A stretch of 64,000 nt of DNA from Chloroflexota bacterium (GTDB taxonomy: Bacteria > Chloroflexota > Dehalococcoidia > JACPEP01), in contig JACPEP010000031.1 in the NCBI GenBank assembly GCA_016183425.1, positions 1-64,000 of the forward strand, in the 5' to 3' direction. The notes beneath the pieces were generated by a model. It did not search any database and was not told the DNA's origin. It saw only the letters and a program-made list of their open reading frames with translations. The translations under genes were made by a program, and so were the position numbers. This document shows positions 1-64,000 of this stretch, one piece after another. The number at the start of each line of letters is the position of its first letter. Positions within the stretch are counted from its first letter, which is position 1.

Positions 1-109
1 CCCCTACAGGGGGCTACCCTATTACTCATCAGGGGTCAGGTGGGAGCCCCATTCAGGCTCAAGGGGTACTGCGTCCCCAGTCGAAGGACAGAGGGCTCCC
101 GGTGCTCCT

Positions 110-1051
110 TCACAGTATCCTACCTATTCCACTATACGTGTCGATTTCCCCCATCACCCCAATGGTTTCCTTGAGGGCAATCGCCACCTTCTGGTATTGG
201 GTAAGATCATCATAGGTCAATGTCCGGCCCTGGCGGTCCTTGAGCCACTTTTGGCATACCTGGTAGCCACCGATGTGAAAACCCCAGACTTCAGGCGTTA
301 TGCCTTCAAAATACTGGGCTTTATTGATATAGACCCGCCCATTAGCCTCATCATAAGCCACCTTCTCCACCATGTTTGAGCCGGATACGGGATAGCGGAT
401 GTTGGGGCTGTCGAGGGCGGGGGATTCCATGAGGTGCAAAGCTACCAGATCGGCCCCCTTTTGTGCCAGCGCCCGGAAGAGCCTCACATCAGAGGTAAGG
501 GGCAGCCGAGGGAAGTCTATCTTCAGGAACTCAGCGTAGCGGCTGCGGTAGGAAGGCGAGTGAAAGACGGCATAGGCGTAGTTGAAGATGTCCTCGGGGG
601 TTACGACCTCACCCCCTGGCCCCCTCTCCGTCGACGGAGAGGGGGTATTCAAGATGTCGGCTGGAGCACTGCCCATTTGCGGAGAGGGAGACACTAAGGC
701 AGTGGAGATCTGGTGCAGCACTTTATCCAGGTAGTGAAGCACCTCGTCATTGGAGAAGCGGAGCACGCGCAACCCCCGGCTCTCCAGGTACTCTCGCCGA
801 GTCTGGTCTTCCCCGTGCTGATATTGATGGATGGGTCCCTCCACCTCCACCACCAGGCCCGCCTCAGCGCAATAGAAGTCAACGATGAACCGCTCCATGC
901 TGTGCTGTCGCCTGAACTTAAAGCCCATCAACTGGCGATTGCGCAGGTGTTGCCAGAGGCGCTCCTCCGCCCCCGTTGGCTTTCTTCTCATCTGGCGGGC
1001 CAGGGGCTTGAGTCTGGCCCATAACTCTGGTGAAGTGTGCCAGCCTTTCAC
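110..1051 (-). CDS. DUF559 endonuclease-like domain joined to the displaced C-terminus of a type IIG R-M enzyme
   Basis: Two unrelated parts share one frame. Residues 1-119 look like DUF559, a VSR-like presumptive endonuclease: FRRQH, IVDFYC with Asp58, VVEVEG with Glu69, then LRVLRFSNDEVL. Residues 120-150 are a Pro/Ser-rich linker translated from a palindrome. Residues 151-313, starting TPEDIFNYAYAVF and including SRYAEFLKIDFPR, read as the C-terminal end of the upstream R-M protein, which otherwise lacks this end. The start is GTG, overlapping the upstream stop as GTGA, so translation is probably coupled. The DUF559 part is typically a stand-alone protein of about 120 residues. Whether the chimera is functional, or complements the truncated R-M protein in trans, cannot be told. 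Confidence 0.75.
   Translation of the reverse strand: MKGWHTSPELWARLKPLARQMRRKPTGAEERLWQHLRNRQLMGFKFRRQHSMERFIVDFYCAEAGLVVEVEGPIHQYQHGEDQTRREYLESRGLRVLRFSNDEVLHYLDKVLHQISTALVSPSPQMGSAPADILNTPSPSTERGPGGEVVTPEDIFNYAYAVFHSPSYRSRYAEFLKIDFPRLPLTSDVRLFRALAQKGADLVALHLMESPALDSPNIRYPVSGSNMVEKVAYDEANGRVYINKAQYFEGITPEVWGFHIGGYQVCQKWLKDRQGRTLTYDDLTQYQKVAIALKETIGVMGEIDTYSGIGRIL
620..645. repeat. Perfect 26-bp palindrome of the cccctctccg family
   Basis: The arm ccccctctccgtc is followed directly by its exact reverse complement. It is translated in frame as the TPSPSTERGPGGE linker between the DUF559 domain and the R-M C-terminal piece. The same family occurs three more times beyond the other end of the DUF559 coding region. 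Confidence 0.9.
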
Positions 1052-3825
1052 CTCATCCTCTGGCCCCCTCTCCGTCCACGGAAAGGGGGAAGGTATGGAT
1101 GGGCCTTCTGGCCCGGGTCCCCTCTCCGTCCACGGAAAGGGGGAAGGTATGGATGGGCCTTCTGGCCCGGGTCCCCTCTCCGTCCACGAAGAGGGGGAAG
1201 GTATGGATGGGCCTTCGGGATTAAGGGGTGAGGTACAAATCGCACCCCCAGCCGCCTCTCCACCTCGGCCACAAAGGCAGGGCTCAGGTTTGGGCGACGA
1301 CCGCTATCAAACTGCATCTCGCCTTCAGAGGGGTAGAGGTAGAGAGGGAAGACACTGTCAATTGTCTTGAGCGATACCGCCACATGTTCAACTGCGTGAT
1401 TGCTACAGATTACATGCTGCCAGGCCCCAATTGTTTCGACCCTACGGGGGCAAATGAGACCAAGGTTCTCCCCCGCCAGCATGTGGCGCATGACTTCGTG
1501 GCGGGTACGGGTGACAACGGTTCTGTGGTATACCACATATCGCAAATCAAACGGACGGTACAAGATCTTGGTGACGGACTCCAACGAAAGGCCATGCTTG
1601 GTAGCTAGTCGGTTGGCTTCTTCTTCGGTGAGACCGATGGTTTCTCTGTCTTGTCCCGTAACGATGCCCACGCTGTTAACAGGGAAAATATCGGTTACCT
1701 TCCATCCCCTCTCGTATTCAGGACGGAGCTCCTCCTCCCGACGGACAAAGAAATAAAAGGGGCTATCGGGCTTGAGCTCGGCCCAGTCCGTGGTGCTAAC
1801 ATCCGTTTCCGAGAGATTACGGTACTTGGCCGCACGAAGCCCCCAAAGCTCGGCGTGGTGCACTCTGGCTGGTCCCTCCGGTACCGATAGGACAGACGCC
1901 CCCGTCTGTCCTATGTTACGAACAGGCGAGGGCGCCTGTCCTACGGGTTCTTTTACAAACAAGGCAATGGCCACCCCCTGCTGGATGTCAAAGACGTTCT
2001 CGTCCTTGCCGCCGTCCGGGGCGGCCTCCCTTTTCTTGACATTGCCGTGCAGGTCGAAAATGTAAATCTCGTCAAAGGTGTTCATCAAAGACTGTCTCAT
2101 GCCGCGGAAGGTGGGGTTGTCCAGATAGGCGTGGTTGGTGATGAAGCCCAGGATGCCCTGCCCGGTGCGCTCGATGCGCCACTGCCCAAAGCGGATGAAC
2201 TTCACATAGTCGTCCTGAAGCCATTTGGGGTTTTTCTCGCCCAGGGGTTTACCGTCAACCGTCTTATACTGCTCCACCAGTTGCTTTGCCCAGGCACCCT
2301 TATTTGCCGAGTGCCCGGAATAGGGCGGATTGCCCAGCACCACCATGATGGGCTTTTCCTTCTTGATTTCAGCGGCGGCATTGGCTTCCTCGGTTATCCA
2401 CTGGGCAAAGAGGGTCTCCGAGCGCTTAATGGCTTCCTCCAGCGTGTTGGTGAGGTAGATGCCCAACCGTGGGACAGACGCCCCCGTCTGTCCTCCCCTT
2501 TGAACAGGCACCCCTGCCTGTTCTACCCTTGCCTGCCCTCCCAAATCATAGCCCGTCTCCTGCAAGAGCAGCCCCAATTTCAGATGGGCCACGGCGTAGG
2601 GAGCCATGAGCAGCTCGAAACCGAAGAGGCGGGGCAGGAGCTTCTCATCCACGTAGTCATTCCACATACCCTTTTGCCCCTGGCTGACCATCGCCTGATA
2701 AATCTCGTTCACCACCATATACAGGAAGGTGGCGGTGCCCACCGCCGGGTCAAGGATATAAATATTGGGGTCAGCCAGTCCCCGGGGTTTATTGAAACGG
2801 GTCTTCAGGAGGTAGTCAATGGAGCGCACGATGTAGGAGACCACCGGCTCCGGCGTGTAATAAACGCCGCGCATCTCCCGCACCCTGGGATCATAGTCGG
2901 CGAGAAAGGTTTCGTAGAAGTGCACCACTGGGTCTTCCCTGGCGGTGCGCTTGCCAAAGTCTCGGAGGATGGATGCCATATCTGCCTGGGCCAGCATCTC
3001 GGCCAGGTCGTCCACCAGCCAGGCGATGCGGTCGTCTAGATCGGGCCCGGCGATGTGGTTGAAGAGCTTGCGCAGAAATGGGTTGGTCTTGGGCAAGAGG
3101 TAAGCGGCATTCTGGCGGGTGAACCCCTTGCCTTCGGAGTTTGTGCCCCGGGCGGCGAAGAGGCCGTAGGCGATGGTCTGAGCATACATGTCGGCGAACT
3201 GCCCCGGGGAGAGGTCGGGAATCAGGTTATCGCGAAAGGCAGATAGCTGAGTGTGGAGGGAACCCCTTTCCCTTTCCTTTTCAAAGGCGGCGATAATAAG
3301 GTCACGGATCAGGCGTGTCCGGCGAGCCATATGCTGTGCCAGTTCTCTGGGTGTGCCAACGGCCTCGGCCCGATGGCTGAGAAAGCTGGCCAGGAGCTCG
3401 GCGACATCTTCGATTCCTACCCCATCCCCCTTGACCTTGCCGTCTTTCGCCAGCATACCCAGACGAGCCGAGAGACGCCGCTCCCCGTCCACATACCAGC
3501 GAAACTCCAGGTAATTAGTGAGGACAAGATTGGTGAGGGAATCCCGATAGCGCTTAAGCTGGTCGGTCTGCTCCACCTCGTCCAGGCTCTTGTCTATGTC
3601 CTTGGCCTCCACATAGCCGACGGTAACTGAGCCCCTGGTGATTAGGAAGTCCGGGGCGCCGCATTCGACGCGCTTGGGCTCGTTCAGGGCCATTATCTCC
3701 TGGCTGATGGATTCAAGCAGTGACTTAAGGGCAGGATAATAGGTACGCTCAGTGGCCACCCCCGCTCTCAGGTTGCCGTCAATAGCGGCTACATACTGCT
3801 GAAACGGCTTCGTTCTCTCGCTCAT
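1048..3825 (-). CDS. Type IIG/ISP-like restriction-modification enzyme, C-terminus displaced
   Basis: The N-terminal nuclease signature is PD-(D/E)XK-like: GAPDF with Asp59, then YVEAKD with Glu73 and Lys75. A helical linker follows, then an N6-adenine methyltransferase core: SAM motif I LDPAVGTATF around residues 358-367 and catalytic NPPY at 499-502. The last 60 residues are not R-M sequence but translated 54-bp repeats. The missing 163-residue end lies in the next frame downstream, beyond a DUF559 module. Two further low-complexity inserts (about residues 428-452 and 628-650, both containing GQTGASV) come from palindrome pairs. The gene probably encoded one polypeptide for cutting, methylation and target recognition; activity now is doubtful. 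Confidence 0.8.
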   Translation of the reverse strand: MSERTKPFQQYVAAIDGNLRAGVATERTYYPALKSLLESISQEIMALNEPKRVECGAPDFLITRGSVTVGYVEAKDIDKSLDEVEQTDQLKRYRDSLTNLVLTNYLEFRWYVDGERRLSARLGMLAKDGKVKGDGVGIEDVAELLASFLSHRAEAVGTPRELAQHMARRTRLIRDLIIAAFEKERERGSLHTQLSAFRDNLIPDLSPGQFADMYAQTIAYGLFAARGTNSEGKGFTRQNAAYLLPKTNPFLRKLFNHIAGPDLDDRIAWLVDDLAEMLAQADMASILRDFGKRTAREDPVVHFYETFLADYDPRVREMRGVYYTPEPVVSYIVRSIDYLLKTRFNKPRGLADPNIYILDPAVGTATFLYMVVNEIYQAMVSQGQKGMWNDYVDEKLLPRLFGFELLMAPYAVAHLKLGLLLQETGYDLGGQARVEQAGVPVQRGGQTGASVPRLGIYLTNTLEEAIKRSETLFAQWITEEANAAAEIKKEKPIMVVLGNPPYSGHSANKGAWAKQLVEQYKTVDGKPLGEKNPKWLQDDYVKFIRFGQWRIERTGQGILGFITNHAYLDNPTFRGMRQSLMNTFDEIYIFDLHGNVKKREAAPDGGKDENVFDIQQGVAIALFVKEPVGQAPSPVRNIGQTGASVLSVPEGPARVHHAELWGLRAAKYRNLSETDVSTTDWAELKPDSPFYFFVRREEELRPEYERGWKVTDIFPVNSVGIVTGQDRETIGLTEEEANRLATKHGLSLESVTKILYRPFDLRYVVYHRTVVTRTRHEVMRHMLAGENLGLICPRRVETIGAWQHVICSNHAVEHVAVSLKTIDSVFPLYLYPSEGEMQFDSGRRPNLSPAFVAEVERRLGVRFVPHPLIPKAHPYLPPLRGRRGDPGQKAHPYLPPFRGRRGDPGQKAHPYLPPFRGRRGGQRMR
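1064..1216. repeat. Three tandem 54-bp repeats, each with an imperfect palindrome
   Basis: Units begin at 1065, 1119 and 1173; the last is partial. Each holds cccctctccgtccacg followed by an imperfect reverse complement, then a conserved tail aaggtatggatgggcc. The 54-bp period is a multiple of three, and on the minus strand it is translated as a repeated 18-residue unit (KAHPYLPPFRGRRGDPGQ) that forms the foreign C-terminus of the truncated R-M protein. Confidence 0.9.
1888..1941. repeat. Pair of hairpin palindromes inside the R-M gene (copy 1)
   Basis: The first hairpin has the arm taggacagacg, loop cccc and an exact 11-bp complementary arm (1888-1913). The second (1920-1941) has gaacaggcg against cgcctgtcc with one mismatch. 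A closely related pair lies about 580 bp away in the same gene. Both are translated in frame as an extra segment that includes GQTGASV. Confidence 0.85.
2472..2523. repeat. Pair of hairpin palindromes inside the R-M gene (copy 2)
   Basis: The hairpin ggacagacg-cccc-cgtctgtcc (2472-2493) is followed by gaacaggca-cccc-tgcctgttc (2502-2523); both stems are perfect. The two-hairpin arrangement matches the copy at 1888-1941, which indicates a dispersed composite element rather than chance symmetry. Confidence 0.85.
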
Positions 3826-3889
3826 CTATGCCACCCGTGGCCCACTATAGCCATCACTCACCGGGTAGTCAACCTGTGACATCCTCCCC

Positions 3890-3919
3890 TTGACGTATTT
3901 AGAATATAAGTTCTATCAT
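3890..3919 (+). promoter_or_regulatory. Putative sigma-70 promoter of the virion island
   Basis: TTGACG and TATCAT are separated by 18 bp in the gap between the divergent R-M gene and the capsid gene. The leader behind it contains a perfect palindrome and ends in a strong aaaggagg ribosome site. Confidence 0.45.
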
Positions 3920-3939
3920 CTAGCCCAGATGAACAGGTA

Positions 3940-3961
3940 GGGGCGGTTCGCGAACCGCCCC
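3940..3961. repeat. Perfect 22-bp palindrome in the capsid-gene leader
   Basis: ggggcggttcg is followed directly by its reverse complement cgaaccgcccc. There is no T-run after it, so it is not an obvious terminator. It resembles the REP-like hairpins near 44.6-44.8 kb in layout (G-rich arm, tt/aa core, C-rich arm) and is probably a dispersed repeat transcribed in the leader. Confidence 0.75.
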
Positions 3962-4004
3962 TGCGGGACACCAAAAAATAAAACAATCAAAAAGGAGGTA
4001 AACC

Positions 4005-4895
4005 ATGGCTCTAACTCTGGCCGAGGCGGCCAAACTGTCCCAGGACACCCTCTTGACCGGGGTCATCGAAACGGTCATCTATGACAGCCCCATCCTTCAG
4101 GTGCTCCCCTTCATCGAGATCGTGGGCAATGGCCTGACCTACAACCGGGAAAACCAGGCCGCCACCGCCGCCTTCTACGACGTGGGTGACGCCTGGGCCG
4201 AGTCCACCCCTACCTTCACTCAGGTTACCGCCACCCTGAAAATCCTGGGGGGCGACGCCGACGTAGACAACTTTCTCCGCGCCACCCGCAGCAACATCCA
4301 GGACCTGGAGGCGGCCGTCATCCAGCTCAAGGCCAAGGCAGTTCAGCAAAAGTTCGACGACACCTTTATCAATGGCGATGCCACAATCGACCCTAAGGCT
4401 TTCGACGGCATCGACAAGCTGTGCTCCTCCGGCCAGACGGTGTCCATGGGCACCAACGGCGCTACCCTCACCCTGGACAAGCTGGACGAGCTCATCGACA
4501 AGATAAAGGGCGGCCGACCGGACCTCCTCCTTATGAGCAAACGCAGCCGCCGCAAGCTCACCAGCCTCAGCCGTGCCAGCGGCAGTGGCTTCCTGGAGAC
4601 GGACCGGAATCAGTTCGGCCAGATCATCCCGGTCTACAATGGCATCCCCATCGGTGTCTGCGATTGGATCTCCGATGCCAAGACAGTGGGCACCAGCACC
4701 GACTGCTCCACCGTCTACGTCATTCAGTTGGGAGAGGGTGGGGTGGCGGGTCTCACCTCTCCCGGGGGACTTCAGGTGGAGCGAGTGGGCAGCCTGGAGG
4801 CCAAGGATGCCACCCGCACCCGGGTCAAATGGTATGTGGCGGCGGCCCTTTTCAACGCCCTCAAGCTGGCCAAGCTGGTGGGGGTGCAGGACTAA
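4005..4895 (+). CDS. Phage major capsid protein, HK97-like
   Basis: A 296-residue protein that reads as a tailed-phage major capsid protein. The N-terminal helix region is LAEAAKLSQDTLLTGVIETV, followed by a conserved core of the type FDDTFINGD, PDLLLMSKRSRRKL and GIPIGVCDWI, and a C-terminal RVKWYVAAALFNALKLAKL block. No N-terminal scaffold or delta domain is present and no protease gene is adjacent, so assembly without proteolytic maturation is likely. It is the first gene of a tightly packed plus-strand series, with an excellent aaaggaggtaaacc ribosome site. The coat-protein role is a family inference from the sequence pattern. Confidence 0.75.
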   Translation: MALTLAEAAKLSQDTLLTGVIETVIYDSPILQVLPFIEIVGNGLTYNRENQAATAAFYDVGDAWAESTPTFTQVTATLKILGGDADVDNFLRATRSNIQDLEAAVIQLKAKAVQQKFDDTFINGDATIDPKAFDGIDKLCSSGQTVSMGTNGATLTLDKLDELIDKIKGGRPDLLLMSKRSRRKLTSLSRASGSGFLETDRNQFGQIIPVYNGIPIGVCDWISDAKTVGTSTDCSTVYVIQLGEGGVAGLTSPGGLQVERVGSLEAKDATRTRVKWYVAAALFNALKLAKLVGVQD

Positions 4896-4907
4896 AGGGG
4901 GGAATCA

Positions 4908-5291
4908 ATGGCCAACGTAAGGATAGACCAGAACGGAATTCCCAAGGGGCCGGTGTATGAGGGAACCGCTCCGGCGCTGCATCGCAGCGGGGTCACCAGC
5001 GTGGACGCCGCCGACCCGGGGGATGCCTCAGGCGCGGTGGACTGCCAGGGCTATGAGCAGTGCCGCTTCGATGTCACCATAACCGGGACGGCGCTGAACA
5101 GCCTGGACGTTCAGGTTCTGTTGTGGAACCCCCGCCAGTCCCTGTGGTTCGGCGGCGCCTCTAAGCGATTCACGGCCACCGGGCGCTGCGCCCTGGCGGT
5201 GCCTGATGCCCGCGGGTCTCTCCTGTATCTGAAGGTAACCGCTTTTTCGGGCACATCCTTCAGCCTAAGCGCCGACTACATCTTGAGTTAG
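4908..5291 (+). CDS. Small virion-associated protein of unknown function
   Basis: A 127-residue protein with no signal peptide or membrane segment. It is rich in beta-prone, Gly/Ala/Ser segments, compatible with a capsid decoration or head-tail joining protein. It lies 12 bp after the capsid gene with a ggggg-type ribosome site and is followed at short distance by another virion gene. I do not recognise the family; the role is inferred only from position. Confidence 0.55.
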   Translation: MANVRIDQNGIPKGPVYEGTAPALHRSGVTSVDAADPGDASGAVDCQGYEQCRFDVTITGTALNSLDVQVLLWNPRQSLWFGGASKRFTATGRCALAVPDARGSLLYLKVTAFSGTSFSLSADYILS

Positions 5292-5303
5292 AGGAGGTGG
5301 ATT

Positions 5304-5879
5304 ATGCCCCTGAGATTGGTGGGCGAGGAATACAGCGTGGTTCAGGGCCTGGATGAGCTGGGCTGGCTCAAGGAGATAACCCGCTCCGCTACCGAGGACC
5401 CGGCCCTCAAGATTGCTCAAAATGGCGCCGGCAGTGCCCTGGAGCTTTTCTTTGGTGCGGTGAAGAAGCTTCAGTTTAACGACGATGCCGCCAACGCCGG
5501 TGGCTGGCTAAGGATCTACAACGGCAACGGGACGCAAGAACTGGCCTTATATCACAACGGTAGCAATGCTGTTCTCTCGGCGACGGGTGCGCCCTTAACG
5601 TTGATTCCAGAAGCCAACTACGATGCTGTCCTTCAGGTCAGTGGCACGGGGCAAATAGACCTGAGAGCGCCCATCAAGAATAGCGGCGTGGGAGGCGAGA
5701 TCGACGGCCGGGTGGATTTTCAGGACGATGTGGTGGTGGGGGCGGGGAAACTCTTTCGTGCCGGCACCGCCGCTGCGGCGCCGGCCAGCCCCAGCGCCGG
5801 GGATATATACTTCGATACCGCCGCCGGTAAGCTCAAAGTCTACAACGGCACCACTTGGGAAACGGTGACCAGTAGCTAA
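5304..5879 (+). CDS. Virion structural protein with fibre-like C-terminal motif
   Basis: A 191-residue protein. The C-terminal part, ending SAGDIYFDTAAGKLKVYNG and TTWETV, is a short beta motif common at the ends of phage tail-fibre and appendage proteins. The middle repeats short beta strands. An aggaggtgg site lies just upstream of the ATG. It probably belongs to the virion surface or appendage; the exact role is unknown. Confidence 0.6.
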   Translation: MPLRLVGEEYSVVQGLDELGWLKEITRSATEDPALKIAQNGAGSALELFFGAVKKLQFNDDAANAGGWLRIYNGNGTQELALYHNGSNAVLSATGAPLTLIPEANYDAVLQVSGTGQIDLRAPIKNSGVGGEIDGRVDFQDDVVVGAGKLFRAGTAAAAPASPSAGDIYFDTAAGKLKVYNGTTWETVTSS

Positions 5880-5888
5880 GGGTGCGGA

Positions 5889-6146
5889 ATGGCCAAGGTA
5901 CTTTTGAGTATTGCGTCGGAAGAGCTCTATGCTCTGCGTCTGGCCCAGTTGACCGCCGAGGCGACGGCCTTGGAAGCGCGGCGGGCCCAGCACGCCTTGC
6001 GGCGTCTTACCCTGGAGCTGGAGAGAAGGTACGGCCTGGTAGGCGTGGGGGCGACCCTGGACATTCATACTGGCCTCATTAACCTCAAGGAGGAAAACTA
6101 TGGACTCAGGGCAGATGAGGGCCCGCCTGCGGCGCGACCTTCATGA
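5889..6146 (+). CDS. Small helical protein of the virion island
   Basis: An 85-residue protein, mostly helical and rich in Ala, Leu, Arg and Glu (TAEATALEARRAQHALRRL), without membrane segments. Its 3' end overlaps the next gene by 47 bp. It could be a small assembly or joining factor. I do not recognise it; being an open frame in a dense, co-directional phage operon is the main support. Confidence 0.45.
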   Translation: MAKVLLSIASEELYALRLAQLTAEATALEARRAQHALRRLTLELERRYGLVGVGATLDIHTGLINLKEENYGLRADEGPPAARPS

Positions 6147-6735
6147 CGAGGATGCTGCCAACTATCGCTGGACAGACAACGAGCTGGATCGCCATATCCA
6201 GCGCGCCGTCGCTGAGTTCAGTCTGGCGGTGCCTCTGGAGGCCACTGCCAGCTTGACCACCACGGCGGGCAGCCGGGAGCTGTCCCTAGCCTCCCTGACC
6301 GATCGGGTGGTGGTAGAGGCGGTGGAGTACCCGGTGGGCTACTATCCCCCCCGATACGTGTCTTTTAGTGTGTGGGGCGATACCCTGTCCCTCTTGGTGG
6401 ACAACGCCCCCGAGGCTGGGGAGGCGGTGAAGGTGTACTACGGGAAGCTCCATACCCTGAATGCTACTACCTCCACCATTCCGGTTCCTCTAGAGGAGGT
6501 GGTAGCCACCGGTGGGGCTGCCTATGCTGCCCTGGAGTGGGCCAGCTACGCTACCAACCGGATAAACGTAGGGGGCGCGGGGGTATGGCGGGACTACCTC
6601 ATCTGGGGGCAGGAGCTCTTGGCGGCCTTCGCCAGAGATCTGGCGAAGGCCGCCAAGAAGAACACCGTTAGGGTGCGTCAGCTCTATCGCCCCTATCAAC
6701 CCTTGCCCAGCCAGGCCACCGATTGGGGCCCTTAG
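6100..6735 (+). CDS. Phage head-tail adaptor-like protein
   Basis: A 211-residue protein beginning with an acidic/basic helix and the motif WTDNELDRHIQRAVAEFS, which is characteristic of gp6/adaptor-type head-tail connector proteins. A beta-rich centre and a second helical region (AAYAALEWASYA) follow. A strong caaggagg site precedes the ATG inside the upstream frame. Such proteins normally dock between portal and tail, but no portal gene is present here. Confidence 0.6.
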   Translation: MDSGQMRARLRRDLHDEDAANYRWTDNELDRHIQRAVAEFSLAVPLEATASLTTTAGSRELSLASLTDRVVVEAVEYPVGYYPPRYVSFSVWGDTLSLLVDNAPEAGEAVKVYYGKLHTLNATTSTIPVPLEEVVATGGAAYAALEWASYATNRINVGGAGVWRDYLIWGQELLAAFARDLAKAAKKNTVRVRQLYRPYQPLPSQATDWGP

Positions 6736-6736
6736 T

Positions 6737-8707
6737 ATGAGGAGCCTTTCGGCCACCCTCCTGGCTGCCCAGAAAAAGAGCAGCCGCCTACCCTATCTGA
6801 AGGTGGAGGTGTTAGACCGAGTGGCTGGGCTGGCCCGTCTGTGGTGGAGCCGCCTCTATACTGGCAGCGAAGCCGACTATCACCATGCCGCCACCATGCC
6901 GGGCGATGGCTCTCTCCTTCGAGCTCGGGTGGACCCCGCCACCTATCAACTCTTTCTGCAACGAGTGACCAACCCGGAGCCACAGAGCAACTTCGCTTCC
7001 TGGTCGGGGATGGGACAGGTGTCGGACGTCTCTGGCGTCGCCTTGGGCAGCGAAGGGGCTACAGTGCTTCTCTTTTCCGTGGATAGCGACCAGCAGACTA
7101 TCGCGGTTCGGGAGAGCACCGATTACGGAGCTACCTTCGCCTCACCAGTGACGGTGGTGGCCGCTCCGTCGCCCGTGGGGTGGCTAGCCGCCGATGTCAA
7201 GGCCAACGGCGATGCCGCCCTTTTCTATTCCCTCTCGGCCACAATATACGTCCTTCTACGCACTAGCGGAGCATGGGGCTCTCCCATTCCGTGGAGCAAC
7301 AGTGCCTCGGCCATCACCGGTTTGACGTGCATCCATCGGGGAGATTGGAACCTTCTGGTCTGCGGCCAGGATTCCCATGGCGACTTCCAGGTATGGAGCT
7401 GTCTCTATGGCGATGGCTATTCCTTGGACCCGGGGCTGTGGTCTTCTCTGGCGGAGGTCTCTACCGCCAGTTCCGGTTCCAACGTTGAGTTCCGCTGCCC
7501 CTTCCTGGGCTTTCCCGGCGTCTTCCGCGCCTTCTTCGTGGAGAAGTACAGTGGCACTGTTAGCTATCAGCGCCCTCTTTGGACCCACTCCCTTAGCACG
7601 GCAGAGTTCATCGAGAACCTGTGGCGGGAGCCGGTCCCCTTCGACTTCTCGGGCAGCTACGGTCTCGCCCTGGCCTATAGTGCATCCTATGTTTGGCTTT
7701 CCTCGCCCTCTGGAGTGTGGAGAGCTTCTCTCGCTCCGGCCATTGCAGATATTACCCAGGACGTAATTCGCCTTGCGGCTCAAGTCCCGGGCGGGCTAGA
7801 GATGGAGCTACGAAACGACGACGGTCGTTTCAACGCTTTGGGCAGCGGAGCCTATGCTGCCATCAAGCTGGGCTCGGAGGTGGCGGTGAGCCCTGGTTAT
7901 CGAACGGAAATAGGGGTGGAATCGTCCCCTGGGCTCAGTTTCTGGATCCGGAGCTGGGAGCACCGCTCTCAGGGGGGAAAGGCCATCCTGCTGGTTCGAG
8001 GTGAGGATGCCTGGAGCCTGCTGAGGGAGTGGAAGGCACGCCGCCAGTTCGCCTGGGAAGCTGGTGTCCAGAGCGTTTTTCAGATTCTGCGCTTTCTCTT
8101 CTCTCGGGCCGGTCTGGAACTTTCTTCTTTAAGTGTTAGCCAGACCATCACTGACCATAGCCCGGCCTTCACCGTTCATCCCAGTGATAGCAGCCTGGGC
8201 GCCGTGGAGCGTCTTTTGGCCATGGTGCCGGATGTCATCCTGTTTCACAATAGCCGGGGCTATGTTAAGAACCCTCAGGGCGGCGACGCTGTCGATTACG
8301 CCTACGGCACCGACCATCCCCTTATAGAAGGACGCTACGGCACCAGCGCCGCCGTCATCAACCGGGTCCAGGTTTTCGGCCAGGGGGTGTTCTATGATGC
8401 CCCGGACTGGGGCGAGGTCTCGGCCATGGGCCCCCGTCTTTTTCAGGTTCATGACCTGAACCTGAGCACATCCGCTCAGACCCAGGATCGGGGTCAGACT
8501 CAGCTTCAAAAGGCACTGCGGGATACCATGGGAGGCGAGGTTACGGTGCCTGCCAACTGCGGCCAGGAGCTTTACGATGTGGTGGAGATAACCGACCCGC
8601 GGGCCGGCCTTTCGGCGGCGCGTCGCCGTATTGAGGGCATACGCCTGGACTACGCGGCTACGAAACCGACGGTCTATCGTCAGCGCCTGTTTTTGGCGAG
8701 GGTGTGA
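6737..8707 (+). CDS. Phage tail hub/tip-like protein
   Basis: A 656-residue protein. The N-terminal half (about 1-330) is beta-rich with repeated short strands (STDYGATFASP, VDSDQQTIAVRES) that resemble bladed or sialidase-like folds. The C-terminal half (about 340-656) has a tail-hub character: ELRNDDGRF, GYVKNPQGG, VINRVQVFGQG and a final ITDPRAGLSAARRRIEGIRLDY stretch. It starts one base after the adaptor stop and ends overlapping the spike-like gene. It likely forms the baseplate or tip that carries the lysis module to the target cell. The assignment is by position and pattern. Confidence 0.55.
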   Translation: MRSLSATLLAAQKKSSRLPYLKVEVLDRVAGLARLWWSRLYTGSEADYHHAATMPGDGSLLRARVDPATYQLFLQRVTNPEPQSNFASWSGMGQVSDVSGVALGSEGATVLLFSVDSDQQTIAVRESTDYGATFASPVTVVAAPSPVGWLAADVKANGDAALFYSLSATIYVLLRTSGAWGSPIPWSNSASAITGLTCIHRGDWNLLVCGQDSHGDFQVWSCLYGDGYSLDPGLWSSLAEVSTASSGSNVEFRCPFLGFPGVFRAFFVEKYSGTVSYQRPLWTHSLSTAEFIENLWREPVPFDFSGSYGLALAYSASYVWLSSPSGVWRASLAPAIADITQDVIRLAAQVPGGLEMELRNDDGRFNALGSGAYAAIKLGSEVAVSPGYRTEIGVESSPGLSFWIRSWEHRSQGGKAILLVRGEDAWSLLREWKARRQFAWEAGVQSVFQILRFLFSRAGLELSSLSVSQTITDHSPAFTVHPSDSSLGAVERLLAMVPDVILFHNSRGYVKNPQGGDAVDYAYGTDHPLIEGRYGTSAAVINRVQVFGQGVFYDAPDWGEVSAMGPRLFQVHDLNLSTSAQTQDRGQTQLQKALRDTMGGEVTVPANCGQELYDVVEITDPRAGLSAARRRIEGIRLDYAATKPTVYRQRLFLARV

Positions 8708-8931
8708 TGGAGGGTAGGATGGAAGTGAAAAGGGGTGTGGTAAAGGCCTTTGACAGCAACACCTATCGGGCCACGGTGCAGGTGGCGGGGAGCCTTCCCG
8801 TTTGGCTGGAGGGGGTGGCGGTGGCCCGAAATATCCCCGCCGGGGAGATGGTGGCGGGCCGCTACTGTGCCCTCATCTTTTTCAACCCAGCCAATCCGGC
8901 CGATGCCCTATTAGTGGGCATCTATCAGTAG
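8704..8931 (+). CDS. Small OB-fold/spike-like baseplate protein
   Basis: About 70 residues, rich in short beta strands: GVVKAFDSNTYRATVQVAG, PVWLEGVAVA, CALIFFNPANPADALLVGIY. This layout matches the N-terminal OB-fold segment of phage spike proteins. Possible starts are GTG 8704, ATG 8707 (overlapping the hub stop as TGATG) and ATG 8719 behind ggaggg. The close coupling to the hub gene supports a joint structure. The family assignment is tentative. Confidence 0.5.
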   Translation: MMEGRMEVKRGVVKAFDSNTYRATVQVAGSLPVWLEGVAVARNIPAGEMVAGRYCALIFFNPANPADALLVGIYQ

Positions 8932-8938
8932 GGAGAGC

Positions 8939-10267
8939 GTGATGCTCATCGGCATCCACGGCGACAATCGACCCTTGTGGCCGGAGTCCGCCCTCCACAA
9001 GCTGACCCTGGCCCATCCCGACCTGGTGAAGATGATGACGCTGAACCAGTGGGAGGTTTTTCGTCGGGTGAAGGAGCTCTTGCCCCAGGCGGAGGTGATA
9101 ACCCGTCTCTTCTGGCCCGGGCGGCCACCCCAGCCCCAGGAGTTTGTGGACGAGGTTTCTCCGGTGGTGGAAAGTATCATGAGCCTGGGCTACTCCGTTT
9201 TTGAGCTCCTTAACGAGCCCAACGCCCCCTGGGAGGGTTTCGGCCCCTGGGGGGCCGAGGAGTTCGATGCCTGGGCACTGGAGGCCATTCCTCGCCTGCG
9301 CAGCCGTTTCCCGGACATTCACCTTTTGTGGCCGGGGCTGGCCGTCAATCCAGGGTACAACGACCTCACCTGGTGGCTAAGCTGCTGGCGCTCCATCGCC
9401 GCCTGCGATGCCCTGGCGGGGCACGGCTACTGGCAACCGGATTGGGCCATGACCGATGGGCAGTGGGGGCTTCGCTTCCTGACGGGCTGGGACATGTATC
9501 GAGATAAGGAAATGTGGGTCACCGAAGCCGGCTGCACCGACCCTACGGTGTCTAAGGCCCGCCGGGCGGAGCTGTACCCTCTCTATGTGCGGCGGCTGGC
9601 GGAGCTGGGGGTACGGGGCGTCGCCTTTTGGCTCCTGGAGGGCACGGAGGAGTGGGAACGAGAGCAGAACGCCTTTTTCGACGATGCCATGGCCGCTGTC
9701 TTAGGAAGCCTGCCTCGAGGTGAAACCAAAGAGAAGCGACCCACGGTTACCATCGGCAACCTGAAGGGGGTGGTGGATCTACGGGATGGGCTGCCCGGAC
9801 AATCCTACCCTTGGCGACAGCTCTCCCAGATCCGCTACCTGGTGGTGCATCATTCAGGCGTGCCCCAGGACAGCACGGCAGCCGCCGTCGCCTCATACCA
9901 TCGAGATGTTCTGGGCTGGCCAGGTATCGGCTATCATTTTCTGGTACACCAGGGGGGCACGGTGGAGTACGTGGGGGACGTGATGCAGACTCGTTACAAC
10001 GTAGCGGGGAGAAACTGGGAGGTGGTGGGAATTTGCCTGACGGGGGATTTCACTCGTGAGCCACCACCCCTGGCCCAGAGGGAGGCGGCGGCAAAGCTTC
10101 TGGCCAATCTCCAGTTGGCCCTGGGATGGCACATTCCCATCGTAGGTCACAAGGAAGTGGCCCTCCCCGCCTTCCCCACCCGTTGCCCCGGGGATACCTG
10201 GGAAAGATGGCGGAACTGGCTCATCCCTCCCGCCCCGGCAATTGAGGAAGAAAAAGGAGGTGGATAA
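8939..10267 (+). CDS. Two-domain endolysin: clan-A glycosidase-like plus Amidase_2
   Basis: Residues 1-255 form a TIM-barrel-like glycoside hydrolase with FELLNEPN (Glu93, acid/base candidate) and WVTEAG (Glu196, nucleophile candidate), the two-glutamate layout of clan A. Residues 285-428 form an N-acetylmuramoyl-L-alanine amidase of the Amidase_2/PGRP type, with zinc-ligand candidates in LVVHHSG (His304/305), GHKEV (His404) and RCPG (Cys416). A Pro/Lys linker joins the domains. There is no signal peptide, so export depends on the following holin. The start may be GTG 8939 or ATG 8942. It cleaves peptidoglycan at two bonds if both sites are active. Confidence 0.75.
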   Translation: MMLIGIHGDNRPLWPESALHKLTLAHPDLVKMMTLNQWEVFRRVKELLPQAEVITRLFWPGRPPQPQEFVDEVSPVVESIMSLGYSVFELLNEPNAPWEGFGPWGAEEFDAWALEAIPRLRSRFPDIHLLWPGLAVNPGYNDLTWWLSCWRSIAACDALAGHGYWQPDWAMTDGQWGLRFLTGWDMYRDKEMWVTEAGCTDPTVSKARRAELYPLYVRRLAELGVRGVAFWLLEGTEEWEREQNAFFDDAMAAVLGSLPRGETKEKRPTVTIGNLKGVVDLRDGLPGQSYPWRQLSQIRYLVVHHSGVPQDSTAAAVASYHRDVLGWPGIGYHFLVHQGGTVEYVGDVMQTRYNVAGRNWEVVGICLTGDFTREPPPLAQREAAAKLLANLQLALGWHIPIVGHKEVALPAFPTRCPGDTWERWRNWLIPPAPAIEEEKGGG

Positions 10268-10591
10268 GTGGAAGCTTTAACGCCTCTGACGGTGGTTCTG
10301 GCTCTGGCCTTCCTCTGTGAGAGTATGACGGAGTATCTGTTCTCGGACCTTATCGTTGTTTTGGGTGGGGAGAAGCGGCATCTGAAGTACATCGCGGTGG
10401 CAGTTGGTGTTGGCCTCTCGTTGGCCTATGGCCTGGACATGATGAGGGTCTTCTTGGACATCTCGCCTCGCCTGCCCTATTTGGGGGAGGTTCTCACCGG
10501 CCTCATCCTGGGCCGGGGAGCTAACTATGTCCACGACTTCTACACCAGCTTTCTGGTCTCTGGAAAAAGAGCGGCTGAGATAGGACAGTAG
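10268..10591 (+). CDS. Holin-like small membrane protein
   Basis: A 107-residue protein with hydrophobic segments at about 7-22, 39-55 and 70-85, and a charged C-terminal tail (SGKRAAEIGQ). The GTG start follows an aaggaggtgg site that overlaps the end of the endolysin gene. Small size, two or three membrane spans and adjacency to a signal-less endolysin are the usual features of a holin. It is the last gene of the virion island. Function is inferred from context. Confidence 0.6.
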   Translation: MEALTPLTVVLALAFLCESMTEYLFSDLIVVLGGEKRHLKYIAVAVGVGLSLAYGLDMMRVFLDISPRLPYLGEVLTGLILGRGANYVHDFYTSFLVSGKRAAEIGQ

Positions 10592-10605
10592 ACCTGGAAG
10601 GGGCG

Positions 10606-11139
10606 CTAATGGGGAGGCAGCATAGTCTCTGTGCCCAGAGGGAAGAACTTGAGCCAGGCCGGGTGATTGTGAATTTGGGGGATGAGGAGAAAGGGGAAGT
10701 AGCCGTTCTTTTTAGGGGGAGTGGGTGGCCGAAGCAGCTTCATGTGAGCCTGCTCTGGTGTGTGCCCTCCTTTGCGGCGGTTGCACGCCTTGCAGGCGCT
10801 GACCAGGTTTTCCCAGGCGTGTCTGCCCCCCAGATAGCGGGGCGTGACGTGATCCAGGGTAAGGTCTCTGGTCTCAGTACCACAGTACTGGCAGGTGTGT
10901 TTGTCCCTGATGAAGATCTGGCGGCGGGTAAGTTTGGGGTGGAGGAGGGGGGGTTTGACCACCTGGCCCAGGCGGATGACCGATGGATAGGGAAAGGTAT
11001 GGCGGGGACTGCGCAGGAGGCCGAGACCAGCTTCCACCATCTCCGCCTTGCCCCGATGGATGAGAACCACCGCCCGCCGCACGCTGCAGAGGTGAAGGGG
11101 AATATAGTTCTGGTTTAGCACGAGCACCGTGGAGTTCAT
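10606..11139 (-). CDS. HNH endonuclease
   Basis: About 177 residues from the preferred start at MNSTVLVLNQNYIPL; longer starts at 11160 and 11226 are possible. The N-terminal LVLNQNYIPLHLCSVRRAVVLI block and the HNH core are typical of a widespread chromosomal HNH family: zinc pairs CQYC and CKAC, LTLDHVTPRYLGG with the catalytic His, and ENLVSACKACNRRKGG. It converges with the holin gene, ends 14 bp from it and faces the opposite way, so it is probably not part of the phage operon. The biological substrate is unknown. Confidence 0.85.
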   Translation of the reverse strand: MNSTVLVLNQNYIPLHLCSVRRAVVLIHRGKAEMVEAGLGLLRSPRHTFPYPSVIRLGQVVKPPLLHPKLTRRQIFIRDKHTCQYCGTETRDLTLDHVTPRYLGGRHAWENLVSACKACNRRKGGHTPEQAHMKLLRPPTPPKKNGYFPFLLIPQIHNHPAWLKFFPLGTETMLPPH

Positions 11140-11410
11140 GATCACTTCGATATGCCCCATATTACCAAAAAGAGGGATGCGGTGCAACCAGGTGGTTGTG
11201 TCCGATATCTGGCTGACCCTAATCACTTAGGGGGAAAGGGCGGTTTGTATTAACCTGCTAGCGCTTTTTTGCGCATCGTCAAAAAGGCGCGACCAGCCAC
11301 GGAAATGTAGTCTGGATTGCATACAATTCTCATGGTGACGATTATAATTGCCTAAAAGGCTCCAGTAAGAGGAAGGGTCCGCTATGCCAGCAACCAGAAA
11401 GGAGAATAGG

Positions 11411-11671
11411 ATGCCCAAGTTCATCGGATTACACAGCCTGCCCGGTTTCACCCGGGAGATGCTATCCCAGGGGGGTCAAACGGCAGCCCAGATGAGTGTC
11501 AATATACTGAAGATCCACGGTGATACCAGCACCGGGAGAGTGATCTGCGAGGTCGAGGCCCCAAACAGAGAGACTTTTGTTTCCTGGCTCAACAAGATCA
11601 ACATGCCTTACGAAGAGGTGGTGAAGGTGGAGTTTGAGATATCCATGAATGCGGGAGGCCCCGGGCCATGA
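11411..11671 (+). CDS. Small alpha/beta-barrel protein, DUF4242-like
   Basis: About 86 residues from ATG 11411, which has aaaggagaatagg just upstream; an in-frame ATG at 11384 lacks a good site. The pattern MPKFIGLHSLPG, then FVSWLNKINMPYEEV and VVKVEFEI, suggests a ferredoxin-like dimeric barrel fold like DUF4242 proteins, some of which bind nickel. It lies directly upstream of a glycosyltransferase gene, with little evidence for joint function. The family call is tentative. Confidence 0.55.
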   Translation: MPKFIGLHSLPGFTREMLSQGGQTAAQMSVNILKIHGDTSTGRVICEVEAPNRETFVSWLNKINMPYEEVVKVEFEISMNAGGPGP

Positions 11672-11741
11672 GGAGCTAAGTCGCGGGGATTTGTGGTATT
11701 ATCTAGCCACGAAGGGTGAGGCGTTTAGCAATGTTATTCTC

Positions 11742-12920
11742 ATGGAAATGCTCCGCTCGCGAACAGCGGAAGACGAAGAGCAGTTGAAAGTCGCCATAGT
11801 TCACGATTGGCTCAACCAGTGGGGTGGGGCGGAGAGGGTTCTGGAGGCCCTGCATCAGGTCTATCCCCAGGCCCCCATCTTCACCTCCTTATGTCATGCC
11901 GAAGCCCTGCCTCATCCCTATCGACAGTGGGATATTCGCCCTTCCTTTATGCAAGCCTTGCCCTGGGCCAAAGAGCATCATCAGCCCTTCTTGCCCTTCT
12001 ACCCCCTGGCCTTTTCTCGGCTGAACCTGGCCGGATTCGATGTAGTCATTAGCAACAGCAGCGGCTTTTGCCATGGCGTATCGGTGTCCCCAGGCACCTG
12101 CCATATTAACTACTGCCTCACCCCACCCCGCTTCCTCTGGAGCCCGGGCCAATACCTGAAACGGGAAAGAGTTCATCCCCTGGCGCGGCTGGCCCTCTCG
12201 CTGGCCATCCCGGCCCTGCGGCGGTGGGATGCCGCGCGTAGCCAAGGGGTGCACTACTTTGTGGGCATATCCCACACGGTGGTGGAGCGGATCCGGCGCT
12301 GCTACCATCGGGAGGCGGACCTCATCTATCCTCCCGTGGACACCAGCCTTTTCCATCCTCTCGCCGATAGGGGAGGCCCCTTTCTAATCGTCTCGCGCCT
12401 GGTCCCTTACAAGAGGGTAGATTTGGCGGTCCAGGCCTTCAACGAGTTGGGCCTGCCTCTGATCGTCATCGGGGAAGGGCGAGACCGTCCTGCCCTGGAG
12501 GCCATGGCTAAGCCCAACGTGCGCTTTGTGGGGCGGCTTCCAGCTCCGGCGGTGGTGGAGGCCCTGGCTCGGTGTCGAGCCTTTATCTTTCCCGGAGAAG
12601 AGGATTTTGGTATCGCCCCCGTGGAGGCCCTGGCATCGGGGCGGCCGGTCATCGCCTACAAAGGGGGCGGTGCCCTGGATACTGTGGAGGAGGGGATCAC
12701 CGGCCGCTTTTTCTATCCTCAGACAGCTCAGGCGCTGGTAGAGGTGGTTCGTGCCTTCAAGGAGGAGGATTTCGACCCCTGGGAGTTGCGACGAAGGGCC
12801 CTCGCCTTTGATGTCAAGGCTTTCAAAGATAATGTGGATTCCTACGTCCGCGAGAAATGGGCTCAATTCCCAGCCAGGTGTGGGGTGCCCGGCGCCGCTC
12901 TTGATTCCCTTAAACGGTAG
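11742..12920 (+). CDS. GT4 family glycosyltransferase
   Basis: A GT-B fold enzyme. The N-terminal domain opens KVAIVHDWLNQWGGAERVLEAL. The C-terminal nucleotide-sugar domain carries FLIVSRLVPYKRVDL, IVIGEGRD and the donor-site motif FPGEEDFGIAPVEALASG, with the family's two glutamates. It probably transfers a hexose to a lipid or polysaccharide acceptor at the membrane face. Start candidates are ATG 11742, ATG 11748 and TTG 11784; the family usually begins near the last. Its 3' end overlaps the convergent response-regulator gene by 58 bp, and both proteins remain open there. Confidence 0.85.
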   Translation: MEMLRSRTAEDEEQLKVAIVHDWLNQWGGAERVLEALHQVYPQAPIFTSLCHAEALPHPYRQWDIRPSFMQALPWAKEHHQPFLPFYPLAFSRLNLAGFDVVISNSSGFCHGVSVSPGTCHINYCLTPPRFLWSPGQYLKRERVHPLARLALSLAIPALRRWDAARSQGVHYFVGISHTVVERIRRCYHREADLIYPPVDTSLFHPLADRGGPFLIVSRLVPYKRVDLAVQAFNELGLPLIVIGEGRDRPALEAMAKPNVRFVGRLPAPAVVEALARCRAFIFPGEEDFGIAPVEALASGRPVIAYKGGGALDTVEEGITGRFFYPQTAQALVEVVRAFKEEDFDPWELRRRALAFDVKAFKDNVDSYVREKWAQFPARCGVPGAALDSLKR

Positions 12921-13558
12921 CCCACGTTGCGCACCGTCTCAATGAAGGAGTGGGTGGCATCCTCCAGCTTGCTCCGCAGGCGGCGAATGTGCACGTCTAC
13001 TGTCCTGGCCCCACCGTAATAGTCATACCCCCACACCTGATTGAGAAGGGCATCCCGAGTGAAAACCTTGTTGGGGTGAGTGGCAAGGAAACGAAGTAGC
13101 TCGTATTCTTTGTATGTCAGGCTGACGGGTTGCTGCCCCACCATCACCTCGTATCGAGTTGGGTCGATGACCAGGTCGCCGCATTGGATCATGTCCTGTT
13201 TGCCGTCAGTGACGTTTTGTTGCCGAATTATCCGGCGTACTCGCGCCGCTATCTCCACAGCAGAGCTGGGGGAGACGACGAAATCATCTACGGCTCCGAT
13301 GAGGTGAAGCTCGGTGAGCCGTTCCATAGTAAGGATAGCGATAATGGGAGCCAGGGCGCGGCTGCCTTCCAACCACCGGCTTTCATCCTCTGGGGAAAGC
13401 TGAGAGATGTTAACGATGATAACATCGGGGTCCATGGAGAGCGTCTCTTGGTGGTCGATGGAGTTGGTGGACAGACTGGTCACCGTAAACCCATCGTGGC
13501 GCAGCCCTCGGGCCAACGCTCCCTCTCCTTTTTCTCCTACGAGGAGAATTTGGTACAA
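12863..13558 (-). CDS. OmpR/PhoB-like response regulator with degenerate receiver
   Basis: A 231-residue protein. Residues 1-112 form a receiver fold and 125-222 a winged-helix DNA-binding domain (LTYKEYELLRFLATHPNKVFTR, then RTVDVHIRRLRSKLED). The phosphoacceptor position reads DVIIVN (Asn50 in place of Asp), the acidic pocket near residue 9 reads LLVGEKGE, and the switch Lys position reads VSPSS. Phosphotransfer is therefore unlikely. No histidine kinase is adjacent. It probably binds DNA independently of phosphorylation. Targets are unknown. Confidence 0.85.
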   Translation of the reverse strand: MYQILLVGEKGEGALARGLRHDGFTVTSLSTNSIDHQETLSMDPDVIIVNISQLSPEDESRWLEGSRALAPIIAILTMERLTELHLIGAVDDFVVSPSSAVEIAARVRRIIRQQNVTDGKQDMIQCGDLVIDPTRYEVMVGQQPVSLTYKEYELLRFLATHPNKVFTRDALLNQVWGYDYYGGARTVDVHIRRLRSKLEDATHSFIETVRNVGYRLRESRAAPGTPHLAGN

Positions 13559-13661
13559 TGCTCCCTCTCCGCGTCCATAATCTGTACTACACCCAGAGTA
13601 TAGCAGAATGGGCGTCCATTTTAATATATTTATAATTGAGCCTTAAGTGAGGCCGATAAGG

Positions 13662-13691
13662 TTGTCAAGGCCCGTCTCCCTGGTGTATACT
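13662..13691 (+). promoter_or_regulatory. Putative sigma-70 promoter of the zinc-ribbon gene
   Basis: TTGTCA and TATACT are separated by 18 bp, 36 bp before the chosen ATG. It lies in the divergent gap between the regulator gene and the zinc-ribbon gene. Confidence 0.5.
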
Positions 13692-13727
13692 CACCCCAGT
13701 TGGTTTAACGGTTGGGAGGTGGATGTC

Positions 13728-13937
13728 ATGGAGTTTTCTTCTTATCCTCGGTGTCAGAAGTGCAAGACGGGGGATTTGGTTCCCCTCTCAGACTTTGGCA
13801 GTCAAGGAGCGGCGATACATTATAAGGCCTGGGTCTGCACCAACCCGGAATGTGGATATAACATCAAGATTAGAAACGGCGATCTCTACGTAAACGAGCC
13901 CATCAATATTGGCACCCAGCATAGCGCTCGTCGTTGA
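13728..13937 (+). CDS. Small zinc-ribbon protein
   Basis: A 69-residue protein with two cysteine pairs, CQKC near the start and CTNPEC in the middle, forming a zinc ribbon around short beta strands. The ATG at 13728 is chosen because ggaggtgg lies just upstream; a longer frame from 13647 has no such signal. It sits alone between promoter and catabolic cluster. It could bind nucleic acid or act as a redox or metal module. I do not recognise a named family. Confidence 0.65.
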   Translation: MEFSSYPRCQKCKTGDLVPLSDFGSQGAAIHYKAWVCTNPECGYNIKIRNGDLYVNEPINIGTQHSARR

Positions 13938-13969
13938 TGCTGCGGGTTTGAGGCACCTCAGGGAGTCGA

Positions 13970-14617
13970 CTAGCTAGCGGCCAGTGCCCTCTTGGCCACT
14001 TGCCAGACGGAGACCAAATCCCGGGCAGAAACTACCTCGGCATAGCCGCGGGCGTGACGCATGGTTTCCTCATGAGCTTGAACGCCCGAGCTGGTGGCGC
14101 AGCAGTCCTCCACGAAGACCACGTAGTAGTTTGTCTGGTAGCCATCCCGGCCCGTGGAACGCACACAGCCGTTGGTAGCCACTCCGGTGAGAATGATGGT
14201 CTTTATGCCCCGACTGCGCAGGATTAGATCCAGGTCCGTGCCGATAAAGCAACTGTTGCGGTGTTTGGTCATCACCCTCTCACCCCGGCGGGGCTGTATC
14301 GGGCCATAGAACTCCACCCCCCAGGTGCCCTCCTCACACAGAGGCGGGTCCTGGAGGCCCCGTTTATCCATGGCATCCTCCCACACCTCGGAGCGGCTCC
14401 ACTCGTCCAAGGCGCAGCGGGCAAAGATTATGGGAACCCCGGCCCGCCGCACGTCCTCTAGAAAAGATGCCAACCGGGGCGCCATCTCCTGGCCCATGGA
14501 TAGGTCGCCGCCGTGCTTACCGTGGGCACCGTCTTCGTGGCAGAAGTCGTTCTGCATGTCGATGACTATGACCACGCTTTCCTTGGGATTGACTTTTTCC
14601 GCTAGGCTCCGTCCCAT
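13970..14617 (-). CDS. Isochorismatase-fold cysteine hydrolase, paralogue A
   Basis: A 215-residue protein with the family triad visible: Asp20 in VIDMQNDF, Lys118 in MTKHRNS and Cys151 in GVATNGCVRST, with the usual cis-peptide region before the cysteine. Members hydrolyse amide, carbamate or ether bonds (nicotinamidase, N-carbamoylsarcosine amidase, biuret hydrolase). The substrate here cannot be read. It follows the SBP 1 gene at 43 bp with a strong aaaggaggag site, and two close paralogues lie within 8 kb. Probably cytosolic. Confidence 0.85.
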   Translation of the reverse strand: MGRSLAEKVNPKESVVIVIDMQNDFCHEDGAHGKHGGDLSMGQEMAPRLASFLEDVRRAGVPIIFARCALDEWSRSEVWEDAMDKRGLQDPPLCEEGTWGVEFYGPIQPRRGERVMTKHRNSCFIGTDLDLILRSRGIKTIILTGVATNGCVRSTGRDGYQTNYYVVFVEDCCATSSGVQAHEETMRHARGYAEVVSARDLVSVWQVAKRALAAS

Positions 14618-14660
14618 GCTCTCCTCCTTTTCCCTTTAAGGGTGAATCACACCAATAGGG

Positions 14661-16367
14661 TTACGCTGGCTCCACATCCCAGGGATTGAGATTATAGGTT
14701 CGAGGGTAAATATCTTTAAGTTTCTGGCTGTTAAAGCCGTAATGATAAGGCATTTCCCACAGAAAGATAGCATAGGCCTCCTCTTGGACAATGCGGAGAG
14801 CCTGAGCATAAAGCTTCTTTCGCTGCTCCTGATCCAGCGTGGAGCGGGCCGCCTGGATCAACCTATCCAGCTCTTGATTGGAGAAATAGAGGCGGTTGCC
14901 ACTGCCCAGCTTAGCGTCCCAGGTATAATAGTAACGCCACAGAATGTCGTCAGCGTCTATATTTGGGGTGCAACCTGGGGTCACATGAAAAATCCCCTCT
15001 GGCCCCCCTTCCGTAGTCCGTAGCTCTCGTGAAAAGGCATCAAAGGATTTCGTGGGGTCAAACTTCAGCTTAGCCTTCACCCCAACCTCGGCCAGGTAGT
15101 TGGCTATGGCCTGGACGTATTCTTCTGTTTTGGGATAGGCTGAAGCAGGCACGGTGAAGATAAGCTCGAATCCACTTGGGTAGCCGGCTGCCGCCAGCAG
15201 CTCCTTGGCTTTCTTGGGGTCATAGGGGTAAGGTTTCAGGGCATCGTCGTAACCGAAGCACATGGGCACCAGGGGGCTGGGGACGGTCTTATAATAGCCC
15301 AAAAACAGGTTCTTAACGATGCTCTCCCGGTCCACGGCGTAGTTGAGGGCCTGTCTCACCCTCTTGTCCCGTAAGGGACCCTCGCCATACTGGCTTATTT
15401 GAATATGGGGCACACTCACGCTACCTGCCGTTTTTATCTTCAGGCCGGAAGTCTCTTCTACTTTCTTTATCAGATCGGCACTCACATCCCAGACGATGTC
15501 GGCTGCTCCTGTTTGCAGGGCAGCCACCCGGGTCGCCTCTTGGGGGATCCCCTTCGTGAGGATCCTTTTGGCTTTGGGTTTCCGATAATGATCAGGAAAG
15601 GCGATTTCCAACTCGAGTACTTCGTCCTTCACCCATTTGACAAATTTGTAAGGCCCCGTCCCTATGGGCTTGGTCTTCATAATCTCGTGGCCGTTGGCCT
15701 CGATATATTTTCGAGGGACAATGTAGATGCCGGAGTCAGCCAACCTTTTCAAGAGAAGAGGGTCGGGGGAACTGGTGATGATATGGATGGTGTATTTGTC
15801 TTTCACCTCCAACCCGCTCACCTGAACTATGGTGCCGGCGAAGGCTGATTTGAATTGGGGGTCTTTAACGCGCTCAATGCTGAACTTCACCGTCTCGGCA
15901 TCGAACTCCTCGCCGTTGTGGAACACCACCCCCTGCCTCAACTTGAACTCCCAGGTGGTATCGTTGAGGGCCTTCCAACTGGTGGCCAACCCGGGCACTA
16001 CTTGCAGGTCTCGCCCAAAATGGGTGAGGCTATCGAATACGCAAACATAATAGGTGTGGTTTTCAATGCCACTCAGAAACTGTGGATCCAAGTTGTTGAT
16101 ATCTTGCCTCATGGCAACGGTTAAGGTGTCCAATAATTTTGCCGTCGGGGCTTTGGTGGGACTTGGAGTTGGGGAGGAAACAGTGGGAGTTTTGGTGGGA
16201 CCCGAAACCGGGGAAGAAACAGTGGGAGCAGCTTTAGGGGTGGCGCAGCCCAGGACGGAGACGCCGGCAACTCCTATCCCAGCCTGTAGGAGGCTCCGGA
16301 GCAGCTTCCGGCGAGAGAGTCGTCTCTCGGAGGCAGTCGACCAATAAAGATGTTCCTTTTTCAACAT
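14661..16367 (-). CDS. ABC-type peptide/opine-binding lipoprotein (SBP_bac_5), SBP 1
   Basis: 568 residues from ATG 16367, which has aaaagg nine bases upstream and aligns with the starts of the three other paralogues; longer frames reach 16391. A twin-arginine segment (SRRKLL) and the lipobox VLGC imply Tat export and lipid anchoring, followed by a Thr/Pro/Ser linker. The mature part is a family-5 solute-binding protein: GVVFHNGEEFDAETVKFSIERV, ALNYAVDRESIVKN, KPYPYDPKKAKELLAAAGYP. It captures an oligopeptide-like or small organic ligand outside the membrane. No permease or ATPase gene is present in the cluster. Confidence 0.9.
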   Translation of the reverse strand: MLKKEHLYWSTASERRLSRRKLLRSLLQAGIGVAGVSVLGCATPKAAPTVSSPVSGPTKTPTVSSPTPSPTKAPTAKLLDTLTVAMRQDINNLDPQFLSGIENHTYYVCVFDSLTHFGRDLQVVPGLATSWKALNDTTWEFKLRQGVVFHNGEEFDAETVKFSIERVKDPQFKSAFAGTIVQVSGLEVKDKYTIHIITSSPDPLLLKRLADSGIYIVPRKYIEANGHEIMKTKPIGTGPYKFVKWVKDEVLELEIAFPDHYRKPKAKRILTKGIPQEATRVAALQTGAADIVWDVSADLIKKVEETSGLKIKTAGSVSVPHIQISQYGEGPLRDKRVRQALNYAVDRESIVKNLFLGYYKTVPSPLVPMCFGYDDALKPYPYDPKKAKELLAAAGYPSGFELIFTVPASAYPKTEEYVQAIANYLAEVGVKAKLKFDPTKSFDAFSRELRTTEGGPEGIFHVTPGCTPNIDADDILWRYYYTWDAKLGSGNRLYFSNQELDRLIQAARSTLDQEQRKKLYAQALRIVQEEAYAIFLWEMPYHYGFNSQKLKDIYPRTYNLNPWDVEPA

Positions 16368-16454
16368 TGAAGTCATCCTTTTCACTTCCACCTTCTTCGT
16401 TGAAGGGAAAAAATCATTAGCGATAGCATAGTTATAAACACCTTGGGTTGTAGG

Positions 16455-17399
16455 CTAGCGACGCATGTCCTGGTGGGATACGTCATCGATAAGCTCAAAT
16501 ATGTTTCCTTCCGGATCGTAAAGGAAGAGGGCCTTCCAGGCCCCGTGTTCCACGGATGGCGAAAAGCATTCTATCCCCTTCCCTACCAGCTCATCGTAGA
16601 CGGCGTCCAGGTTCCTCACCATGATGGCGGCAAACCTAGGGCCTACGTCCCATATGTTGCGTTTGCCCTCCAGGGGCTGCCCCTGGGGCGAGAACCACTG
16701 GAGAAACTCGATGCCGCCATTGCGAGATGCCAAGTCATTCTCACAGAAGAGACGGACTACCCTCACGTGAGGCGTCGGGATGCCCAGGAGCATCTCATAC
16801 TCTCGGCCTCTCAGGCTGTCCGGAGTTACGGTGTCATCGAAGCCCACCTTTAACCCCAGGGTGTCCCGATAGAAGGCGAGCATTCGGTCCATGTCCTTGA
16901 CCACCGTGGAAAGGTGATCATTGGTCGTCAGCTCAACCAGATTGCCATCCGGGTCGTAACAGAAACAGCAGCGGTAGGTATCAGGGAGCCCGGTTAGGTG
17001 CATGGGAGGCGAGATGAACTTGTTGATCAGACTATGGGGGGCCCTTTCGTAAGTCGTTCTCAGCTCCTTCCGGGGCGGCACCTGGAGGGGAATGCCCACC
17101 CACGCAAAGCCAGGATCGCACATCCTCAGATTTTGGTCACGGGGCTTGCCCTGGGGAGAGTACCACTGAATGAGGGTTACCCCCCGGTGCAGCTCAGGGT
17201 CCGTCTCCATAGAGATCTCCCAAAAATGAGGACTACGGACGCCGAAGAGCCTTTCATAGACGCCTACCTCCGCTATCCCCGGAGTGATTATGCGCTGCGA
17301 CCTTGCCCGCAGTCCCAGGAAATCCTGGTAGAAGCCAAGGGCTTTCTCCATATCGTTCACGATGACTTTGGTGTTGAAATATTCCGTCGGTTGTGCCAT
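16455..17399 (-). CDS. Two-domain VOC (glyoxalase/extradiol dioxygenase fold) protein
   Basis: 314 residues from ATG 17399, behind aaaggag. Two vicinal-oxygen-chelate modules are seen: residues about 5-160 (VIVNDMEKALGFYQDFLGL to YDPDGNLVELTTN) and about 165-310 (VVKDMDRMLAFYRDTLGLKVG to YDPEGNIFELIDD). The terminal glutamate of each module is the usual metal ligand. Such proteins isomerise, open or epimerise small substrates using a divalent metal. It lies between a hydrolase gene and an SBP gene in the same direction, suggesting one catabolic route. The substrate is unknown. Confidence 0.8.
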   Translation of the reverse strand: MAQPTEYFNTKVIVNDMEKALGFYQDFLGLRARSQRIITPGIAEVGVYERLFGVRSPHFWEISMETDPELHRGVTLIQWYSPQGKPRDQNLRMCDPGFAWVGIPLQVPPRKELRTTYERAPHSLINKFISPPMHLTGLPDTYRCCFCYDPDGNLVELTTNDHLSTVVKDMDRMLAFYRDTLGLKVGFDDTVTPDSLRGREYEMLLGIPTPHVRVVRLFCENDLASRNGGIEFLQWFSPQGQPLEGKRNIWDVGPRFAAIMVRNLDAVYDELVGKGIECFSPSVEHGAWKALFLYDPEGNIFELIDDVSHQDMRR

Positions 17400-17426
17400 T
17401 TCTTCTCCTTTCACGTTGCTACATCT

Positions 17427-18068
17427 TTAAGCGCCCGGCGCATGCGCCTGTTGCCAAATTGCCCCGAGATCTTTGGCTGTGACTACCTCAGCGTACCAGG
17501 CACTTCGTAGGGTCTCTTCATGGGCCCGGACGCTTGAAGTGGCGCAGCAATCGCCCACAAAAACCACATAGTAATTCATTTGATAGCCATCCCGAGCTGT
17601 GGAGCGCACGCAGCCACTGGTAGCTACCCCAGTGAGAATAATGTTCTTGATGCCCCGACTACGCAAAATCAAGTCTAGCTCGGTGCCAATAAAGCAACTG
17701 TTGCGATGCTTGGTCATCACCCGGTCTCCGGGCTGAGGCTGTACCGGGCCATAGAACTCGGCTCCCCAGGTGCCCTCCCAGCACAGGGGTGGCTCCAGGA
17801 GGCCGCGTTTTTCCATGGCGTCCTCCCATATCGGGGAGCGGCTCCATTCATCTCGAGTGACGCGCACGAAGATGATGGGCACCTTCGCCTGACGGACCGC
17901 ATGCAAAAAGGCTACCAGTCGCGGTGCCATCTCTTGTGCCATAGAGACGTCCGAGCCAGCCTTTGCCTCCACACCATTTTCATGGCAGAAGTCATTCTGC
18001 ATGTCGATGACTAAAACCACGCTATCCTTCGGATGAACCTTTTCCTCTAGTCTCTTTCCCATAGTCAT
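17427..18068 (-). CDS. Isochorismatase-fold cysteine hydrolase, paralogue B
   Basis: A 213-residue protein strongly similar along its whole length to paralogues A and C; it keeps VIDMQNDFCHE, MTKHRNSCF and the cysteine of GVATSGCVRST. The ATG has aaggag seven bases upstream. It begins 12 bp after the SBP 2 stop and precedes the VOC gene by 27 bp, so co-transcription is likely. Differences from A and C cluster near the C-terminus. Substrate specificity may have shifted between copies; not provable from sequence. Confidence 0.85.
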   Translation of the reverse strand: MTMGKRLEEKVHPKDSVVLVIDMQNDFCHENGVEAKAGSDVSMAQEMAPRLVAFLHAVRQAKVPIIFVRVTRDEWSRSPIWEDAMEKRGLLEPPLCWEGTWGAEFYGPVQPQPGDRVMTKHRNSCFIGTELDLILRSRGIKNIILTGVATSGCVRSTARDGYQMNYYVVFVGDCCATSSVRAHEETLRSAWYAEVVTAKDLGAIWQQAHAPGA

Positions 18069-18080
18069 TTGTTCTCCTTG

Positions 18081-19757
18081 TCACTTGGTCAGCCAAACCT
18101 TCTTCAGATAGACATCGTTGGGGCCGGTACTAGGCACGTAATCTCTAAGCTCCTTGCGGTGAACCATGCGGGTGTTGCGGTACACCAGCCACAAGCCGCC
18201 ATAAGCGTCGTCCACCATTTTTCGTTGCAGTTGGGAGTAGATTCTGAAACGCTCCTCCTCGTTATAGGTGATTCTCCCTTTGTTCATGAGGGCATCCACT
18301 TCCTTGGCCTCTTCTGTACCACCAAAAAAGGCTTTGCCGTAGGTGCCCTTGGTGCTGTGCAAATTTAGTACCAGGTGTCTGTCCGGATCCTCGGCGCCGG
18401 AGGACTCCATAACCCATAGCTGCATGTCTGCCCGTTGCGCCCGGGCCATAACCGTTGCCTGATCCATAAGCTTAATGTTCATCTTAATGCCTATCTTGGC
18501 CACCATATCCTTCACCGCTTCGGTATACTGAACCCGGACATCATATTGGCTAGCCACCTCCGCTTCAAACTCAAAGCCCTCGGGATATCCCCCTTCTTTC
18601 AGCTTTTCTTTGGCCTTGACGGGGTCGTAGGGTAGGGGTTTGATGGCAGGGTCGTAATAGGCATGCACGGGACCGAAGAAACCTCCGGCCACCTGGTTGA
18701 GGCCTAGGAAGACAGCCTTGACAATTGCCTCCCTATCCACGGCGTAGGTGAAAGCCTGGCGTAAAGCCTTAATGTTAAAGGGGAATCGCCTCTGGTTAAT
18801 TAAAAAGCCAGTGTAACCGGTAGTGGTATTCACTACCGCAACCAGGTTGGGATCAGCTTTAACTGAGGCCACATCTTTGGGCGCCAGCTCTGTGTAGAAA
18901 TGAAGGTCACCCGTCTTGACCATGGTAAGAGCAGTGGTGTTCTCCGGAACCACCTTAACGTTTATCTCATCCAAGTAGGGGAAACCCTTGTCCCAGTAGT
19001 TCGGGAACTTTTTGAGGACAATGCGGTCGTCCTTGACCCACTCCGTTACCAGCCACGGGGCGGTACCCACCCCTACCCGCCTCAGGTCGTTGTCGTACTT
19101 CTTGACGGCTGATGGAGATGCAATGCGTCCCGTATTTCGGTCGGCCATAAAGTAGGCGAACCCGGCATTTAGTTCTTTGAGACGGTATCTAACGGTGTAG
19201 TCATCCACCACATCGATGGCAGCCAAAGCGTCCTTGAAAGCCGATTGCCGGGTTACCGGAGGATCGCCGTTCATTACCCGGTCGTGGCTAAACCGCACCA
19301 CCTCCGCGGTGAGATCGGTGCCATCGTGGAACTTCACCCCCCGGCGCAATTTGCCGATGAATGTAAGCTGATCGGGTGTCTCCCACGATGTGTATAGATT
19401 GGGAATGACCTTCCCTTTTTCATCCGTCTCAAGGAGCTTGTCCAGGACCTGGGGCTTGAGCCAGTCGTCATTGGAGCCAGCCAGGTTGGTGTGGGGGTCG
19501 AAGCCGGTAATGGTGAATTGCCCGAACTTCAGGGTTCCACCGGCTGATGGCTTAACAGCAGTAGGCGTAGGGGTGGCTCTGGCCGCCGGGGTAGCCCCAG
19601 GTTTCGTGGGGGCGGGAGTGGGGGAGGGGGCAGCGGCGCATCCTATGAGGGCCACGCCAACCAGGCCCATGCCCGCGCGGCCCGTCCCTCGCAGCAACTG
19701 GCGACGCGACAGCCTTTGCCCCATAAGTTTCTTCCAATAGTTATCCTCTTTGTGCAT
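18081..19757 (-). CDS. ABC-type peptide/opine-binding lipoprotein (SBP_bac_5), SBP 2
   Basis: 558 residues starting MHKEDNYWKKL behind aaggagag. A Tat-type segment (RLSRRQLLR) and the lipobox LIGC precede a Thr/Pro/Ala linker. The family-5 core is clear: LRRGVKFHDGTDLTAEVVRF, RQAFTYAVDREAIVKAVF and PLPYDPVKAKEKLKEGGYP. It is the most divergent of the four SBPs in this cluster, so it may bind a different ligand. It heads a likely operon SBP 2, hydrolase B, VOC, SBP 1, hydrolase A. Confidence 0.9.
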   Translation of the reverse strand: MHKEDNYWKKLMGQRLSRRQLLRGTGRAGMGLVGVALIGCAAAPSPTPAPTKPGATPAARATPTPTAVKPSAGGTLKFGQFTITGFDPHTNLAGSNDDWLKPQVLDKLLETDEKGKVIPNLYTSWETPDQLTFIGKLRRGVKFHDGTDLTAEVVRFSHDRVMNGDPPVTRQSAFKDALAAIDVVDDYTVRYRLKELNAGFAYFMADRNTGRIASPSAVKKYDNDLRRVGVGTAPWLVTEWVKDDRIVLKKFPNYWDKGFPYLDEINVKVVPENTTALTMVKTGDLHFYTELAPKDVASVKADPNLVAVVNTTTGYTGFLINQRRFPFNIKALRQAFTYAVDREAIVKAVFLGLNQVAGGFFGPVHAYYDPAIKPLPYDPVKAKEKLKEGGYPEGFEFEAEVASQYDVRVQYTEAVKDMVAKIGIKMNIKLMDQATVMARAQRADMQLWVMESSGAEDPDRHLVLNLHSTKGTYGKAFFGGTEEAKEVDALMNKGRITYNEEERFRIYSQLQRKMVDDAYGGLWLVYRNTRMVHRKELRDYVPSTGPNDVYLKKVWLTK

Positions 19758-20112
19758 TTGCCTCTCTCCTTGTAATTGGGTGCTCGGCCGTACCCTTCCA
19801 GAGATTTGTTAGCTTGATGATCGCATATCGAGGTTCCTCCTTCAGGCCCAGACCAGCTTTAGGCAACGCTAATACTACCCGATGCGATGAAAAAAGATGG
19901 GTCTAGTGATACCATTGAGCGGCCTTGACACTGGTTCCTCCCCAATCAAGCGCTGCCTCTCATTTCCCGTAGAACCCGGTCACTATAGGGGGACAATATC
20001 TTTATACTCCTCGCCATCCAAATGTCAAGGGCTGGAATGGACCGATAGTGTCTCAACGATTCATGCTTTAGTTTAGGGTTTGCCTTCGGTGCGTAGACTT
20101 TGGTCCTTATGA
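19758..20112. other. Non-coding stretch between SBP 2 and the IS remnant
   Basis: About 355 bp upstream of the SBP 2 gene. It should hold that operon's promoter, but I found no convincing -35/-10 pair. Open frames here lack ribosome sites and family features. No repeat or RNA gene was recognised. One boundary of the degraded IS probably lies here. Confidence 0.4.
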
Positions 20113-21218
20113 CTATACCACGAATGCCTCTAACCAGTCCCGTCCCTGGACTCTTAGGTTCTCTTTGGCAATCCAAGCCTTAAGGAAGTTAGTTGCTCCT
20201 TGTCGAGAACCAAATCCATCCATGGGCCCCGCCTCTGGCGGGCCGTAACTCTTTGAACCCCCGCTCAATGGGGGAAGTAGTCCGGGGAGGGGGTGGCCAA
20301 CCCCTTCGCAGGGCAGGGATCTCTTGTCCAATCACCTGGCGCTGACGGGCCTCATCCTGGGGATAGTCATCCCTGGCTCGCCGGATGAGGTTCTGGATCT
20401 CATGCCACACGCAGCGCCGCTCCACAGCCCAGGGCAGCACTATCTGCACTGCTCCAGCAATGGCTTGATCTCCGTCATGAACCACAGTGATGCCCTGACC
20501 GCCTTCGGGAAGGCCTAAACCCTCCAAAAACCTTTCCCAAGCCTCCCCACCACGATCCCCAGATAGAGTGACCCCTATGTAGTGGCGCTGGCCTTCCCGG
20601 ATTTCCCCTAGAGCCAAAAGTCCCCACCAGGGCTTTCCCTTCACCCGCAAGTAGACCTCATCCAGGTAGACAGCCCACAGAGGACCTCTCAGAGGAATAG
20701 ATTGAGCTCGCCTCGCCCTCTCCTGAAAGCGCCGCCATAGGCTCATCAACCCCACATCGCTGTTCATCCCCCGCTCCAAAAGAGCCTTCACTTGGCGGTA
20801 GCTGGCACCACTGAGATAGACCTCGGTGATGCGCTGGTCCAGGTCTCCCCAAAAACGGCGCCGCGCCGGCAAAAAGGGAGCCGCTAGGCTTACCCCATGA
20901 CCACACCCCACACAGCACACTTGGGGCACCCTTAGGGTAATTGTCCCCTCAAGCACCCCAAGGCTCCGTCGATAGTGACCGTTCCCCTTGATCTGCTGAG
21001 CCTCTCGGGGCCCGCACACCGGACACGCCCAGGGAGTCGGCCCATGGCGTCGCTTCCACCGCCTGCCCAGATGCAGAGCCCCAAACTCTTCCAAAGCCTC
21101 CTGCAGCAACTCCTGCTTCCAACGGCACAACTCCTGCCGTTGGGCTTCTCCTCCGCCTCAGGCGGACTGCTTCCCCAAGGGTCTTGCTCGTAGCCACGAC
21201 AACTGCTACTCTTTTCAT
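20113..21218 (-). pseudogene. Frameshifted IS transposase of a DDE family (IS256/ISKra4-like)
   Basis: The start ATG 21218 has a strong aaaggaggctc site (MKRVAVVVATSKTLGEAV). The frame then shifts near 21150 to continue QELCRWKQELLQEALEEFG, and again near 20240 so that the end reads MDGFGSRQGATNFLKAW. The main part has a zinc-finger-like N-terminus (CPVCG, CVGCG) and DDE candidates in YLDEVYLRVKGKPWW, VVHDGDQAI and SPIERGFKEL. Two frame changes indicate a decayed copy unless they are sequencing errors. It sits between hydrolase/SBP modules. The exact IS family is uncertain, and the terminal repeats were not resolved. Confidence 0.7.
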
Positions 21219-21454
21219 GAGCCTCCTTTCTTGTCTAACCTTGGTTTTGGCTTTCCCAAAGTCTAGCACCAGGAAGGGAGGCTTTCTATTCCCCTAAAAC
21301 ATGAATAAATGGAACGCTACTTCGCTTAGTCTCCTGAGGCGACGGGGCGATGACATGGCCCATAATTAACGCCGGTTTACAGTCGTCCGATGCTCCTCTA
21401 TTCTAACTTCTTGGTTCCCCCGGTTAGTTCACCCTTTTGGTCGCCGGATGGCGG

Positions 21455-22096
21455 CTAGCTAGCGGCCAGGGCCTCTCTGGCTCCGGACCAGGTGCTAACC
21501 AAGTCCTGGGCCAGAACCACCTCGGCATAGCCGCGGGCGCTCCGTATCGTTTCCTCGTGGGCCTGAATGCCGGAGCTGGTAGCGCAGCAGTCTTCCACGA
21601 AGACCACATAGTAGTTCGTCTGGAAGCCATCCCGACCTGTGGAGCGAACGCAGCCGTTGGTGGCCACCCCGGTGAGAATGATGGTCTTGATGCCCCGGCT
21701 GCGCAGGATGAGGTCCAGGTCAGTGCCGATGAAGCAACTGTTGCGGTGTTTGGTCATCACCCGCTCGCCCGGCCGGGGCTGTATCGGGCCATAGAACTCG
21801 GCTCCCCAGGTGCCCTCCTCACATAGACGCAGGAGACCCCGTTTGCTCATGATGTCTTCCCATGCCTCGGAGCGGCTCCACTCATCCCGGGCCACGCGGG
21901 CGAAGATTATAGGAACTTTGGCCTGTCGCACCTCTTCTAGAAAGGATGCCAGTCGGGGCGCCATCTCCTGGCACATGGAAACGTTGGCGCCGTTCTTTCC
22001 CTGGGCGCCGTCTTCGTGGCAGAAGTCGTTCTGCATGTCGATGACTATGACCACGCTTTCCTTGGGGTTGACTTTTTCCGCGAGGCTCCGTCCCAT
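21455..22096 (-). CDS. Isochorismatase-fold cysteine hydrolase, paralogue C
   Basis: 213 residues from ATG 22096, which has aaaaggagg upstream; a longer frame to 22123 lacks this. It is nearly identical to paralogue A through most of its length (MGRSLAEKVNPKESVV start) and retains VIDMQNDF, MTKHRNS and GVATNGCVRST. The similarity suggests recent duplication of a hydrolase-SBP unit. It lies downstream of the SBP 3 and 4 genes, separated by a stem-loop. Confidence 0.85.
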   Translation of the reverse strand: MGRSLAEKVNPKESVVIVIDMQNDFCHEDGAQGKNGANVSMCQEMAPRLASFLEEVRQAKVPIIFARVARDEWSRSEAWEDIMSKRGLLRLCEEGTWGAEFYGPIQPRPGERVMTKHRNSCFIGTDLDLILRSRGIKTIILTGVATNGCVRSTGRDGFQTNYYVVFVEDCCATSSGIQAHEETIRSARGYAEVVLAQDLVSTWSGAREALAAS

Positions 22097-22260
22097 GCTT
22101 GACCTCCTTTTCCTTACCCCCATACCTTAGCCGAGATTTCTCGTTTCACCAGAAACCCACCTATGCGTGCAGTTGATATGAGAAATTTAGGCACATCCGC
22201 CCCCGCGGCTTCCCCTGGGAGAAGCCCTCTTTGAGTCATGGGTTTTGAAACTAGGTGCCT

Positions 22261-22290
22261 CTATACCCCAGGCTTAAGCGTGGGGTATAG
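22261..22290. other. Stem-loop between SBP 3 and hydrolase C
   Basis: The arm ctatacccca, loop ggcttaagcg and exact complementary arm tggggtatag form a 10-bp perfect stem. It follows the SBP 3 stop in the transcribed direction and has no T-run, so it is more likely a processing or stability element than a simple terminator. Confidence 0.6.
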
Positions 22291-22322
22291 AATAAACCCT
22301 CGGCAACGAAGGCCTCCCGCCA

Positions 22323-24017
22323 TCACGCCGGGCCGTAGTCCCACAAGGAGACCAGCCACAGCCTGGGGTTGGCCGCGGGCAACGTGTTGCGATTGACGAC
22401 GAACGAATAGGGTTCTTCCCACAAGAATATCATGGGGGCATCCTCCTTAATGATTTTCAGGGCCTGGCGGTACATCCTCACCCGGGCCTCCTGGTCAAGG
22501 GTAGTGCGGGCGTCCTCCAGGAGCTTTTCTACCTCTGCGCTCCGGTAGTAGGTCCAGCTACGGGGGCCCGCGGGGTGGATGTTCTGGTAGAGGACGAAGT
22601 CGGAGTCCAGGGTGGAGGTGCCTCGAGAGTCGTAGAAAATGCCTGTGGGTCCCTTCTTAGCCGTGAACTGGGGTTGTGGAAAGAGCGCAGTCCCGGAATA
22701 GGGGATTATCTTGGTCTTGATGCCCACCTCTGCCAGGTAGGAGGCAATGGCCTGGACAAAATCCTTTTGCTTGGTATGGCCAAAATCGGGGTTGTGGAAC
22801 TCCACTTCGAAGCCATTGGGGTAACCGGCGGCGGCCAAGAGATCCTTGGCCTTCTTGGGGTCGAAGGGGTAGGGTTTCTCGTTCGGGTCATAGCCGTTGT
22901 AAGCGGAGCCCACCACGCTGTAAGTCCGGCTCATCCAACCGCCCAGGAGCGTCTTTATTATGGTGTCCACGTCCACGGCGTAGTTCATGGCCTGGCGTAC
23001 CCGCTTGTCTCGAAGAGGGCTGCCCTCCTCGAAGAGGCTGATAGCAATCCAGGCACTGAAGCCGCTCTTCATCAAAAGAACCTGCGAGCCAGACACATCC
23101 TTGAGGGTAGGCAAAGAGTCGGCCGAAATAGGGTGGATGATGTCCACCCCGCCCGTTTTCAACATCGCTATTCGGGAGGATTCGGCAGGGATGGGCCGAA
23201 AGCGCAGCTTCTTTATCTGGGGTTTGCCGGCTCGAATGCCCCCCGCCTTCCACCCCCACCAGTCAGGATTCAGCTCGAGGTCGATGTACTCGTCCTTGAC
23301 CCACTTTATGAATTTGTAGGGCCCGGTGCCCACGGGCTCAGTTGTCATTATCTCGTTGCCCTTCTCCTGGACATACTTGCGGGGCACGATCATGGACTGG
23401 ACGAACTTGAGGGGCATGGTAGGATCGGGGGCCTTGGGATGGATGCGGACGGTGTACTTGTCCACCACCTCCACCCCCTCGATGTCCTTGAAGTCGCTGA
23501 TGTAGCGGGGCTTGAAGTCCACATTCTGCTGGCGCTCCACGTTGAACTTCACTGTCTCGGCGTCGAACTCCTCGCCGTTGTGGAACTTGACCCCCGACCG
23601 CAGCTTTACCTCCCAGACCTTCCCCTGGATCCATTGATGGCTGAGGGCCAGGCCTGGGATGAGCTCCAGCCCTGGGTCCCGGCTACGGCGGAACAGCCCA
23701 TCGTAGGTGAGGTCGTGTACAGCCGTGCCCTGTCGGGTTGAATCGATATGGGTGTCCAAGGAGTTGAGGTCGAGACTATAGGCGAAGGCGGCGCTCTCCG
23801 GTACCTTCAGGGTGGGGGTGGGGGAGGGCTGGGGTCTTGATGTCGGCGTGGCCGCCGGTGCCCTGGGTGGGGTAGAAGTTGGTGCCTGAGCGGTAGCACA
23901 CCCAAGAAGGGCTACCCCAGCTACGCCCAGGCCGGCCCGGGCCGTCAACCGCAGTGCCTGACGGCGGGATAGCCGCCGCCCACAAACACGAGCCCAATAG
24001 TTTTGTTCCTTTGTCAT
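22323..24017 (-). CDS. ABC-type peptide/opine-binding lipoprotein (SBP_bac_5), SBP 3
   Basis: 564 residues. The Tat-type segment RRLSRRQALRL and lipobox LLGC are followed by a Pro/Thr linker (SRPQPSPTPTLKVPES) shared with SBP 4. The core contains GVKFHNGEEFDAETVKFNVERQ, VRQAMNYAVDVDTIIKTLLGG and KPYPFDPKKAKDLLAAAGYPNG. It is clearly the product of a tandem duplication with SBP 4, differing mainly in the ligand-contact regions. The ATG follows an aggaggaatgcc-type site. Extracytoplasmic, membrane-anchored. Confidence 0.9.
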   Translation of the reverse strand: MTKEQNYWARVCGRRLSRRQALRLTARAGLGVAGVALLGCATAQAPTSTPPRAPAATPTSRPQPSPTPTLKVPESAAFAYSLDLNSLDTHIDSTRQGTAVHDLTYDGLFRRSRDPGLELIPGLALSHQWIQGKVWEVKLRSGVKFHNGEEFDAETVKFNVERQQNVDFKPRYISDFKDIEGVEVVDKYTVRIHPKAPDPTMPLKFVQSMIVPRKYVQEKGNEIMTTEPVGTGPYKFIKWVKDEYIDLELNPDWWGWKAGGIRAGKPQIKKLRFRPIPAESSRIAMLKTGGVDIIHPISADSLPTLKDVSGSQVLLMKSGFSAWIAISLFEEGSPLRDKRVRQAMNYAVDVDTIIKTLLGGWMSRTYSVVGSAYNGYDPNEKPYPFDPKKAKDLLAAAGYPNGFEVEFHNPDFGHTKQKDFVQAIASYLAEVGIKTKIIPYSGTALFPQPQFTAKKGPTGIFYDSRGTSTLDSDFVLYQNIHPAGPRSWTYYRSAEVEKLLEDARTTLDQEARVRMYRQALKIIKEDAPMIFLWEEPYSFVVNRNTLPAANPRLWLVSLWDYGPA

Positions 24018-24080
24018 GGCATTCCTCCTCTCTTTTTGTCGTTAGATGTGTGTTAATGCACGGTAGCGTAGGTCCTCTGG

Positions 24081-25766
24081 CTAATTCGGGCCGTAGTCCC
24101 ACAGAGAGGGCTGCACGTTTCTGGGGTTGACCCACGGCAGCTTGTTGCGGTTGACGGCAAACTCCATTTTCCATTGCCATAAAAATATCCAGGGAGCATC
24201 CTCTTTGAGGATTTTTAGTGCCTCACGGTAGATCTTAACTCTGGCTTCCTCGTCCAGGGTGGAGCGGGCATCGTCCAAGAGTTTGTCCATCTGGGCATTA
24301 TAATAGTAGGACCAGTTGCGGTTGCCCTGAGAGTGGAGATTCTGATACAGAACGAAGTCGGAATCTAAAGTGGGCGTGCCCCGCGTGCTATAGAAGATCC
24401 CCGTAGGGCCCTTCCTGGCGCGAGACTGGGTCTCGTCCCAGTTCTCGGCGCTGGTATGGGGGATTATCTTGGCCTTGATGCCCACTGCCGTCAGGTACTG
24501 GGCGATGGCCTGGACGTTTTCCCTTTGCTTGAGATGGCCTCGGTCCACATCGTGGAACTCGATCTCGAAGCCGTTGGGGTAGCCGGCGGCGGTCAGGAGC
24601 TCCTTAGCCTTCTTGGGGTCGTAGGGGTAGGGCTTCTCATTGGGGTCGTAGCCATTGAAGGCGGAGCCTACGGCGCTGTACTGCCGCTCCACCCAGCCGC
24701 CTAAGATGGTCTTTATCATGGTATCCACGTCCACGGCATAGTTCATGGCCTGACGCACCCGCTTGTCCTGGAGGGGGCTGTCTTTCTCGAAGAGGCTAAT
24801 GGCTATGTGGGGTGAACTGGGCCCCTTAACCAATATCACATCGAGACCGGGCACTGCCTTAAGAGACGGCACGGAGTCGGCGCTGACGGGGTGAAAGATG
24901 TCTACCTCACCTGTTTTCAAGGCCGCCACCCGCGCTCCCTCCTCGGGGATGGGCCGGAAGCGAAGCTTCTTTATTTGGGCCTTGCCGGCGCGGAGGCCTC
25001 CCTCCTTCCACCCCCACCAGTCGGGGTTCAGCTCGAAGTCGATGTACTCGTCCTTGACCCACTTTATGAACTTGTAGGGCCCGGTGCCAATGGGGTCAGT
25101 AGTCATTATTTTGTTGCCCTTCTCCCGGACATACTTGCGGGGCACGATCAGGGACTGGACGAACTTTAGGGGCATGGTGGGGTCAGGGGCCTTGGGGTAG
25201 ATGCGGGCGGTGTACTTGTCCACCACCTCCACGCCAGTGATATCTTTGTAGTCGGTGATATAGCGGGGCTTGAAGTCCACGTCCTGCTGACGCTCTACGT
25301 TGAACTTCACTGTTTCGGCATCGAACTCCTCGCCGTTGTGGAACTTGACCCCCTGTCTCAGCTTCACCTCCCAGACCTTGCCATCGATCCAACGATGGCT
25401 TAAGGCTAGAGCAGGGATAAGTTCCATTTCGCGACCTCGACGGAACAAGCCATCGTAGACAAGGTCCTGGACAGCGATACCCTGTCGCGACGAATCGAGA
25501 TGGGTATCCCCGGAGGTGATGTCGCCACTGAGGGAGAAGACGGCGCTCTCTGGCACTTTCAGGGTGGGGGTGGGGGAGGGCTGGGGTCTTGATGTCGGCG
25601 TGGCCGCCGGTGCCCTGGATGGGGTAGAAGTTGGTGCCTGAGCGGTAGCACACCCAAGGGCTACCCCAGCTACGCCTAGGCCCGCCCGACCAGCCGCTCG
25701 AAGCACTTGGCGGCGGGATAGCCGACGCCTACAAATACGAGCCCAATAGTTTTGTTCCTTTGTCAT
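24081..25766 (-). CDS. ABC-type peptide/opine-binding lipoprotein (SBP_bac_5), SBP 4
   Basis: 561 residues beginning MTKEQNYWARICRRRLSR. The Tat-type SRRQVLR segment and lipobox ALGC are present (one Leu fewer than SBP 3). The core has GVKFHNGEEFDAETVKFNVERQ and AMNYAVDVDTMIKTILGG. It is the first gene of its transcription unit; a consensus-like promoter lies about 40 bp upstream. It is followed at 63 bp by its duplicate. Confidence 0.9.
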   Translation of the reverse strand: MTKEQNYWARICRRRLSRRQVLRAAGRAGLGVAGVALGCATAQAPTSTPSRAPAATPTSRPQPSPTPTLKVPESAVFSLSGDITSGDTHLDSSRQGIAVQDLVYDGLFRRGREMELIPALALSHRWIDGKVWEVKLRQGVKFHNGEEFDAETVKFNVERQQDVDFKPRYITDYKDITGVEVVDKYTARIYPKAPDPTMPLKFVQSLIVPRKYVREKGNKIMTTDPIGTGPYKFIKWVKDEYIDFELNPDWWGWKEGGLRAGKAQIKKLRFRPIPEEGARVAALKTGEVDIFHPVSADSVPSLKAVPGLDVILVKGPSSPHIAISLFEKDSPLQDKRVRQAMNYAVDVDTMIKTILGGWVERQYSAVGSAFNGYDPNEKPYPYDPKKAKELLTAAGYPNGFEIEFHDVDRGHLKQRENVQAIAQYLTAVGIKAKIIPHTSAENWDETQSRARKGPTGIFYSTRGTPTLDSDFVLYQNLHSQGNRNWSYYYNAQMDKLLDDARSTLDEEARVKIYREALKILKEDAPWIFLWQWKMEFAVNRNKLPWVNPRNVQPSLWDYGPN

Positions 25767-25804
25767 GGCATTCCTCCTCCGCTTTTTCCAAAGGTGATAG
25801 GAGG

Positions 25805-25832
25805 ATTATACAAGGCCAAAGCAACATGTCAA
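25805..25832 (-). promoter_or_regulatory. Consensus-like sigma-70 promoter of the SBP 4 / SBP 3 unit
   Basis: On the minus strand TTGACA (25827-25832) and TATAAT (25805-25810) are both perfect, with a 16-bp spacer. Transcription would start about 30 nt before the SBP 4 ATG. This is the strongest promoter match seen in the window and suggests high constitutive expression. Confidence 0.75.
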
Positions 25833-26041
25833 TAGAGCCTGTTGGGCAACGTTTTTCCACCTTTCCACTGGCTTTCTCGAAGGGGGTCTTTGCAACCCCC
25901 CGTTATTAGGCACCTTGCGGTAGCGGTTGATTTCCCTAGGTCTAGGTGATAGAATTCTGCTGGGAAGGCAGGCGGTGGCTTGGCCGCCAGGCTTTATTTA
26001 TTTTTTGAGGGTCGAAACCAATGGGGTGGGGGTGAGCGTTC

Positions 26042-26416
26042 GTGGACGAGATGCAGCTTCGCCAACGGCTACAAGAAGAGAGGGAGCGGCTCCGCCAGGA
26101 GTTGGCGCAGGTGAGAAGTGCCACTCAGAAGGATGGGGCCGGCGGCGAGATCGGGGGCAAAAGCTCCAAATCTGATGAGGCGGCGGTGGCTACCGAGTTG
26201 GAGAAGAACCTAGCCCTGGAGAAGAGCCTGCTCCAGCGCCTGGTGGAGATAGACCATGCCCTGGAGAAGTTCATTCGCGGCAACTATGGGCTTTGTGATG
26301 CCTGTGGCCACCCCATAGAGGAGGCTCGCCTGGAGTTCTTGCCCCAGGCCAACTTGTGCATTGGATGCAAATCTCGCCAGGAAAAGGATGGCAGAGGCAG
26401 GTGGCTTCGTAAATAG
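26042..26416 (+). CDS. TraR/DksA-type zinc-finger protein
   Basis: A 124-residue protein with an N-terminal coiled coil (RQRLQEERERLRQELAQV) and a C-terminal C4 zinc finger (CDACGHPI then CIGCK). DksA-type proteins insert their coiled coil into the RNA polymerase secondary channel and modulate transcription. The start is GTG 26042, or ATG 26051. The gene overlaps the lspA start region, which links it to the lspA-rluD group downstream. Confidence 0.8.
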   Translation: MDEMQLRQRLQEERERLRQELAQVRSATQKDGAGGEIGGKSSKSDEAAVATELEKNLALEKSLLQRLVEIDHALEKFIRGNYGLCDACGHPIEEARLEFLPQANLCIGCKSRQEKDGRGRWLRK

Positions 26417-26849
26417 GCTTACCTTTTTTCTGGTAGCCCTGGTCATCCTGGCGGGGGATCAGCTCAGTAAGTGGTGGATCAGCTCCCATCTGCTTCTTGG
26501 CGAGTCTCTGCCGCCTGGGGGGCCCTTCCGCCTTACCTATGTGACCAACACGGGGAGCGCTTTTGGCCTTTTCGCCAATCAGACCTTTCTCCTCATCCTG
26601 GTGGGTATCATGGGGATGGGGGTCATTTTTATTATGTTTCGCTACTCTCTGAGGGGGGAGGTCTGGCTGCTGGTGAGTCTGGGCCTTCAGATGGGTGGCG
26701 CCGTGGGCAACCTGGTGGATCGGATTCGCCTGGGCTATGTGGTGGATTTCCTCGATTTTCGCTTCTGGCCCGCTTTCAACGTGGCCGATTCGGCCATCGT
26801 GGTGGGGGTGGGGCTTTTGAGCCTGCTTCTTTTCTTAAGGAAGGGCTGA
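26388..26849 (+). CDS. lspA: Lipoprotein signal peptidase II
   Basis: About 153 residues from ATG 26388 (ggaaaagg upstream), with four hydrophobic segments. The two catalytic aspartates are in the conserved boxes GNLVDRIR and FNVADSAIV, and VTNTGSAFG is the usual substrate-pocket box. The enzyme cleaves prolipoprotein signal peptides at the lipobox cysteine in the membrane, which fits the many lipoproteins encoded here. The start overlaps the dksA-like gene and rluD follows 7 bp later. Confidence 0.92.
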   Translation: MAEAGGFVNRLTFFLVALVILAGDQLSKWWISSHLLLGESLPPGGPFRLTYVTNTGSAFGLFANQTFLLILVGIMGMGVIFIMFRYSLRGEVWLLVSLGLQMGGAVGNLVDRIRLGYVVDFLDFRFWPAFNVADSAIVVGVGLLSLLLFLRKG

Positions 26850-26856
26850 CCGTCTC

Positions 26857-27798
26857 GTGTCTGACACCAAACGTTATCACGTCGAAGACGCTTGCGGGCG
26901 ATTGGACGCCTATGTGGCGGGGCGCTGCCCTGAGCTTACCCGCTCCTATATTCAGCGGCTTATCAAAGAGGGGAGGGTGACTGTGGGGGGGCTGCCGGCC
27001 AAGGCCAGTCATAAGCTCCATGGAGGGGAGGTAGTCGCTCTTTACCTCCCGCCTCCGGCGCCATCCCCTCTGACGCCGGAGGATATACCTATTTCCATCG
27101 TGTACGAGGATGAGCATCTGGTGGTGGTGGACAAGCCGGCGGGGCTGACGGTTCACCCCGCCCCCGGCCACCCCCGGGGCACCCTGGTGAACGCCCTTCT
27201 CTCCCATTGTCCGGACCTGGCCGGCTTCCAAGGCTCCCTGCGGCCGGGCATCGTCCACCGTCTGGACAAGGATACCTCGGGCCTCCTGGTTGTGGCCAAG
27301 AGCCAGCGTGCATACCTGGATCTGGTTCGTCAGATGAAGGAACGCACGGTCAAGAAGGAGTACCTGGCCCTGGTTCACGGTGAGCCTCTCCCCTCTCAGG
27401 GAACCATTCGGGCACCCTTGGGACGGAGCACGCGGGACCGCAAAAAGATGGCGGTGGTGGCCGTAGGAAGGGAGGCGATGACGGGCTATCGGGTGCTGCG
27501 CTCCTTCCCCGGCTATAGCCTATTGGAGGTCACGCCCCACACCGGTCGCACCCACCAGATCCGGGTGCACCTGGCCTGGTGGGGATACCCCGTGGCGGGG
27601 GACGCCACCTACGGGCGGCGGGACCCCTTTCTGGGGCGTCAGTTCCTCCACGCCTCTCGCTTGGGGTTTCGGCACCCGACGGAGGGGACTTACATCGAGT
27701 TCGCCTCGCCCTTGCCGGGGGATTTGCAGGCGGCGCTTACCTATCTGGAGGCCCTGGGTTTCGCCTCTGGCGGAGATCGGCGGAGGGCAGTGCCGTGA
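26857..27798 (+). CDS. rluD: 23S rRNA pseudouridine synthase, RluD family
   Basis: A 313-residue protein with an N-terminal S4-like RNA-binding domain (GRLDAYVAGRCPELTRSYIQ) and the pseudouridine synthase core: DKPAGLTVHPAPGH, the catalytic HRLDKDTSG loop, and HTGRTHQIRVHLA. The start is GTG. The pair lspA-rluD is a common bacterial arrangement. Its stop overlaps the next start as TGATG. RluD-type enzymes modify helix 69 of 23S rRNA; the exact target sites are inferred. Confidence 0.9.
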   Translation: MSDTKRYHVEDACGRLDAYVAGRCPELTRSYIQRLIKEGRVTVGGLPAKASHKLHGGEVVALYLPPPAPSPLTPEDIPISIVYEDEHLVVVDKPAGLTVHPAPGHPRGTLVNALLSHCPDLAGFQGSLRPGIVHRLDKDTSGLLVVAKSQRAYLDLVRQMKERTVKKEYLALVHGEPLPSQGTIRAPLGRSTRDRKKMAVVAVGREAMTGYRVLRSFPGYSLLEVTPHTGRTHQIRVHLAWWGYPVAGDATYGRRDPFLGRQFLHASRLGFRHPTEGTYIEFASPLPGDLQAALTYLEALGFASGGDRRRAVP

Positions 27799-28805
27799 TG
27801 TCCAAGGTAGCCCTGGTTAAGGGAGGGAATCGCTACGCCAACATCTCCGCCGCCCTGGAGCTGATTCAGGATACGGTGCACCTGGATGGGGTGCGGCATG
27901 TCTTGATCAAGCCCAACTTCACCTGGGTGAACGCTCCCCTGGCAGCCACCCATGTGGAGGCAGTGACGGCGGTGGTGGACTTCCTCCGCCAAAGGCAGGC
28001 CGGGGCTTGCCTCTCCATAGCCGAGGGTTCGGGCACGGGGTCGGCGGCTACCTGGAAGGGGGTGGCCAACTACGGCTACGGGCCCCTTCTTAAGCGTTAT
28101 GGCCTGGATTTTGTGGACCTGAACACCGATGAGGGGGTGCCCACCCAGATATACGACGATGCCCTGCGCCCCATGACGGTGCGGCTGGCGCGGACGGTGG
28201 TGGAGGCGGATTACGTCGTCTCCGTGGGCCCCCCCAAGACCCACGATTTTGTCATCATGACGGCTTCCTTGAAGAACGTGGTCATGGGCTCCCTGGTACG
28301 GCGAGAGAGCCGCTTTCTGAGGCTTTTGGTGGCCATGGCCCATCGTTTCCGGATCAAGGCTGCTCCTGGGACGGTCAAGACGGCCCACAGTCTCCTGGGG
28401 CGGGGCAACGATAAGATGAAGATGCACCAGGGTTATCCCGTCATGAACCTTAACCTGTGCCGGCTGGCAAAGGTGGTGCATCCCCATCTATCGGTCATCG
28501 ACGGCTTCGTGGCTATGGAGGGAGAGGGGCCGGTAACAGGCACTCCGGTGCCCTGGGGGTTAGCCGTGGCCAGCACGGATTTCGTCGCCGCCGATAGCTT
28601 GACGGCTCACCTCATGGGCTTCCAGAGCGAGGATATTGGCTATCTTCACTACTGTCATCGCCTGGGGCTAGGCCTGGGGGAGGTGGGGAGTATGGAGGTG
28701 GTGGGGGAGCGGGTGGCGGAATGTCGGCGTCCCTTCCGGCCCCACCCCAGCTATCGGGCTCAGTTGGAGTGGCCCATGGCCCATGGGGAGGTATACTTAG
28801 CCTGA
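27798..28805 (+). CDS. DUF362 family protein
   Basis: 335 residues starting MSKVALVKGGNRYANIS. DUF362 hallmarks include the LIKPNF box, SIAEGSG, a VSVGPPKTHDFVIMTASLKNVVMGS core and HPHLSVIDGFVAMEGEGP. There is no CxxCxxC ferredoxin tail, unlike many DUF362 proteins. It is translationally coupled to rluD and lies upstream of gltX. Its biochemical role is not established. Confidence 0.85.
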   Translation: MSKVALVKGGNRYANISAALELIQDTVHLDGVRHVLIKPNFTWVNAPLAATHVEAVTAVVDFLRQRQAGACLSIAEGSGTGSAATWKGVANYGYGPLLKRYGLDFVDLNTDEGVPTQIYDDALRPMTVRLARTVVEADYVVSVGPPKTHDFVIMTASLKNVVMGSLVRRESRFLRLLVAMAHRFRIKAAPGTVKTAHSLLGRGNDKMKMHQGYPVMNLNLCRLAKVVHPHLSVIDGFVAMEGEGPVTGTPVPWGLAVASTDFVAADSLTAHLMGFQSEDIGYLHYCHRLGLGLGEVGSMEVVGERVAECRRPFRPHPSYRAQLEWPMAHGEVYLA

Positions 28806-28848
28806 GAGCGAGCCTGGGTGTTTCTAAACACTCTCGGAAAGGAATCTA

Positions 28849-30342
28849 GTGGCGCAGAACGTGAGGGTTCGCTACGCCCCCAGCCCCACCGGAGTGCCCC
28901 ACGTAGGCAACATCCGAACCGCCCTCTTTAACTGGCTCTTCGCCCGCCATCACGGAGGCGCCTTTATCTTGCGCATAGAGGACACCGACGTGGCGCGCAC
29001 CGTCCCCGGGGCGGTGGAGGCTATCATGGGGGGGCTGGAGTGGCTAGGGCTGGATTGGGACGAGGGACCCAAGGTGGGAGGTTATTATGGCCCCTACTTT
29101 CAGTCCCAGCGTCTGGGCATCTATGGTCAGGAGGCCCAGCGCCTGGTGGCGGAAGGGTGGGCCTATCGTTGCTTCTGCTCACCGGAGCGCTTGGCCGAGA
29201 TGCGCAAGGAGCAGATGAGCCGTCACCAGCCTCCGGGCTACGACCGAAGGTGCCGCTCCTTAAGCGAGCGGGAAGTGTTCCCGGGCGTGGCGCCCGTGGT
29301 GCGCTTCAAGACGCCCCTGGAGGGCGAGACCCGCTTCTTAGACCTCATCCGGGGGGAGGTGGTGGTGGAGAATCGAACCCTGGACGACTTCATCCTCCTT
29401 AAATCCGACGGTTACCCCACCTATCACCTGGCCAGCGTTGTGGATGACCACCTCATGGCTATCTCCCACGTGATGCGGGCCGACGAGTGGCTGGCCAGCA
29501 CCCCGCGACACATGCTCCTCTATCAGGCCCTGGGCTATCCGCCGCCCCACTTCGCCCATCTGCCCATGATACTGGGCCCCGATCGCTCCAAGCTGAGCAA
29601 GCGTCACGGGGCCACCTCCATCATGGAGTTCAGGGAGCAGGGCTATCTACCCCAGGCCATGGTCAACTTTCTGGCCCTTTTGGGCTGGTCTTTGGATGAT
29701 AAGACGGAGATCATGAGCCGGCAGGAGCTCATCCGGCATTTCAGCCTGGAGCGCATCGGCAAGACGGGGGCCATTTTCAGCCACGAGAAGCTGGGGTGGA
29801 TGAACGGTGTTTATCTGCGGCAACTGAGCTTAGAGGACTTGTTGGCGCAGGTTTTGCCCTATCTGGAGCGGGACCTATCGCCCCCGGTCCCTCGACCCCT
29901 GGACAGGGGCTATGTGGCGCAGGCGCTGGCCCTGGTTCAAGAGCGGATGAGAATCTTAAGGGAGGCAGCGGAGCTTACCGACTTTTTCTTCCTGGCGGAT
30001 GTGGAGTATCCCGCTGCTTTACTATATCAGGGGCTGGCCAAGGGAGCCTTGGAAGGTTCGGACGCCGCTGCGCGGGCCATGACGGCTCTGGAGGCGGTGG
30101 TGCCGCGGCTGAAGCATCTGAACTCCTGGGACGCAGCATCCCTGGAGGGTCTCCTGCGTCCCCTGGCTTATGAGCTGAGGCTGACCACGGGTCAACTCTT
30201 CGGGTTGTTGCGGGTGGCTGTTACCGGGCGCACCGCCGCCCCGCCCCTTTTTCAGACTATGGCTGTGCTAGGACGGGAACGGTGCCTCCGTCGGCTGACG
30301 GCGGCCCTGGGCAAGCTGGCCTCGCTACAGGCGAGCCCTTGA
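28849..30342 (+). CDS. gltX: Glutamyl-tRNA synthetase
   Basis: A 497-residue class I synthetase with the HIGH-type box PTGVPHVGNIRTALFNW near the N-terminus and the KMSKS-type loop DRSKLSKRHGA. The GTG start follows aaagga. It charges tRNA-Glu; whether it also mischarges tRNA-Gln in this organism is not decided by this sequence, and no GatCAB gene is in the window. The C-terminal anticodon-binding domain is complete. Confidence 0.93.
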   Translation: MAQNVRVRYAPSPTGVPHVGNIRTALFNWLFARHHGGAFILRIEDTDVARTVPGAVEAIMGGLEWLGLDWDEGPKVGGYYGPYFQSQRLGIYGQEAQRLVAEGWAYRCFCSPERLAEMRKEQMSRHQPPGYDRRCRSLSEREVFPGVAPVVRFKTPLEGETRFLDLIRGEVVVENRTLDDFILLKSDGYPTYHLASVVDDHLMAISHVMRADEWLASTPRHMLLYQALGYPPPHFAHLPMILGPDRSKLSKRHGATSIMEFREQGYLPQAMVNFLALLGWSLDDKTEIMSRQELIRHFSLERIGKTGAIFSHEKLGWMNGVYLRQLSLEDLLAQVLPYLERDLSPPVPRPLDRGYVAQALALVQERMRILREAAELTDFFFLADVEYPAALLYQGLAKGALEGSDAAARAMTALEAVVPRLKHLNSWDAASLEGLLRPLAYELRLTTGQLFGLLRVAVTGRTAAPPLFQTMAVLGRERCLRRLTAALGKLASLQASP

Positions 30343-30360
30343 AGGGGGGCGGCCCTTTTT
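30342..30360 (+). terminator. Weak Rho-independent terminator after gltX
   Basis: The stem aaggg/ccctt has a GC-rich loop and is followed by a run of T residues, beginning at the gltX stop codon. The stem is short, so read-through into the CDF gene is possible. Confidence 0.35.
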
Positions 30361-30425
30361 GAGGTGCGCCTCTAGTGGGGTCGAGAAATTGGAATCTATC
30401 CCAGACTAAAGGACAGTAATATTTG

Positions 30426-31451
30426 ATGTTCAACGATCTATTTTCCGATAAAAATAGCGACCGACATAAACACGGTCACCAACACGATACGCACAGCCAT
30501 ACTCACGGTGCAATAGACCCATCGATTCTCACCACCCAACGGGGGATGTGGGCTGTCAAGTGGTCGCTTCTTGTATTACTCGCTACCGCTTTCCTCCAGA
30601 TCGTGGTCGTTTACTTTTCTGGGAGTGTGGCTCTCCTTGCCGACACTATCCATAATTTCGGTGATGCCGCTACGGCTGTTCCCCTGGCCATTGCCTTTAT
30701 TCTGGCACGATGGAAAGCGACCAAGAGGTTTACTTACGGCTACGGTCGTGTGGAAGACCTGGCGGGAGTAGCTATTGTGCTTATCATCCTAGTCAGCGCC
30801 ATCGTTGGTAGCTATGAGTCTATTAACCGTTTCCTCCACCCGCAAACAGTGGGCTATCTATGGGCGGTGGCCGTTGCGTCGGTGATTGGCTTCTCTGGTA
30901 ACGAGGCCGTGGCAACGTTACGCATTAGGGTGGGCAAAGAAATTGGCAGCGCCGCTTTGGTAGCTGATGGCAATCACGCTCGGGTCGATGGATTGACCAG
31001 CTTGGCCGTGCTTTTCGGGGTAGTGGGAGTTTGGCTGGGTTTTCCCCTGGCGGATCCGATCATAGGTCTTATCATTACGGCGGCTATCCTCAGAATCGTA
31101 TGGGAATCAGCCAGAGCTGTATTCGCACGTTTGCTTGATGGGGTAGACCCGGTAGTGATCGAAGAGATAGAACACGCAGTGAATCACACCGAGGGAGTTC
31201 TTGCCGTGTCCGAGGTTCGTGTAAGATGGCTCGGCCACCGACTCCATGCTGAAGTAAACATAGCGGTGGCTCCTGACCTATCCGTTGGTAAAGGACACGA
31301 TATTGCCAAAGAGGTACGACACCAGCTTCTGCACGGCTTGCGTTATCTTTCAAACGCCACCATCCACGTTGATCCCGTTGATGCATCGGGTGAAGAGCAT
31401 CATAGTATTGAGGGACACGAACATAGCGGTTTGTCGAGGCATGGGCATTAG
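30426..31451 (+). CDS. CDF family divalent-cation exporter (His-rich termini)
   Basis: About 341 residues from ATG 30426 (aaagga upstream). The N-terminus (HKHGHQHDTHSHTHG) and C-terminus (HHSIEGHEHSGLSRHGH) are His-rich. The membrane part has CDF signatures LLADTIHNFGDA (His/Asp site in helix 2) and VADGNHARVDGLTSL (helix 5), with about six spans, then the cytoplasmic CDF domain. It likely exports zinc, cobalt or a related metal by proton antiport. A second CDF gene occurs near 43.6 kb. Confidence 0.88.
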   Translation: MFNDLFSDKNSDRHKHGHQHDTHSHTHGAIDPSILTTQRGMWAVKWSLLVLLATAFLQIVVVYFSGSVALLADTIHNFGDAATAVPLAIAFILARWKATKRFTYGYGRVEDLAGVAIVLIILVSAIVGSYESINRFLHPQTVGYLWAVAVASVIGFSGNEAVATLRIRVGKEIGSAALVADGNHARVDGLTSLAVLFGVVGVWLGFPLADPIIGLIITAAILRIVWESARAVFARLLDGVDPVVIEEIEHAVNHTEGVLAVSEVRVRWLGHRLHAEVNIAVAPDLSVGKGHDIAKEVRHQLLHGLRYLSNATIHVDPVDASGEEHHSIEGHEHSGLSRHGH

Positions 31452-31530
31452 CCTTGTCGGAAGCTGGCCCTGGGGAATTGGGCCGCCTTCCCCGGCAGGT
31501 CTCAGCGGTGAACGCCTTTAAAGATTAGGT

Positions 31531-31559
31531 TTGTCAAGGAAGCCCTTCTTTGCTAGAAT
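31531..31559 (+). promoter_or_regulatory. Putative sigma-70 promoter of tRNA-Gln
   Basis: TTGTCA and TAGAAT are separated by 17 bp, ending 11 bp before the tRNA. Confidence 0.6.
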
Positions 31560-31570
31560 ACGGGAGGCGG

Positions 31571-31644
31571 TGGGGAGTCGTCTAGCGGTAGGACAGCGGA
31601 CTCTGGATCCGTATGCGGGGGTTCGAATCCTCCCTCCCCAGCCA
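31571..31644 (+). tRNA. tRNA-Gln (anticodon CTG)
   Basis: The acceptor arms tggggag and ctcccca pair perfectly. The anticodon arm gcgga/tccgt encloses ctctgga, giving CTG. The T-arm has gttcgaatc. The discriminator G is followed by an encoded CCA. Confidence 0.93.
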
Positions 31645-31749
31645 GTCGTGCTCATGGTTTCTCTTTCGCCCATCCACCCCCGGAAATTTGTCCCCGCCAG
31701 AGGTGAGGAGGGGCCCCTTTTGACGTCCCCTCACCCTCCCTACAAAGGG

Positions 31750-31778
31750 TTGACAAAGAGAATAGAGCGATGTATGGT
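31750..31778 (+). promoter_or_regulatory. Putative sigma-70 promoter of trpB2
   Basis: A perfect TTGACA and TATGGT are separated by 17 bp, 35 bp before the trpB2 ATG. Confidence 0.55.
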
Positions 31779-31813
31779 TCCAGCGTTGGTTAGGTTGGAA
31801 AGGAGTAGAGAGG

Positions 31814-33169
31814 ATGGAAGATACCAAGGTTACCCTCACCGAGAAGGAAATACCCACGGCCTGGTACAACATCCAGCCGGACCTGCCTGTGCCCCAAGCG
31901 CCCCCCCTGCACCCTGGTACCGGTCAGCCTATCGGGCCCCCGGACTTGCTTCCCCTTTTCCCCATGTCCCTCATCCTCCAGGAGGTAAGCCAGGAGCGTT
32001 TCATAGACATCCCAGAGGAGGTACAGCAGATTTATCGCCTGTGGCGACCCACTCCCCTGCACCGGGCCCACCGCCTGGAGAAGGCCTTGGATACGCCAGC
32101 TCGCATCTACTACAAGTACGAAGGTGTCAGCCCGGCGGGCAGCCATAAGCCCAATACCGCCGTGGCCCAGGCCTATTACAACAAGAAGGAAGGCACCAAA
32201 CGCCTGACCACGGAGACCGGGGCCGGCCAGTGGGGCAGCGCCCTGGCTATGGCGTGCACCTTTTTTGGCCTGGAGTGCAAGGTCTACATGGTCAAGGTCA
32301 GCTATCACCAGAAGCCCTATCGGCGCTCTATGATGGAAGCCTGGGGGGCCCAGGTGGTGCCCAGCCCCAGTCTGGACACTCAGGCGGGCCGCAACGTCCT
32401 TGCCCAGGACCCCGATTCTCCGGGCAGCCTGGGCATCGCCATCAGCGAAGCGGCGGAGGATGCTGCCCCTCGAGAAGATACCCACTACTCCCTAGGGAGC
32501 GTCTTGAACCACGTGCTCCTTCATCAGACCATCATCGGCGAAGAGGCTCAGAAGCAGATGGAGAAGGCGGGAGACTATCCGGACATCGTGGTGGGGTGTG
32601 TCGGGGGCGGGTCCAACTTCTCTGGTCTGGCCTTCCCCTTTATTCGGGATCGCCTCAAGGCGGGAAAGAAGACCCGCTTCATCGCCGTGGAGCCAGAGGC
32701 GTGTCCCAGCCTGACCCGGGGTCTCTACACATATGACTTCGGGGACACTGCCGAGACATCCCCCTTATTGAAGATGCATACCTTGGGTCATACCTTCATC
32801 CCTCCGGGTATCCACGCCGGGGGACTACGCTATCATGGCATGGCGCCCCTGGTCTGCCTTCTTCATGACCAGAAGGTCATCGAGGCGGTGGCGTACCATC
32901 AGAATGCGGTGTTCAATGCCGCCGTAACCTTTGCTCGTGCCGAGGGGACCATCCCCGCGCCTGAAACGGCTCATGCCATTCGGGCCGTTATCGATGAGGC
33001 CATGGCATGTAAGGCCAGCGGTGAGAGAAAGACCATCCTCTTTAACTGTAGCGGGCACGGCCTTCTGGACATGGCGGCTTATGACGCCTACCTGGCCGGA
33101 CGACTGGAAGATTACGCCTATCCTAAAGAAAAGGTGGAGGAAGCCCTGGCTCATCTGCCCCGAAGGTGA
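31814..33169 (+). CDS. trpB: Tryptophan synthase beta chain, TrpB2 type
   Basis: A 451-residue PLP enzyme of the long TrpB2 subfamily: GRPTPLH-like [15 protein letters not shown], the PLP lysine in [23 protein letters not shown], and the phosphate loop [10 protein letters not shown]. The N-terminal extension (to about 80) and the insert before the C-terminus are typical of TrpB2. It condenses indole with serine. No trpA or other trp gene is adjacent, so it may recycle free indole. Ribosome site aaaggag upstream. Confidence 0.92.
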
Positions 33170-33415
33170 CCAGACCTGGGGTCGGCCCTTATAGTGCCTC
33201 GTGCCCGGAGGCAAGGCTGTGTGTTTGGGCCTGTCTGCCGGACATCGGTGGTGGCTGGTTGGCTACCACCTAGCGCCCCGCGGCGACTATAACCAATTTC
33301 CTCGGGGGAGCGTTGCACATCGTCTGCCTCCAGCCTATAATTCTTGGTGAGAGGTCCGGCGTAGCTCAGCGTTGTCGTAAGCATAGACGTAGGTAAGAAA
33401 CTTTTGGGGTGACAC

Positions 33416-33544
33416 ATGCCGCGAAGAATGACAGCTAGCAGAAGTACAAGGAAAAGCCCTTCCAAGGGCGTCAAGAGTGGAAGGCCGTCCCGCTTGACAA
33501 AGAAGACAGCAACCACCAAGAAGAGAGCATCCAGTAAGCAATGA
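33416..33544 (+). CDS. 42-residue Lys/Ser/Thr-rich protein, probable antitoxin partner of the PIN gene
   Basis: A short frame not expected from a long-ORF search: start MPRRMTASRSTRK, end KKRASSKQ, extremely basic (Lys/Arg about one third) with no acidic residue. ggggtga lies just before the ATG. Its stop overlaps the start of the PIN toxin gene as ATGA, the usual coupling of antitoxin-toxin pairs. The H1-like composition is unlike classic antitoxins with AbrB, RHH or Phd folds. Assigned as antitoxin by position only; it could be a leader or nucleic-acid-binding peptide. Confidence 0.5.
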   Translation: MPRRMTASRSTRKSPSKGVKSGRPSRLTKKTATTKKRASSKQ

Positions 33545-33702
33545 CCACCAAACCTGTAGAAGAAACAATAGTTCCTCATATTTATTATGTAGATACGAAT
33601 GTATTTGTTGGGATAATAGAAGGTCAACATAAAGCTTCACTCCGTCTTCTTGATACTATTAAGGAAAAGGGATGGAAATGTTCAACCTCTATGTTTAGGT
33701 GA
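33541..33702 (+). pseudogene. PIN-domain toxin, 5' part (interrupted by transposon)
   Basis: Encodes the start of a PIN ribonuclease: the acidic residue in HIYYVDTNVFVG (Asp18), then EGQHKASLRLLDTIKEKGW. After STSMF the frame enters the transposon terminal repeat and stops. The 3' part lies beyond the element. Joining 33541-33697 to 38364-38770 gives 564 nt, one unbroken frame of 187 residues. The start overlaps the small basic gene. Confidence 0.85.
33690..33697. repeat. Target-site duplication, left copy
   Basis: The octamer tatgttta lies immediately outside the left terminal repeat and is repeated exactly outside the right one. Eight base pairs is the usual duplication length of IS1595-family elements. 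Confidence 0.93.
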
Positions 33703-33724
33703 TTTACGGCTTGACAAACCCAAA
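33698..33724 (+). repeat. Left terminal inverted repeat, 27 bp
   Basis: Begins ggtgatttacggcttgac and matches the reverse complement of the right end at all 27 positions. It contains the -35 hexamer TTGACA of the transposase promoter. Confidence 0.95.
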
Positions 33725-33739
33725 GCCCCGATGTATACT
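33711..33739 (+). promoter_or_regulatory. Sigma-70 promoter with its -35 box inside the left TIR
   Basis: A perfect TTGACA lies inside the terminal repeat and TATACT just beyond it, with a 17-bp spacer. It should drive the transposase and possibly all cargo genes. Because the TIRs are identical, the right end carries an inward-facing -35 box as well. Confidence 0.75.
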
Positions 33740-33770
33740 GTACGGGAAGACGGATAGAAGGGGTAAAGCG

Positions 33771-34733
33771 ATGAGCATCAAGCCAAAGGACCTCAATCTG
33801 GGAACCATTGCGAAGCGTTTCTCCGATGAAGGCGAAGCGTATAGATTCCTTGAGTCCATCCGTTGGCCGGATGGACAGGTGTGTCCGCATTGTGGTAGCA
33901 TTGGTCACGCTTACTTTCTGAATCCAAAGGGTGGTATGCGCATAACTCGCACGGGGAAGACTTCTGCACGACGTGTCTGGAAGTGTGGCGATTGCCGTAA
34001 GCAGTTCTCTGTCCTAATAGGAACCATCTTCGAGGGCAGTCACATCCCACTGTTCAAGTGGTTGCTTGCCTTTCACATGCTGGCATCAGCGAAGAATGGC
34101 ATCGCGGCATACGAATTACATCGAACGCTCCACATTTCGGGTGAGTCCGCTTGGTTCATGGCCCACCGCATACGCTATGCTCTGGAAGCCGAGCAGCTAT
34201 TCGGGACATTGACTGGCACGGTCGAAGCCGATGAGACCTACTTCGGCGGTGAGGCCAAAAATATGCACAAGGCTGATCGGGAACGCCGGATTCGCGGCCG
34301 GGGACCATCTGGTAAGACTCCGGTTGTTTCCCTGGTTGAGCGTGGTGGTCGGGTCAGGTCGCAGGTTGTTGCAGACGTGTCTGGCAAGACTCTAGGCGCT
34401 GTGCTGCGTCAGCGTGCTGACACAAGCGCAGTCCTGATGACGGATACTGCTGGTGCATACGGCGAGGTCGGGAGGGAGTTCGCTTCACACCAGACTGTCA
34501 ATCACTCAGCGGGCGAATATGTGCACGGGGATGTACATACGAATACCGCCGAGGGGTACTTCAGCCAACTAAAGCGGTCTATCGATGGCACACACCATCA
34601 CGTCTCTGAGCACCATCTACACCGATACCTCAGTGAGTTTGATTTCCGCTACAACACACGTAAGATGAGAGATGGGGAGCGCATGATTAAGGCAATTGAA
34701 CAGACGACGGGGAAGCGACTAGAATACGCCTAA
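33771..34733 (+). CDS. IS1595-family (ISXO2-like) transposase
   Basis: 320 residues from ATG 33771 (gaaggggtaa upstream). An N-terminal zinc finger (CPHC at 38-41, CGDC at 72-75) is followed by the ISXO2-like DDE domain: Asp154 in VEADETYFGG, Asp225 in LMTDTAGAY, and Glu261 in HTNTAEGYFSQLKRS. The frame is intact. The next gene begins within a few bases, suggesting cargo and transposase share a transcript. Confidence 0.93.
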   Translation: MSIKPKDLNLGTIAKRFSDEGEAYRFLESIRWPDGQVCPHCGSIGHAYFLNPKGGMRITRTGKTSARRVWKCGDCRKQFSVLIGTIFEGSHIPLFKWLLAFHMLASAKNGIAAYELHRTLHISGESAWFMAHRIRYALEAEQLFGTLTGTVEADETYFGGEAKNMHKADRERRIRGRGPSGKTPVVSLVERGGRVRSQVVADVSGKTLGAVLRQRADTSAVLMTDTAGAYGEVGREFASHQTVNHSAGEYVHGDVHTNTAEGYFSQLKRSIDGTHHHVSEHHLHRYLSEFDFRYNTRKMRDGERMIKAIEQTTGKRLEYA

Positions 34734-34734
34734 C

Positions 34735-37725
34735 TTGGTGACTGAGCGAGAGCGAAGGCCGACGATGCCCGAAAGTAGATTAGCCAATATAACCCAAACG
34801 GAAGCGGCGCTTGCCGAGGAGACCGGAAGTCCGCTGTTTTCCGTTCAATATGCCCATGACGGTCGCCGTCTGGTGGACTTCCTGGACGGAGAAATCCTCT
34901 TGGAGGACAAACCCGAGGAACGACGGCGGCAGGAATATCTTCGTGTACTTCATTACGAGTACGGCTACCCTAAACAGCAGATGCGGCGCGAAGTCGCCAT
35001 CAATATCGGCAGCGGTACGAAGATCGCTGCCGATATTGTCGTGTACCGCTCTGTGGAGGCGGCCCGTCGGAATGATCAGGGGCAAATACGCTTCTGCGTA
35101 GAGGTAAAAGCGGACACTGAGAAAACGGGGCACAACCAACTCGTCTCGTACGTTTTCTTCACATCCGCTGAGGGCGCGGTGTGGACCAACGCCAAAACGA
35201 CGCGCTATTATCGACGTTTGGACGCTCCGGATCATCGACTGGAGCCCTGCAACGGCATCCCGAGGCCCACGGAGACTTGGGATACCATAGGCTTGCTCTC
35301 AAAGGACAGGCTTACCAAGCCGAAAGACATCAAGCGGCTCCTGCGTATTTGCCATCAGAAGCTCTTTCGGTCTGGCATCGAGAGTGAGGACTTGGCGATG
35401 GATATGGTACGCATTATCCTCGCCAAATGGCGAGATGAAGTACTCCCCGACCCGAAACCTCGCTTTTACTGTACACCGGAAGAGTACCGTTCCGCTTCTG
35501 GTCGCGACGCAGCAGCGCGGCGTGTCCAAGAACTCTTTGCGGAGGTTAGAGACCAGAGTCCTGATGTGTTCGATTCCACGGAGGACATCACCGCACCGCC
35601 GGACCATGTCGCTGAGGTCGTTAATGAACTGCAACCATTCCGGTTGCTTGTAGACGAAGATGCATGGTGGGACGTATTGGGAGCGGCCTATGAGCAGTAC
35701 ACCGCCTCCCACTTTCGACAGAATAACGGACAGTTCTTCACCAATCGCCTTGTTGTCCACATGATGGTGGAGATGACCAACCCGACCCCCGATGATGTGG
35801 TATTAGACCCTGCTGGGGGCAGTGGTGGATTCATCACCGCCGCAGTACGACATGTCCGAAGGCGCCTTATTGAGCAAGAGCTTTCAGAGGCAGCCAGGCG
35901 TCATCTCTTCGATCAAGTGCGCCGGAGTGTTGGCCTGATAGAGAAAGCCCCGAGGCTGGTGAAAGTGGCAAAGACTGCTGCCATTCTCACCGGCGATGGA
36001 CACGACAATTTCTATCCAGGTGACAGCCTGCGCCCCCTTACGGATGCATGGTTTCATCCCGGTTTTTTGAGTCGCTTCGGCCCAGATCGTCCGACACTGA
36101 TCCTGACCAATCCACCGTACGCTGGAACGACCGAGGGTAAGCAGAGCGACCCTGAAATCCTCCAACAATTCGATGTCGCCAAGGTGTGGCGCAATGACGA
36201 GCCAACCGATCTGCTCATCCCCGGCGGCACCCCTCCCGAACTGCTCTTCTTTGAGCGCTGCATTCATTGGCTACGCCCTGGGGGTCGTATCGGCATCGTG
36301 ATCGCTCGCGGGATGTTAGACACACAGACGGCGTTATCAGCGCGCAAGCTTCTGTTCTCGCATGCCCACGTTCGGGCGGTTATCAGCCTCCATAAGGACA
36401 CTTTCGAGCCTTATACAGGTGTTAAGACGTGTGTGCTAGTCATTGAGAAGCCGGGCGAGGGCGAGAAACTAGAGAGGGACTATCCCATCTACATGGCTGT
36501 ATCTCGCAAGATAGGGCAGGACTCACAGGGTGTTCCGATCTTCCGGGCGGATGACCAAGGGCATGAGACCGAGGAACTCGACCATGACCTTGATGAAGTG
36601 CTGAGGGCTTACCGGCAATTCCAGCAGGGTATCTTACCAGCCTCAGGGTTCATCTTCAGTGTGAAAAAATCAGAGCTAGACAGGGACACCCTTAATCTCA
36701 ATCCTCAGCACTATTTACCCGCATACAACGACTCGATCAAGCGGGCTATGCAGTTAGGAGAGCAAGAGGGCTGGACGATAAAGACCATTGGCAACATTGA
36801 TCCGCATGTCTTCAAGGGTGCCCGTTTTCGGCGGCAGAATCTAGAAACGACGCGCCGAGAAGGCTCCGATCTTGAGCCATTCTTTACGCCGGCCGCCCTG
36901 TTGCAAGACCGGGCGGATAGCATCAAGTTCCTTGACCTTGCGAAGGCGACGAAGGCCCAGCGGGAAGATATCGAGGCCAGCCGTGCGCAGAGGAACGAGA
37001 TTCTAGTCACCCGCAGCGGGTCTATCGGCCGCGTCATGTATGTTACTGCACAGTTGGATGGTGCGCTGATCAGCGACGATCTCATTCACGTCAGGATTGC
37101 TGAGCCAGACTTGCGGTACTACGTGTACCTGATGCTCAAGGCCAACATCGGCCAGTACCAAATGATGCGAAATGAGTACGGGTCCGTGCAGCAACATCTT
37201 GAACCCAAGCACGTTCGCGATATCATTGTGCCCATACCAGAGGATCGAAATGTCATAGCGGCATTGGCGAGGAATGTGGAGCGTAGCATCGCAGCGAAAG
37301 AAGCTAGTTGGGAGAAGGAACGGGCAGCGCGTTCACTGCTACAACAGCTTGTGTGCTCCCCCTCGGGCGAGACAAAGGTGCTGGATGGCCTTCACGACCA
37401 CGATGAAATACTGGGGGGCGGTGACCAGGAGTTTGACCGGCTGACGGACACCTGGGAGCGTGAGCGACCGCGTGGTGTCGATATCGCTGAGATGGCGATG
37501 CACCCTGCGTACCAGCGCATCATCGGCATGGGACCCCGTGCGATACCACTTCTCCTTCGTAGGCTGCAACAAAAGCCAGGGCATTGGTTCTGGGCGCTTC
37601 ACGCCATTACGGGTGCAAATCCTGTGCCGCTAGAGGATCAGGGGAATATCGATGCGATGTCTGCCGCATGGTTGGCTTGGGGTAAACAGCGGGGCTACAC
37701 GCAGGAAGATGACCGTGTGGTTTGA
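34735..37725 (+). CDS. Single-chain restriction-modification protein with extra C-terminal domain (transposon cargo)
   Basis: A 996-residue fusion. Residues about 60-160 are an HsdR_N-like PD-(D/E)XK nuclease (Asp100 in KIAADIVV, Glu123 and Lys125 in CVEVKAD). About 310-640 form an N6-adenine methylase (motif I LDPAGGSGGF at 357-366, NPPY at 459-462). About 676-870 form an HsdS-like target-recognition region (EILVTRSGSIGRVMYV, YGSVQQHLEPKHVRDI). About 899-992 are an extra domain (IIGMGPRAIPLLLRRLQ, HWFWALHAITGANPVP). The start may be TTG 34735, GTG 34738 or ATG 34765. No helicase is seen, so a type IIG mode is likely. Confidence 0.85.
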   Translation: MVTERERRPTMPESRLANITQTEAALAEETGSPLFSVQYAHDGRRLVDFLDGEILLEDKPEERRRQEYLRVLHYEYGYPKQQMRREVAINIGSGTKIAADIVVYRSVEAARRNDQGQIRFCVEVKADTEKTGHNQLVSYVFFTSAEGAVWTNAKTTRYYRRLDAPDHRLEPCNGIPRPTETWDTIGLLSKDRLTKPKDIKRLLRICHQKLFRSGIESEDLAMDMVRIILAKWRDEVLPDPKPRFYCTPEEYRSASGRDAAARRVQELFAEVRDQSPDVFDSTEDITAPPDHVAEVVNELQPFRLLVDEDAWWDVLGAAYEQYTASHFRQNNGQFFTNRLVVHMMVEMTNPTPDDVVLDPAGGSGGFITAAVRHVRRRLIEQELSEAARRHLFDQVRRSVGLIEKAPRLVKVAKTAAILTGDGHDNFYPGDSLRPLTDAWFHPGFLSRFGPDRPTLILTNPPYAGTTEGKQSDPEILQQFDVAKVWRNDEPTDLLIPGGTPPELLFFERCIHWLRPGGRIGIVIARGMLDTQTALSARKLLFSHAHVRAVISLHKDTFEPYTGVKTCVLVIEKPGEGEKLERDYPIYMAVSRKIGQDSQGVPIFRADDQGHETEELDHDLDEVLRAYRQFQQGILPASGFIFSVKKSELDRDTLNLNPQHYLPAYNDSIKRAMQLGEQEGWTIKTIGNIDPHVFKGARFRRQNLETTRREGSDLEPFFTPAALLQDRADSIKFLDLAKATKAQREDIEASRAQRNEILVTRSGSIGRVMYVTAQLDGALISDDLIHVRIAEPDLRYYVYLMLKANIGQYQMMRNEYGSVQQHLEPKHVRDIIVPIPEDRNVIAALARNVERSIAAKEASWEKERAARSLLQQLVCSPSGETKVLDGLHDHDEILGGGDQEFDRLTDTWERERPRGVDIAEMAMHPAYQRIIGMGPRAIPLLLRRLQQKPGHWFWALHAITGANPVPLEDQGNIDAMSAAWLAWGKQRGYTQEDDRVV

Positions 37726-38137
37726 TGATATGTTCCCCGGTCTGAGGGCAGAAGGTTACACCGTTACGAGCGACCACACGGAGGATTACAACTGTATTGC
37801 CTGGGCCGCTGGTGACCAATCTGCGTGGTGGAGTCACGCTGTTGGGTATCGATGGCCGAATGCCAAACGGACACCACTAATAGAGAGTCTCGTTGAGATA
37901 TTTGTCGGACTCGGATATGAGACATGCGACAATGCTAGTCTGGAAGATGGGTTCGAGAAGGTAGCGCTCTACGCACGCGGTCCGCTGTGGAAACACGCAG
38001 CCCAACAGCTTCCCAGCGGTCTTTGGACAAGCAAACTCGGTCCAGATGAGGACATTCAGCACGCGACCCCTGAGGCACTAATCGGCGATCACTACGGAGT
38101 CGTACATTGCATTATGAGGAGGCGACATCATGCGTGA
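37709..38137 (+). CDS. Uncharacterised protein with NCIAWAAGD block (transposon cargo)
   Basis: About 142 residues from ATG 37709, overlapping the R-M gene by 17 bp. It has DYNCIAWAAGDQSAWW, GLGYETCDNASLEDGFEKVALYA and LPSGLWTSKLGPDEDIQHATPEAL blocks, which I associate with a widespread family of short uncharacterised bacterial proteins (perhaps DUF7689). Its partner in other genomes appears to be the MGPRAIPLLL-type domain that is fused here to the R-M protein. Function unknown. Confidence 0.65.
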   Translation: MTVWFDDMFPGLRAEGYTVTSDHTEDYNCIAWAAGDQSAWWSHAVGYRWPNAKRTPLIESLVEIFVGLGYETCDNASLEDGFEKVALYARGPLWKHAAQQLPSGLWTSKLGPDEDIQHATPEALIGDHYGVVHCIMRRRHHA

Positions 38138-38315
38138 GCAACAACAGAAGACACGGAAGGAGAAAACGGCTCATCCCGAAAGAGGCAACTGTCCAGAACG
38201 CACAGGAAACGCTGGTCCGTTGCAGTCACGCGGATTGACCGAGATGCAGATGATCGAGAAGGCAATCAATACGAAGCCGCCCAAGAATAAGATACGCCAT
38301 CTCGCCCCCGACTAA
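38130..38315 (+). CDS. Small charged protein of the transposon
   Basis: A 61-residue protein, highly charged at its N-terminus (REQQQKTRKEKTAHPERGN) and ending IEKAINTKPPKNKIRHLAPD. It overlaps the preceding gene by 8 bp and is the last gene before the right terminal repeat. No recognised family; it could regulate or associate with the preceding cargo proteins. Confidence 0.5.
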   Translation: MREQQQKTRKEKTAHPERGNCPERTGNAGPLQSRGLTEMQMIEKAINTKPPKNKIRHLAPD

Positions 38316-38328
38316 GAGGCTCAAGCCT

Positions 38329-38355
38329 TTTGGGTTTGTCAAGCCGTAAATCACC
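38329..38355 (-). repeat. Right terminal inverted repeat, 27 bp
   Basis: The exact reverse complement of the left terminal repeat. Matching ends at the 28th base (a versus g), so the repeat is 27 bp. Confidence 0.95.
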
Positions 38356-38363
38356 TATGTTTA
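38356..38363. repeat. Target-site duplication, right copy
   Basis: The octamer tatgttta, identical to the left copy. Removing the transposon and one copy restores the toxin frame as TSMFTLMELSEV. Confidence 0.93.
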
Positions 38364-38770
38364 CTCTCATGGAGTTGTCTGAAGTCCGTCAAGACAACGA
38401 ATTCATCTATAGCCAACTTCGTCAGGGGACTCATATCAAGAAAGCATTTAGATCATTAGATCAGAAGAATCTGTCACCAGAGGAGCTAATGAAAACACAA
38501 GACACGATTGATGTTTTATTTTCCGAAAGCTATCCATTTGTGGAGTTCTTTTGGCTTGAGAAAATTGGCTGGGAGAGGGCGCTGGAGTTGAAGGCGACAA
38601 CCAACATATCAGCAGCCGATTGCATCCACTTTGCAACTGCAATTGAAGCTGGCTGCGACGCCCTTGTCACGTTAGATTCTTTTCTAAAGAAGCAAGCGGA
38701 ATCTTTCGTCAAATCTTGTTTGCCTGAACAAGTTACCAGAACATTGTGTGAGCTTGGCTTTAGTTATTAG
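38356..38770 (+). pseudogene. PIN-domain toxin, 3' part (interrupted by transposon)
   Basis: Continues the PIN domain after the insertion: MFTLMELSEVRQDNEF with the second acidic residue, a helical middle, then NISAADCIHFATAIEAGCDALVTLDSFLKK with the remaining acidic residues. It ends in a normal stop. It is no longer preceded by its own start or ribosome site, so it is expected to be silent unless the transposon is lost precisely. Confidence 0.85.
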
Positions 38771-38795
38771 CAGCGTTACACAAGGTTTCAAAAAA

Positions 38796-38870
38796 GCCAG
38801 CGTAGCTCAGCGGCAGAGCAGCGGTTTCGTAAACCGCCGGCCGTGGGTTCGAGTCCCACCGCTGGCTCCA
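38796..38870 (+). tRNA. tRNA-Thr (anticodon CGT)
   Basis: The acceptor arms gccagcg and cgctggc pair perfectly. The anticodon arm gcggt/accgc encloses ttcgtaa, giving CGT. The T-arm is gtggg-ttcgagt-cccac. CCA is encoded. Confidence 0.93.
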
Positions 38871-39004
38871 TGTCCTGTTTTTCCCTGGCAATTCCAGGCC
38901 CTCCTCTTCCCCCACCGTCTTCCCATCTGGTATACTCACTGTGTAACCCTTTGTGTCCGTTCCGTAGTAAAAATCAGGTGGAATTTTACTCTCTGGGGTG
39001 ACCC

Positions 39005-39520
39005 ATGGCGATACTGTCCATCCTTAACTTCAATAACCCGATTCTGCGGCAGAAGGCGAAGCGGGTGCGCACCGTGGACGGTTCCCTTCAGAAGCTTATC
39101 GGCGACATGGTGGACACCATGCGGGCGGCCAACGGCGTTGGCCTGGCAGCGCCCCAGGTGGGGATCTCCCTGCGGGTGGCCGTCATCCAGACATCTGAGG
39201 AGGAGGAGGAGGAGGTCATCGTCCTCATCAACCCAGAGATAGTCAAACGCTCGGGCACGCGCCTGGTGGGAGAGGGCTGCCTCAGCCTTCCCGGCTACAA
39301 AGGGGAGATACCACGCTCCCTGTCCGTCACCGTCAAAGCCCGGGACCGCCAGGGCAAGGAGTTTCGCATCAAGGGGGCCGACCTCCTGGCCCAGGCCCTG
39401 GAGCATGAGATAGACCACCTCAACGGCACCCTTTTCTTCGACCACCTGGATAGCCTGGACAAACTACAGCGCATAGAGTCCAGACCGCCTGCGGCACCCG
39501 AAGAGACCCTCCCTCAGTAA
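39005..39520 (+). CDS. def: Peptide deformylase
   Basis: A 171-residue metalloenzyme with all three boxes: GVGLAAPQVG, EGCLSLPG (Cys ligand) and HEIDHLNG (two His ligands and the catalytic Glu). It removes the N-formyl group from nascent proteins at the ribosome exit. A Glu-rich stretch (about 62-67) lies in a surface loop. Directly followed by cca. Confidence 0.94.
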   Translation: MAILSILNFNNPILRQKAKRVRTVDGSLQKLIGDMVDTMRAANGVGLAAPQVGISLRVAVIQTSEEEEEEVIVLINPEIVKRSGTRLVGEGCLSLPGYKGEIPRSLSVTVKARDRQGKEFRIKGADLLAQALEHEIDHLNGTLFFDHLDSLDKLQRIESRPPAAPEETLPQ

Positions 39521-39522
39521 TC

Positions 39523-41043
39523 ATGTCGCCCCGTTCGTCTGGGGTCGCCTCCCGCCAGAACCAGGAGCCGGCGGCCATTCTTCACCGCCTCCAGGAGTTT
39601 CTTCAAATCCGGAGCGTCTCTGCCTATCTGGTAGGAGGCTATATACGTAACCTGCTCATGGGCGGCGATGTGAGGGACGTCGATATTGCCGTGTCCGTCC
39701 CCGCCCTGCCCTTGGCCCAGGCGGCCGCCGTAGCCCTGGGGGGACACTACGTGCTCCTGGACGAAGAGAATCAGGTGGCTCGGCTGGTGTTCTCCTCCCC
39801 CACTCCTCCGGGCCAATGGCACATAGACCTGGCTGCCTTGCAAGGTGACATCCACCAGGACCTGGCGCGGCGGGATTTTACCGTGAACGCCATCGCCCTG
39901 CCTCTGGAGACGCTAAAGGGCGAGGGATGGCGGGGGAAAATCATCGACCCCGGTCACGGGGTCGCCGACACCGAGAATCGGGTGCTGCGGGCCGTTAGCC
40001 AAAGCATATTTCAGGACGACCCGGTGCGCATGATGCGGGGTATCCGCCTGGCGGCCCAACTGGGTTTGACCCTGGATGGCTCTACCAGGGAGTTGATGGC
40101 CCGGCACCACACTTTGCTAGCTCAGGCCGCTCCGGAGCGCATCAGAGAGGAGCTTTGCCGCCTGCTGGCCTGTCCCCAGGCTGCCCCCTGGCTTTCCATC
40201 ATGGATGAAGTAGGCCTCCTGGGTATCCTCTTCCCTGAGCTAGACCAGGCCCGGGGAGTATCCCAGCCTAAGGAGCACTTCTGGGACGTATATCATCACT
40301 CTTTGGAAACGGTGGCTTCCGTAGAGGGCATCCTGGCCGCCGTTAGGGGTGAGGGCGGCCAGACCATGCCCCACCAGGCCTTGCGGCAACCCTGGCCGGA
40401 GGAGCTGAATGCCTGCCTGAGTGAGGAGGTGGGAACGGACTGTTCTCGGGCGGCTATACTGAAACTTACCGCCCTCCTCCACGATATAGCAAAACCGGAT
40501 ACGCGAACAGTAGAGCCGGGCGGCCGTATCCGCTTCCTGGGTCACGCCGATGTGGGGGCTCAAATGGCCCTCTTCATTCTGGAGCGCCTCCGCTTTAGCC
40601 TTAAAGAGAGACAAGTAGTGGCTCGGATGATCCAGCATCACCTCCGCCCCGCCCAACTCGCCCGCATCCACCCCCCCTCCCGCCGCGCCATCTACCGCTA
40701 CTTTCGAGACACAGAAGAAGTGGGGGTGACTACCCTTCTCCTCAGCCTGGCGGACCACTGGGCCACCCGAGGGCCGCAGCTCATTCCTGATGCGTGGCAA
40801 CAGCATGTGATGGCCACCCAGCTTCTGGCGACCTATTACTTCCAGGAGCAAAAGAGAGCCGTCCCGCCTCGCTTGGTGGACGGCCACCTGCTCATGGAGC
40901 ACTTTGGCCTTAGACCAGGGCCTTTGGTAGGTGAGTTGCTGGAGGCGTTGCGGGAGGCTCAAGCAGTGGGGGACGTGACCACTCAGGAAGAGGCCCTGGC
41001 CCTGGCGCAACAGGAGCTGCAACGACGGCAGCCCTCTCTATGA
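39523..41043 (+). CDS. cca: CCA-adding enzyme / poly(A) polymerase family with HD domain
   Basis: A 506-residue protein. The nucleotidyltransferase head has YLVGGYIRN, RDVDIAV with the catalytic acids and RRDFTVNAIALPL. The neck carries DDPVRMMRGIRLAAQLG. An HD metal-phosphohydrolase domain follows (LLHDIAKP, FLGHADVGAQM). It adds or repairs the CCA end of tRNAs. The encoded CCA on both tRNAs here suggests a repair role. It starts two bases after the def stop. Confidence 0.92.
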   Translation: MSPRSSGVASRQNQEPAAILHRLQEFLQIRSVSAYLVGGYIRNLLMGGDVRDVDIAVSVPALPLAQAAAVALGGHYVLLDEENQVARLVFSSPTPPGQWHIDLAALQGDIHQDLARRDFTVNAIALPLETLKGEGWRGKIIDPGHGVADTENRVLRAVSQSIFQDDPVRMMRGIRLAAQLGLTLDGSTRELMARHHTLLAQAAPERIREELCRLLACPQAAPWLSIMDEVGLLGILFPELDQARGVSQPKEHFWDVYHHSLETVASVEGILAAVRGEGGQTMPHQALRQPWPEELNACLSEEVGTDCSRAAILKLTALLHDIAKPDTRTVEPGGRIRFLGHADVGAQMALFILERLRFSLKERQVVARMIQHHLRPAQLARIHPPSRRAIYRYFRDTEEVGVTTLLLSLADHWATRGPQLIPDAWQQHVMATQLLATYYFQEQKRAVPPRLVDGHLLMEHFGLRPGPLVGELLEALREAQAVGDVTTQEEALALAQQELQRRQPSL

Positions 41044-41218
41044 TGCCCTGGGTCCAGTTCTCTGGGCCCGGGCCTCTTTATTGTGGACAAACAGAGCGTT
41101 TTCCATTATGCTTACGTAAGAACACGGCAGTGGAACATCCCCCGGAGCCGAGAGGTGTTGGCCCACCCATGGCTGAGGCGGCACCAGAATGAGATGGTAA
41201 CCCAATGAGGAAAATATC

Positions 41219-42643
41219 TTGAGTCGAAGAAACCTGCAATTCCTGACGGCCATCGCCGCCATCACTCTTATCAGCCTTTGGGTAACCTGGCCCAAGTATC
41301 CCGAGCGTTTTCTGCCTGGCTTCGTACCCTGGCCCAGCAACGATGGGGTCTACTTTTGTCTTGGCGATTCTTGCTTCGACCGCCGGGACCTGCGCCTGGG
41401 GCTGGACCTCCAAGGAGGAACCCAGATTGTCCTGGAGGCGGACGTATCTCAGCGGCCCGCCCAGGATCGGGCTGGGGCTGTGGAGGGAGTGAAGCGCATC
41501 ATCGAGCGGCGCATCAACGCCTACGGCGTCACCGAACCCCTTATCCAGATCCAGGGCAGCAACCGCATCTCCGTGCAGCTTCCCGGCGTCAAGGACATCC
41601 AGGAGGCCATCCGCCTCATCGGCCAGACGGCGCAACTGGACTTCAGGGAGCAGGTAGTCACAGATACGAGCGAAACGCAATGGGTGAAGGCCAAAGCAAG
41701 GGTGGATAGCCAGGAGAAGGAGCTGACGGGTGCCTATTTGAAGCCCAACGCCGCCGTTATCTTCGAAAGCCAGACCTCCCAGCCTCAAGTATCCTTTGAG
41801 TTCAACGACGAGGGGGCGGGTCTGTTCGAGCAGATAACCACCCGCCTCATCGGGAAACCCTTGGGCATCTTCCTGGATGATGAGCTTGTCTCCGCCCCCA
41901 CGGTGAGGGCAGTCATTCGGGAGCGGGGCATTATTGAGGGCCTGGACATCAACGAGGCTCGGGTGCTGGCCATCCAGCTCAACGCGGGCGCTCTGCCGGT
42001 GCCGGTGCACATCGTCCAGCAGCAGGATGTGGACGCTATGCTGGGGGCCGACTCCATAAGGAAGAGTGTGGTGGCAGGGCAGGTGGGGCTGGGCATCGTT
42101 CTTCTTTTCATGCTCCTTTACTACCGGCTGCCCGGCCTTATGGCTGGCCTCGCCCTCCTCATATATACGGTCCTGGTGCTGGCCATCTTCAAGCTAATCC
42201 CGGTGACCCTGACCCTGGCCGGTATCGCCGCCTTCATCCTCTCCATCGGCATGGCCGTGGATGCCAACATCCTTATCTTTGAGCGCACCAAGGAGGAGGT
42301 GCGGTGGGGACGCTCCCTGGGCTCGGCTATCGAGGCCGGCTTCGACCGGGCGTGGAGCTCCATCCGGGACAGCAACATCTCTACCATCATCACCTGCGCC
42401 ATCCTCTACTGGTTCGGCAGCAACTTCGGGGCCAGCCTGGTCATGGGCTTCGCGGTGACTCTTTTCATTGGCGTAGCGGTTAGCATGTTCACCGCCATTA
42501 CCGTATCGCGCACCTTTATGCGCCTCCTGGTGAGCACGGGGCTGGCGCGGCGGACACACCTCTTCGGCATCCCGGGCCCAGAAATCGTAGCAGCGAAACA
42601 GCAGGCGCAGCAAGATAGCAGAGAATTAAAGCGGGGTTATTGA
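41219..42643 (+). CDS. secD: Protein translocase subunit SecD
   Basis: 474 residues. The N-terminal membrane segment is followed by the large periplasmic part (LGLDLQGGTQIVLEAD box) and five further spans with GMAVDANILIFERTKEE and the conserved GFDRAWSSIRDSN motif. The TTG start has tgagga upstream; no nearby ATG fits. SecD with SecF uses the proton gradient to pull preproteins through SecYEG. secF follows directly. Confidence 0.93.
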   Translation: MSRRNLQFLTAIAAITLISLWVTWPKYPERFLPGFVPWPSNDGVYFCLGDSCFDRRDLRLGLDLQGGTQIVLEADVSQRPAQDRAGAVEGVKRIIERRINAYGVTEPLIQIQGSNRISVQLPGVKDIQEAIRLIGQTAQLDFREQVVTDTSETQWVKAKARVDSQEKELTGAYLKPNAAVIFESQTSQPQVSFEFNDEGAGLFEQITTRLIGKPLGIFLDDELVSAPTVRAVIRERGIIEGLDINEARVLAIQLNAGALPVPVHIVQQQDVDAMLGADSIRKSVVAGQVGLGIVLLFMLLYYRLPGLMAGLALLIYTVLVLAIFKLIPVTLTLAGIAAFILSIGMAVDANILIFERTKEEVRWGRSLGSAIEAGFDRAWSSIRDSNISTIITCAILYWFGSNFGASLVMGFAVTLFIGVAVSMFTAITVSRTFMRLLVSTGLARRTHLFGIPGPEIVAAKQQAQQDSRELKRGY

Positions 42644-42644
42644 C

Positions 42645-43622
42645 GTGCTAGATATCGTAGGTCAGCGTTTCTGGTTCTTTTTCATCTCCCTTTTGATCAT
42701 CGTGCCCGGCGCCATCTCCCTGGCCATTCCGCCGGCCCTTAAACAGGGCATCGAGTTCACCAGCGGCTCCACCCTGACCATTCGCTTTGAAAAGCAGGCC
42801 AGCCAGGAGGAGGTGCGCCAGGCTTTCGCCGCCTTGGGCCACGGCGATGCCATCATCCAGCATAGCGGCCAGGGCGATTTCCTCGTCAGAACGCGAACGC
42901 TGCGCCCAGAGGAGAAGGATGCTCAAGGCAATGTGACGAGGGCCGCGGAGCGCCTAGAGATAGAGAAGGCCCTGACGGAGCGTCTCGGCCCCCTCACCGT
43001 CCTCGCCTTCGACTCCGTGTCCCCTATTGTGGCCGAAGAGATCGTGCGTAACGCCGCCCTGGCGGTGGCGGCGGCTACGGTGGGGATTCTTCTGTACATA
43101 ACATGGGCCTTCCGCAAAGTGCCTAACCCCTTCCGCTTCGGCACCTGCGCCGTTATCGCCCTCGTCCATGACGTACTGGTGGTGCTGGGAGTCTTCTCCA
43201 TTATGGGCAAGGTTTTCAATACCGAGGTGGACGCCATGTTCATCACCGGCCTCCTCACCGTCATCGGCTTCAGCGTCCACGATACCATCGTCGTCTTCGA
43301 CCGCATTCGGGAGAACATCAGAAAGAATCCGGGGGTAGATCTGGAGCCCGTGGTAAATTCCAGCCTCCTGGAGACCCTGGGGCGCTCCCTGAACACATCC
43401 TTGACCCTTCTTTTCGTGCTGGGGGCTCTCATCCTCTTCGGCGGCGTGACCATCCGCAACTTCCTCTTGGTGCTTCTCATCGGAACGGTCAGCGGCACTT
43501 ATAGCTCCATCTTCAACGCCAGCCTGCTGCTGGTGGTCTGGGAGAAGGGCGAGATGTCCACCTTGCACCGCCGCCTGCCCCGTTTTAGGGCGTTGTTAGG
43601 GGGTCGCCTCAGGGCCAGGTGA
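42645..43622 (+). CDS. secF: Protein translocase subunit SecF
   Basis: A 325-residue membrane protein with six predicted spans. Its SecF boxes are GIEFTSGSTLTIRF near the N-terminus, FSVHDTIVVFDRIREN, and the C-terminal LGRSLNTSLTLLFVLGAL. The GTG start is coupled to the secD stop. It completes the SecDF motor. A CDF gene begins four bases after its stop. Confidence 0.93.
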   Translation: MLDIVGQRFWFFFISLLIIVPGAISLAIPPALKQGIEFTSGSTLTIRFEKQASQEEVRQAFAALGHGDAIIQHSGQGDFLVRTRTLRPEEKDAQGNVTRAAERLEIEKALTERLGPLTVLAFDSVSPIVAEEIVRNAALAVAAATVGILLYITWAFRKVPNPFRFGTCAVIALVHDVLVVLGVFSIMGKVFNTEVDAMFITGLLTVIGFSVHDTIVVFDRIRENIRKNPGVDLEPVVNSSLLETLGRSLNTSLTLLFVLGALILFGGVTIRNFLLVLLIGTVSGTYSSIFNASLLLVVWEKGEMSTLHRRLPRFRALLGGRLRAR

Positions 43623-43626
43623 CGTC

Positions 43627-44541
43627 ATGCTGAGCACTCGTACTCGGGCTGCCGTCGTATCCGTCGTCTCCAACAGCCTCCTGATCATTCTCAAGGTGGC
43701 AGTGGGGCTGTCTATGGGGAGCATTAGTGTCCTTTCCGAGGCTATCCATAGCAGCAACGACCTTCTGGCTGCCCTCATCGCCTTCTTAAGCCTGAGGGTG
43801 GCCGACCGGCCTCCGGATGTGGAGCACCCTTATGGCCATGGCAAAGCGGAAAACGTCAGCGGCACCGTGGAGGCAGCCCTCATCATCGTCGCCGGCCTTC
43901 TTATTCTATATGGCGCCATCCAAAAGCTCTACCAGGGCCCATCCATCCAGGCCATAGACTGGGGCATCGGGGTCATGGCTATCTCAGCCATAGTGAACAT
44001 TCTGGTCTCTCGATATCTCCTCCGGGTGGCGCGCCAAACGGACTCGGTGGCCCTGGAGGCCGACGCTCAGCACCTGACGGCGGATGTGCTGACCTCGGTG
44101 GGCGTTATGCTGGGTCTGGTGGCGGTACGTATCACCGGGCTGCACATCCTGGACCCCATAATAGCCCTGGGGGTGGGCGCCTTCATCATAAGGACAGGCT
44201 GGAAGGTGCTCCAGCGGGCCTTTCGGGACCTGGTGGACACCCGCCTCCCCGCCGGGGAGGAAGAGGTCATCCAGAGGGCCATCCAGGAGCACCTGGGGGA
44301 GGTAGTGAACTTCCACGACCTGCGCACCCGCAAGGCGGGCCGGGAGCGCCACATCGACCTGCACCTGGTGATGTCCCACGACATCACCATCGAGGAGGCC
44401 CACCGGCTGACCGACCACCTGGAGGAGGACATCAAGTCCACCCTGCCCCACAGCAGCGTCACCATTCACATCGAGCCCTGCAACCAGGACTGCCAGATCT
44501 GCGCCGCCCGCAACGCCCGCTGCCCCAAGTCTGCGGGGTAA
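43627..44541 (+). CDS. CDF family cation exporter with Cys-rich tail
   Basis: A 304-residue protein. Helix 2 carries SEAIHSSNDLLAA, helix 5 carries VALEADAQHLTADVLTSVGV, and the cytoplasmic domain follows (FHDLRTRKAGRERHIDLHLVM). The last residues hold CNQDCQICAARNARC, a cysteine cluster not seen in the His-rich CDF gene near 30.4 kb, suggesting different metal preference (iron, manganese or zinc). It is tightly coupled to secF. Confidence 0.88.
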   Translation: MLSTRTRAAVVSVVSNSLLIILKVAVGLSMGSISVLSEAIHSSNDLLAALIAFLSLRVADRPPDVEHPYGHGKAENVSGTVEAALIIVAGLLILYGAIQKLYQGPSIQAIDWGIGVMAISAIVNILVSRYLLRVARQTDSVALEADAQHLTADVLTSVGVMLGLVAVRITGLHILDPIIALGVGAFIIRTGWKVLQRAFRDLVDTRLPAGEEEVIQRAIQEHLGEVVNFHDLRTRKAGRERHIDLHLVMSHDITIEEAHRLTDHLEEDIKSTLPHSSVTIHIEPCNQDCQICAARNARCPKSAG

Positions 44542-44549
44542 GGATACCG

Positions 44550-44598
44550 GGCGGCGCCGGGGGATTCGACCCCGCGACCCGCTGCTTAGGGGGCAGTC
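44550..44598 (-). other. Possible 3' fragment of a tRNA-Arg(CCT)-like gene
   Basis: Read on the minus strand, ctgc-cccctaa-gcag resembles an anticodon arm, ggggtcgaatccccc a T-arm, and cggcgcc an acceptor strand. No 5' half is present; a REP-like hairpin lies where it should be. The T-stem is imperfect and CCA is replaced by CCC. Probably a decayed tRNA piece, or chance. Confidence 0.3.
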
Positions 44599-44599
44599 A

Positions 44600-44629
44600 G
44601 GTAGGTCGGGTTTCCTAACCCGATCTACC
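44600..44629. repeat. REP-like hairpin flanking the RAYT remnant, left
   Basis: ggtaggtcgggtt pairs with aacccgatctacc (one G-T mismatch) around a 4-base loop. Confidence 0.8.
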
Positions 44630-44650
44630 CGATGCTCTGGAGAGAACCGT

Positions 44651-44782
44651 ATGCCGGATTTTCAGCGCTACCCCAATGAAGGATTCCCTTATTTCGTTAC
44701 CACTAATATCAAATGGTCTTCCTACCGGGCCTGTGTTCTCAAGAAGTCGAGGCCAATGGAGATCGATCCGTTGGTTTGGTAG
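44651..44782 (+). pseudogene. Internally deleted REP-associated (RAYT/Y1) transposase
   Basis: A 43-codon frame that joins the two ends of a RAYT-type transposase: the typical N-terminus MPDFQRYPNEGFPYFVTTNIK runs straight into a typical C-terminus WSSYRACVLKKSRPMEIDPLV. The whole Y1 catalytic core (HUH motif and tyrosine) is missing. The junction is in frame. REP-like hairpins flank it on both sides. Confidence 0.65.
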
Positions 44783-44788
44783 AAAACG

Positions 44789-44820
44789 GAGTAGGGCAGG
44801 TTGGGAAACCTGCCCTACTC
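44789..44820. repeat. REP-like hairpin flanking the RAYT remnant, right
   Basis: gagtagggcaggtt pairs perfectly over 14 bp with aacctgccctactc around a 4-base loop. The stop codon of the converging dehydrogenase gene lies inside one arm, so the hairpin forms the 3' end of that mRNA. Confidence 0.85.
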
Positions 44821-45888
44821 CAGATACAACCGCTTTATCCGCCGGGCGGCGGCGATGCGCTCCTCCGCCTGAAGGTCGGCGGCCCGGGCGGTGGAGATGG
44901 CCTCTTTCTTGGCCCGGGCGATGACTCTTTGAATAGTGTCGTAGATGCCCTCTAGCCGGGAGTGGGCCAACTCCTCGTCGTAGCCAGCGGGGGTGAGCTC
45001 CAGGGCCAGGTTGATGACCCCCCCGCCGTTGATGACGTAGTCCGGGGCGTAGAGGATGCCCCGCCGCGCCAACTCGTCCCCGTGGCGCCCCTCCAGGAGT
45101 TGGTTGTTGGCCGCCCCGGCCACGATTTTGGCCTTGAGGCGGGGGATGGTCTCATCGTGTATCACGCCCCCCAGGGCGCAGGGGGAAAAGATGTCGCAAT
45201 CCACGTCATAAATGTCTCTGGCGGGCACTACCGGAATGCCCAACTCTTCTTTCACCCGTCTCGCCGCTGCCTCGTTAATGTCGGCGACGGTGAGCATGGC
45301 CCCCGCCTCGCGAAGATGCTGGGCCAGGTGGTAGCCCACCTTCCCCACCCCCTGAAGGGCTATCCGCAGCCCCTTCAGAGAGTCGGTGCCGTAAACCTCC
45401 TGGCAGCAGGCCCGGATGCCGTTGTAAACCCCAAAGGCGGTGGCTGGAGAGGGGTCGCCGCTGCTCCCCGCCTCTATGGGCAGCCCCGTCACGTGGCTGG
45501 TTTCCTGGCTCACCCACTCCAGGTCTCTGACCGTAACCCCCACATCCTCCGTGGTGATGTACCGGCCCCCCAGGGATTCGACGAAGCGGCCGAAAGAGAG
45601 AAAAAGGGCCTCGTTGCGGTCCCGCTGGGGGTCGCCCATGATGACCGCTTTTCCCCCTCCCAAGTGGAGGCCGGCCGCCGCCGACTTGTAGGTCATGGCC
45701 CGGGCCAGGCGAAGGACGTCGGTCAGCGCCTCCTCCTCCGTGGCGTAGGGCCACATGCGGATGCCACCCAGGGCCGGCCCCAGGGTGGTATCGTGGATGG
45801 CGATGATGGCCCTCAGACCTACTCCCGCATCGCGACAGAACACCACCTGCTCATAGTCGTAGGCGCCCATGTAGTCCAGGATGTTCAC
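44815..45888 (-). CDS. Glu/Leu/Phe/Val dehydrogenase family enzyme
   Basis: A 357-residue NAD-dependent amino-acid dehydrogenase. The catalytic region has LGPALGGIRMWPY, MTYKSAAAGLHLGGGKAVIMGDP with the catalytic lysines, and TEDVGV. The Rossmann part has GLRIALQGVGKVG. Length and the GGGKAVI box are closer to leucine/valine dehydrogenases than to long glutamate dehydrogenases. It oxidatively deaminates a branched-chain or aromatic amino acid. The GTG start is behind aggaggtagc. Its stop lies in a REP-like hairpin. Confidence 0.88.
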   Translation of the reverse strand: MNILDYMGAYDYEQVVFCRDAGVGLRAIIAIHDTTLGPALGGIRMWPYATEEEALTDVLRLARAMTYKSAAAGLHLGGGKAVIMGDPQRDRNEALFLSFGRFVESLGGRYITTEDVGVTVRDLEWVSQETSHVTGLPIEAGSSGDPSPATAFGVYNGIRACCQEVYGTDSLKGLRIALQGVGKVGYHLAQHLREAGAMLTVADINEAAARRVKEELGIPVVPARDIYDVDCDIFSPCALGGVIHDETIPRLKAKIVAGAANNQLLEGRHGDELARRGILYAPDYVINGGGVINLALELTPAGYDEELAHSRLEGIYDTIQRVIARAKKEAISTARAADLQAEERIAAARRIKRLYLE

Positions 45889-46192
45889 GTGCTACCTCCT
45901 AACCTTTCCATGCCCGCCGTAGGTGGGGCAGACCCTTAATCATCCGCAACCGGGGGAAAAGAATAGCAAAGGTAATAGCCCTCTTGCTGTCAGGTGTTTC
46001 CCTCCCAATACTCTCGAATTGTGAAACCTCTCATTCTTGTATCTTAATAGCTGTGGTTCGACAGGCTCACCATGAGCGATAGCCGCTCACCCTGAGCCTG
46101 TCTAAGGGCCTCTAAGATTCTTCGTTGCCCCCACCCCTATCGGGGGCTCTATAGAGAATGACATTAGCAAACACTCTTATAACTCTCTCCCG
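45889..46192. other. Non-coding stretch between the dehydrogenase and HerA genes
   Basis: About 304 bp holding the dehydrogenase leader and a dispersed-repeat-like segment at about 46058-46100: gacaggctca, a short centre, and tgagcctgtc, an imperfect palindrome. The stretch is relatively AT-rich near 46015-46050. No gene or RNA was recognised. Confidence 0.5.
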
Positions 46193-47845
46193 TCATGAGC
46201 TCTCCCCGCCCCATAGCTCTTTGGCCGCCTGCTCCGCTCCCCGCTTCAGCTCCGCCGCTTCAGCGAAGCCCATAGCTCTATAGAAGTCGGGGCCGTAATC
46301 CCGGGTTCTGATGACTACGGGCATAGGCAGGGCATGGCCGAAAATGAGGGCCTGCTGGCGGCTGTCCAGGCGGCTGAGGACCAGCTTCAGCTCGTTGCGC
46401 CCCGGCGCCCCCGCCAGAACACTCTCGATGTCCCGCTCGTTGTCCAAAAGACACACCACCTTGGTTCCCACCTGAGACATCACCTCCTCGTCGATGCCGC
46501 TGGGGCGTTGGTCCACCACCAAAAGGGTGACATTGTACTTGCGCATCTCCCGGGCGATGGTGCCAAAGATGGTGTTTTCTGAGACCTGAGGGCTGAGGAA
46601 CTTGTGGGCCTCTTCGATGACGATGACCAGGGGCCGGGGGCGGTCTTCTGGCCTTGAGGCGGCCTCGGTACGCTGCACGTAGTGCTCGTGGATGCGCCGC
46701 GTGAGTATATTGGCCACCAGCACGTAGGCGGGGAGGTTGCTTTCGTGGCTGCCGAACTCCAGAACCACGCTCATACCCCGATCCAGGTACTCCAGAATTC
46801 GGTTTACCGAGTTTCCGGCGGGTTTCTCCACCAGAAAAGGAAGGCGTGCCAGTTGCCGCAGGCTGAGGCGCAGCGCCCGAAGCACTCCTACGGGCACCTG
46901 GGCTCTTTCCCCCAGCTCCCCCTGAACCTCTTTATCCGTGTGGGAAAGGAAGTGGCCGAACCAGTGGGCGTCGCCCCAGGCCTCTGCCATTTCACCGATG
47001 GCATCCAGGCTCCGCTCGGTGAGGTTGAAGACCTCTTTCAGGGTTTCCATATCCTGAGGCTCGATGTCCTGGTAGCCTATCCGTACCACGAAGTCAGTGC
47101 TCACCCCCCGCCGTCGCGAGCTCTCCTCGTCCAGGGTGAAGACGGCCACCTGGGAAGGGAAGAGCTGCTTCAATCCCTTAACACGGTAGCCTCCCTCCCC
47201 GTAGCCCTGCCACCCGTACTCGTTGTGCATGTCGAAGATGAGGCTGGCGGCGGCCTTTTTTTGCAGAATGCCCGCCAGAAGGAGGCGGGTGAGGAAGGTT
47301 TTGCCTGTGCCGCTCTTGCCGAAGATGCCGTTGCTGCGCAGGACTAGCTCCGTCATGTTGAGGCAGACCAGGGCTTCCATGTCCAAAGGCGTTCCCACGG
47401 AGAAGTGTCTTTCGTCCTCCTGCCCGAAGACCATGGCCACATCCTGGGGCGACGCCTCTCGGACCAGGGAGAAGTGCCGGGGGACGGTCTTGGCCGGCTG
47501 CGGGCCCTCTACTACGCCAGGGGCGTATTGGGCCTCAGCTCCCCAACGAAGGCTGGGCACCACCTGAAGGGTGCCGTAGGCGGTGGTGCCAGACAGCACC
47601 TGGCTTACGAAGGGGTCGGCCAGATCTACGGGCGCCGCCTCCAGGCCGGGCGCTGCCTCCAGGGCGACGTCGGCGATGGTGCCGAAGAAGCGAGCCTCTC
47701 CACCCTCCACTACTACCAGCCGCCCCACGGCCATGTCCTCCACCGAGGCGGCGGCATCCAGCCTCACCCTCAGCCCATGGCTCAGGGAGCCGGAAACCAC
47801 CCTGCCCAAAGGCCGCCCTGCTGGTTCCGATTGTTCCGCAGTCAT
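46193..47845 (-). CDS. herA: HerA-like ATPase (hexameric DNA translocase)
   Basis: A 550-residue HerA/FtsK-type ATPase. The N-terminal HAS-barrel-like part (about 1-100) is followed by the P-loop GIFGKSGTGKTFLTRLLLAG, the Walker B IVIEEAHKFLSP and DQRPSGIDEEVMSQVGT. HerA-type motors thread DNA to the nuclease NurA during end processing. NurA is encoded two genes upstream in the same operon. The ATG overlaps the previous stop as ATGA. Confidence 0.88.
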   Translation of the reverse strand: MTAEQSEPAGRPLGRVVSGSLSHGLRVRLDAAASVEDMAVGRLVVVEGGEARFFGTIADVALEAAPGLEAAPVDLADPFVSQVLSGTTAYGTLQVVPSLRWGAEAQYAPGVVEGPQPAKTVPRHFSLVREASPQDVAMVFGQEDERHFSVGTPLDMEALVCLNMTELVLRSNGIFGKSGTGKTFLTRLLLAGILQKKAAASLIFDMHNEYGWQGYGEGGYRVKGLKQLFPSQVAVFTLDEESSRRRGVSTDFVVRIGYQDIEPQDMETLKEVFNLTERSLDAIGEMAEAWGDAHWFGHFLSHTDKEVQGELGERAQVPVGVLRALRLSLRQLARLPFLVEKPAGNSVNRILEYLDRGMSVVLEFGSHESNLPAYVLVANILTRRIHEHYVQRTEAASRPEDRPRPLVIVIEEAHKFLSPQVSENTIFGTIAREMRKYNVTLLVVDQRPSGIDEEVMSQVGTKVVCLLDNERDIESVLAGAPGRNELKLVLSRLDSRQQALIFGHALPMPVVIRTRDYGPDFYRAMGFAEAAELKRGAEQAAKELWGGESS

Positions 47846-48414
47846 TCTCTTAGCCTCTTCAGAATGCTGCTCAGGGAAGCCCAGTCCTCCCCCAATCGGG
47901 TCGCCAGCTCTCTTCCCGCCTGGAGGAGAAAGGCGCTGGCAGAGGGTTGTGCGGTGGCCGCCTGCCGCAGGCAGGCGGCCACCAGCTCTTCCCTGGCCAC
48001 CGGCACCGAGGCAGACAAAAGCAAGCTCAGAAAGTCCAGGGAGCCGGTAAAGGCGGCCACCTCTTCAGAGCTACAAAGATAAACGAAGCTGTGAACATGG
48101 GCCGGGCGGGGGGGCAGGAAGTGATATATCTTGCCATCAATGCTGTGGCCCACTGCCAGGGCTCTGAAAGTAGTGCGAAAGAGACTGGCCAGTTGCGGGT
48201 GGTGGAGGAAGATGTCGGCCTCTTCCCTCTCCTCCCCACCCCGGGCGATGGCCGGCCGACCTGGGTCCAGGCTCTCGGTGGCCGCATAGTGCACCACCCC
48301 ATAGATACCACCGGTCTTGACCAAACTGCCCAGAGGCGGCGGGTTGTGAAGCTGATAGCTCTCACCCTGGATCTCTACTGTGGTGGCAGCGATAACCTCA
48401 CCGATTCTCTCCAT
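47842..48414 (-). CDS. HAS-barrel-like protein between NurA and HerA
   Basis: 190 residues from ATG 48414, five bases after the NurA stop; longer frames run into NurA. The N-terminus (MERIGEVIAATTVEIQGESYQLH, PPLGSLVKTGG) resembles the HAS barrel found at the start of HerA proteins. The rest is helical without motifs known to me. Its position, coupled to both partners, suggests it bridges or regulates the NurA-HerA complex. Confidence 0.65.
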   Translation of the reverse strand: MERIGEVIAATTVEIQGESYQLHNPPPLGSLVKTGGIYGVVHYAATESLDPGRPAIARGGEEREEADIFLHHPQLASLFRTTFRALAVGHSIDGKIYHFLPPRPAHVHSFVYLCSSEEVAAFTGSLDFLSLLLSASVPVAREELVAACLRQAATAQPSASAFLLQAGRELATRLGEDWASLSSILKRLRE

Positions 48415-48419
48415 AGGCC

Positions 48420-49628
48420 TCAAACCCAGCGCGTCCGCTTGCTGCGACTCTTCTGAGAGCCGTCCCCCCATATATCTCTGGCGGTCAAGGCCTGGTCTAC
48501 TATACGCCAAAAGAGCTCCCTATCGGCTCCGGTTACCACCGCTTGCTCATGGGCCTCGCTCAGGGCCACGGGGTAGCCCTGCCCCAGGCGGCACTGTTCC
48601 AGGAGCACTCCTTGCACCATGTCCAGCCACCCCCCCTCCGCCACCCAGCGGGGAACCTCCACTCGGGCCACCTCCGCCTCCCCCCGCAGGTAAAAGAAAT
48701 AGACCTCCTGGTCGCCGTAGCACTCTGTCACTACTCGAGAGCGGTTGGCGAAGAGGGCGGAGCGCTGCCCCGGAGCCAGGAAGCTTTGAAAAAGCTCTCT
48801 GTCCAGTACCCCGGCGGCGTCCATGCATCGCCTTCCCTCTGTGGGGGGATGATGGGCGCAGCGGTCGCAGTTGGTGGCCTCCCAAGGGCACAGGGCCAGG
48901 CGCAAGGCGCTGACCACCTCGGTGCTACGGGGAAAGCTGGTGTAGCCCGCCACCGCCAGGGGACGTTCCTCCCCCAAGCGCTCCACCGCCCTCAGAGCCT
49001 GAAGGTATCCTTTACCCAGGAGGGCCTCCCGAACGTAGTCCTCCACCCCCCGACCACTCAGCCCCCAAAGGATGAGGGAGCCGTCTACCAGACCCAAAGT
49101 AAAGGAGGATGGCTCTGCCTCACTCAGTCCTCGGGCCAGGTGCTCTATCTCCTTCTGGCTGCGACGGGCATGGAACACCAGGCCCTCCAGAGGTTCCCCG
49201 CCCCGGACGGGGTCGCCGGAGGCGGGCGAGATAAAAAGGTCCTCCGACTCAAAATAGAGGCGAGGCTCGCTGGTCAAGCTGGCCTCCGCCTTGGGCCCGT
49301 AGCGCAGACGGGCGCCGCCCATGTTCATGAGGTAACAGGCCACGGGTCGATGACGGTCTATCTCGATGTGGGAGCCGTCCACGGCCACCACAGTATACTC
49401 TTCTCCAAGCGACGGGGCAGGGCGACGGACGTCCAGGGCTTCTAAAGGGGCCGCCGCCAGACCCGTGAACTTGCTCCTCGTCTCCTTGCTCAGTAAAACC
49501 TGCCAGTGGGTGGCCGAAAGGGTTGTCAGGGCCCGGCGAATCCTTTCTCCGGCCTCCCGCTGACGCTGGGCCAGGCTGTGGGCCATCGCTTCTACCTGGC
49601 TACCGATTCTTAGCGTGTCCAGTGTCAT
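48420..49628 (-). CDS. nurA: NurA-like nuclease
   Basis: 402 residues. The NurA metal-site boxes are visible: VVAVDGSHIEIDRHR (Asp/Ser/His cluster) and LGLVDGSLILWGL. The Cys pattern CDRCAHHP..CMDAAG in the middle is less usual and could form a small metal site. NurA degrades DNA ends to give 3' single strands when driven by HerA. The start overlaps the HD-GYP stop as TAATG, so both are in one operon. Confidence 0.83.
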   Translation of the reverse strand: MTLDTLRIGSQVEAMAHSLAQRQREAGERIRRALTTLSATHWQVLLSKETRSKFTGLAAAPLEALDVRRPAPSLGEEYTVVAVDGSHIEIDRHRPVACYLMNMGGARLRYGPKAEASLTSEPRLYFESEDLFISPASGDPVRGGEPLEGLVFHARRSQKEIEHLARGLSEAEPSSFTLGLVDGSLILWGLSGRGVEDYVREALLGKGYLQALRAVERLGEERPLAVAGYTSFPRSTEVVSALRLALCPWEATNCDRCAHHPPTEGRRCMDAAGVLDRELFQSFLAPGQRSALFANRSRVVTECYGDQEVYFFYLRGEAEVARVEVPRWVAEGGWLDMVQGVLLEQCRLGQGYPVALSEAHEQAVVTGADRELFWRIVDQALTARDIWGDGSQKSRSKRTRWV

Positions 49629-51250
49629 TAGTCCTCCCGGTAGATACCCTGCGCCATAATGTGGCTGAGAGCCTCTACGATCTGGGGGTCCCAGTGGGTG
49701 CCCGCTCCCTCTCTCAGAAGGAGTAACGCCTCCTCCATGACCACTGCCTCGCGGTAGGGGCGGTCCGTGGTCAGGGAGTCATAGGCGTTGGCCACAGCCA
49801 CGATACGTGCTCCCAGGGGTATGGCCTCTCCGATGAGACCGTGGGGATAGCCGCTGCCATCATACCTCTCCCCCAGGGCCTGGATAATGTTGGCCGCCCC
49901 CTCTAGGAATCCCAGGGAATGCACTATTCTCGTCCCACGGCTGAACCTATCCTTTACCTCCTGGTATTCCTGGGGTGTCAAAGGCTCTTTCCTGTCCAAA
50001 ACGCGATCGGAGACGCCGATGACCCCCAGGGCGTGAAGCTCGCCTGCCTGGGCCACCACCCGGCACTCCTCCGCCGATAGGCCCATGTGTTGCGCCATGC
50101 GGCGGGCGTAGTCCGCCACCCGATGGACATGGCCCGCCAGATAGGGGCGTCGGCTCTCTAGGGCGCTCCGGAGAGCATCTAAAGAGCCCTGACGGGCCTG
50201 CTCCAGTTGCCTCTTATCCTCTTCCAGTGTCCGCGCCAGTGCCTCGCTCATTCGGCTCTCTCGCCTCTCTGCTTCATATAGTTGGGCGTTGTTCAGCGCC
50301 AACCCCACCTCTAGGCCAATAGCCTCATAGAAGGACATGTCGCCAGGCGAGAAAGAGCGTGCCGTCCGGGTGCCCAGGCCCAGGACGCCCTTAACCCGTT
50401 CCTGAACTTTGAGCGGGATCACCAGGTAAGACTGAATCCCCAACCCTTCTGCCATGGGGTGGAGGGGCCCCGGGGGCAAATCGCGCATCGAGCCGGCTTC
50501 CACTCTCCCGGTGGCACCCACCCGCCCGGCGGTTCCTTCCCCGATAGCCAGGGCGCGAACGGAGAAACCGGTCCCCTCGGGCATTCCCCGATGGGCCATT
50601 ACCAGAAGCTGCCCTATCTCCTCATGAAGCACAGCCACGTAGCCGAATTCCATATCGGCCATGGCCATGCCTTCCTCCAGGGCGGCCATGAGGACATCCA
50701 TGGGCTCCAGAGAGGAAGCTAGTCGCCGCGCCATGTTGTTCAGTGCCCGGCTGCGACGATAGGTCTCCTCCAGCGCTCGGGCGTGCTCATGTAGCGTCCT
50801 ATGCATCGCCTCCAGCGAGGCCAGCGCCATCTGGCGCTCCTCCAGCGCACGCTTCTGGCCATGAATCATAAACCCGATGACAACCCCGCTCATCAAAAAA
50901 GCTACGGCTTCCGTAAGGGCATGTTCTACATCCTCACGGCTTCGATCTCCTAGAAACTCGTGAGGCATAATCAAAGCGGCTACCAGCCCTGCCACCGCTA
51001 CCCCGCCGACTACGCCGAATTTAAGAGATGCGTAGGCGATGGGGATGATGTACAGCATGCGATAAAGGTCGTAGCGATTGATGATGGGCATCTGGGCCAA
51101 GAAAGAGAGGGGGGGTATATAGTCACGATAGTATACAATGGTTCCTCCCACCACCATAGTGGAGACAACCCAGAAGTGGGGGTTTGCCAGCCAGCGCCAC
51201 CGGCCATCACTGATGGCAACCCGCTCTTCGTAAGATGCTTCCGTTTTCAC
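49628..51250 (-). CDS. Membrane sensor with GAF and degenerate HD-GYP domain
   Basis: 540 residues. About 20-130 form a membrane region with several hydrophobic segments, followed by a coiled coil, a GAF domain (about 170-325; FGYVAVLHEE, AIGEGTAGRVG, SYLVIPLKV) and an HD-GYP domain (about 355-530). The key HD motif reads ELHALG (Ala407 instead of Asp), while YDGSGYPHGLIGE is intact. c-di-GMP phosphodiesterase activity is therefore doubtful; binding or signalling without cleavage is possible. It sits between selB and nurA, with overlapping ends. Confidence 0.85.
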   Translation of the reverse strand: MKTEASYEERVAISDGRWRWLANPHFWVVSTMVVGGTIVYYRDYIPPLSFLAQMPIINRYDLYRMLYIIPIAYASLKFGVVGGVAVAGLVAALIMPHEFLGDRSREDVEHALTEAVAFLMSGVVIGFMIHGQKRALEERQMALASLEAMHRTLHEHARALEETYRRSRALNNMARRLASSLEPMDVLMAALEEGMAMADMEFGYVAVLHEEIGQLLVMAHRGMPEGTGFSVRALAIGEGTAGRVGATGRVEAGSMRDLPPGPLHPMAEGLGIQSYLVIPLKVQERVKGVLGLGTRTARSFSPGDMSFYEAIGLEVGLALNNAQLYEAERRESRMSEALARTLEEDKRQLEQARQGSLDALRSALESRRPYLAGHVHRVADYARRMAQHMGLSAEECRVVAQAGELHALGVIGVSDRVLDRKEPLTPQEYQEVKDRFSRGTRIVHSLGFLEGAANIIQALGERYDGSGYPHGLIGEAIPLGARIVAVANAYDSLTTDRPYREAVVMEEALLLLREGAGTHWDPQIVEALSHIMAQGIYRED

Positions 51251-53106
51251 CTCAACACCCTTTCATCCCCGATGCGGCGGGTTATCTTCTCCTGGTCCAG
51301 GTGCTCCATAAGGGCCAGGGCATAGCGGCGGCTGGTGCCAAAGAGGTCCCGGGCCTCGGCCACCGTTATCCTTCCCCTCTCCCGAATATGCTCTTTTATC
51401 CGCTGCACCATTGTTTTATACGCCTGGGCGCTGAAGATGACGCCGTCCGCTACCTTGACCACCTGGCCCTGCTCCAAAAGAAAGTTCAGGAGCTCGGCAT
51501 CCAAGGGCCACGTCTGGGGCGGGGAATAGGGATTTTCCTCTAAAGTGCGTTGCCAGGCGGCCGCCTCCGCCACCTGCTGAGGAGTGAGGTGAACCTGGAA
51601 AGAAGCCAGATGCACCTGCTTTCCTTCCCCTGCCACCATACCATCCCTTATCAAACGCTCCAGGATGGCATCGAAATGGGCCCCGCCGAAGGGTAGCCGG
51701 AGACGGCTCTTTAGCTCCTCTCGGCTCATGCCCATACGCAGGGTAAACTGGGTATGATAGGCCTGAAGGGCCTGTGTCACCCGCTCCTTGAGTCTCATCC
51801 ACCCCTCTCGGGAGAGAAGCAGGGAGGGGGAATCGGCGTTGCCCAAGGCGATTACCCGCCCCTGAGATACCAGGTGGTTAACCGCCGCCTCTACATCCGG
51901 GCGAGGTAAATGGCAGCGGAGCAGGAGCTGATCCCAGGGGCATGGCTCCTGGGTGGCCAGGGCACCCATCACCACCTCCTGAGGATTCTCCTCCTCCAAG
52001 GATGCTAATACGTTTAAGGTGGGGGCATGGAGGCGGCGGTGGCGTTTGGGATAGGCGTCCAGGATCCGGCCCCCTCCCAGGGTAGCGTTGGGGGAGCGCA
52101 TGACGAAGAAATCGCCTTTCACCGCCGCCACCTCTCGGGCGAGGCGGAGTTGGGCCCAGGTGCTGGCTCCTGGAGCCAACTCGTCTCCCTCCAGAAGGCG
52201 TACTTGAGCCTCCACCTCGTCGGCCCCGGTGAAAAGGGTTACCGTGGCGTTGTGGGCAAGGGGCCGAGTCTCGGCCAGAAGACGGAGCTTCACGTCCAAC
52301 GCCTGAGTGGGATGAAGCCACCCGGGAGTGGTGAGTACCTGCCCTCGCTGCAGCTCCTCTTTGGCCGGCCCCGCCAGATTGGCGGCCACCCGATTTCCGG
52401 GAAGGGCCTGGGATACCTTCTGCTTATGAGACTGAAGGCCCCGAATGCGAGTGCGTAGCCCGCCGGGAACCACCTCTACCTCCTCCCCCAGGGATAGCGA
52501 GCCGTCGATGAGGGTGCCCGTAACCACGGTGCCGAAGCCGGCCACGCTGAACACCCGGTCTATGGGTAGCCGCGGCCGCCCCAGATCCACCCGGCGCGGG
52601 ATGGCATCCAAAAGACCTTCCAGGTGAGACATTAGGTCGGGAAGGCCCTCGCCGGTGACGGAAGACACGGCTGTGGTGGACGACCCTGCCAGTTTGGTGG
52701 GCTTTAGGAGCTCCTCCACCTCCGCCTGCACCAGCTCCAGCCAATCGTCATCCACCAGGTCCTTCTTGGTGATGGCCACCAGGCCTTTCTTTATCTCCAG
52801 AAGATCCAGAATGGCCAAATGCTCTCGGGTCTGAGGCATCACCCCTTCGTCCGCAGCCACCACCAGCAGAGCCAGGTCGATGCCCCCCACTCCCGCCAGC
52901 ATGTTCTTGATGAAGCGCTCATGCCCCGGCACATCCACAATGCTCACCTCCCGCCCCGAGGGAAGACGAAGCCAGGCAAACCCCAGATCGATGGTCATGC
53001 CCCTTTCTTTCTCTTCTTGAAGACGGTCGGGATCTATGCCCGTGAGCGCTTGCACCAGAGCCGACTTGCCGTGGTCCACATGGCCCGCGGTGCCGATGAC
53101 AAACAT
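51247..53106 (-). CDS. selB: Selenocysteine-specific elongation factor
   Basis: A 619-residue translation GTPase. The G1 box is [12 protein letters not shown]2/G3 read [11 protein letters not shown] and DVPGHERF, and G4 is TKKD. EF-Tu-like domains 2-3 are followed by a C-terminal region with winged helices that bind the SECIS hairpin. It delivers Sec-tRNA to UGA codons. No selA, selD or tRNA-Sec is in the window. Its end overlaps the HD-GYP gene as ATGA. Confidence 0.92.
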
Positions 53107-53393
53107 GCTTTCCCCCCAGGCATACTATAGCACAGGAGGCTTGCCAGGGAAAACTATCCTGCTTGAGACTGATTAACAAAGGGGAGTCCGTCCGCCTATG
53201 GCGGATTGGCATGGAGATCGGAGGCCTGCCCCGAGCCAGTCGAAGGGGTGCGCCTCAGAATTAACTTAACCCCGTTCCTTGAATCCCCTTAGGGCCTTTA
53301 ACAAAATAAGCCGCCGTCCTGAAGGGCGGGCCTACGGATGATCCTTCAGGGCAGGGAAAGAAGGTATTACTCGAGAAACGAGCGCGCCAGCGC

Positions 53394-53948
53394 CTAGCTC
53401 ACCAGATAAAGGGTGGGGTAGATGAACACCCAAGCCACATCCACGAAGTGCCAGTATTTGACCATGGCTTCCACGCCCCAGTAGTTCCCCGCCGCGAGGC
53501 GCTTCTTCTGGCCCGGCAACAAAACTACCAGCAGTGCGAGGACGCCGGTGAGCACGTGAAAGCCGTGAAAACCAGTCAGGGTGAAGAACATCGTTCCGTA
53601 GGCAGTAGAGGGGGGAAAGGAATGGAACGCCTCGGCCCACTCTACTCCCACCCCCACCAGGAACAGGCTCCCCATGCCTACAGTGAACAGGATGTTGCGC
53701 CGGAAGCGTCTTATGTCGCCATAGATAGCAGCCGTCTCACCCCGGTAAGCGGTGAGACTGCTGAGGAGCAGGATGATGGAAAGAGCCAGGCCCAAGGGCT
53801 GGTTAACCTCTTGGGGTCGCAGGACCCCCAGGAGGTAGTAGCGGCTCGCCAGTAGGGCCGCGAAGAGGAAGGCGTCCGAAAAAATGAACAGCCACAGGCC
53901 GGTGCGATTGATAGCTAGCCGGTTCTCTATAAAGGTCGGGTGTTGCAC
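53394..53948 (-). CDS. coxC: Cytochrome c oxidase subunit III
   Basis: 184 residues with about five membrane spans: GLWLFIFSDAFLFAALLASRYY, FTLTGFHGFHVLTGVLALLVVLL, YWHFVDVAWVFIYPTLYL. It is the short form typical of bacterial oxidases with a two-helix deletion. Last gene of the oxidase operon. It stabilises the catalytic core and the proton-entry region. Confidence 0.9.
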   Translation of the reverse strand: MQHPTFIENRLAINRTGLWLFIFSDAFLFAALLASRYYLLGVLRPQEVNQPLGLALSIILLLSSLTAYRGETAAIYGDIRRFRRNILFTVGMGSLFLVGVGVEWAEAFHSFPPSTAYGTMFFTLTGFHGFHVLTGVLALLVVLLPGQKKRLAAGNYWGVEAMVKYWHFVDVAWVFIYPTLYLVS

Positions 53949-53954
53949 GGCTTG

Positions 53955-54161
53955 CTACTCCCCCCCAGTGTGTCTGATCTGTTCGATGTGCATATAGTAG
54001 TACAAGATGAGTCCAGCTCCCGGCACCGTTAGGATGACCAAGTAAGGTAAGGCACCGCTTATGGTCGTCCCGACAATGTACTCGATCACTTCCACGGCCA
54101 TCAGGCCCACGAATACAATGAGCCCAAGACGCAATTTGGCTCTTAGGTCGGGCTTGGGCAT
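53955..54161 (-). CDS. Cytochrome c oxidase subunit IV-like small membrane protein
   Basis: A 68-residue protein with two membrane spans (LIVFVGLMAVEVIEYIVG, PYLVILTVPGAGLILYYYMHI) and a charged start. Size, position between subunits I and III, and topology match bacterial subunit IV. It is six bases from the subunit III start. Confidence 0.8.
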   Translation of the reverse strand: MPKPDLRAKLRLGLIVFVGLMAVEVIEYIVGTTISGALPYLVILTVPGAGLILYYYMHIEQIRHTGGE

Positions 54162-54219
54162 AGTGTCACCTCCTTCAAGGAGCGAGAATCTGCCTCCGCA
54201 CGTAGACCCGCATCCTCAA

Positions 54220-56073
54220 CTAAGCTCCCTTGTTAGCGGTGCCCCCCGCCGGTGCCACCACGGCGTGGATAGAGCCAGGGGTGCCGTAGCCGTAGGGCGG
54301 CCCTACCACCCGAGGTGGGGCCGAAAAGTTCTCATCGGGGGGAGGCGAAGATAGTTGCCACTCCAGGGTCTGGGAGCGCCACGGGTTGGCGGGGGCTGGC
54401 GCTCCCCGCCACAGGCTCACCACCAGGTTTATGAAGAAAAGGAGCATGGCCAGGGCTATCAGGAAGCCGCCGATAGTAGCCACCATGTTCATAGGCCCCA
54501 GTCCCAGGGTAGGGTCATAGTCGGCAATGCGGCGCCGCATCCCGTTGAGCCCCAGCCAAAACATGGGCAAATAGGTGATAAAGAAGCCCACTGTCATCAC
54601 GGCCCAGTGGAGCTTTCCCACCCTTTCGTTGAGGAACCGTCCCGTCAGCTTGGGGAACCAGAAGTAGACAGCCGCCATAGTCGGGAAGACGAAGCCCCCG
54701 AAAAGGGTGTGGTGAAAGTGCGCCACCACCCAGTAGGTATCATGGATATGGAGGTCCGTAGGGACGATGCCGTTGGGCACCCCGGTAATTCCCCCCACCA
54801 GGAAAACTACGATGGCGGTAAGGGCGAAAAGGAGAGGCGTGTCCAAGCGAATCTTCCCCATCCACAAGGTAGCCAGCCAGGAGAAGATCTTCACCCCAGT
54901 GGGTACCGCCACCAGCAGGGTGGTAATCATAAAGGGAACCCGCAGCACATCCTCGATGCCAGCGGCGAACATGTGGTGTCCCCATACCACGGCCCCTCCT
55001 CCGGCGATGCCCAGACTGGAAAGGGCCACCGCAGCATAGCCGAAAAGGGGTTTGCGAGCGAATACGGGAAGGACCTCGCTAATTACCCCCAGGCCCGGCA
55101 AAACGAAGATGTACACGGCGGGGTGGGAGTAGAACCAGAAGAGGTGCTGAAAGAGGATGACGTTGCCCCCCTTATCAGGGGCAAAGAAGACCAACCCCAG
55201 CAGCCGCTCCAGGAGCACCATCAAAAAGGCCATAGCGATGAACTGGGTGAAGATAAGCTGGAGGATGGCTGTTGACAGGGCAGTCCAGACGAAGATGGGC
55301 ATCCGGAACAGGCCCATCCCGGGAGCTCGCATCTTGAAGATGGTGGTGAGGAAGTTGATGCTGCCCAGGATGGAAGACCAACCCACCAGGTAAAATGCCA
55401 GGAGCATAAACTGCATCCCCAGCGGCGCCCGGGCACTCAAGGGGGGGTAAGCCGTCCAGCCGGTGTCAAAGCCTCCCGCGGGCAGGCTGACGAGCAAGAG
55501 GAGGACCGCCGGGGGAGTAACCCAATAGGAGAGGGCGTTGAGATGGGGGAAGGCCATATCTCGGGCGCCTATCATCAGGGGCACCAGGTAGTTGATCATT
55601 CCCGAGACGCCCAGCAGCACCGCCCCCAGCATCATGATCCCGTGCAGGCTCATCAAAGAGTTATAGGTGCCCGGGCTGATGTATTGCATCCCGGGCGCGG
55701 AAACCTCCAGCCGGTCGATGAGCTGATAGATGCCGGCGACGACAATGACCAAGAAGGAAGTGACCATATACTGGATGGCGATGGTCTTGTGGTTGGTATC
55801 AAAGCCGAAATAGCGGCGCCAGCGCGGCTGGTCGGCGTGGTGCTCTTCCTTCTGCCGCCCCAGGGCCCATTCCAGCCAGTAGTTGAAGGCGCCCAACCCC
55901 GTCAGGAAGCCCAGCGTTCCTACCAGTGCCGCTACCCCCGTAACTGGCCCCGGACTCCACATCGGCAGACCCAGGCCGCTTCGGATGGCCATAACGATTC
56001 CGGCCGCCACTCCGCCCGACGCCAGCCCCCATATGATGCCCCGCACGATGCCCAGAGAAAAAAGTATCGTCAC
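54220..56073 (-). CDS. coxA: Cytochrome c oxidase subunit I, A2-type
   Basis: 617 residues. An extra N-terminal membrane region (about 1-70) precedes the core. Haem a ligands and CuB histidines are visible: SLHGIMM, YSHPAVY at about 315-321, VVWGHHMF, and DTYWVVAHFHHTLFGG. In helix VI YSHPAV replaces the GHPEV with the proton-gating Glu, which is the A2 subfamily signature. ARDMAFPHLN keeps the D-channel entrance aspartate. It reduces oxygen to water and pumps protons. Confidence 0.93.
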   Translation of the reverse strand: MTILFSLGIVRGIIWGLASGGVAAGIVMAIRSGLGLPMWSPGPVTGVAALVGTLGFLTGLGAFNYWLEWALGRQKEEHHADQPRWRRYFGFDTNHKTIAIQYMVTSFLVIVVAGIYQLIDRLEVSAPGMQYISPGTYNSLMSLHGIMMLGAVLLGVSGMINYLVPLMIGARDMAFPHLNALSYWVTPPAVLLLLVSLPAGGFDTGWTAYPPLSARAPLGMQFMLLAFYLVGWSSILGSINFLTTIFKMRAPGMGLFRMPIFVWTALSTAILQLIFTQFIAMAFLMVLLERLLGLVFFAPDKGGNVILFQHLFWFYSHPAVYIFVLPGLGVISEVLPVFARKPLFGYAAVALSSLGIAGGGAVVWGHHMFAAGIEDVLRVPFMITTLLVAVPTGVKIFSWLATLWMGKIRLDTPLLFALTAIVVFLVGGITGVPNGIVPTDLHIHDTYWVVAHFHHTLFGGFVFPTMAAVYFWFPKLTGRFLNERVGKLHWAVMTVGFFITYLPMFWLGLNGMRRRIADYDPTLGLGPMNMVATIGGFLIALAMLLFFINLVVSLWRGAPAPANPWRSQTLEWQLSSPPPDENFSAPPRVVGPPYGYGTPGSIHAVVAPAGGTANKGA

Positions 56074-56108
56074 GGCGACCCCTTACCCTTGGTTACCGAA
56101 GGCCCGCA

Positions 56109-56393
56109 TCAGCGCCTCTCCTCCTTTTTACGAAGGAGTGTCTCGTCGCCTTCTATGTATCGCTTCCTGATAAAGGCGGAGGCCACCACCAGGGCGATAG
56201 CGCTTCCTGTGGCAATCACCACCGTTGCCAGTATGGGCCAAAACTCAATACGGATGCCGCCCTGGCTCAAAAAGTTGGTGAAGTGATCTGCCGAGGCGGA
56301 TTCTGCCCTCAGGCCATAGGCGAGGAGGGAAATCCCCACCGCCGCCGCACTCTTAGCCCCCCTTGTCATCCCCCCGTTGATGCCTAGCCTCAT
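56109..56393 (-). CDS. Small membrane protein in the oxidase operon
   Basis: About 94 residues from the ATG at 56393; longer frames overlap coxB. It has a hydrophobic signal-like segment (AKSAAAVGISLLAYGL), a second span (WPILATVVIATGSAIALVVASAFI) and a charged tail. It lies between coxB and coxA with overlapping ends, so it is probably an oxidase assembly or accessory subunit. No family recognised. Confidence 0.65.
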   Translation of the reverse strand: MRLGINGGMTRGAKSAAAVGISLLAYGLRAESASADHFTNFLSQGGIRIEFWPILATVVIATGSAIALVVASAFIRKRYIEGDETLLRKKEERR

Positions 56394-57097
56394 TTGGGTT
56401 GCGCCTTCACCCAGTTCAGGAAGTCGGCCTCCTCTACCACGGCCACGGGAGCTTCCATGAAGGCGTGCCCCAGGCCACACAGCTCCGCGCAAAGAAGCTT
56501 ATATTTCCCCACCTTGGTGGGCGTAATTCGCAACACCGTCTCCATTCCGGGAACAGCGTCCATCTTTATCCGCCATTCCGGCACCCAAAAGGAATGTATC
56601 ACGTCCGTGCCGTGCAGCTTGAATACGACGGGGCCGTTCACCGGCAACTCCAACTGAGAGGTAGCAATCCCATACTGGGGATACTCGAAGCGCCAGGACC
56701 ACTGGGAAGCGCTTACTTTTACCTCCAACTCTGGCTGGGAAGAAGCGGCCCTGGTGATGTCCGCCAGGACCAAGGCTCCGTAAATAGCCAAGGCCACCAC
56801 TATGGCCAAGGGAATTAAGGTCCATATCGCCTCGAGGAACGTATGTCCGTGAATGGGTGGTCCGTCTCCCTCATCGTCGGCACGACGCCGAAAAACGATA
56901 ATGCTGTAGACGAGGGTAACCAGGCATATACTGAGGATAACCGCGGCGATGCTGAACTCTAATTTGAAGAGGTCGTCCACTGCGAGAGCCTGGGTAGCGG
57001 CAACGGTGGGGGTCAGATGAGCGTTTTGAAAGACAACCACCAGCCCCGTGCTCACTAGGGCAATCAGCAAGGCCAGGATACTTACATGCTTCACCAT
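56390..57097 (-). CDS. coxB: Cytochrome c oxidase subunit II
   Basis: 235 residues from ATG 57097. Two N-terminal spans precede a cupredoxin domain with CuA ligands: HGTDVIHSFWVPEWRIKMDAVPG and CAELCGLGHAFM. SASQWSWRFEYP is the aromatic electron-entry patch. The frame reaches 57112, but that start would overlap the -10 box; using 57097 the mRNA would be nearly leaderless. First gene of the operon coxB, small membrane gene, coxA, subunit IV, coxC. Confidence 0.92.
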   Translation of the reverse strand: MVKHVSILALLIALVSTGLVVVFQNAHLTPTVAATQALAVDDLFKLEFSIAAVILSICLVTLVYSIIVFRRRADDEGDGPPIHGHTFLEAIWTLIPLAIVVALAIYGALVLADITRAASSQPELEVKVSASQWSWRFEYPQYGIATSQLELPVNGPVVFKLHGTDVIHSFWVPEWRIKMDAVPGMETVLRITPTKVGKYKLLCAELCGLGHAFMEAPVAVVEEADFLNWVKAQPK

Positions 57098-57102
57098 ATG
57101 CC

Positions 57103-57131
57103 TGTATAGCATCGTACCCGCACTTTGTCAA
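57103..57131 (-). promoter_or_regulatory. Sigma-70 promoter of the cytochrome oxidase operon
   Basis: A perfect TTGACA (57126-57131) and TATACA (57103-57108) on the minus strand have a 17-bp spacer. The expected start of transcription lies at or next to ATG 57097. Confidence 0.7.
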
Positions 57132-57285
57132 GCACTTTAACGAGGGTGTTTAGCGAGGGGGGGTCAGCGTTGTTACCCTCTCACAACGGTGTTTGACAAT
57201 GGGGGTCTGTCCCTGAGTCTGGCTTTTTAACAACCGCAAAGAAGGCCGGTGGCTGACCTCTGTAAAAGCTGATATAGTTAGCGAC

Positions 57286-58023
57286 GTGCGCTACCTCATC
57301 TTAGCGGATATACACAGTAACGTGGAGGCTTTTCGAGCCGTCCTGGAAGATGCCGAAGGCGGGGAGGGATACCACCATCTCTGGTGTCTGGGGGATATAG
57401 TAGGCTATGGGCCAGACCCAGAGGAATGTGTACAGCTGCTACGAAGCCTTGACCCCGTCTGCGTGGCCGGCAATCACGATTGGGCCGCGGTGGGGAAGTT
57501 GGATGTATCGCAGTTCAACGCCGATGCCGCGGCTGCGGCATCGTGGACAGCCCAGCAGCTTAGCCCGGAATCGAAAACTTACCTGAGTGGCCTCCCTTTG
57601 TCACCTCAAGAGGGAGATTTTACCCTGGTGCATGGCAGTCCCAGGGACCCCATTTGGGAATATGTCATCTCCACGCCCATAGCCCGTCTTTGCTTTGCCG
57701 AATTCCAAACCCTCTACTGCCTGGTGGGCCATAGTCACATCCCCCACTTCTACGAGCACCGACCCCAGACGGGGGACTGCTTTCTGAGGGCCATGCCCAA
57801 AGGGGAGCCTTTGATGCTGGGTGATACCCGCCTCATAATCAACCCTGGCTCTGTAGGGCAGCCCCGGGATGGCAACCCGGCCGCCAGCTACCTTATTTAC
57901 GATAGCGAGGCCAGGAGTCTGCGCCACTATCGAGCGCTTTATGACGTCAAGGCTACTCAGCAGAAGATGAGGCGGCATGGATTGCCCTATCGCCTCATCG
58001 AGCGTCTCGGCTTCGGTTGGTAA
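57286..58023 (+). CDS. Calcineurin-like metallophosphoesterase
   Basis: 245 residues. The metal-site boxes are complete: LADIHSN, CLGDIVGYGPDP, VAGNHDW, VHGSPRD, and VGHSHIPHF. It belongs to the short YfcE-like group that cleaves phosphodiesters or phosphomonoesters. The substrate cannot be told. The GTG start is preceded by no clear purine-rich site. It is divergent from the oxidase operon and is probably transcribed alone. Confidence 0.88.
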   Translation: MRYLILADIHSNVEAFRAVLEDAEGGEGYHHLWCLGDIVGYGPDPEECVQLLRSLDPVCVAGNHDWAAVGKLDVSQFNADAAAAASWTAQQLSPESKTYLSGLPLSPQEGDFTLVHGSPRDPIWEYVISTPIARLCFAEFQTLYCLVGHSHIPHFYEHRPQTGDCFLRAMPKGEPLMLGDTRLIINPGSVGQPRDGNPAASYLIYDSEARSLRHYRALYDVKATQQKMRRHGLPYRLIERLGFGW

Positions 58024-58258
58024 TCGTAAATCTGTATCCCCGGCACTTATAAGGCGACCGCTCCCACGCTGGTGATGTGCTGTGTGAATGTGCAACCTCA
58101 CGATGAACCAGACCTCCAGAAAAGTTCGGATTTTCCCCGTGCCCAGGGAGCCTGAGACATGTGGAATACAGATGGAACCCGCTATTCCCACAGATCGGGC
58201 CACGGCGATGCCTATGGCCGCATATCCACCACGATGAAGCGCAGCACGGGTTAGCGAG

Positions 58259-59875
58259 TCACTCAATCACTTCTATGGCCACACGGTAGATCGGGAAATT
58301 ATATCCCAAGGCCAGGCCCGGGTGGTCTTGAAGCGCCGTCAGTTGCGGCAGATTGTATTGCCACGGCCAGTCGCCGTGTCCGCCGTCGAAGATGTAGGGG
58401 TAGATGTCGAGGATATGGGTCCCTGGTCCTCCCGTGGCCACTACCTCGACAGGGGTATCACCGTTATTGGCGTAGCCACAGACATAGCCAATATAAGAGT
58501 TGTCGTAGATCACGGCAGCGCCATTGTCCAGCTCGGTCCAGCCTCCGCCTCTAAACCACACCGTGAACTTTTCGCCGGCCTTCACACGCACGGGGACCGG
58601 GGTGACAAGGCTCTGCTCGACATAGAAGGGTACTTCGACCAATATCTTATTGTTCTGCACTACCTTTACCCCATGCCAACCCCCAACCCCTTCGGGGATT
58701 GTTACGTCCGCGTTCAAGGTACCGTTCTGATCTACAGTCACACTAGCCAACTTGGGCTCCTCCAGCGACGCTGGCTGCAGACTTCCGCGAGAGTCGTAGC
58801 GCACCATAGTGACCCAAACCAGGTCAGTGGGGCCAGGTGGCAGGCCGCTCGCCTTGATGGTTGCCTTAGTGAGGACGGGGCCCCTGTCAGGGGAAAAACG
58901 AGCTTGCAGCCCCGGCGTCGACACTTTTTCACCCCTTGTCGGGATGCGTGACATACTGTCGCTGGTGGCGACGCGGTCTGGGTTGGGCCAATCCACTCTG
59001 GCTTCCGGAGGCCCAGCATCCTTGGTGACGGTGAACACCTGCTCAAAGGGGAGCAAATGCCTGGTGGCTGCACCCCCCGTCTTAATGTTAAGAAATGGCT
59101 CGGCATGGCTGGCAGCGTCGACCGATATGTAGTGTTTGCCCACTGGGCCGGCGGCGCGGAACTGGGCCACCGCCGTGCCGCGGGTGGTGGTCGCTGAGAT
59201 AAAGCCCGTGTACTTGTTATCGTAGCGCAGGGCCGCGGTGCTCTCGAAAGGCTTCCAGCCCAGGCCGGTGGCCTTGATGGTGACGAGGGTGCCCACCGGC
59301 CCCTCCAGGGGGCTCATGGTGAAGCTGCGCATCAGCCGGAAGCCGCCCTTGGCTATATCTTTCCCGTCCAACGTCAGATAGATGTCGTGTATCTCACCGT
59401 AGTCCTCAGGAGCAGTGAAAGTGGCGGACACGAGGCCGTCACCGCCGATGGTGGCCCGTCCCAGGGATACTCTCTTCTCGGTGAAGACTCGTCCTTGATA
59501 CTCTAGTCTCAGTGTCTGCCCTGCCGTTTCCCCGGTCTTGTAACTGCCATCTACGGTTCCCCAAATGATATCAGTCGCTTTCCCCGGCGGCAGTCCATCA
59601 CCTGTGACCGTGATGCTTGTGCCTACGGGCCCCCTCTCCGGGCTGGTCTTAAGCAACTTCAATGGGATAGGCGTGGCTGTGGGCGCCGCAACGGTTGCCC
59701 CCGTGGTTGGTGGTGGGGAACTGGCGCTCGTTGGTGGTGGGGTACTGGCGCCCGAAGGAGCAGCAGGCGTTGCCCCACTTGTGCAGGCCGCTAGTAGGAT
59801 CAGAACCGCTATCAGAGTAACAGTTGCTGATGGCCGAAGCCGCGGCAGACTGCTCGGGCGAGATAAGATATTCAT
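58259..59875 (-). CDS. Lipoprotein with repeated TIG-like beta domains
   Basis: 538 residues. The signal peptide and lipobox (LLAAC) are followed by a Pro/Ser/Thr linker. Three segments then read as immunoglobulin/TIG-like domains with the recurring phrase SPERGPVGTSITVTGDGLPPG, SPLEGPVGTLVTIKATGLGW and SPDRGPVLTKATIKASGLPPG. The C-terminal part (about 410-538) is a different beta region. It is anchored outside the membrane at the end of the respiratory operon, possibly as a scaffold for the complex. No enzyme motif found. Confidence 0.75.
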   Translation of the reverse strand: MNILSRPSSLPRLRPSATVTLIAVLILLAACTSGATPAAPSGASTPPPTSASSPPPTTGATVAAPTATPIPLKLLKTSPERGPVGTSITVTGDGLPPGKATDIIWGTVDGSYKTGETAGQTLRLEYQGRVFTEKRVSLGRATIGGDGLVSATFTAPEDYGEIHDIYLTLDGKDIAKGGFRLMRSFTMSPLEGPVGTLVTIKATGLGWKPFESTAALRYDNKYTGFISATTTRGTAVAQFRAAGPVGKHYISVDAASHAEPFLNIKTGGAATRHLLPFEQVFTVTKDAGPPEARVDWPNPDRVATSDSMSRIPTRGEKVSTPGLQARFSPDRGPVLTKATIKASGLPPGPTDLVWVTMVRYDSRGSLQPASLEEPKLASVTVDQNGTLNADVTIPEGVGGWHGVKVVQNNKILVEVPFYVEQSLVTPVPVRVKAGEKFTVWFRGGGWTELDNGAAVIYDNSYIGYVCGYANNGDTPVEVVATGGPGTHILDIYPYIFDGGHGDWPWQYNLPQLTALQDHPGLALGYNFPIYRVAIEVIE

Positions 59876-59966
59876 CGTCTACTCCTTTTGGGCGCCACAT
59901 ACCCCCCTATCTAGTCGCCGAATTCGCAAGTCGAAAGTCGAGGACCCATGCTGGCCATTACTTTCA

Positions 59967-60749
59967 CTAGTCGACGATGAGCAGGCCGGCGTCGGTCATC
60001 TTCCACTTATCGGGATCGGGACGGGTAGTCTGCAGCAGCTCAACCATGCTTGGGGCCAGCGTCATCTCCTTGAAGCTGCCGGTCTTCCCGTCCTTTGTAA
60101 CGACCTCGATGGTGTAGTTGAGTCTCCCCAGGGGATAGTCCGGAGGCACATCCCAGCCCGCTGCCCAGAACCAGGGGGAGTCGTCCGTTCTCCCGTGGCG
60201 GCCGAAGGCTAGGTTGAGGGTTTCCCCATTGGGCAGCTTAATGGTCGTTTTTTCCACGTCGGCGGCTTGCAGGACCTTTCCGGTGGACGTGTCGGTTATC
60301 TCCATGCGCCAGACGATGCGCTGGCCCCGCTTAAATAGGCTAGTCCGCATACAACCATAGGTAGCGTCGATCTTATACTTGCTCTCCCCTGCCGCCGCTG
60401 TCACTGTATCTACATAAAAGGCGATGGGAACGGTCCTGGCTGCGGGTGGCTGTGGAGGCGGTGCTGGCGTCGCGCCTGGCGGTGGTGGCGCGGGGGGGGG
60501 ATTGGGTTTGGCGTCTGTGTTGATACTCCAGGCCGCTCTTTTCTTTAGATCGGCAAGCTGCTTCTGAAGGTCCCCTGCCTGCTGCCCGCCGGTCTTAGCA
60601 GCCTCGAGCTGCTGCTTGAGGCTGGTAGCCTCTGCCTTCACCGCGTCGTAGTCCTTCTGGGAGACGCCAGCGGCGCAGGCAGTTACCCCCAGAGCCATGG
60701 CTATTAGTCCAAGCACAGCTACCACTCCGATGCCTACCTTGTGTCTCAC
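59967..60749 (-). CDS. Lipoprotein with coiled coil and beta domain
   Basis: 260 residues. The lipobox VTAC is followed by a coiled coil (about 30-70), a Pro-rich linker (about 83-103) and a beta domain (about 105-250) with a single cysteine at CMRTSLF. The last lines of the domain (YTIEVVTKDGKTGSFKEM) resemble extracytoplasmic binding or Ig-like domains. A hairpin lies just upstream in the leader. Part of the respiratory cluster, function unknown. Confidence 0.7.
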   Translation of the reverse strand: MRHKVGIGVVAVLGLIAMALGVTACAAGVSQKDYDAVKAEATSLKQQLEAAKTGGQQAGDLQKQLADLKKRAAWSINTDAKPNPPPAPPPPGATPAPPPQPPAARTVPIAFYVDTVTAAAGESKYKIDATYGCMRTSLFKRGQRIVWRMEITDTSTGKVLQAADVEKTTIKLPNGETLNLAFGRHGRTDDSPWFWAAGWDVPPDYPLGRLNYTIEVVTKDGKTGSFKEMTLAPSMVELLQTTRPDPDKWKMTDAGLLIVD

Positions 60750-60767
60750 ATTGCCTCCTTTTCGTAT

Positions 60768-60788
60768 GGGACTCCGGACCGGAGTCCC
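60768..60788. other. Leader hairpin upstream of the coiled-coil lipoprotein
   Basis: gggactccg pairs perfectly with cggagtccc around a 3-base loop. On the minus strand it lies 19 nt before the ATG, directly upstream of aaaaggagg. It could tune translation or mRNA stability. Confidence 0.55.
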
Positions 60789-60894
60789 GCGGAACTACCC
60801 TCCCATTGTTCACCATGTTTCACTCGGCGTCACCTTCTGGTTCCGTGTCTGCGAGTGAGTCCCCCCCTTCACTATCCTGTGAGTCATGGGACAC

Positions 60895-61626
60895 TCAGGG
60901 CCCTTTAATCGGGTCGACGCCGTTCCGTATGGACAAGATATAATAACCGATGAGCTTGGCGTCCTCCGGGCTCAGGTTTGTATCTCGCACCATAGCTGCC
61001 AGCAAGGACCCTGGATCAAAGCCCCCGTTCATCTCCGCCTTTGAGGGAGGCGCGTGACAGGCTCCGCAGGATTTGCGGAGGGCGGCCTTGCCCTTCAGCA
61101 ACAGCTCCCTGTTGACCGACGGGTTGTAGGTGAGCTGCGCCAGGGCGGCTAGTTGATCTGCGGTAGGTTTGGCAGCTTCCAAACCCCGAAGATAGGTCGC
61201 CAGCTTGTCGAGGCTATCGTCGCTCAGCACCTCCTTAGGAAAGGCCGGCATGCCGTAGGGGCCTTCTCGCACCACATTCTTCACTGTCTGGGGTAGAATA
61301 CCTGCTAGCGATGTCCCCACCACGCCTCCATGCGCATCCACGCCGTGGCAGGTGCCGCAGCCTGCCCCAATATAGACCCTCCTGCCGGGGTCGTTAACCG
61401 TAGATTCCTGGAAGTTGCCGGGGTTGTGGAAAGCAATCCCCCCGGGGATTGCGAAGGAAATCTTTCCCCTTACCGTATTGACATCTGTCCGCACGTAGCC
61501 GGCCTTTACTTCGTTCCAGAGGTTGGCGTGTGTATCCGGACTGCGGAGCACGATGGCTCCGATGAGCACACTGGCTATGGAAATAACCAGGGCAAAGCCC
61601 ATCCGTGGGACAAAGAATCTATCCAC
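60895..61626 (-). CDS. Dihaem cytochrome c
   Basis: 243 residues with an N-terminal membrane anchor (about 8-28) and two class I cytochrome c domains: CGTCH (about 95) and CGACH (about 187). GMPAFP provides a likely axial Met for the first haem. A second Met candidate lies near the C-terminus. It carries electrons outside the membrane, probably between the NrfD-type complex and an acceptor such as the oxidase. The start overlaps the Ig-like gene by 8 bp. Confidence 0.88.
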   Translation of the reverse strand: MDRFFVPRMGFALVISIASVLIGAIVLRSPDTHANLWNEVKAGYVRTDVNTVRGKISFAIPGGIAFHNPGNFQESTVNDPGRRVYIGAGCGTCHGVDAHGGVVGTSLAGILPQTVKNVVREGPYGMPAFPKEVLSDDSLDKLATYLRGLEAAKPTADQLAALAQLTYNPSVNRELLLKGKAALRKSCGACHAPPSKAEMNGGFDPGSLLAAMVRDTNLSPEDAKLIGYYILSIRNGVDPIKGP

Positions 61627-62185
61627 GGTGACCCCCCATAATGCGTGAGGTCTCCGCCCCCCCGCGGGCGATGAGGGTCAGCAAGGCCATCACGATGAGA
61701 TAGACAGACCAGACCCCCCCCAATAGGGCCACTAGGATCCAGACGCCTATCCCTGGTACCTGCACACCGGCTGTTTCCTCATAGAGCTGGCCCGAGCCTT
61801 TCACCGCTATCTTTGCCGAAGTTTGGGCGGACTCATATCGGCTATTGCCGGGAAAGTAGGCGTTGAGAGTTGCCGAGCCCTCGGTGCGAACCTCGTAGGT
61901 AAATGTAGCCCTTCCCTGGGCGTCGGTGACGGCCTCGCCCAGTCGGACGGCGCCCCCGGTGCCCAGGAAACTGGCCGCGCTCCAGAGGATGATAGTAGCC
62001 CTTTCGATGGCAGCCCCCTGGCTGTCCCGAAGTACTGCGGAGAGAGTGATGGTATCACCCAGATTCACCTCTTGAGGGGCTTGGAGCTCCAGGGTAGGGG
62101 GACCGGCGGCCAGCGCTGGAGTTGCAAAGGCCAGAGCAAGGAGGGCAGCCGTTACCAGACCCCAGCGGAATATCCCATATCTCAT
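61619..62185 (-). CDS. Ig-like domain membrane protein of the respiratory cluster
   Basis: 188 residues: signal peptide (about 1-26), one bacterial Ig-like domain (about 30-125; GDTITLSAVLRDSQGA, DAQGRATFTYEV) and a C-terminal membrane span (about 143-170). Overlapping ends on both sides show tight coupling with the NrfD-like and cytochrome c genes. It may position the cytochrome on the membrane complex. No catalytic motif. Confidence 0.72.
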   Translation of the reverse strand: MRYGIFRWGLVTAALLALAFATPALAAGPPTLELQAPQEVNLGDTITLSAVLRDSQGAAIERATIILWSAASFLGTGGAVRLGEAVTDAQGRATFTYEVRTEGSATLNAYFPGNSRYESAQTSAKIAVKGSGQLYEETAGVQVPGIGVWILVALLGGVWSVYLIVMALLTLIARGGAETSRIMGGHRG

Positions 62186-63555
62186 GTCCAGACCTCACGC
62201 GTCGGCTTTTCCTCCGGAACCGCAGCCTCGAACCGGGGCACCTTTACCGCTTCGTCGCTGTGGTGCTCGGCTATCTCCCATACCGCTATCACCGGGAAGA
62301 GCTTGACGAAAAGCGTTATAACCAGTGCAAATCCGGCAAAGGCTGCCGCCATGATTGACCACTCTACCCAGGTAGGGAAATAGCTGGCTGGGGAGTAGGG
62401 CATAAGGGGCACCCGCAGCCCTCCCACTACGATGAAGTACCGCTCTACCCACATCCCCACCAGGGCCAGGGCGGCGGCCACTACCACTCCCCATATGTTG
62501 CGCGTCCAGGGCAGGAGGATGAGCAGGCCGGGAATAACCATCCCTCCGATGGCGTAGAACCAGTAGAAGGGGGCGAAGGGCCCGATGAAGAGCTGCTGGA
62601 AGTGAAAGATCTCCTCTCCCGCCATCTTGTAGCCGGCAGTTACATACTCCGAGGCGTTGAAATAGCCCATGATCATGACGAAAGCGGCCAGCATGTACCC
62701 CAGGTTGATGAAATGCTGAGGAGTGATGTATTCCTCCAAGTGATACGCCTTGCGGAGGGCGGCCATGAGGATGATAAGGGCTGCAATGCCGGAGAAAATA
62801 GCCCCGGCGACGAAGTAGGGGCCGAACATGGGATTATTCCAAGGCTCACGTAAGGTCATGGCGAAGATCCAGGAAACGACGGTGTGCACAGATACGGCCA
62901 CCGGAATGATAAGCACCATCATCATGCCAATGGCGATGCCCAGGTATTGCTTCTGGCCGGGGCTGGCCCGCCACCCCAGGGATGCCACCTGGTAAAACCA
63001 CTGCCGCCACTTGGGGGCCTGGGCCCCTAGCCGGTCCCGACACAGGGCAAAGTCGGGGATGAGGGGCAGGTAGAGGTAGATGATGCTCCCCGTGAGATAG
63101 GTGGTGATGGAGAGGATGTCCCAGATAATGGGTGACTGCCAGCGGCCAAAGATAACGACGTTCACGACCCGGTCTGGCCGCCCCAGGTCTATTATGGGAA
63201 AGAGGGCGCCGAACATAAGGGCCACTACCGTGATGAACTCAGCCATGCGGGTGATGGGGGTGCGCCATCCCGCCTTGGTAGAGCGCAATATGGCGGAGAT
63301 TAGGGTGCCGGCATGGCTGATGCCGATGAAGAAGACGAAGAGGGTGATGTAGAGACCCCAGGATATACGGTCCCGCATACCGGTGACGATGAGGCCCTGC
63401 TGGAGCTGGGTGGAATAGGCATAGAGGCCCCAGCCCACAATGAGCAGCAACGTACCTGCCAGGAGGTAGTAGCCTTTTCCTGTCCTGGTCAGGGGGGCCA
63501 GGGCGGTGCGCTCCAGGCGCGGGCGAAATCCTTCTATCGGCCTGATCGCTGCCAT
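62182..63555 (-). CDS. NrfD/PsrC-like membrane subunit
   Basis: 457 residues with about eight to ten membrane spans: YYLLAGTLLLIVGWGLYAYS, ISWGLYITLFVFFIGISHAGTLISA, TGSIIYLYLPLIPDF, and a YVTAGYKMAGEE loop. These are typical of NrfD/PsrC quinone-interacting subunits of molybdoenzyme and ACIII-like complexes. It exchanges electrons with the menaquinone pool and may move protons. It follows the FeS subunit gene with a 22-bp overlap. Confidence 0.88.
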   Translation of the reverse strand: MAAIRPIEGFRPRLERTALAPLTRTGKGYYLLAGTLLLIVGWGLYAYSTQLQQGLIVTGMRDRISWGLYITLFVFFIGISHAGTLISAILRSTKAGWRTPITRMAEFITVVALMFGALFPIIDLGRPDRVVNVVIFGRWQSPIIWDILSITTYLTGSIIYLYLPLIPDFALCRDRLGAQAPKWRQWFYQVASLGWRASPGQKQYLGIAIGMMMVLIIPVAVSVHTVVSWIFAMTLREPWNNPMFGPYFVAGAIFSGIAALIILMAALRKAYHLEEYITPQHFINLGYMLAAFVMIMGYFNASEYVTAGYKMAGEEIFHFQQLFIGPFAPFYWFYAIGGMVIPGLLILLPWTRNIWGVVVAAALALVGMWVERYFIVVGGLRVPLMPYSPASYFPTWVEWSIMAAAFAGFALVITLFVKLFPVIAVWEIAEHHSDEAVKVPRFEAAVPEEKPTREVWT

Positions 63556-64000
63556 GTCTTGCTCCCTGCCAGCTTCTCCTGCCAGGGCCAGGTAGTAGGC
63601 TTGCGTCCCCTGCGGTAGGGATTCCTGCCCGCAGCCTGCCCGTGGCCGGGGATATAGTAGACCCGAGGCTTAGTGCCCAAATGCTCTTTCAGCCTGTAAG
63701 CCGAATTCTCGGAAAGAAAAAAGGAGAGTTTGACCACCTCTTCTCCATTGGTAGCGATGTCCTCTTCCAGGTCGCCATAGTAGATGGCGTTGGTGGGGCA
63801 GCCCTGGACACAATAGGGGAGCTTGCCCGCCCGGGCCAGGTCGGGGCAGAAGACACACTTGGTGGTAACGCCCTGCCTCAAGGGGACATTGCGCTCCGAG
63901 TGGTACTCCGCAAAGGCCGCCTCCGGAGGTTGGGGCGGTTTGGTCCAGGTGAAGAAACGGCGGTCGTAGGGACAAGCCGCCATGCACATGCGGCAGCCGA
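63534..64000 (-). CDS. Ferredoxin-type FeS subunit (partial, 5' end beyond the window)
   Basis: The C-terminal 155 or so residues of a multi-cluster 4Fe-4S protein like PsrB/DsrO. Cysteine groups seen are GCRMCMAACPYD at the window edge, CVFCPDLARAG, and YCVQGCPTNAI. It passes electrons between a catalytic subunit (outside the window) and the NrfD-like subunit. The frame is open to the last base of the window. Confidence 0.88.
   Translation of the reverse strand, partial: GCRMCMAACPYDRRFFTWTKPPQPPEAAFAEYHSERNVPLRQGVTTKCVFCPDLARAGKLPYCVQGCPTNAIYYGDLEEDIATNGEEVVKLSFFLSENSAYRLKEHLGTKPRVYYIPGHGQAAGRNPYRRGRKPTTWPWQEKLAGSKTWQRSGR

What the first reader, a model, noticed from the sequence alone, without database searches (positions are those of the whole stretch)
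602..1230. DUF559 nuclease module bounded by palindromes splits a restriction-modification gene
The upstream R-M protein stops matching its family right after VRFVP, and the missing end TPEDIF... resumes 629 bp later behind a full DUF559 domain. One end of the insert has a perfect 26-bp palindrome and the other has three 54-bp repeats of the same palindrome family. All junctions keep open frames, giving two coupled proteins. A DUF559 protein moving with its own palindromes would parallel RAYT-REP pairs, but with a VSR-like nuclease.
Basis: partly seen in the sequence, partly recalled or inferred. Interest (0 to 1): 0.75.

Follow-up and report, generated by a model that had tools for sequence, protein, structure and literature searches.

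The report
Nuclease gene moving with its palindromes
A small nuclease gene of the unexplained DUF559 family, bordered by its own palindromic repeats, has inserted into a restriction-modification gene; the same pairing recurs in many bacterial phyla and in E. coli K-12 (ycjD), which gives a long-known orphan repeat family its first candidate mobility enzyme.

Summary
A 629-bp module (606-1234, not 602-1230) with perfect 10-bp terminal inverted repeats (ACCTCACCCC/GGGGTGAGGT), palindromes and a DUF559 gene splits a Type ISP gene at Pfam positions 180|182. Sixteen intact orthologues lack it. Palindromes lie within 250 bp of 68/80 and 25/29 DUF559 genes, against 2/30 Vsr and 12/30 RAYT genes, with one core (CCCTCYCC..GGRGAGGG) across many phyla. 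Repeat number per genome follows DUF559 (p=2e-12), not RAYT. The same nuclease and border unit recur at a non-homologous site in another family (G027). Methionine synthase (MetH) shows empty, repeat-only and repeat-DUF559-repeat states at one linker; those DUF559s form one clade whose tree rejects the MetH tree (AU p=0.0007), as homing predicts. The fold matches the homing endonuclease I-Bth0305I, and two inteins carry DUF559 as their nuclease. The repeats match the known E. coli triplex (TM/PIT) motifs, for which no mobility gene was known; the single K-12 DUF559 gene, ycjD, sits at one. Shown: association, horizontal spread, in-frame insertion. Inferred: cleavage and homing or transposition of the repeats. 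I found no report of the pairing in the open-access library searched.

The parts
606..1234 (.). whole inserted element, 629 bp
   Evidence: 10-bp perfect terminal inverted repeats; absent from 16 orthologues
606..615 (+). terminal inverted repeat ACCTCACCCC
   Evidence: near-identical unit beside DUF559 in G027
1225..1234 (-). terminal inverted repeat (GGGGTGAGGT on +)
620..645 (.). perfect 26-bp palindrome CCCCCTCTCCGTCGACGGAGAGGGGG
   Evidence: I7
695..1051 (-). DUF559 nuclease domain, GTG start at 1051
   Evidence: Pfam PF04480 7e-36; fold of 3hrl and of I-Bth0305I
1062..1115 (.). 54-bp palindromic repeat, copy 1
   Evidence: D1
1116..1169 (.). 54-bp palindromic repeat, copy 2
   Evidence: D1
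1170..1223 (.). 54-bp palindromic repeat, copy 3
   Evidence: D1
1048..3825 (-). host gene, upstream part: Type ISP-like methyltransferase to the first half of the specificity domain, running into the repeats
   Evidence: N6_Mtase, Eco57I, Type_ISP_C 49-180
110..605 (-). host gene, downstream part: second half of the specificity domain, fused behind DUF559
   Evidence: Type_ISP_C 182-340

Best explanation
DUF559 and the CCCTCYCC palindromes are two parts of one selfish system. DUF559 is a small EDxHD/Vsr-type endonuclease. Its gene is bordered by, or lies inside, a compound palindrome (outer arms CCTCACCCC/GGGGTGAGG, inner hairpin CCCTCTCC..GGAGAGGG). The likely action is recognition and cutting at or near such units or their target linkers; repair from a REP-DUF559-REP copy then installs the nuclease with its palindromes (homing). 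Short units without the gene, 46-66 bp long, would be non-autonomous derivatives kept or spread by the nuclease in trans, as REPINs are by RAYTs. The units are often open in one frame, so they can enter linkers of working proteins. In the window the element entered the linker of a Type ISP specificity domain and split the gene into two coupled ORFs. Shown: insertion, association, co-occurrence, same pair at different sites, horizontal spread at MetH. Inferred: cutting, which DNA is cut, homing, mobilisation in trans.
For: Empty sites in 16 ISP orthologues. Inverted-repeat ends. Palindromes peak at 5-10 per kb within about 100 bp of DUF559 against 0.1-0.4 per kb beyond 400 bp, in 80 loci chosen by protein alone. 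Controls: DUF559 25/29 and 68/80, Vsr 2/30, RAYT 12/30 with no shared core. Genome co-occurrence p=1.7e-12, family-level p=3.6e-7, within-family p=0.001; regression t=6.4 for DUF559, 0.7 for RAYT. Solo compound units in 31/151 genomes, up to 74 copies, control near 0. Same unit and nuclease at a different site in G027. Three MetH states, one DUF559 clade, DUF559 and MetH trees reject each other (AU 0.0007 and 3e-5). Stem type clusters on the DUF559 tree. I-Bth0305I fold; DUF559 inside inteins. K-12 ycjD ends in a half motif and has TM_ECO no. 9 167 bp downstream (PMC4666352).
Against: 12 of 80 DUF559 genes have no such palindrome within 250 bp. Some genomes without DUF559 carry many palindromes (28 of 101 have 5 or more). 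No identical recent copies within one genome. No target-site duplication seen. The window's unit has no solo copies in its own genome. The window protein has E at position 71 where D is at least 90% conserved, so it may be inactive. The MetH trees rest on short proteins and 10 genomes.
Confidence: 0.65

Rival explanations
1. DUF559 works like a RAYT: it excises and transposes the palindromic units in trans, and the gene itself is a mostly vertical, domesticated passenger.
For: Low copy number of the gene and no identical paralogues; inverted flanking units with tails mostly pointing inward, 43:14 by a pattern test; many solo units; stem type follows protein clade.
Against: DUF559 at MetH spreads between genomes at one site; the enzyme is a homing-endonuclease-type nuclease without the HUH transposase chemistry.
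Confidence: 0.2
2. Passenger: the repeats are moved by something else or arise by replication slippage, and DUF559, perhaps a Vsr-like repair enzyme, merely tends to insert beside them or acts on lesions they cause.
For: TM/PIT loci are known to be unstable (PMC4666352); some genomes have repeats and no DUF559.
Against: Related Vsr genes are not flanked (2/30); repeat number tracks DUF559 and not RAYT; the same unit travels with the same nuclease.
Confidence: 0.1
3. Restriction function: DUF559 was recruited as a nuclease domain of restriction-modification proteins, and the palindromes are incidental.
For: Several in-frame hosts are DNA methyltransferases (Type ISP, type III mod, DUF1156).
Against: It also sits in methionine synthase, between ordinary genes (sapF-fabI) and in inteins; orthologous R-M genes do without it.
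Confidence: 0.05

Closest known systems
RAYT/REP (REPIN) systems
   Same: Nuclease gene flanked by inverted palindromic units, dispersed solo units and doublets, correlation of enzyme clade with repeat type (PMC2817692, PMC3116915)
   Different: Enzyme is PD-(D/E)XK/EDxHD-like, not HUH Y1; no GTAG/CGTC tag; spans many phyla; also inserts in frame in genes and behaves like a homing element at MetH
EDxHD homing endonucleases (I-Bth0305I)
   Same: Fold and profile similarity; DUF559 found as the nuclease of inteins; one earlier paper calls a DUF559 gene a member (PMC9403480)
   Different: About 110 residues with no extra DNA-binding region seen; most copies lie in no intron or intein but between palindromes
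TM/PIT intrastrand triplex motifs of E. coli and over 260 genomes (PMC4666352)
   Same: Same sequence: CCCTCTCCC-loop-GGGAGAGGG-TTAGGGTGAGGG
   Different: Described without any associated mobility gene; here tied to DUF559, including ycjD
Palindromic elements inside coding genes (Rickettsia RPE type; from memory)
   Same: In-frame palindromic inserts in protein linkers
   Different: Those have no nuclease partner that I know of

Membership tests
RAYT/REP | Y1 HUH transposase domain | tested here: not met
   Pfam gives DUF559 only; fold is Vsr/EDxHD-like
RAYT/REP | gene flanked by two palindromes in inverted orientation | tested here: inconclusive
   palindromes on both sides in 44 of 76 testable loci; recognisable tails inward 43, outward 14
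RAYT/REP | GTAG or CGTC tag beside the palindrome | tested here: not met
   units show CCTCACCCC/GGGGTGAGG arms; no RAYT-flanking palindrome shares the core
EDxHD homing endonuclease | fold and catalytic-domain similarity to I-Bth0305I | tested here: met
   profile E 4e-5, Foldseek E 1.6e-4
EDxHD homing endonuclease | spread of the gene into empty alleles of one site | tested here: inconclusive
   patchy occupancy, one clade, tree conflict at MetH; no direct transfer observed
EDxHD homing endonuclease | sequence-specific DNA cleavage | not testable with these tools
   needs purified protein
TM/PIT triplex motif | hairpin CCCTCTCCC/GGGAGAGGG plus third strand GGGTGAGGG | tested here: met
   flanks in many loci; ycjD locus holds TM_ECO no. 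9. The window's own units have the hairpin and the arms with other spacers
TM/PIT triplex motif | triplex formation | not testable with these tools
   needs spectroscopy
IS/MITE | terminal inverted repeats | tested here: met
   10-bp perfect ends
IS/MITE | target-site duplication | tested here: inconclusive
   none seen; linkers too variable

The most novel reading that the evidence does not exclude
DUF559 proteins form a widespread class of mobility enzyme that recognises the hairpin or triplex form of the TM/PIT palindromes and copies nuclease and repeats into new sites, so that this orphan repeat class, including the 23 copies in E. coli K-12, is the footprint of one homing-type element unrelated to RAYTs.
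Probability: 0.4. Interest if true: 0.92.

Novelty: new variant of a known kind. Interest (0 to 1): 0.83.

Why it matters
TM/PIT repeats have been catalogued in over 260 genomes, and their describers found no mobility genes near them. This ties them to a conserved family of unknown function across many phyla and names a K-12 gene, ycjD, on which it can be tested. It would add a second, unrelated enzyme class to the RAYT/REP way of life, and it offers a source for stretches of repeat-coded residues inside bacterial proteins.

Tried and rejected
Recent identical DUF559 copies in multi-copy genomes as proof of transposition: none, only old tandem degenerate copies. Solo copies of the window unit in its own genome: none. 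An exact empty site in Azospirillum: the neighbouring nirK gene is missing too in A. ramasamyi, so not clean. An E. coli empty site: Nissle-type strains carry an efflux operon there instead, so not clean. Search of Sphingopyxis relatives for an empty site: not possible with the tool. A broad 16-sequence profile for the contig scan was too diverse and was replaced by a 7-sequence one. RAYT as the mover of these repeats: rejected by regression. Terminator hairpins: rejected, because the units lie on both sides of the gene and in frame inside coding genes.

Full report
1. The observation. The two ORFs at 1048-3825 and 110-1051 (both -) carry Type_ISP_C positions 49-180 and 182-340; DUF559 (7e-36) lies between. 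The insert has a perfect 26-bp palindrome at one end and three 54-bp repeats of the same family at the other; a shuffled window gives none. On the coding strand it begins ACCTCACCCC and ends GGGGTGAGGT, 1234 down to 606, exactly 629 bp. Sixteen intact orthologues with 47-73% identity over the upstream part are continuous at this point, e.g. LEFIEDSRGDFEQTFGPEDIFNYA in G135, where the window reads VRFVP, insert, TPEDIFNYA.

2. The same genome. G000 (2.70 Mb) has three other DUF559 loci: one inside a type III mod gene flanked by a different palindrome, one frameshifted gene between CCCTCTCC palindromes, and one helicase-linked domain without palindromes. It has 25 dispersed CCCTCTCC..GGAGAGGG palindromes against 1 for the reversed pattern. 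The window's own unit, with its GTCGAC-type centre, occurs only here, and no solo compound unit CCTCACCCC..GGGGTGAGG exists in this genome. This fits arrival of nuclease and palindromes together.

3. Generality. Eighty DUF559 loci were taken from named genomes by protein similarity alone. Perfect palindromes (arm 9 or more) reach 9.9 per kb at 50-100 bp upstream and 7.5 per kb within 50 bp downstream, and 0.1-0.4 per kb beyond 400 bp. Within 250 bp of the domain, 68/80 and 25/29 DUF559 genes have one, against 2/30 Vsr and 12/30 RAYT genes; most DUF559 palindromes share the CCCTCYCC-type core (113/153 and 50/58) and no RAYT palindrome does. The loci include Proteobacteria, Desulfobacterota, Chloroflexota, Nitrospirota, Planctomycetota, Spirochaetes and others by record title.

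4. Genomes. Over 151 genomes of the window's phylum the palindrome count has median 27 with a strong DUF559 hit and 1 without (Mann-Whitney p=1.7e-12; families 23/24 against 10/34, p=3.6e-7; within-family permutation p=0.001, data). In a regression on 101 genomes DUF559 has t=6.4 and RAYT t=0.7. Solo compound units occur in 31/151 genomes, up to 74 copies, and are more frequent with DUF559 (p=7e-5).

5. The pair at different sites. In G027, of another family, a DUF559 with 68% identity to the window's lies between unrelated genes and has the border ACCTCACCCCCTAGCCCCCTCTCCGTCAACGGAGAGGGGG; the window's is ACCTCACCCCCTGGCCCCCTCTCCGTCGACGGAGAGGGGG. In G049 a 63% relative sits at the same ISP linker with a different palindrome, the N-terminal part of that gene being broken.

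6. In-frame hosts. DUF559 with palindromes sits in frame in methionine synthase (three genomes of the first survey), in type III mod and in DUF1156 methylases. In G026 and G017 it is the nuclease domain of an intein in mod: the weak intein-profile hit is backed by the junctions DPTC...VHN|CGSGTT.

7. MetH. In one family the linker after EADIDEII shows three states: empty (24-40 residues), repeats only (G203, G221, G238, G222) and repeats-DUF559-repeats (ten genomes). The ten DUF559s form one clade (support 95*). Occupancy needs at least five changes on the MetH tree. The DUF559 alignment rejects the MetH tree (AU p=0.0007) and the MetH alignment rejects the DUF559 tree (3e-5); distances do not correlate (r=0.17, p=0.19). 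One genome, G205, was missed by the pattern and was added. This is the pattern of site-specific horizontal spread.

8. The enzyme. The AlphaFold model (pLDDT 87.6) matches 3hrl, itself DUF559, and the homing endonuclease I-Bth0305I (profile E 4e-5); Vsr is weaker. Stem type follows the DUF559 tree (26 changes, shuffled mean 36.2, 0 of 200). The window copy has E at position 71, where D is nearly invariant.

9. Known repeats, unknown partner. The unit CCCTCTCCC..GGGAGAGGG-TTAGGGTGAGGG is the intrastrand triplex motif TM (earlier PIT): 23 copies in MG1655, found in more than 260 genomes; [quoted passage not shown] MG1655 has a DUF559 gene, ycjD, between sapF and fabI. Its last codons lie in a half motif, and TM_ECO no. 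9 (1351204-1351239) is 167 bp downstream. With 23 motifs in 4.64 Mb a random gene would be this close with a chance of roughly 0.4% (my estimate). ycjD is present in 3366 of 5426 E. coli genomes. None of the library's 14 papers naming DUF559 has a title or abstract about such repeats, and those opened do not link the two; subscription papers and preprints could not be searched.

10. Reading. Association, co-occurrence, joint presence at different sites, in-frame insertion and horizontal spread at MetH are shown. That DUF559 cuts at or near these units and thereby copies itself and them is inferred from fold, inteins and phylogeny. Homing fits MetH best; RAYT-like action on solo units is the main rival and may act as well.

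Noticed in passing
window 1890-1944 and 2472-2526: A second palindromic repeat family (ACAGACGCCCCCGTCTGT, in doublets) is inserted twice in frame in the same ISP gene; it looks like a RAYT-type doublet, and the genome has RAYT-like genes (G000 C11 and C44).
   Followed up: partly
L247 2246-6316 and L248 2525-6292: Inteins in type III mod methyltransferases whose endonuclease domain is DUF559.
   Followed up: partly
L234 (G077), L243 (G061), L237 (G005): Clusters of degenerate DUF559 genes and fragments repeated in tandem.
   Followed up: no
L264 (G061), L298, L301, L305: The MetH linker also takes other repeat-coded inserts (VDTYTSTQ type), so it is a hot spot for several repeat families.
   Followed up: no
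L142 (G097): An intact ISP orthologue carries a repeat-coded insert (SPLPLGEGQGRG) without DUF559 elsewhere in the specificity domain.
   Followed up: no
L339 (E. coli Nissle 1917): Where K-12 has ycjD, Nissle-type strains carry an RND efflux and TetR operon; homology to K-12 resumes just after the TM motif.
   Followed up: partly
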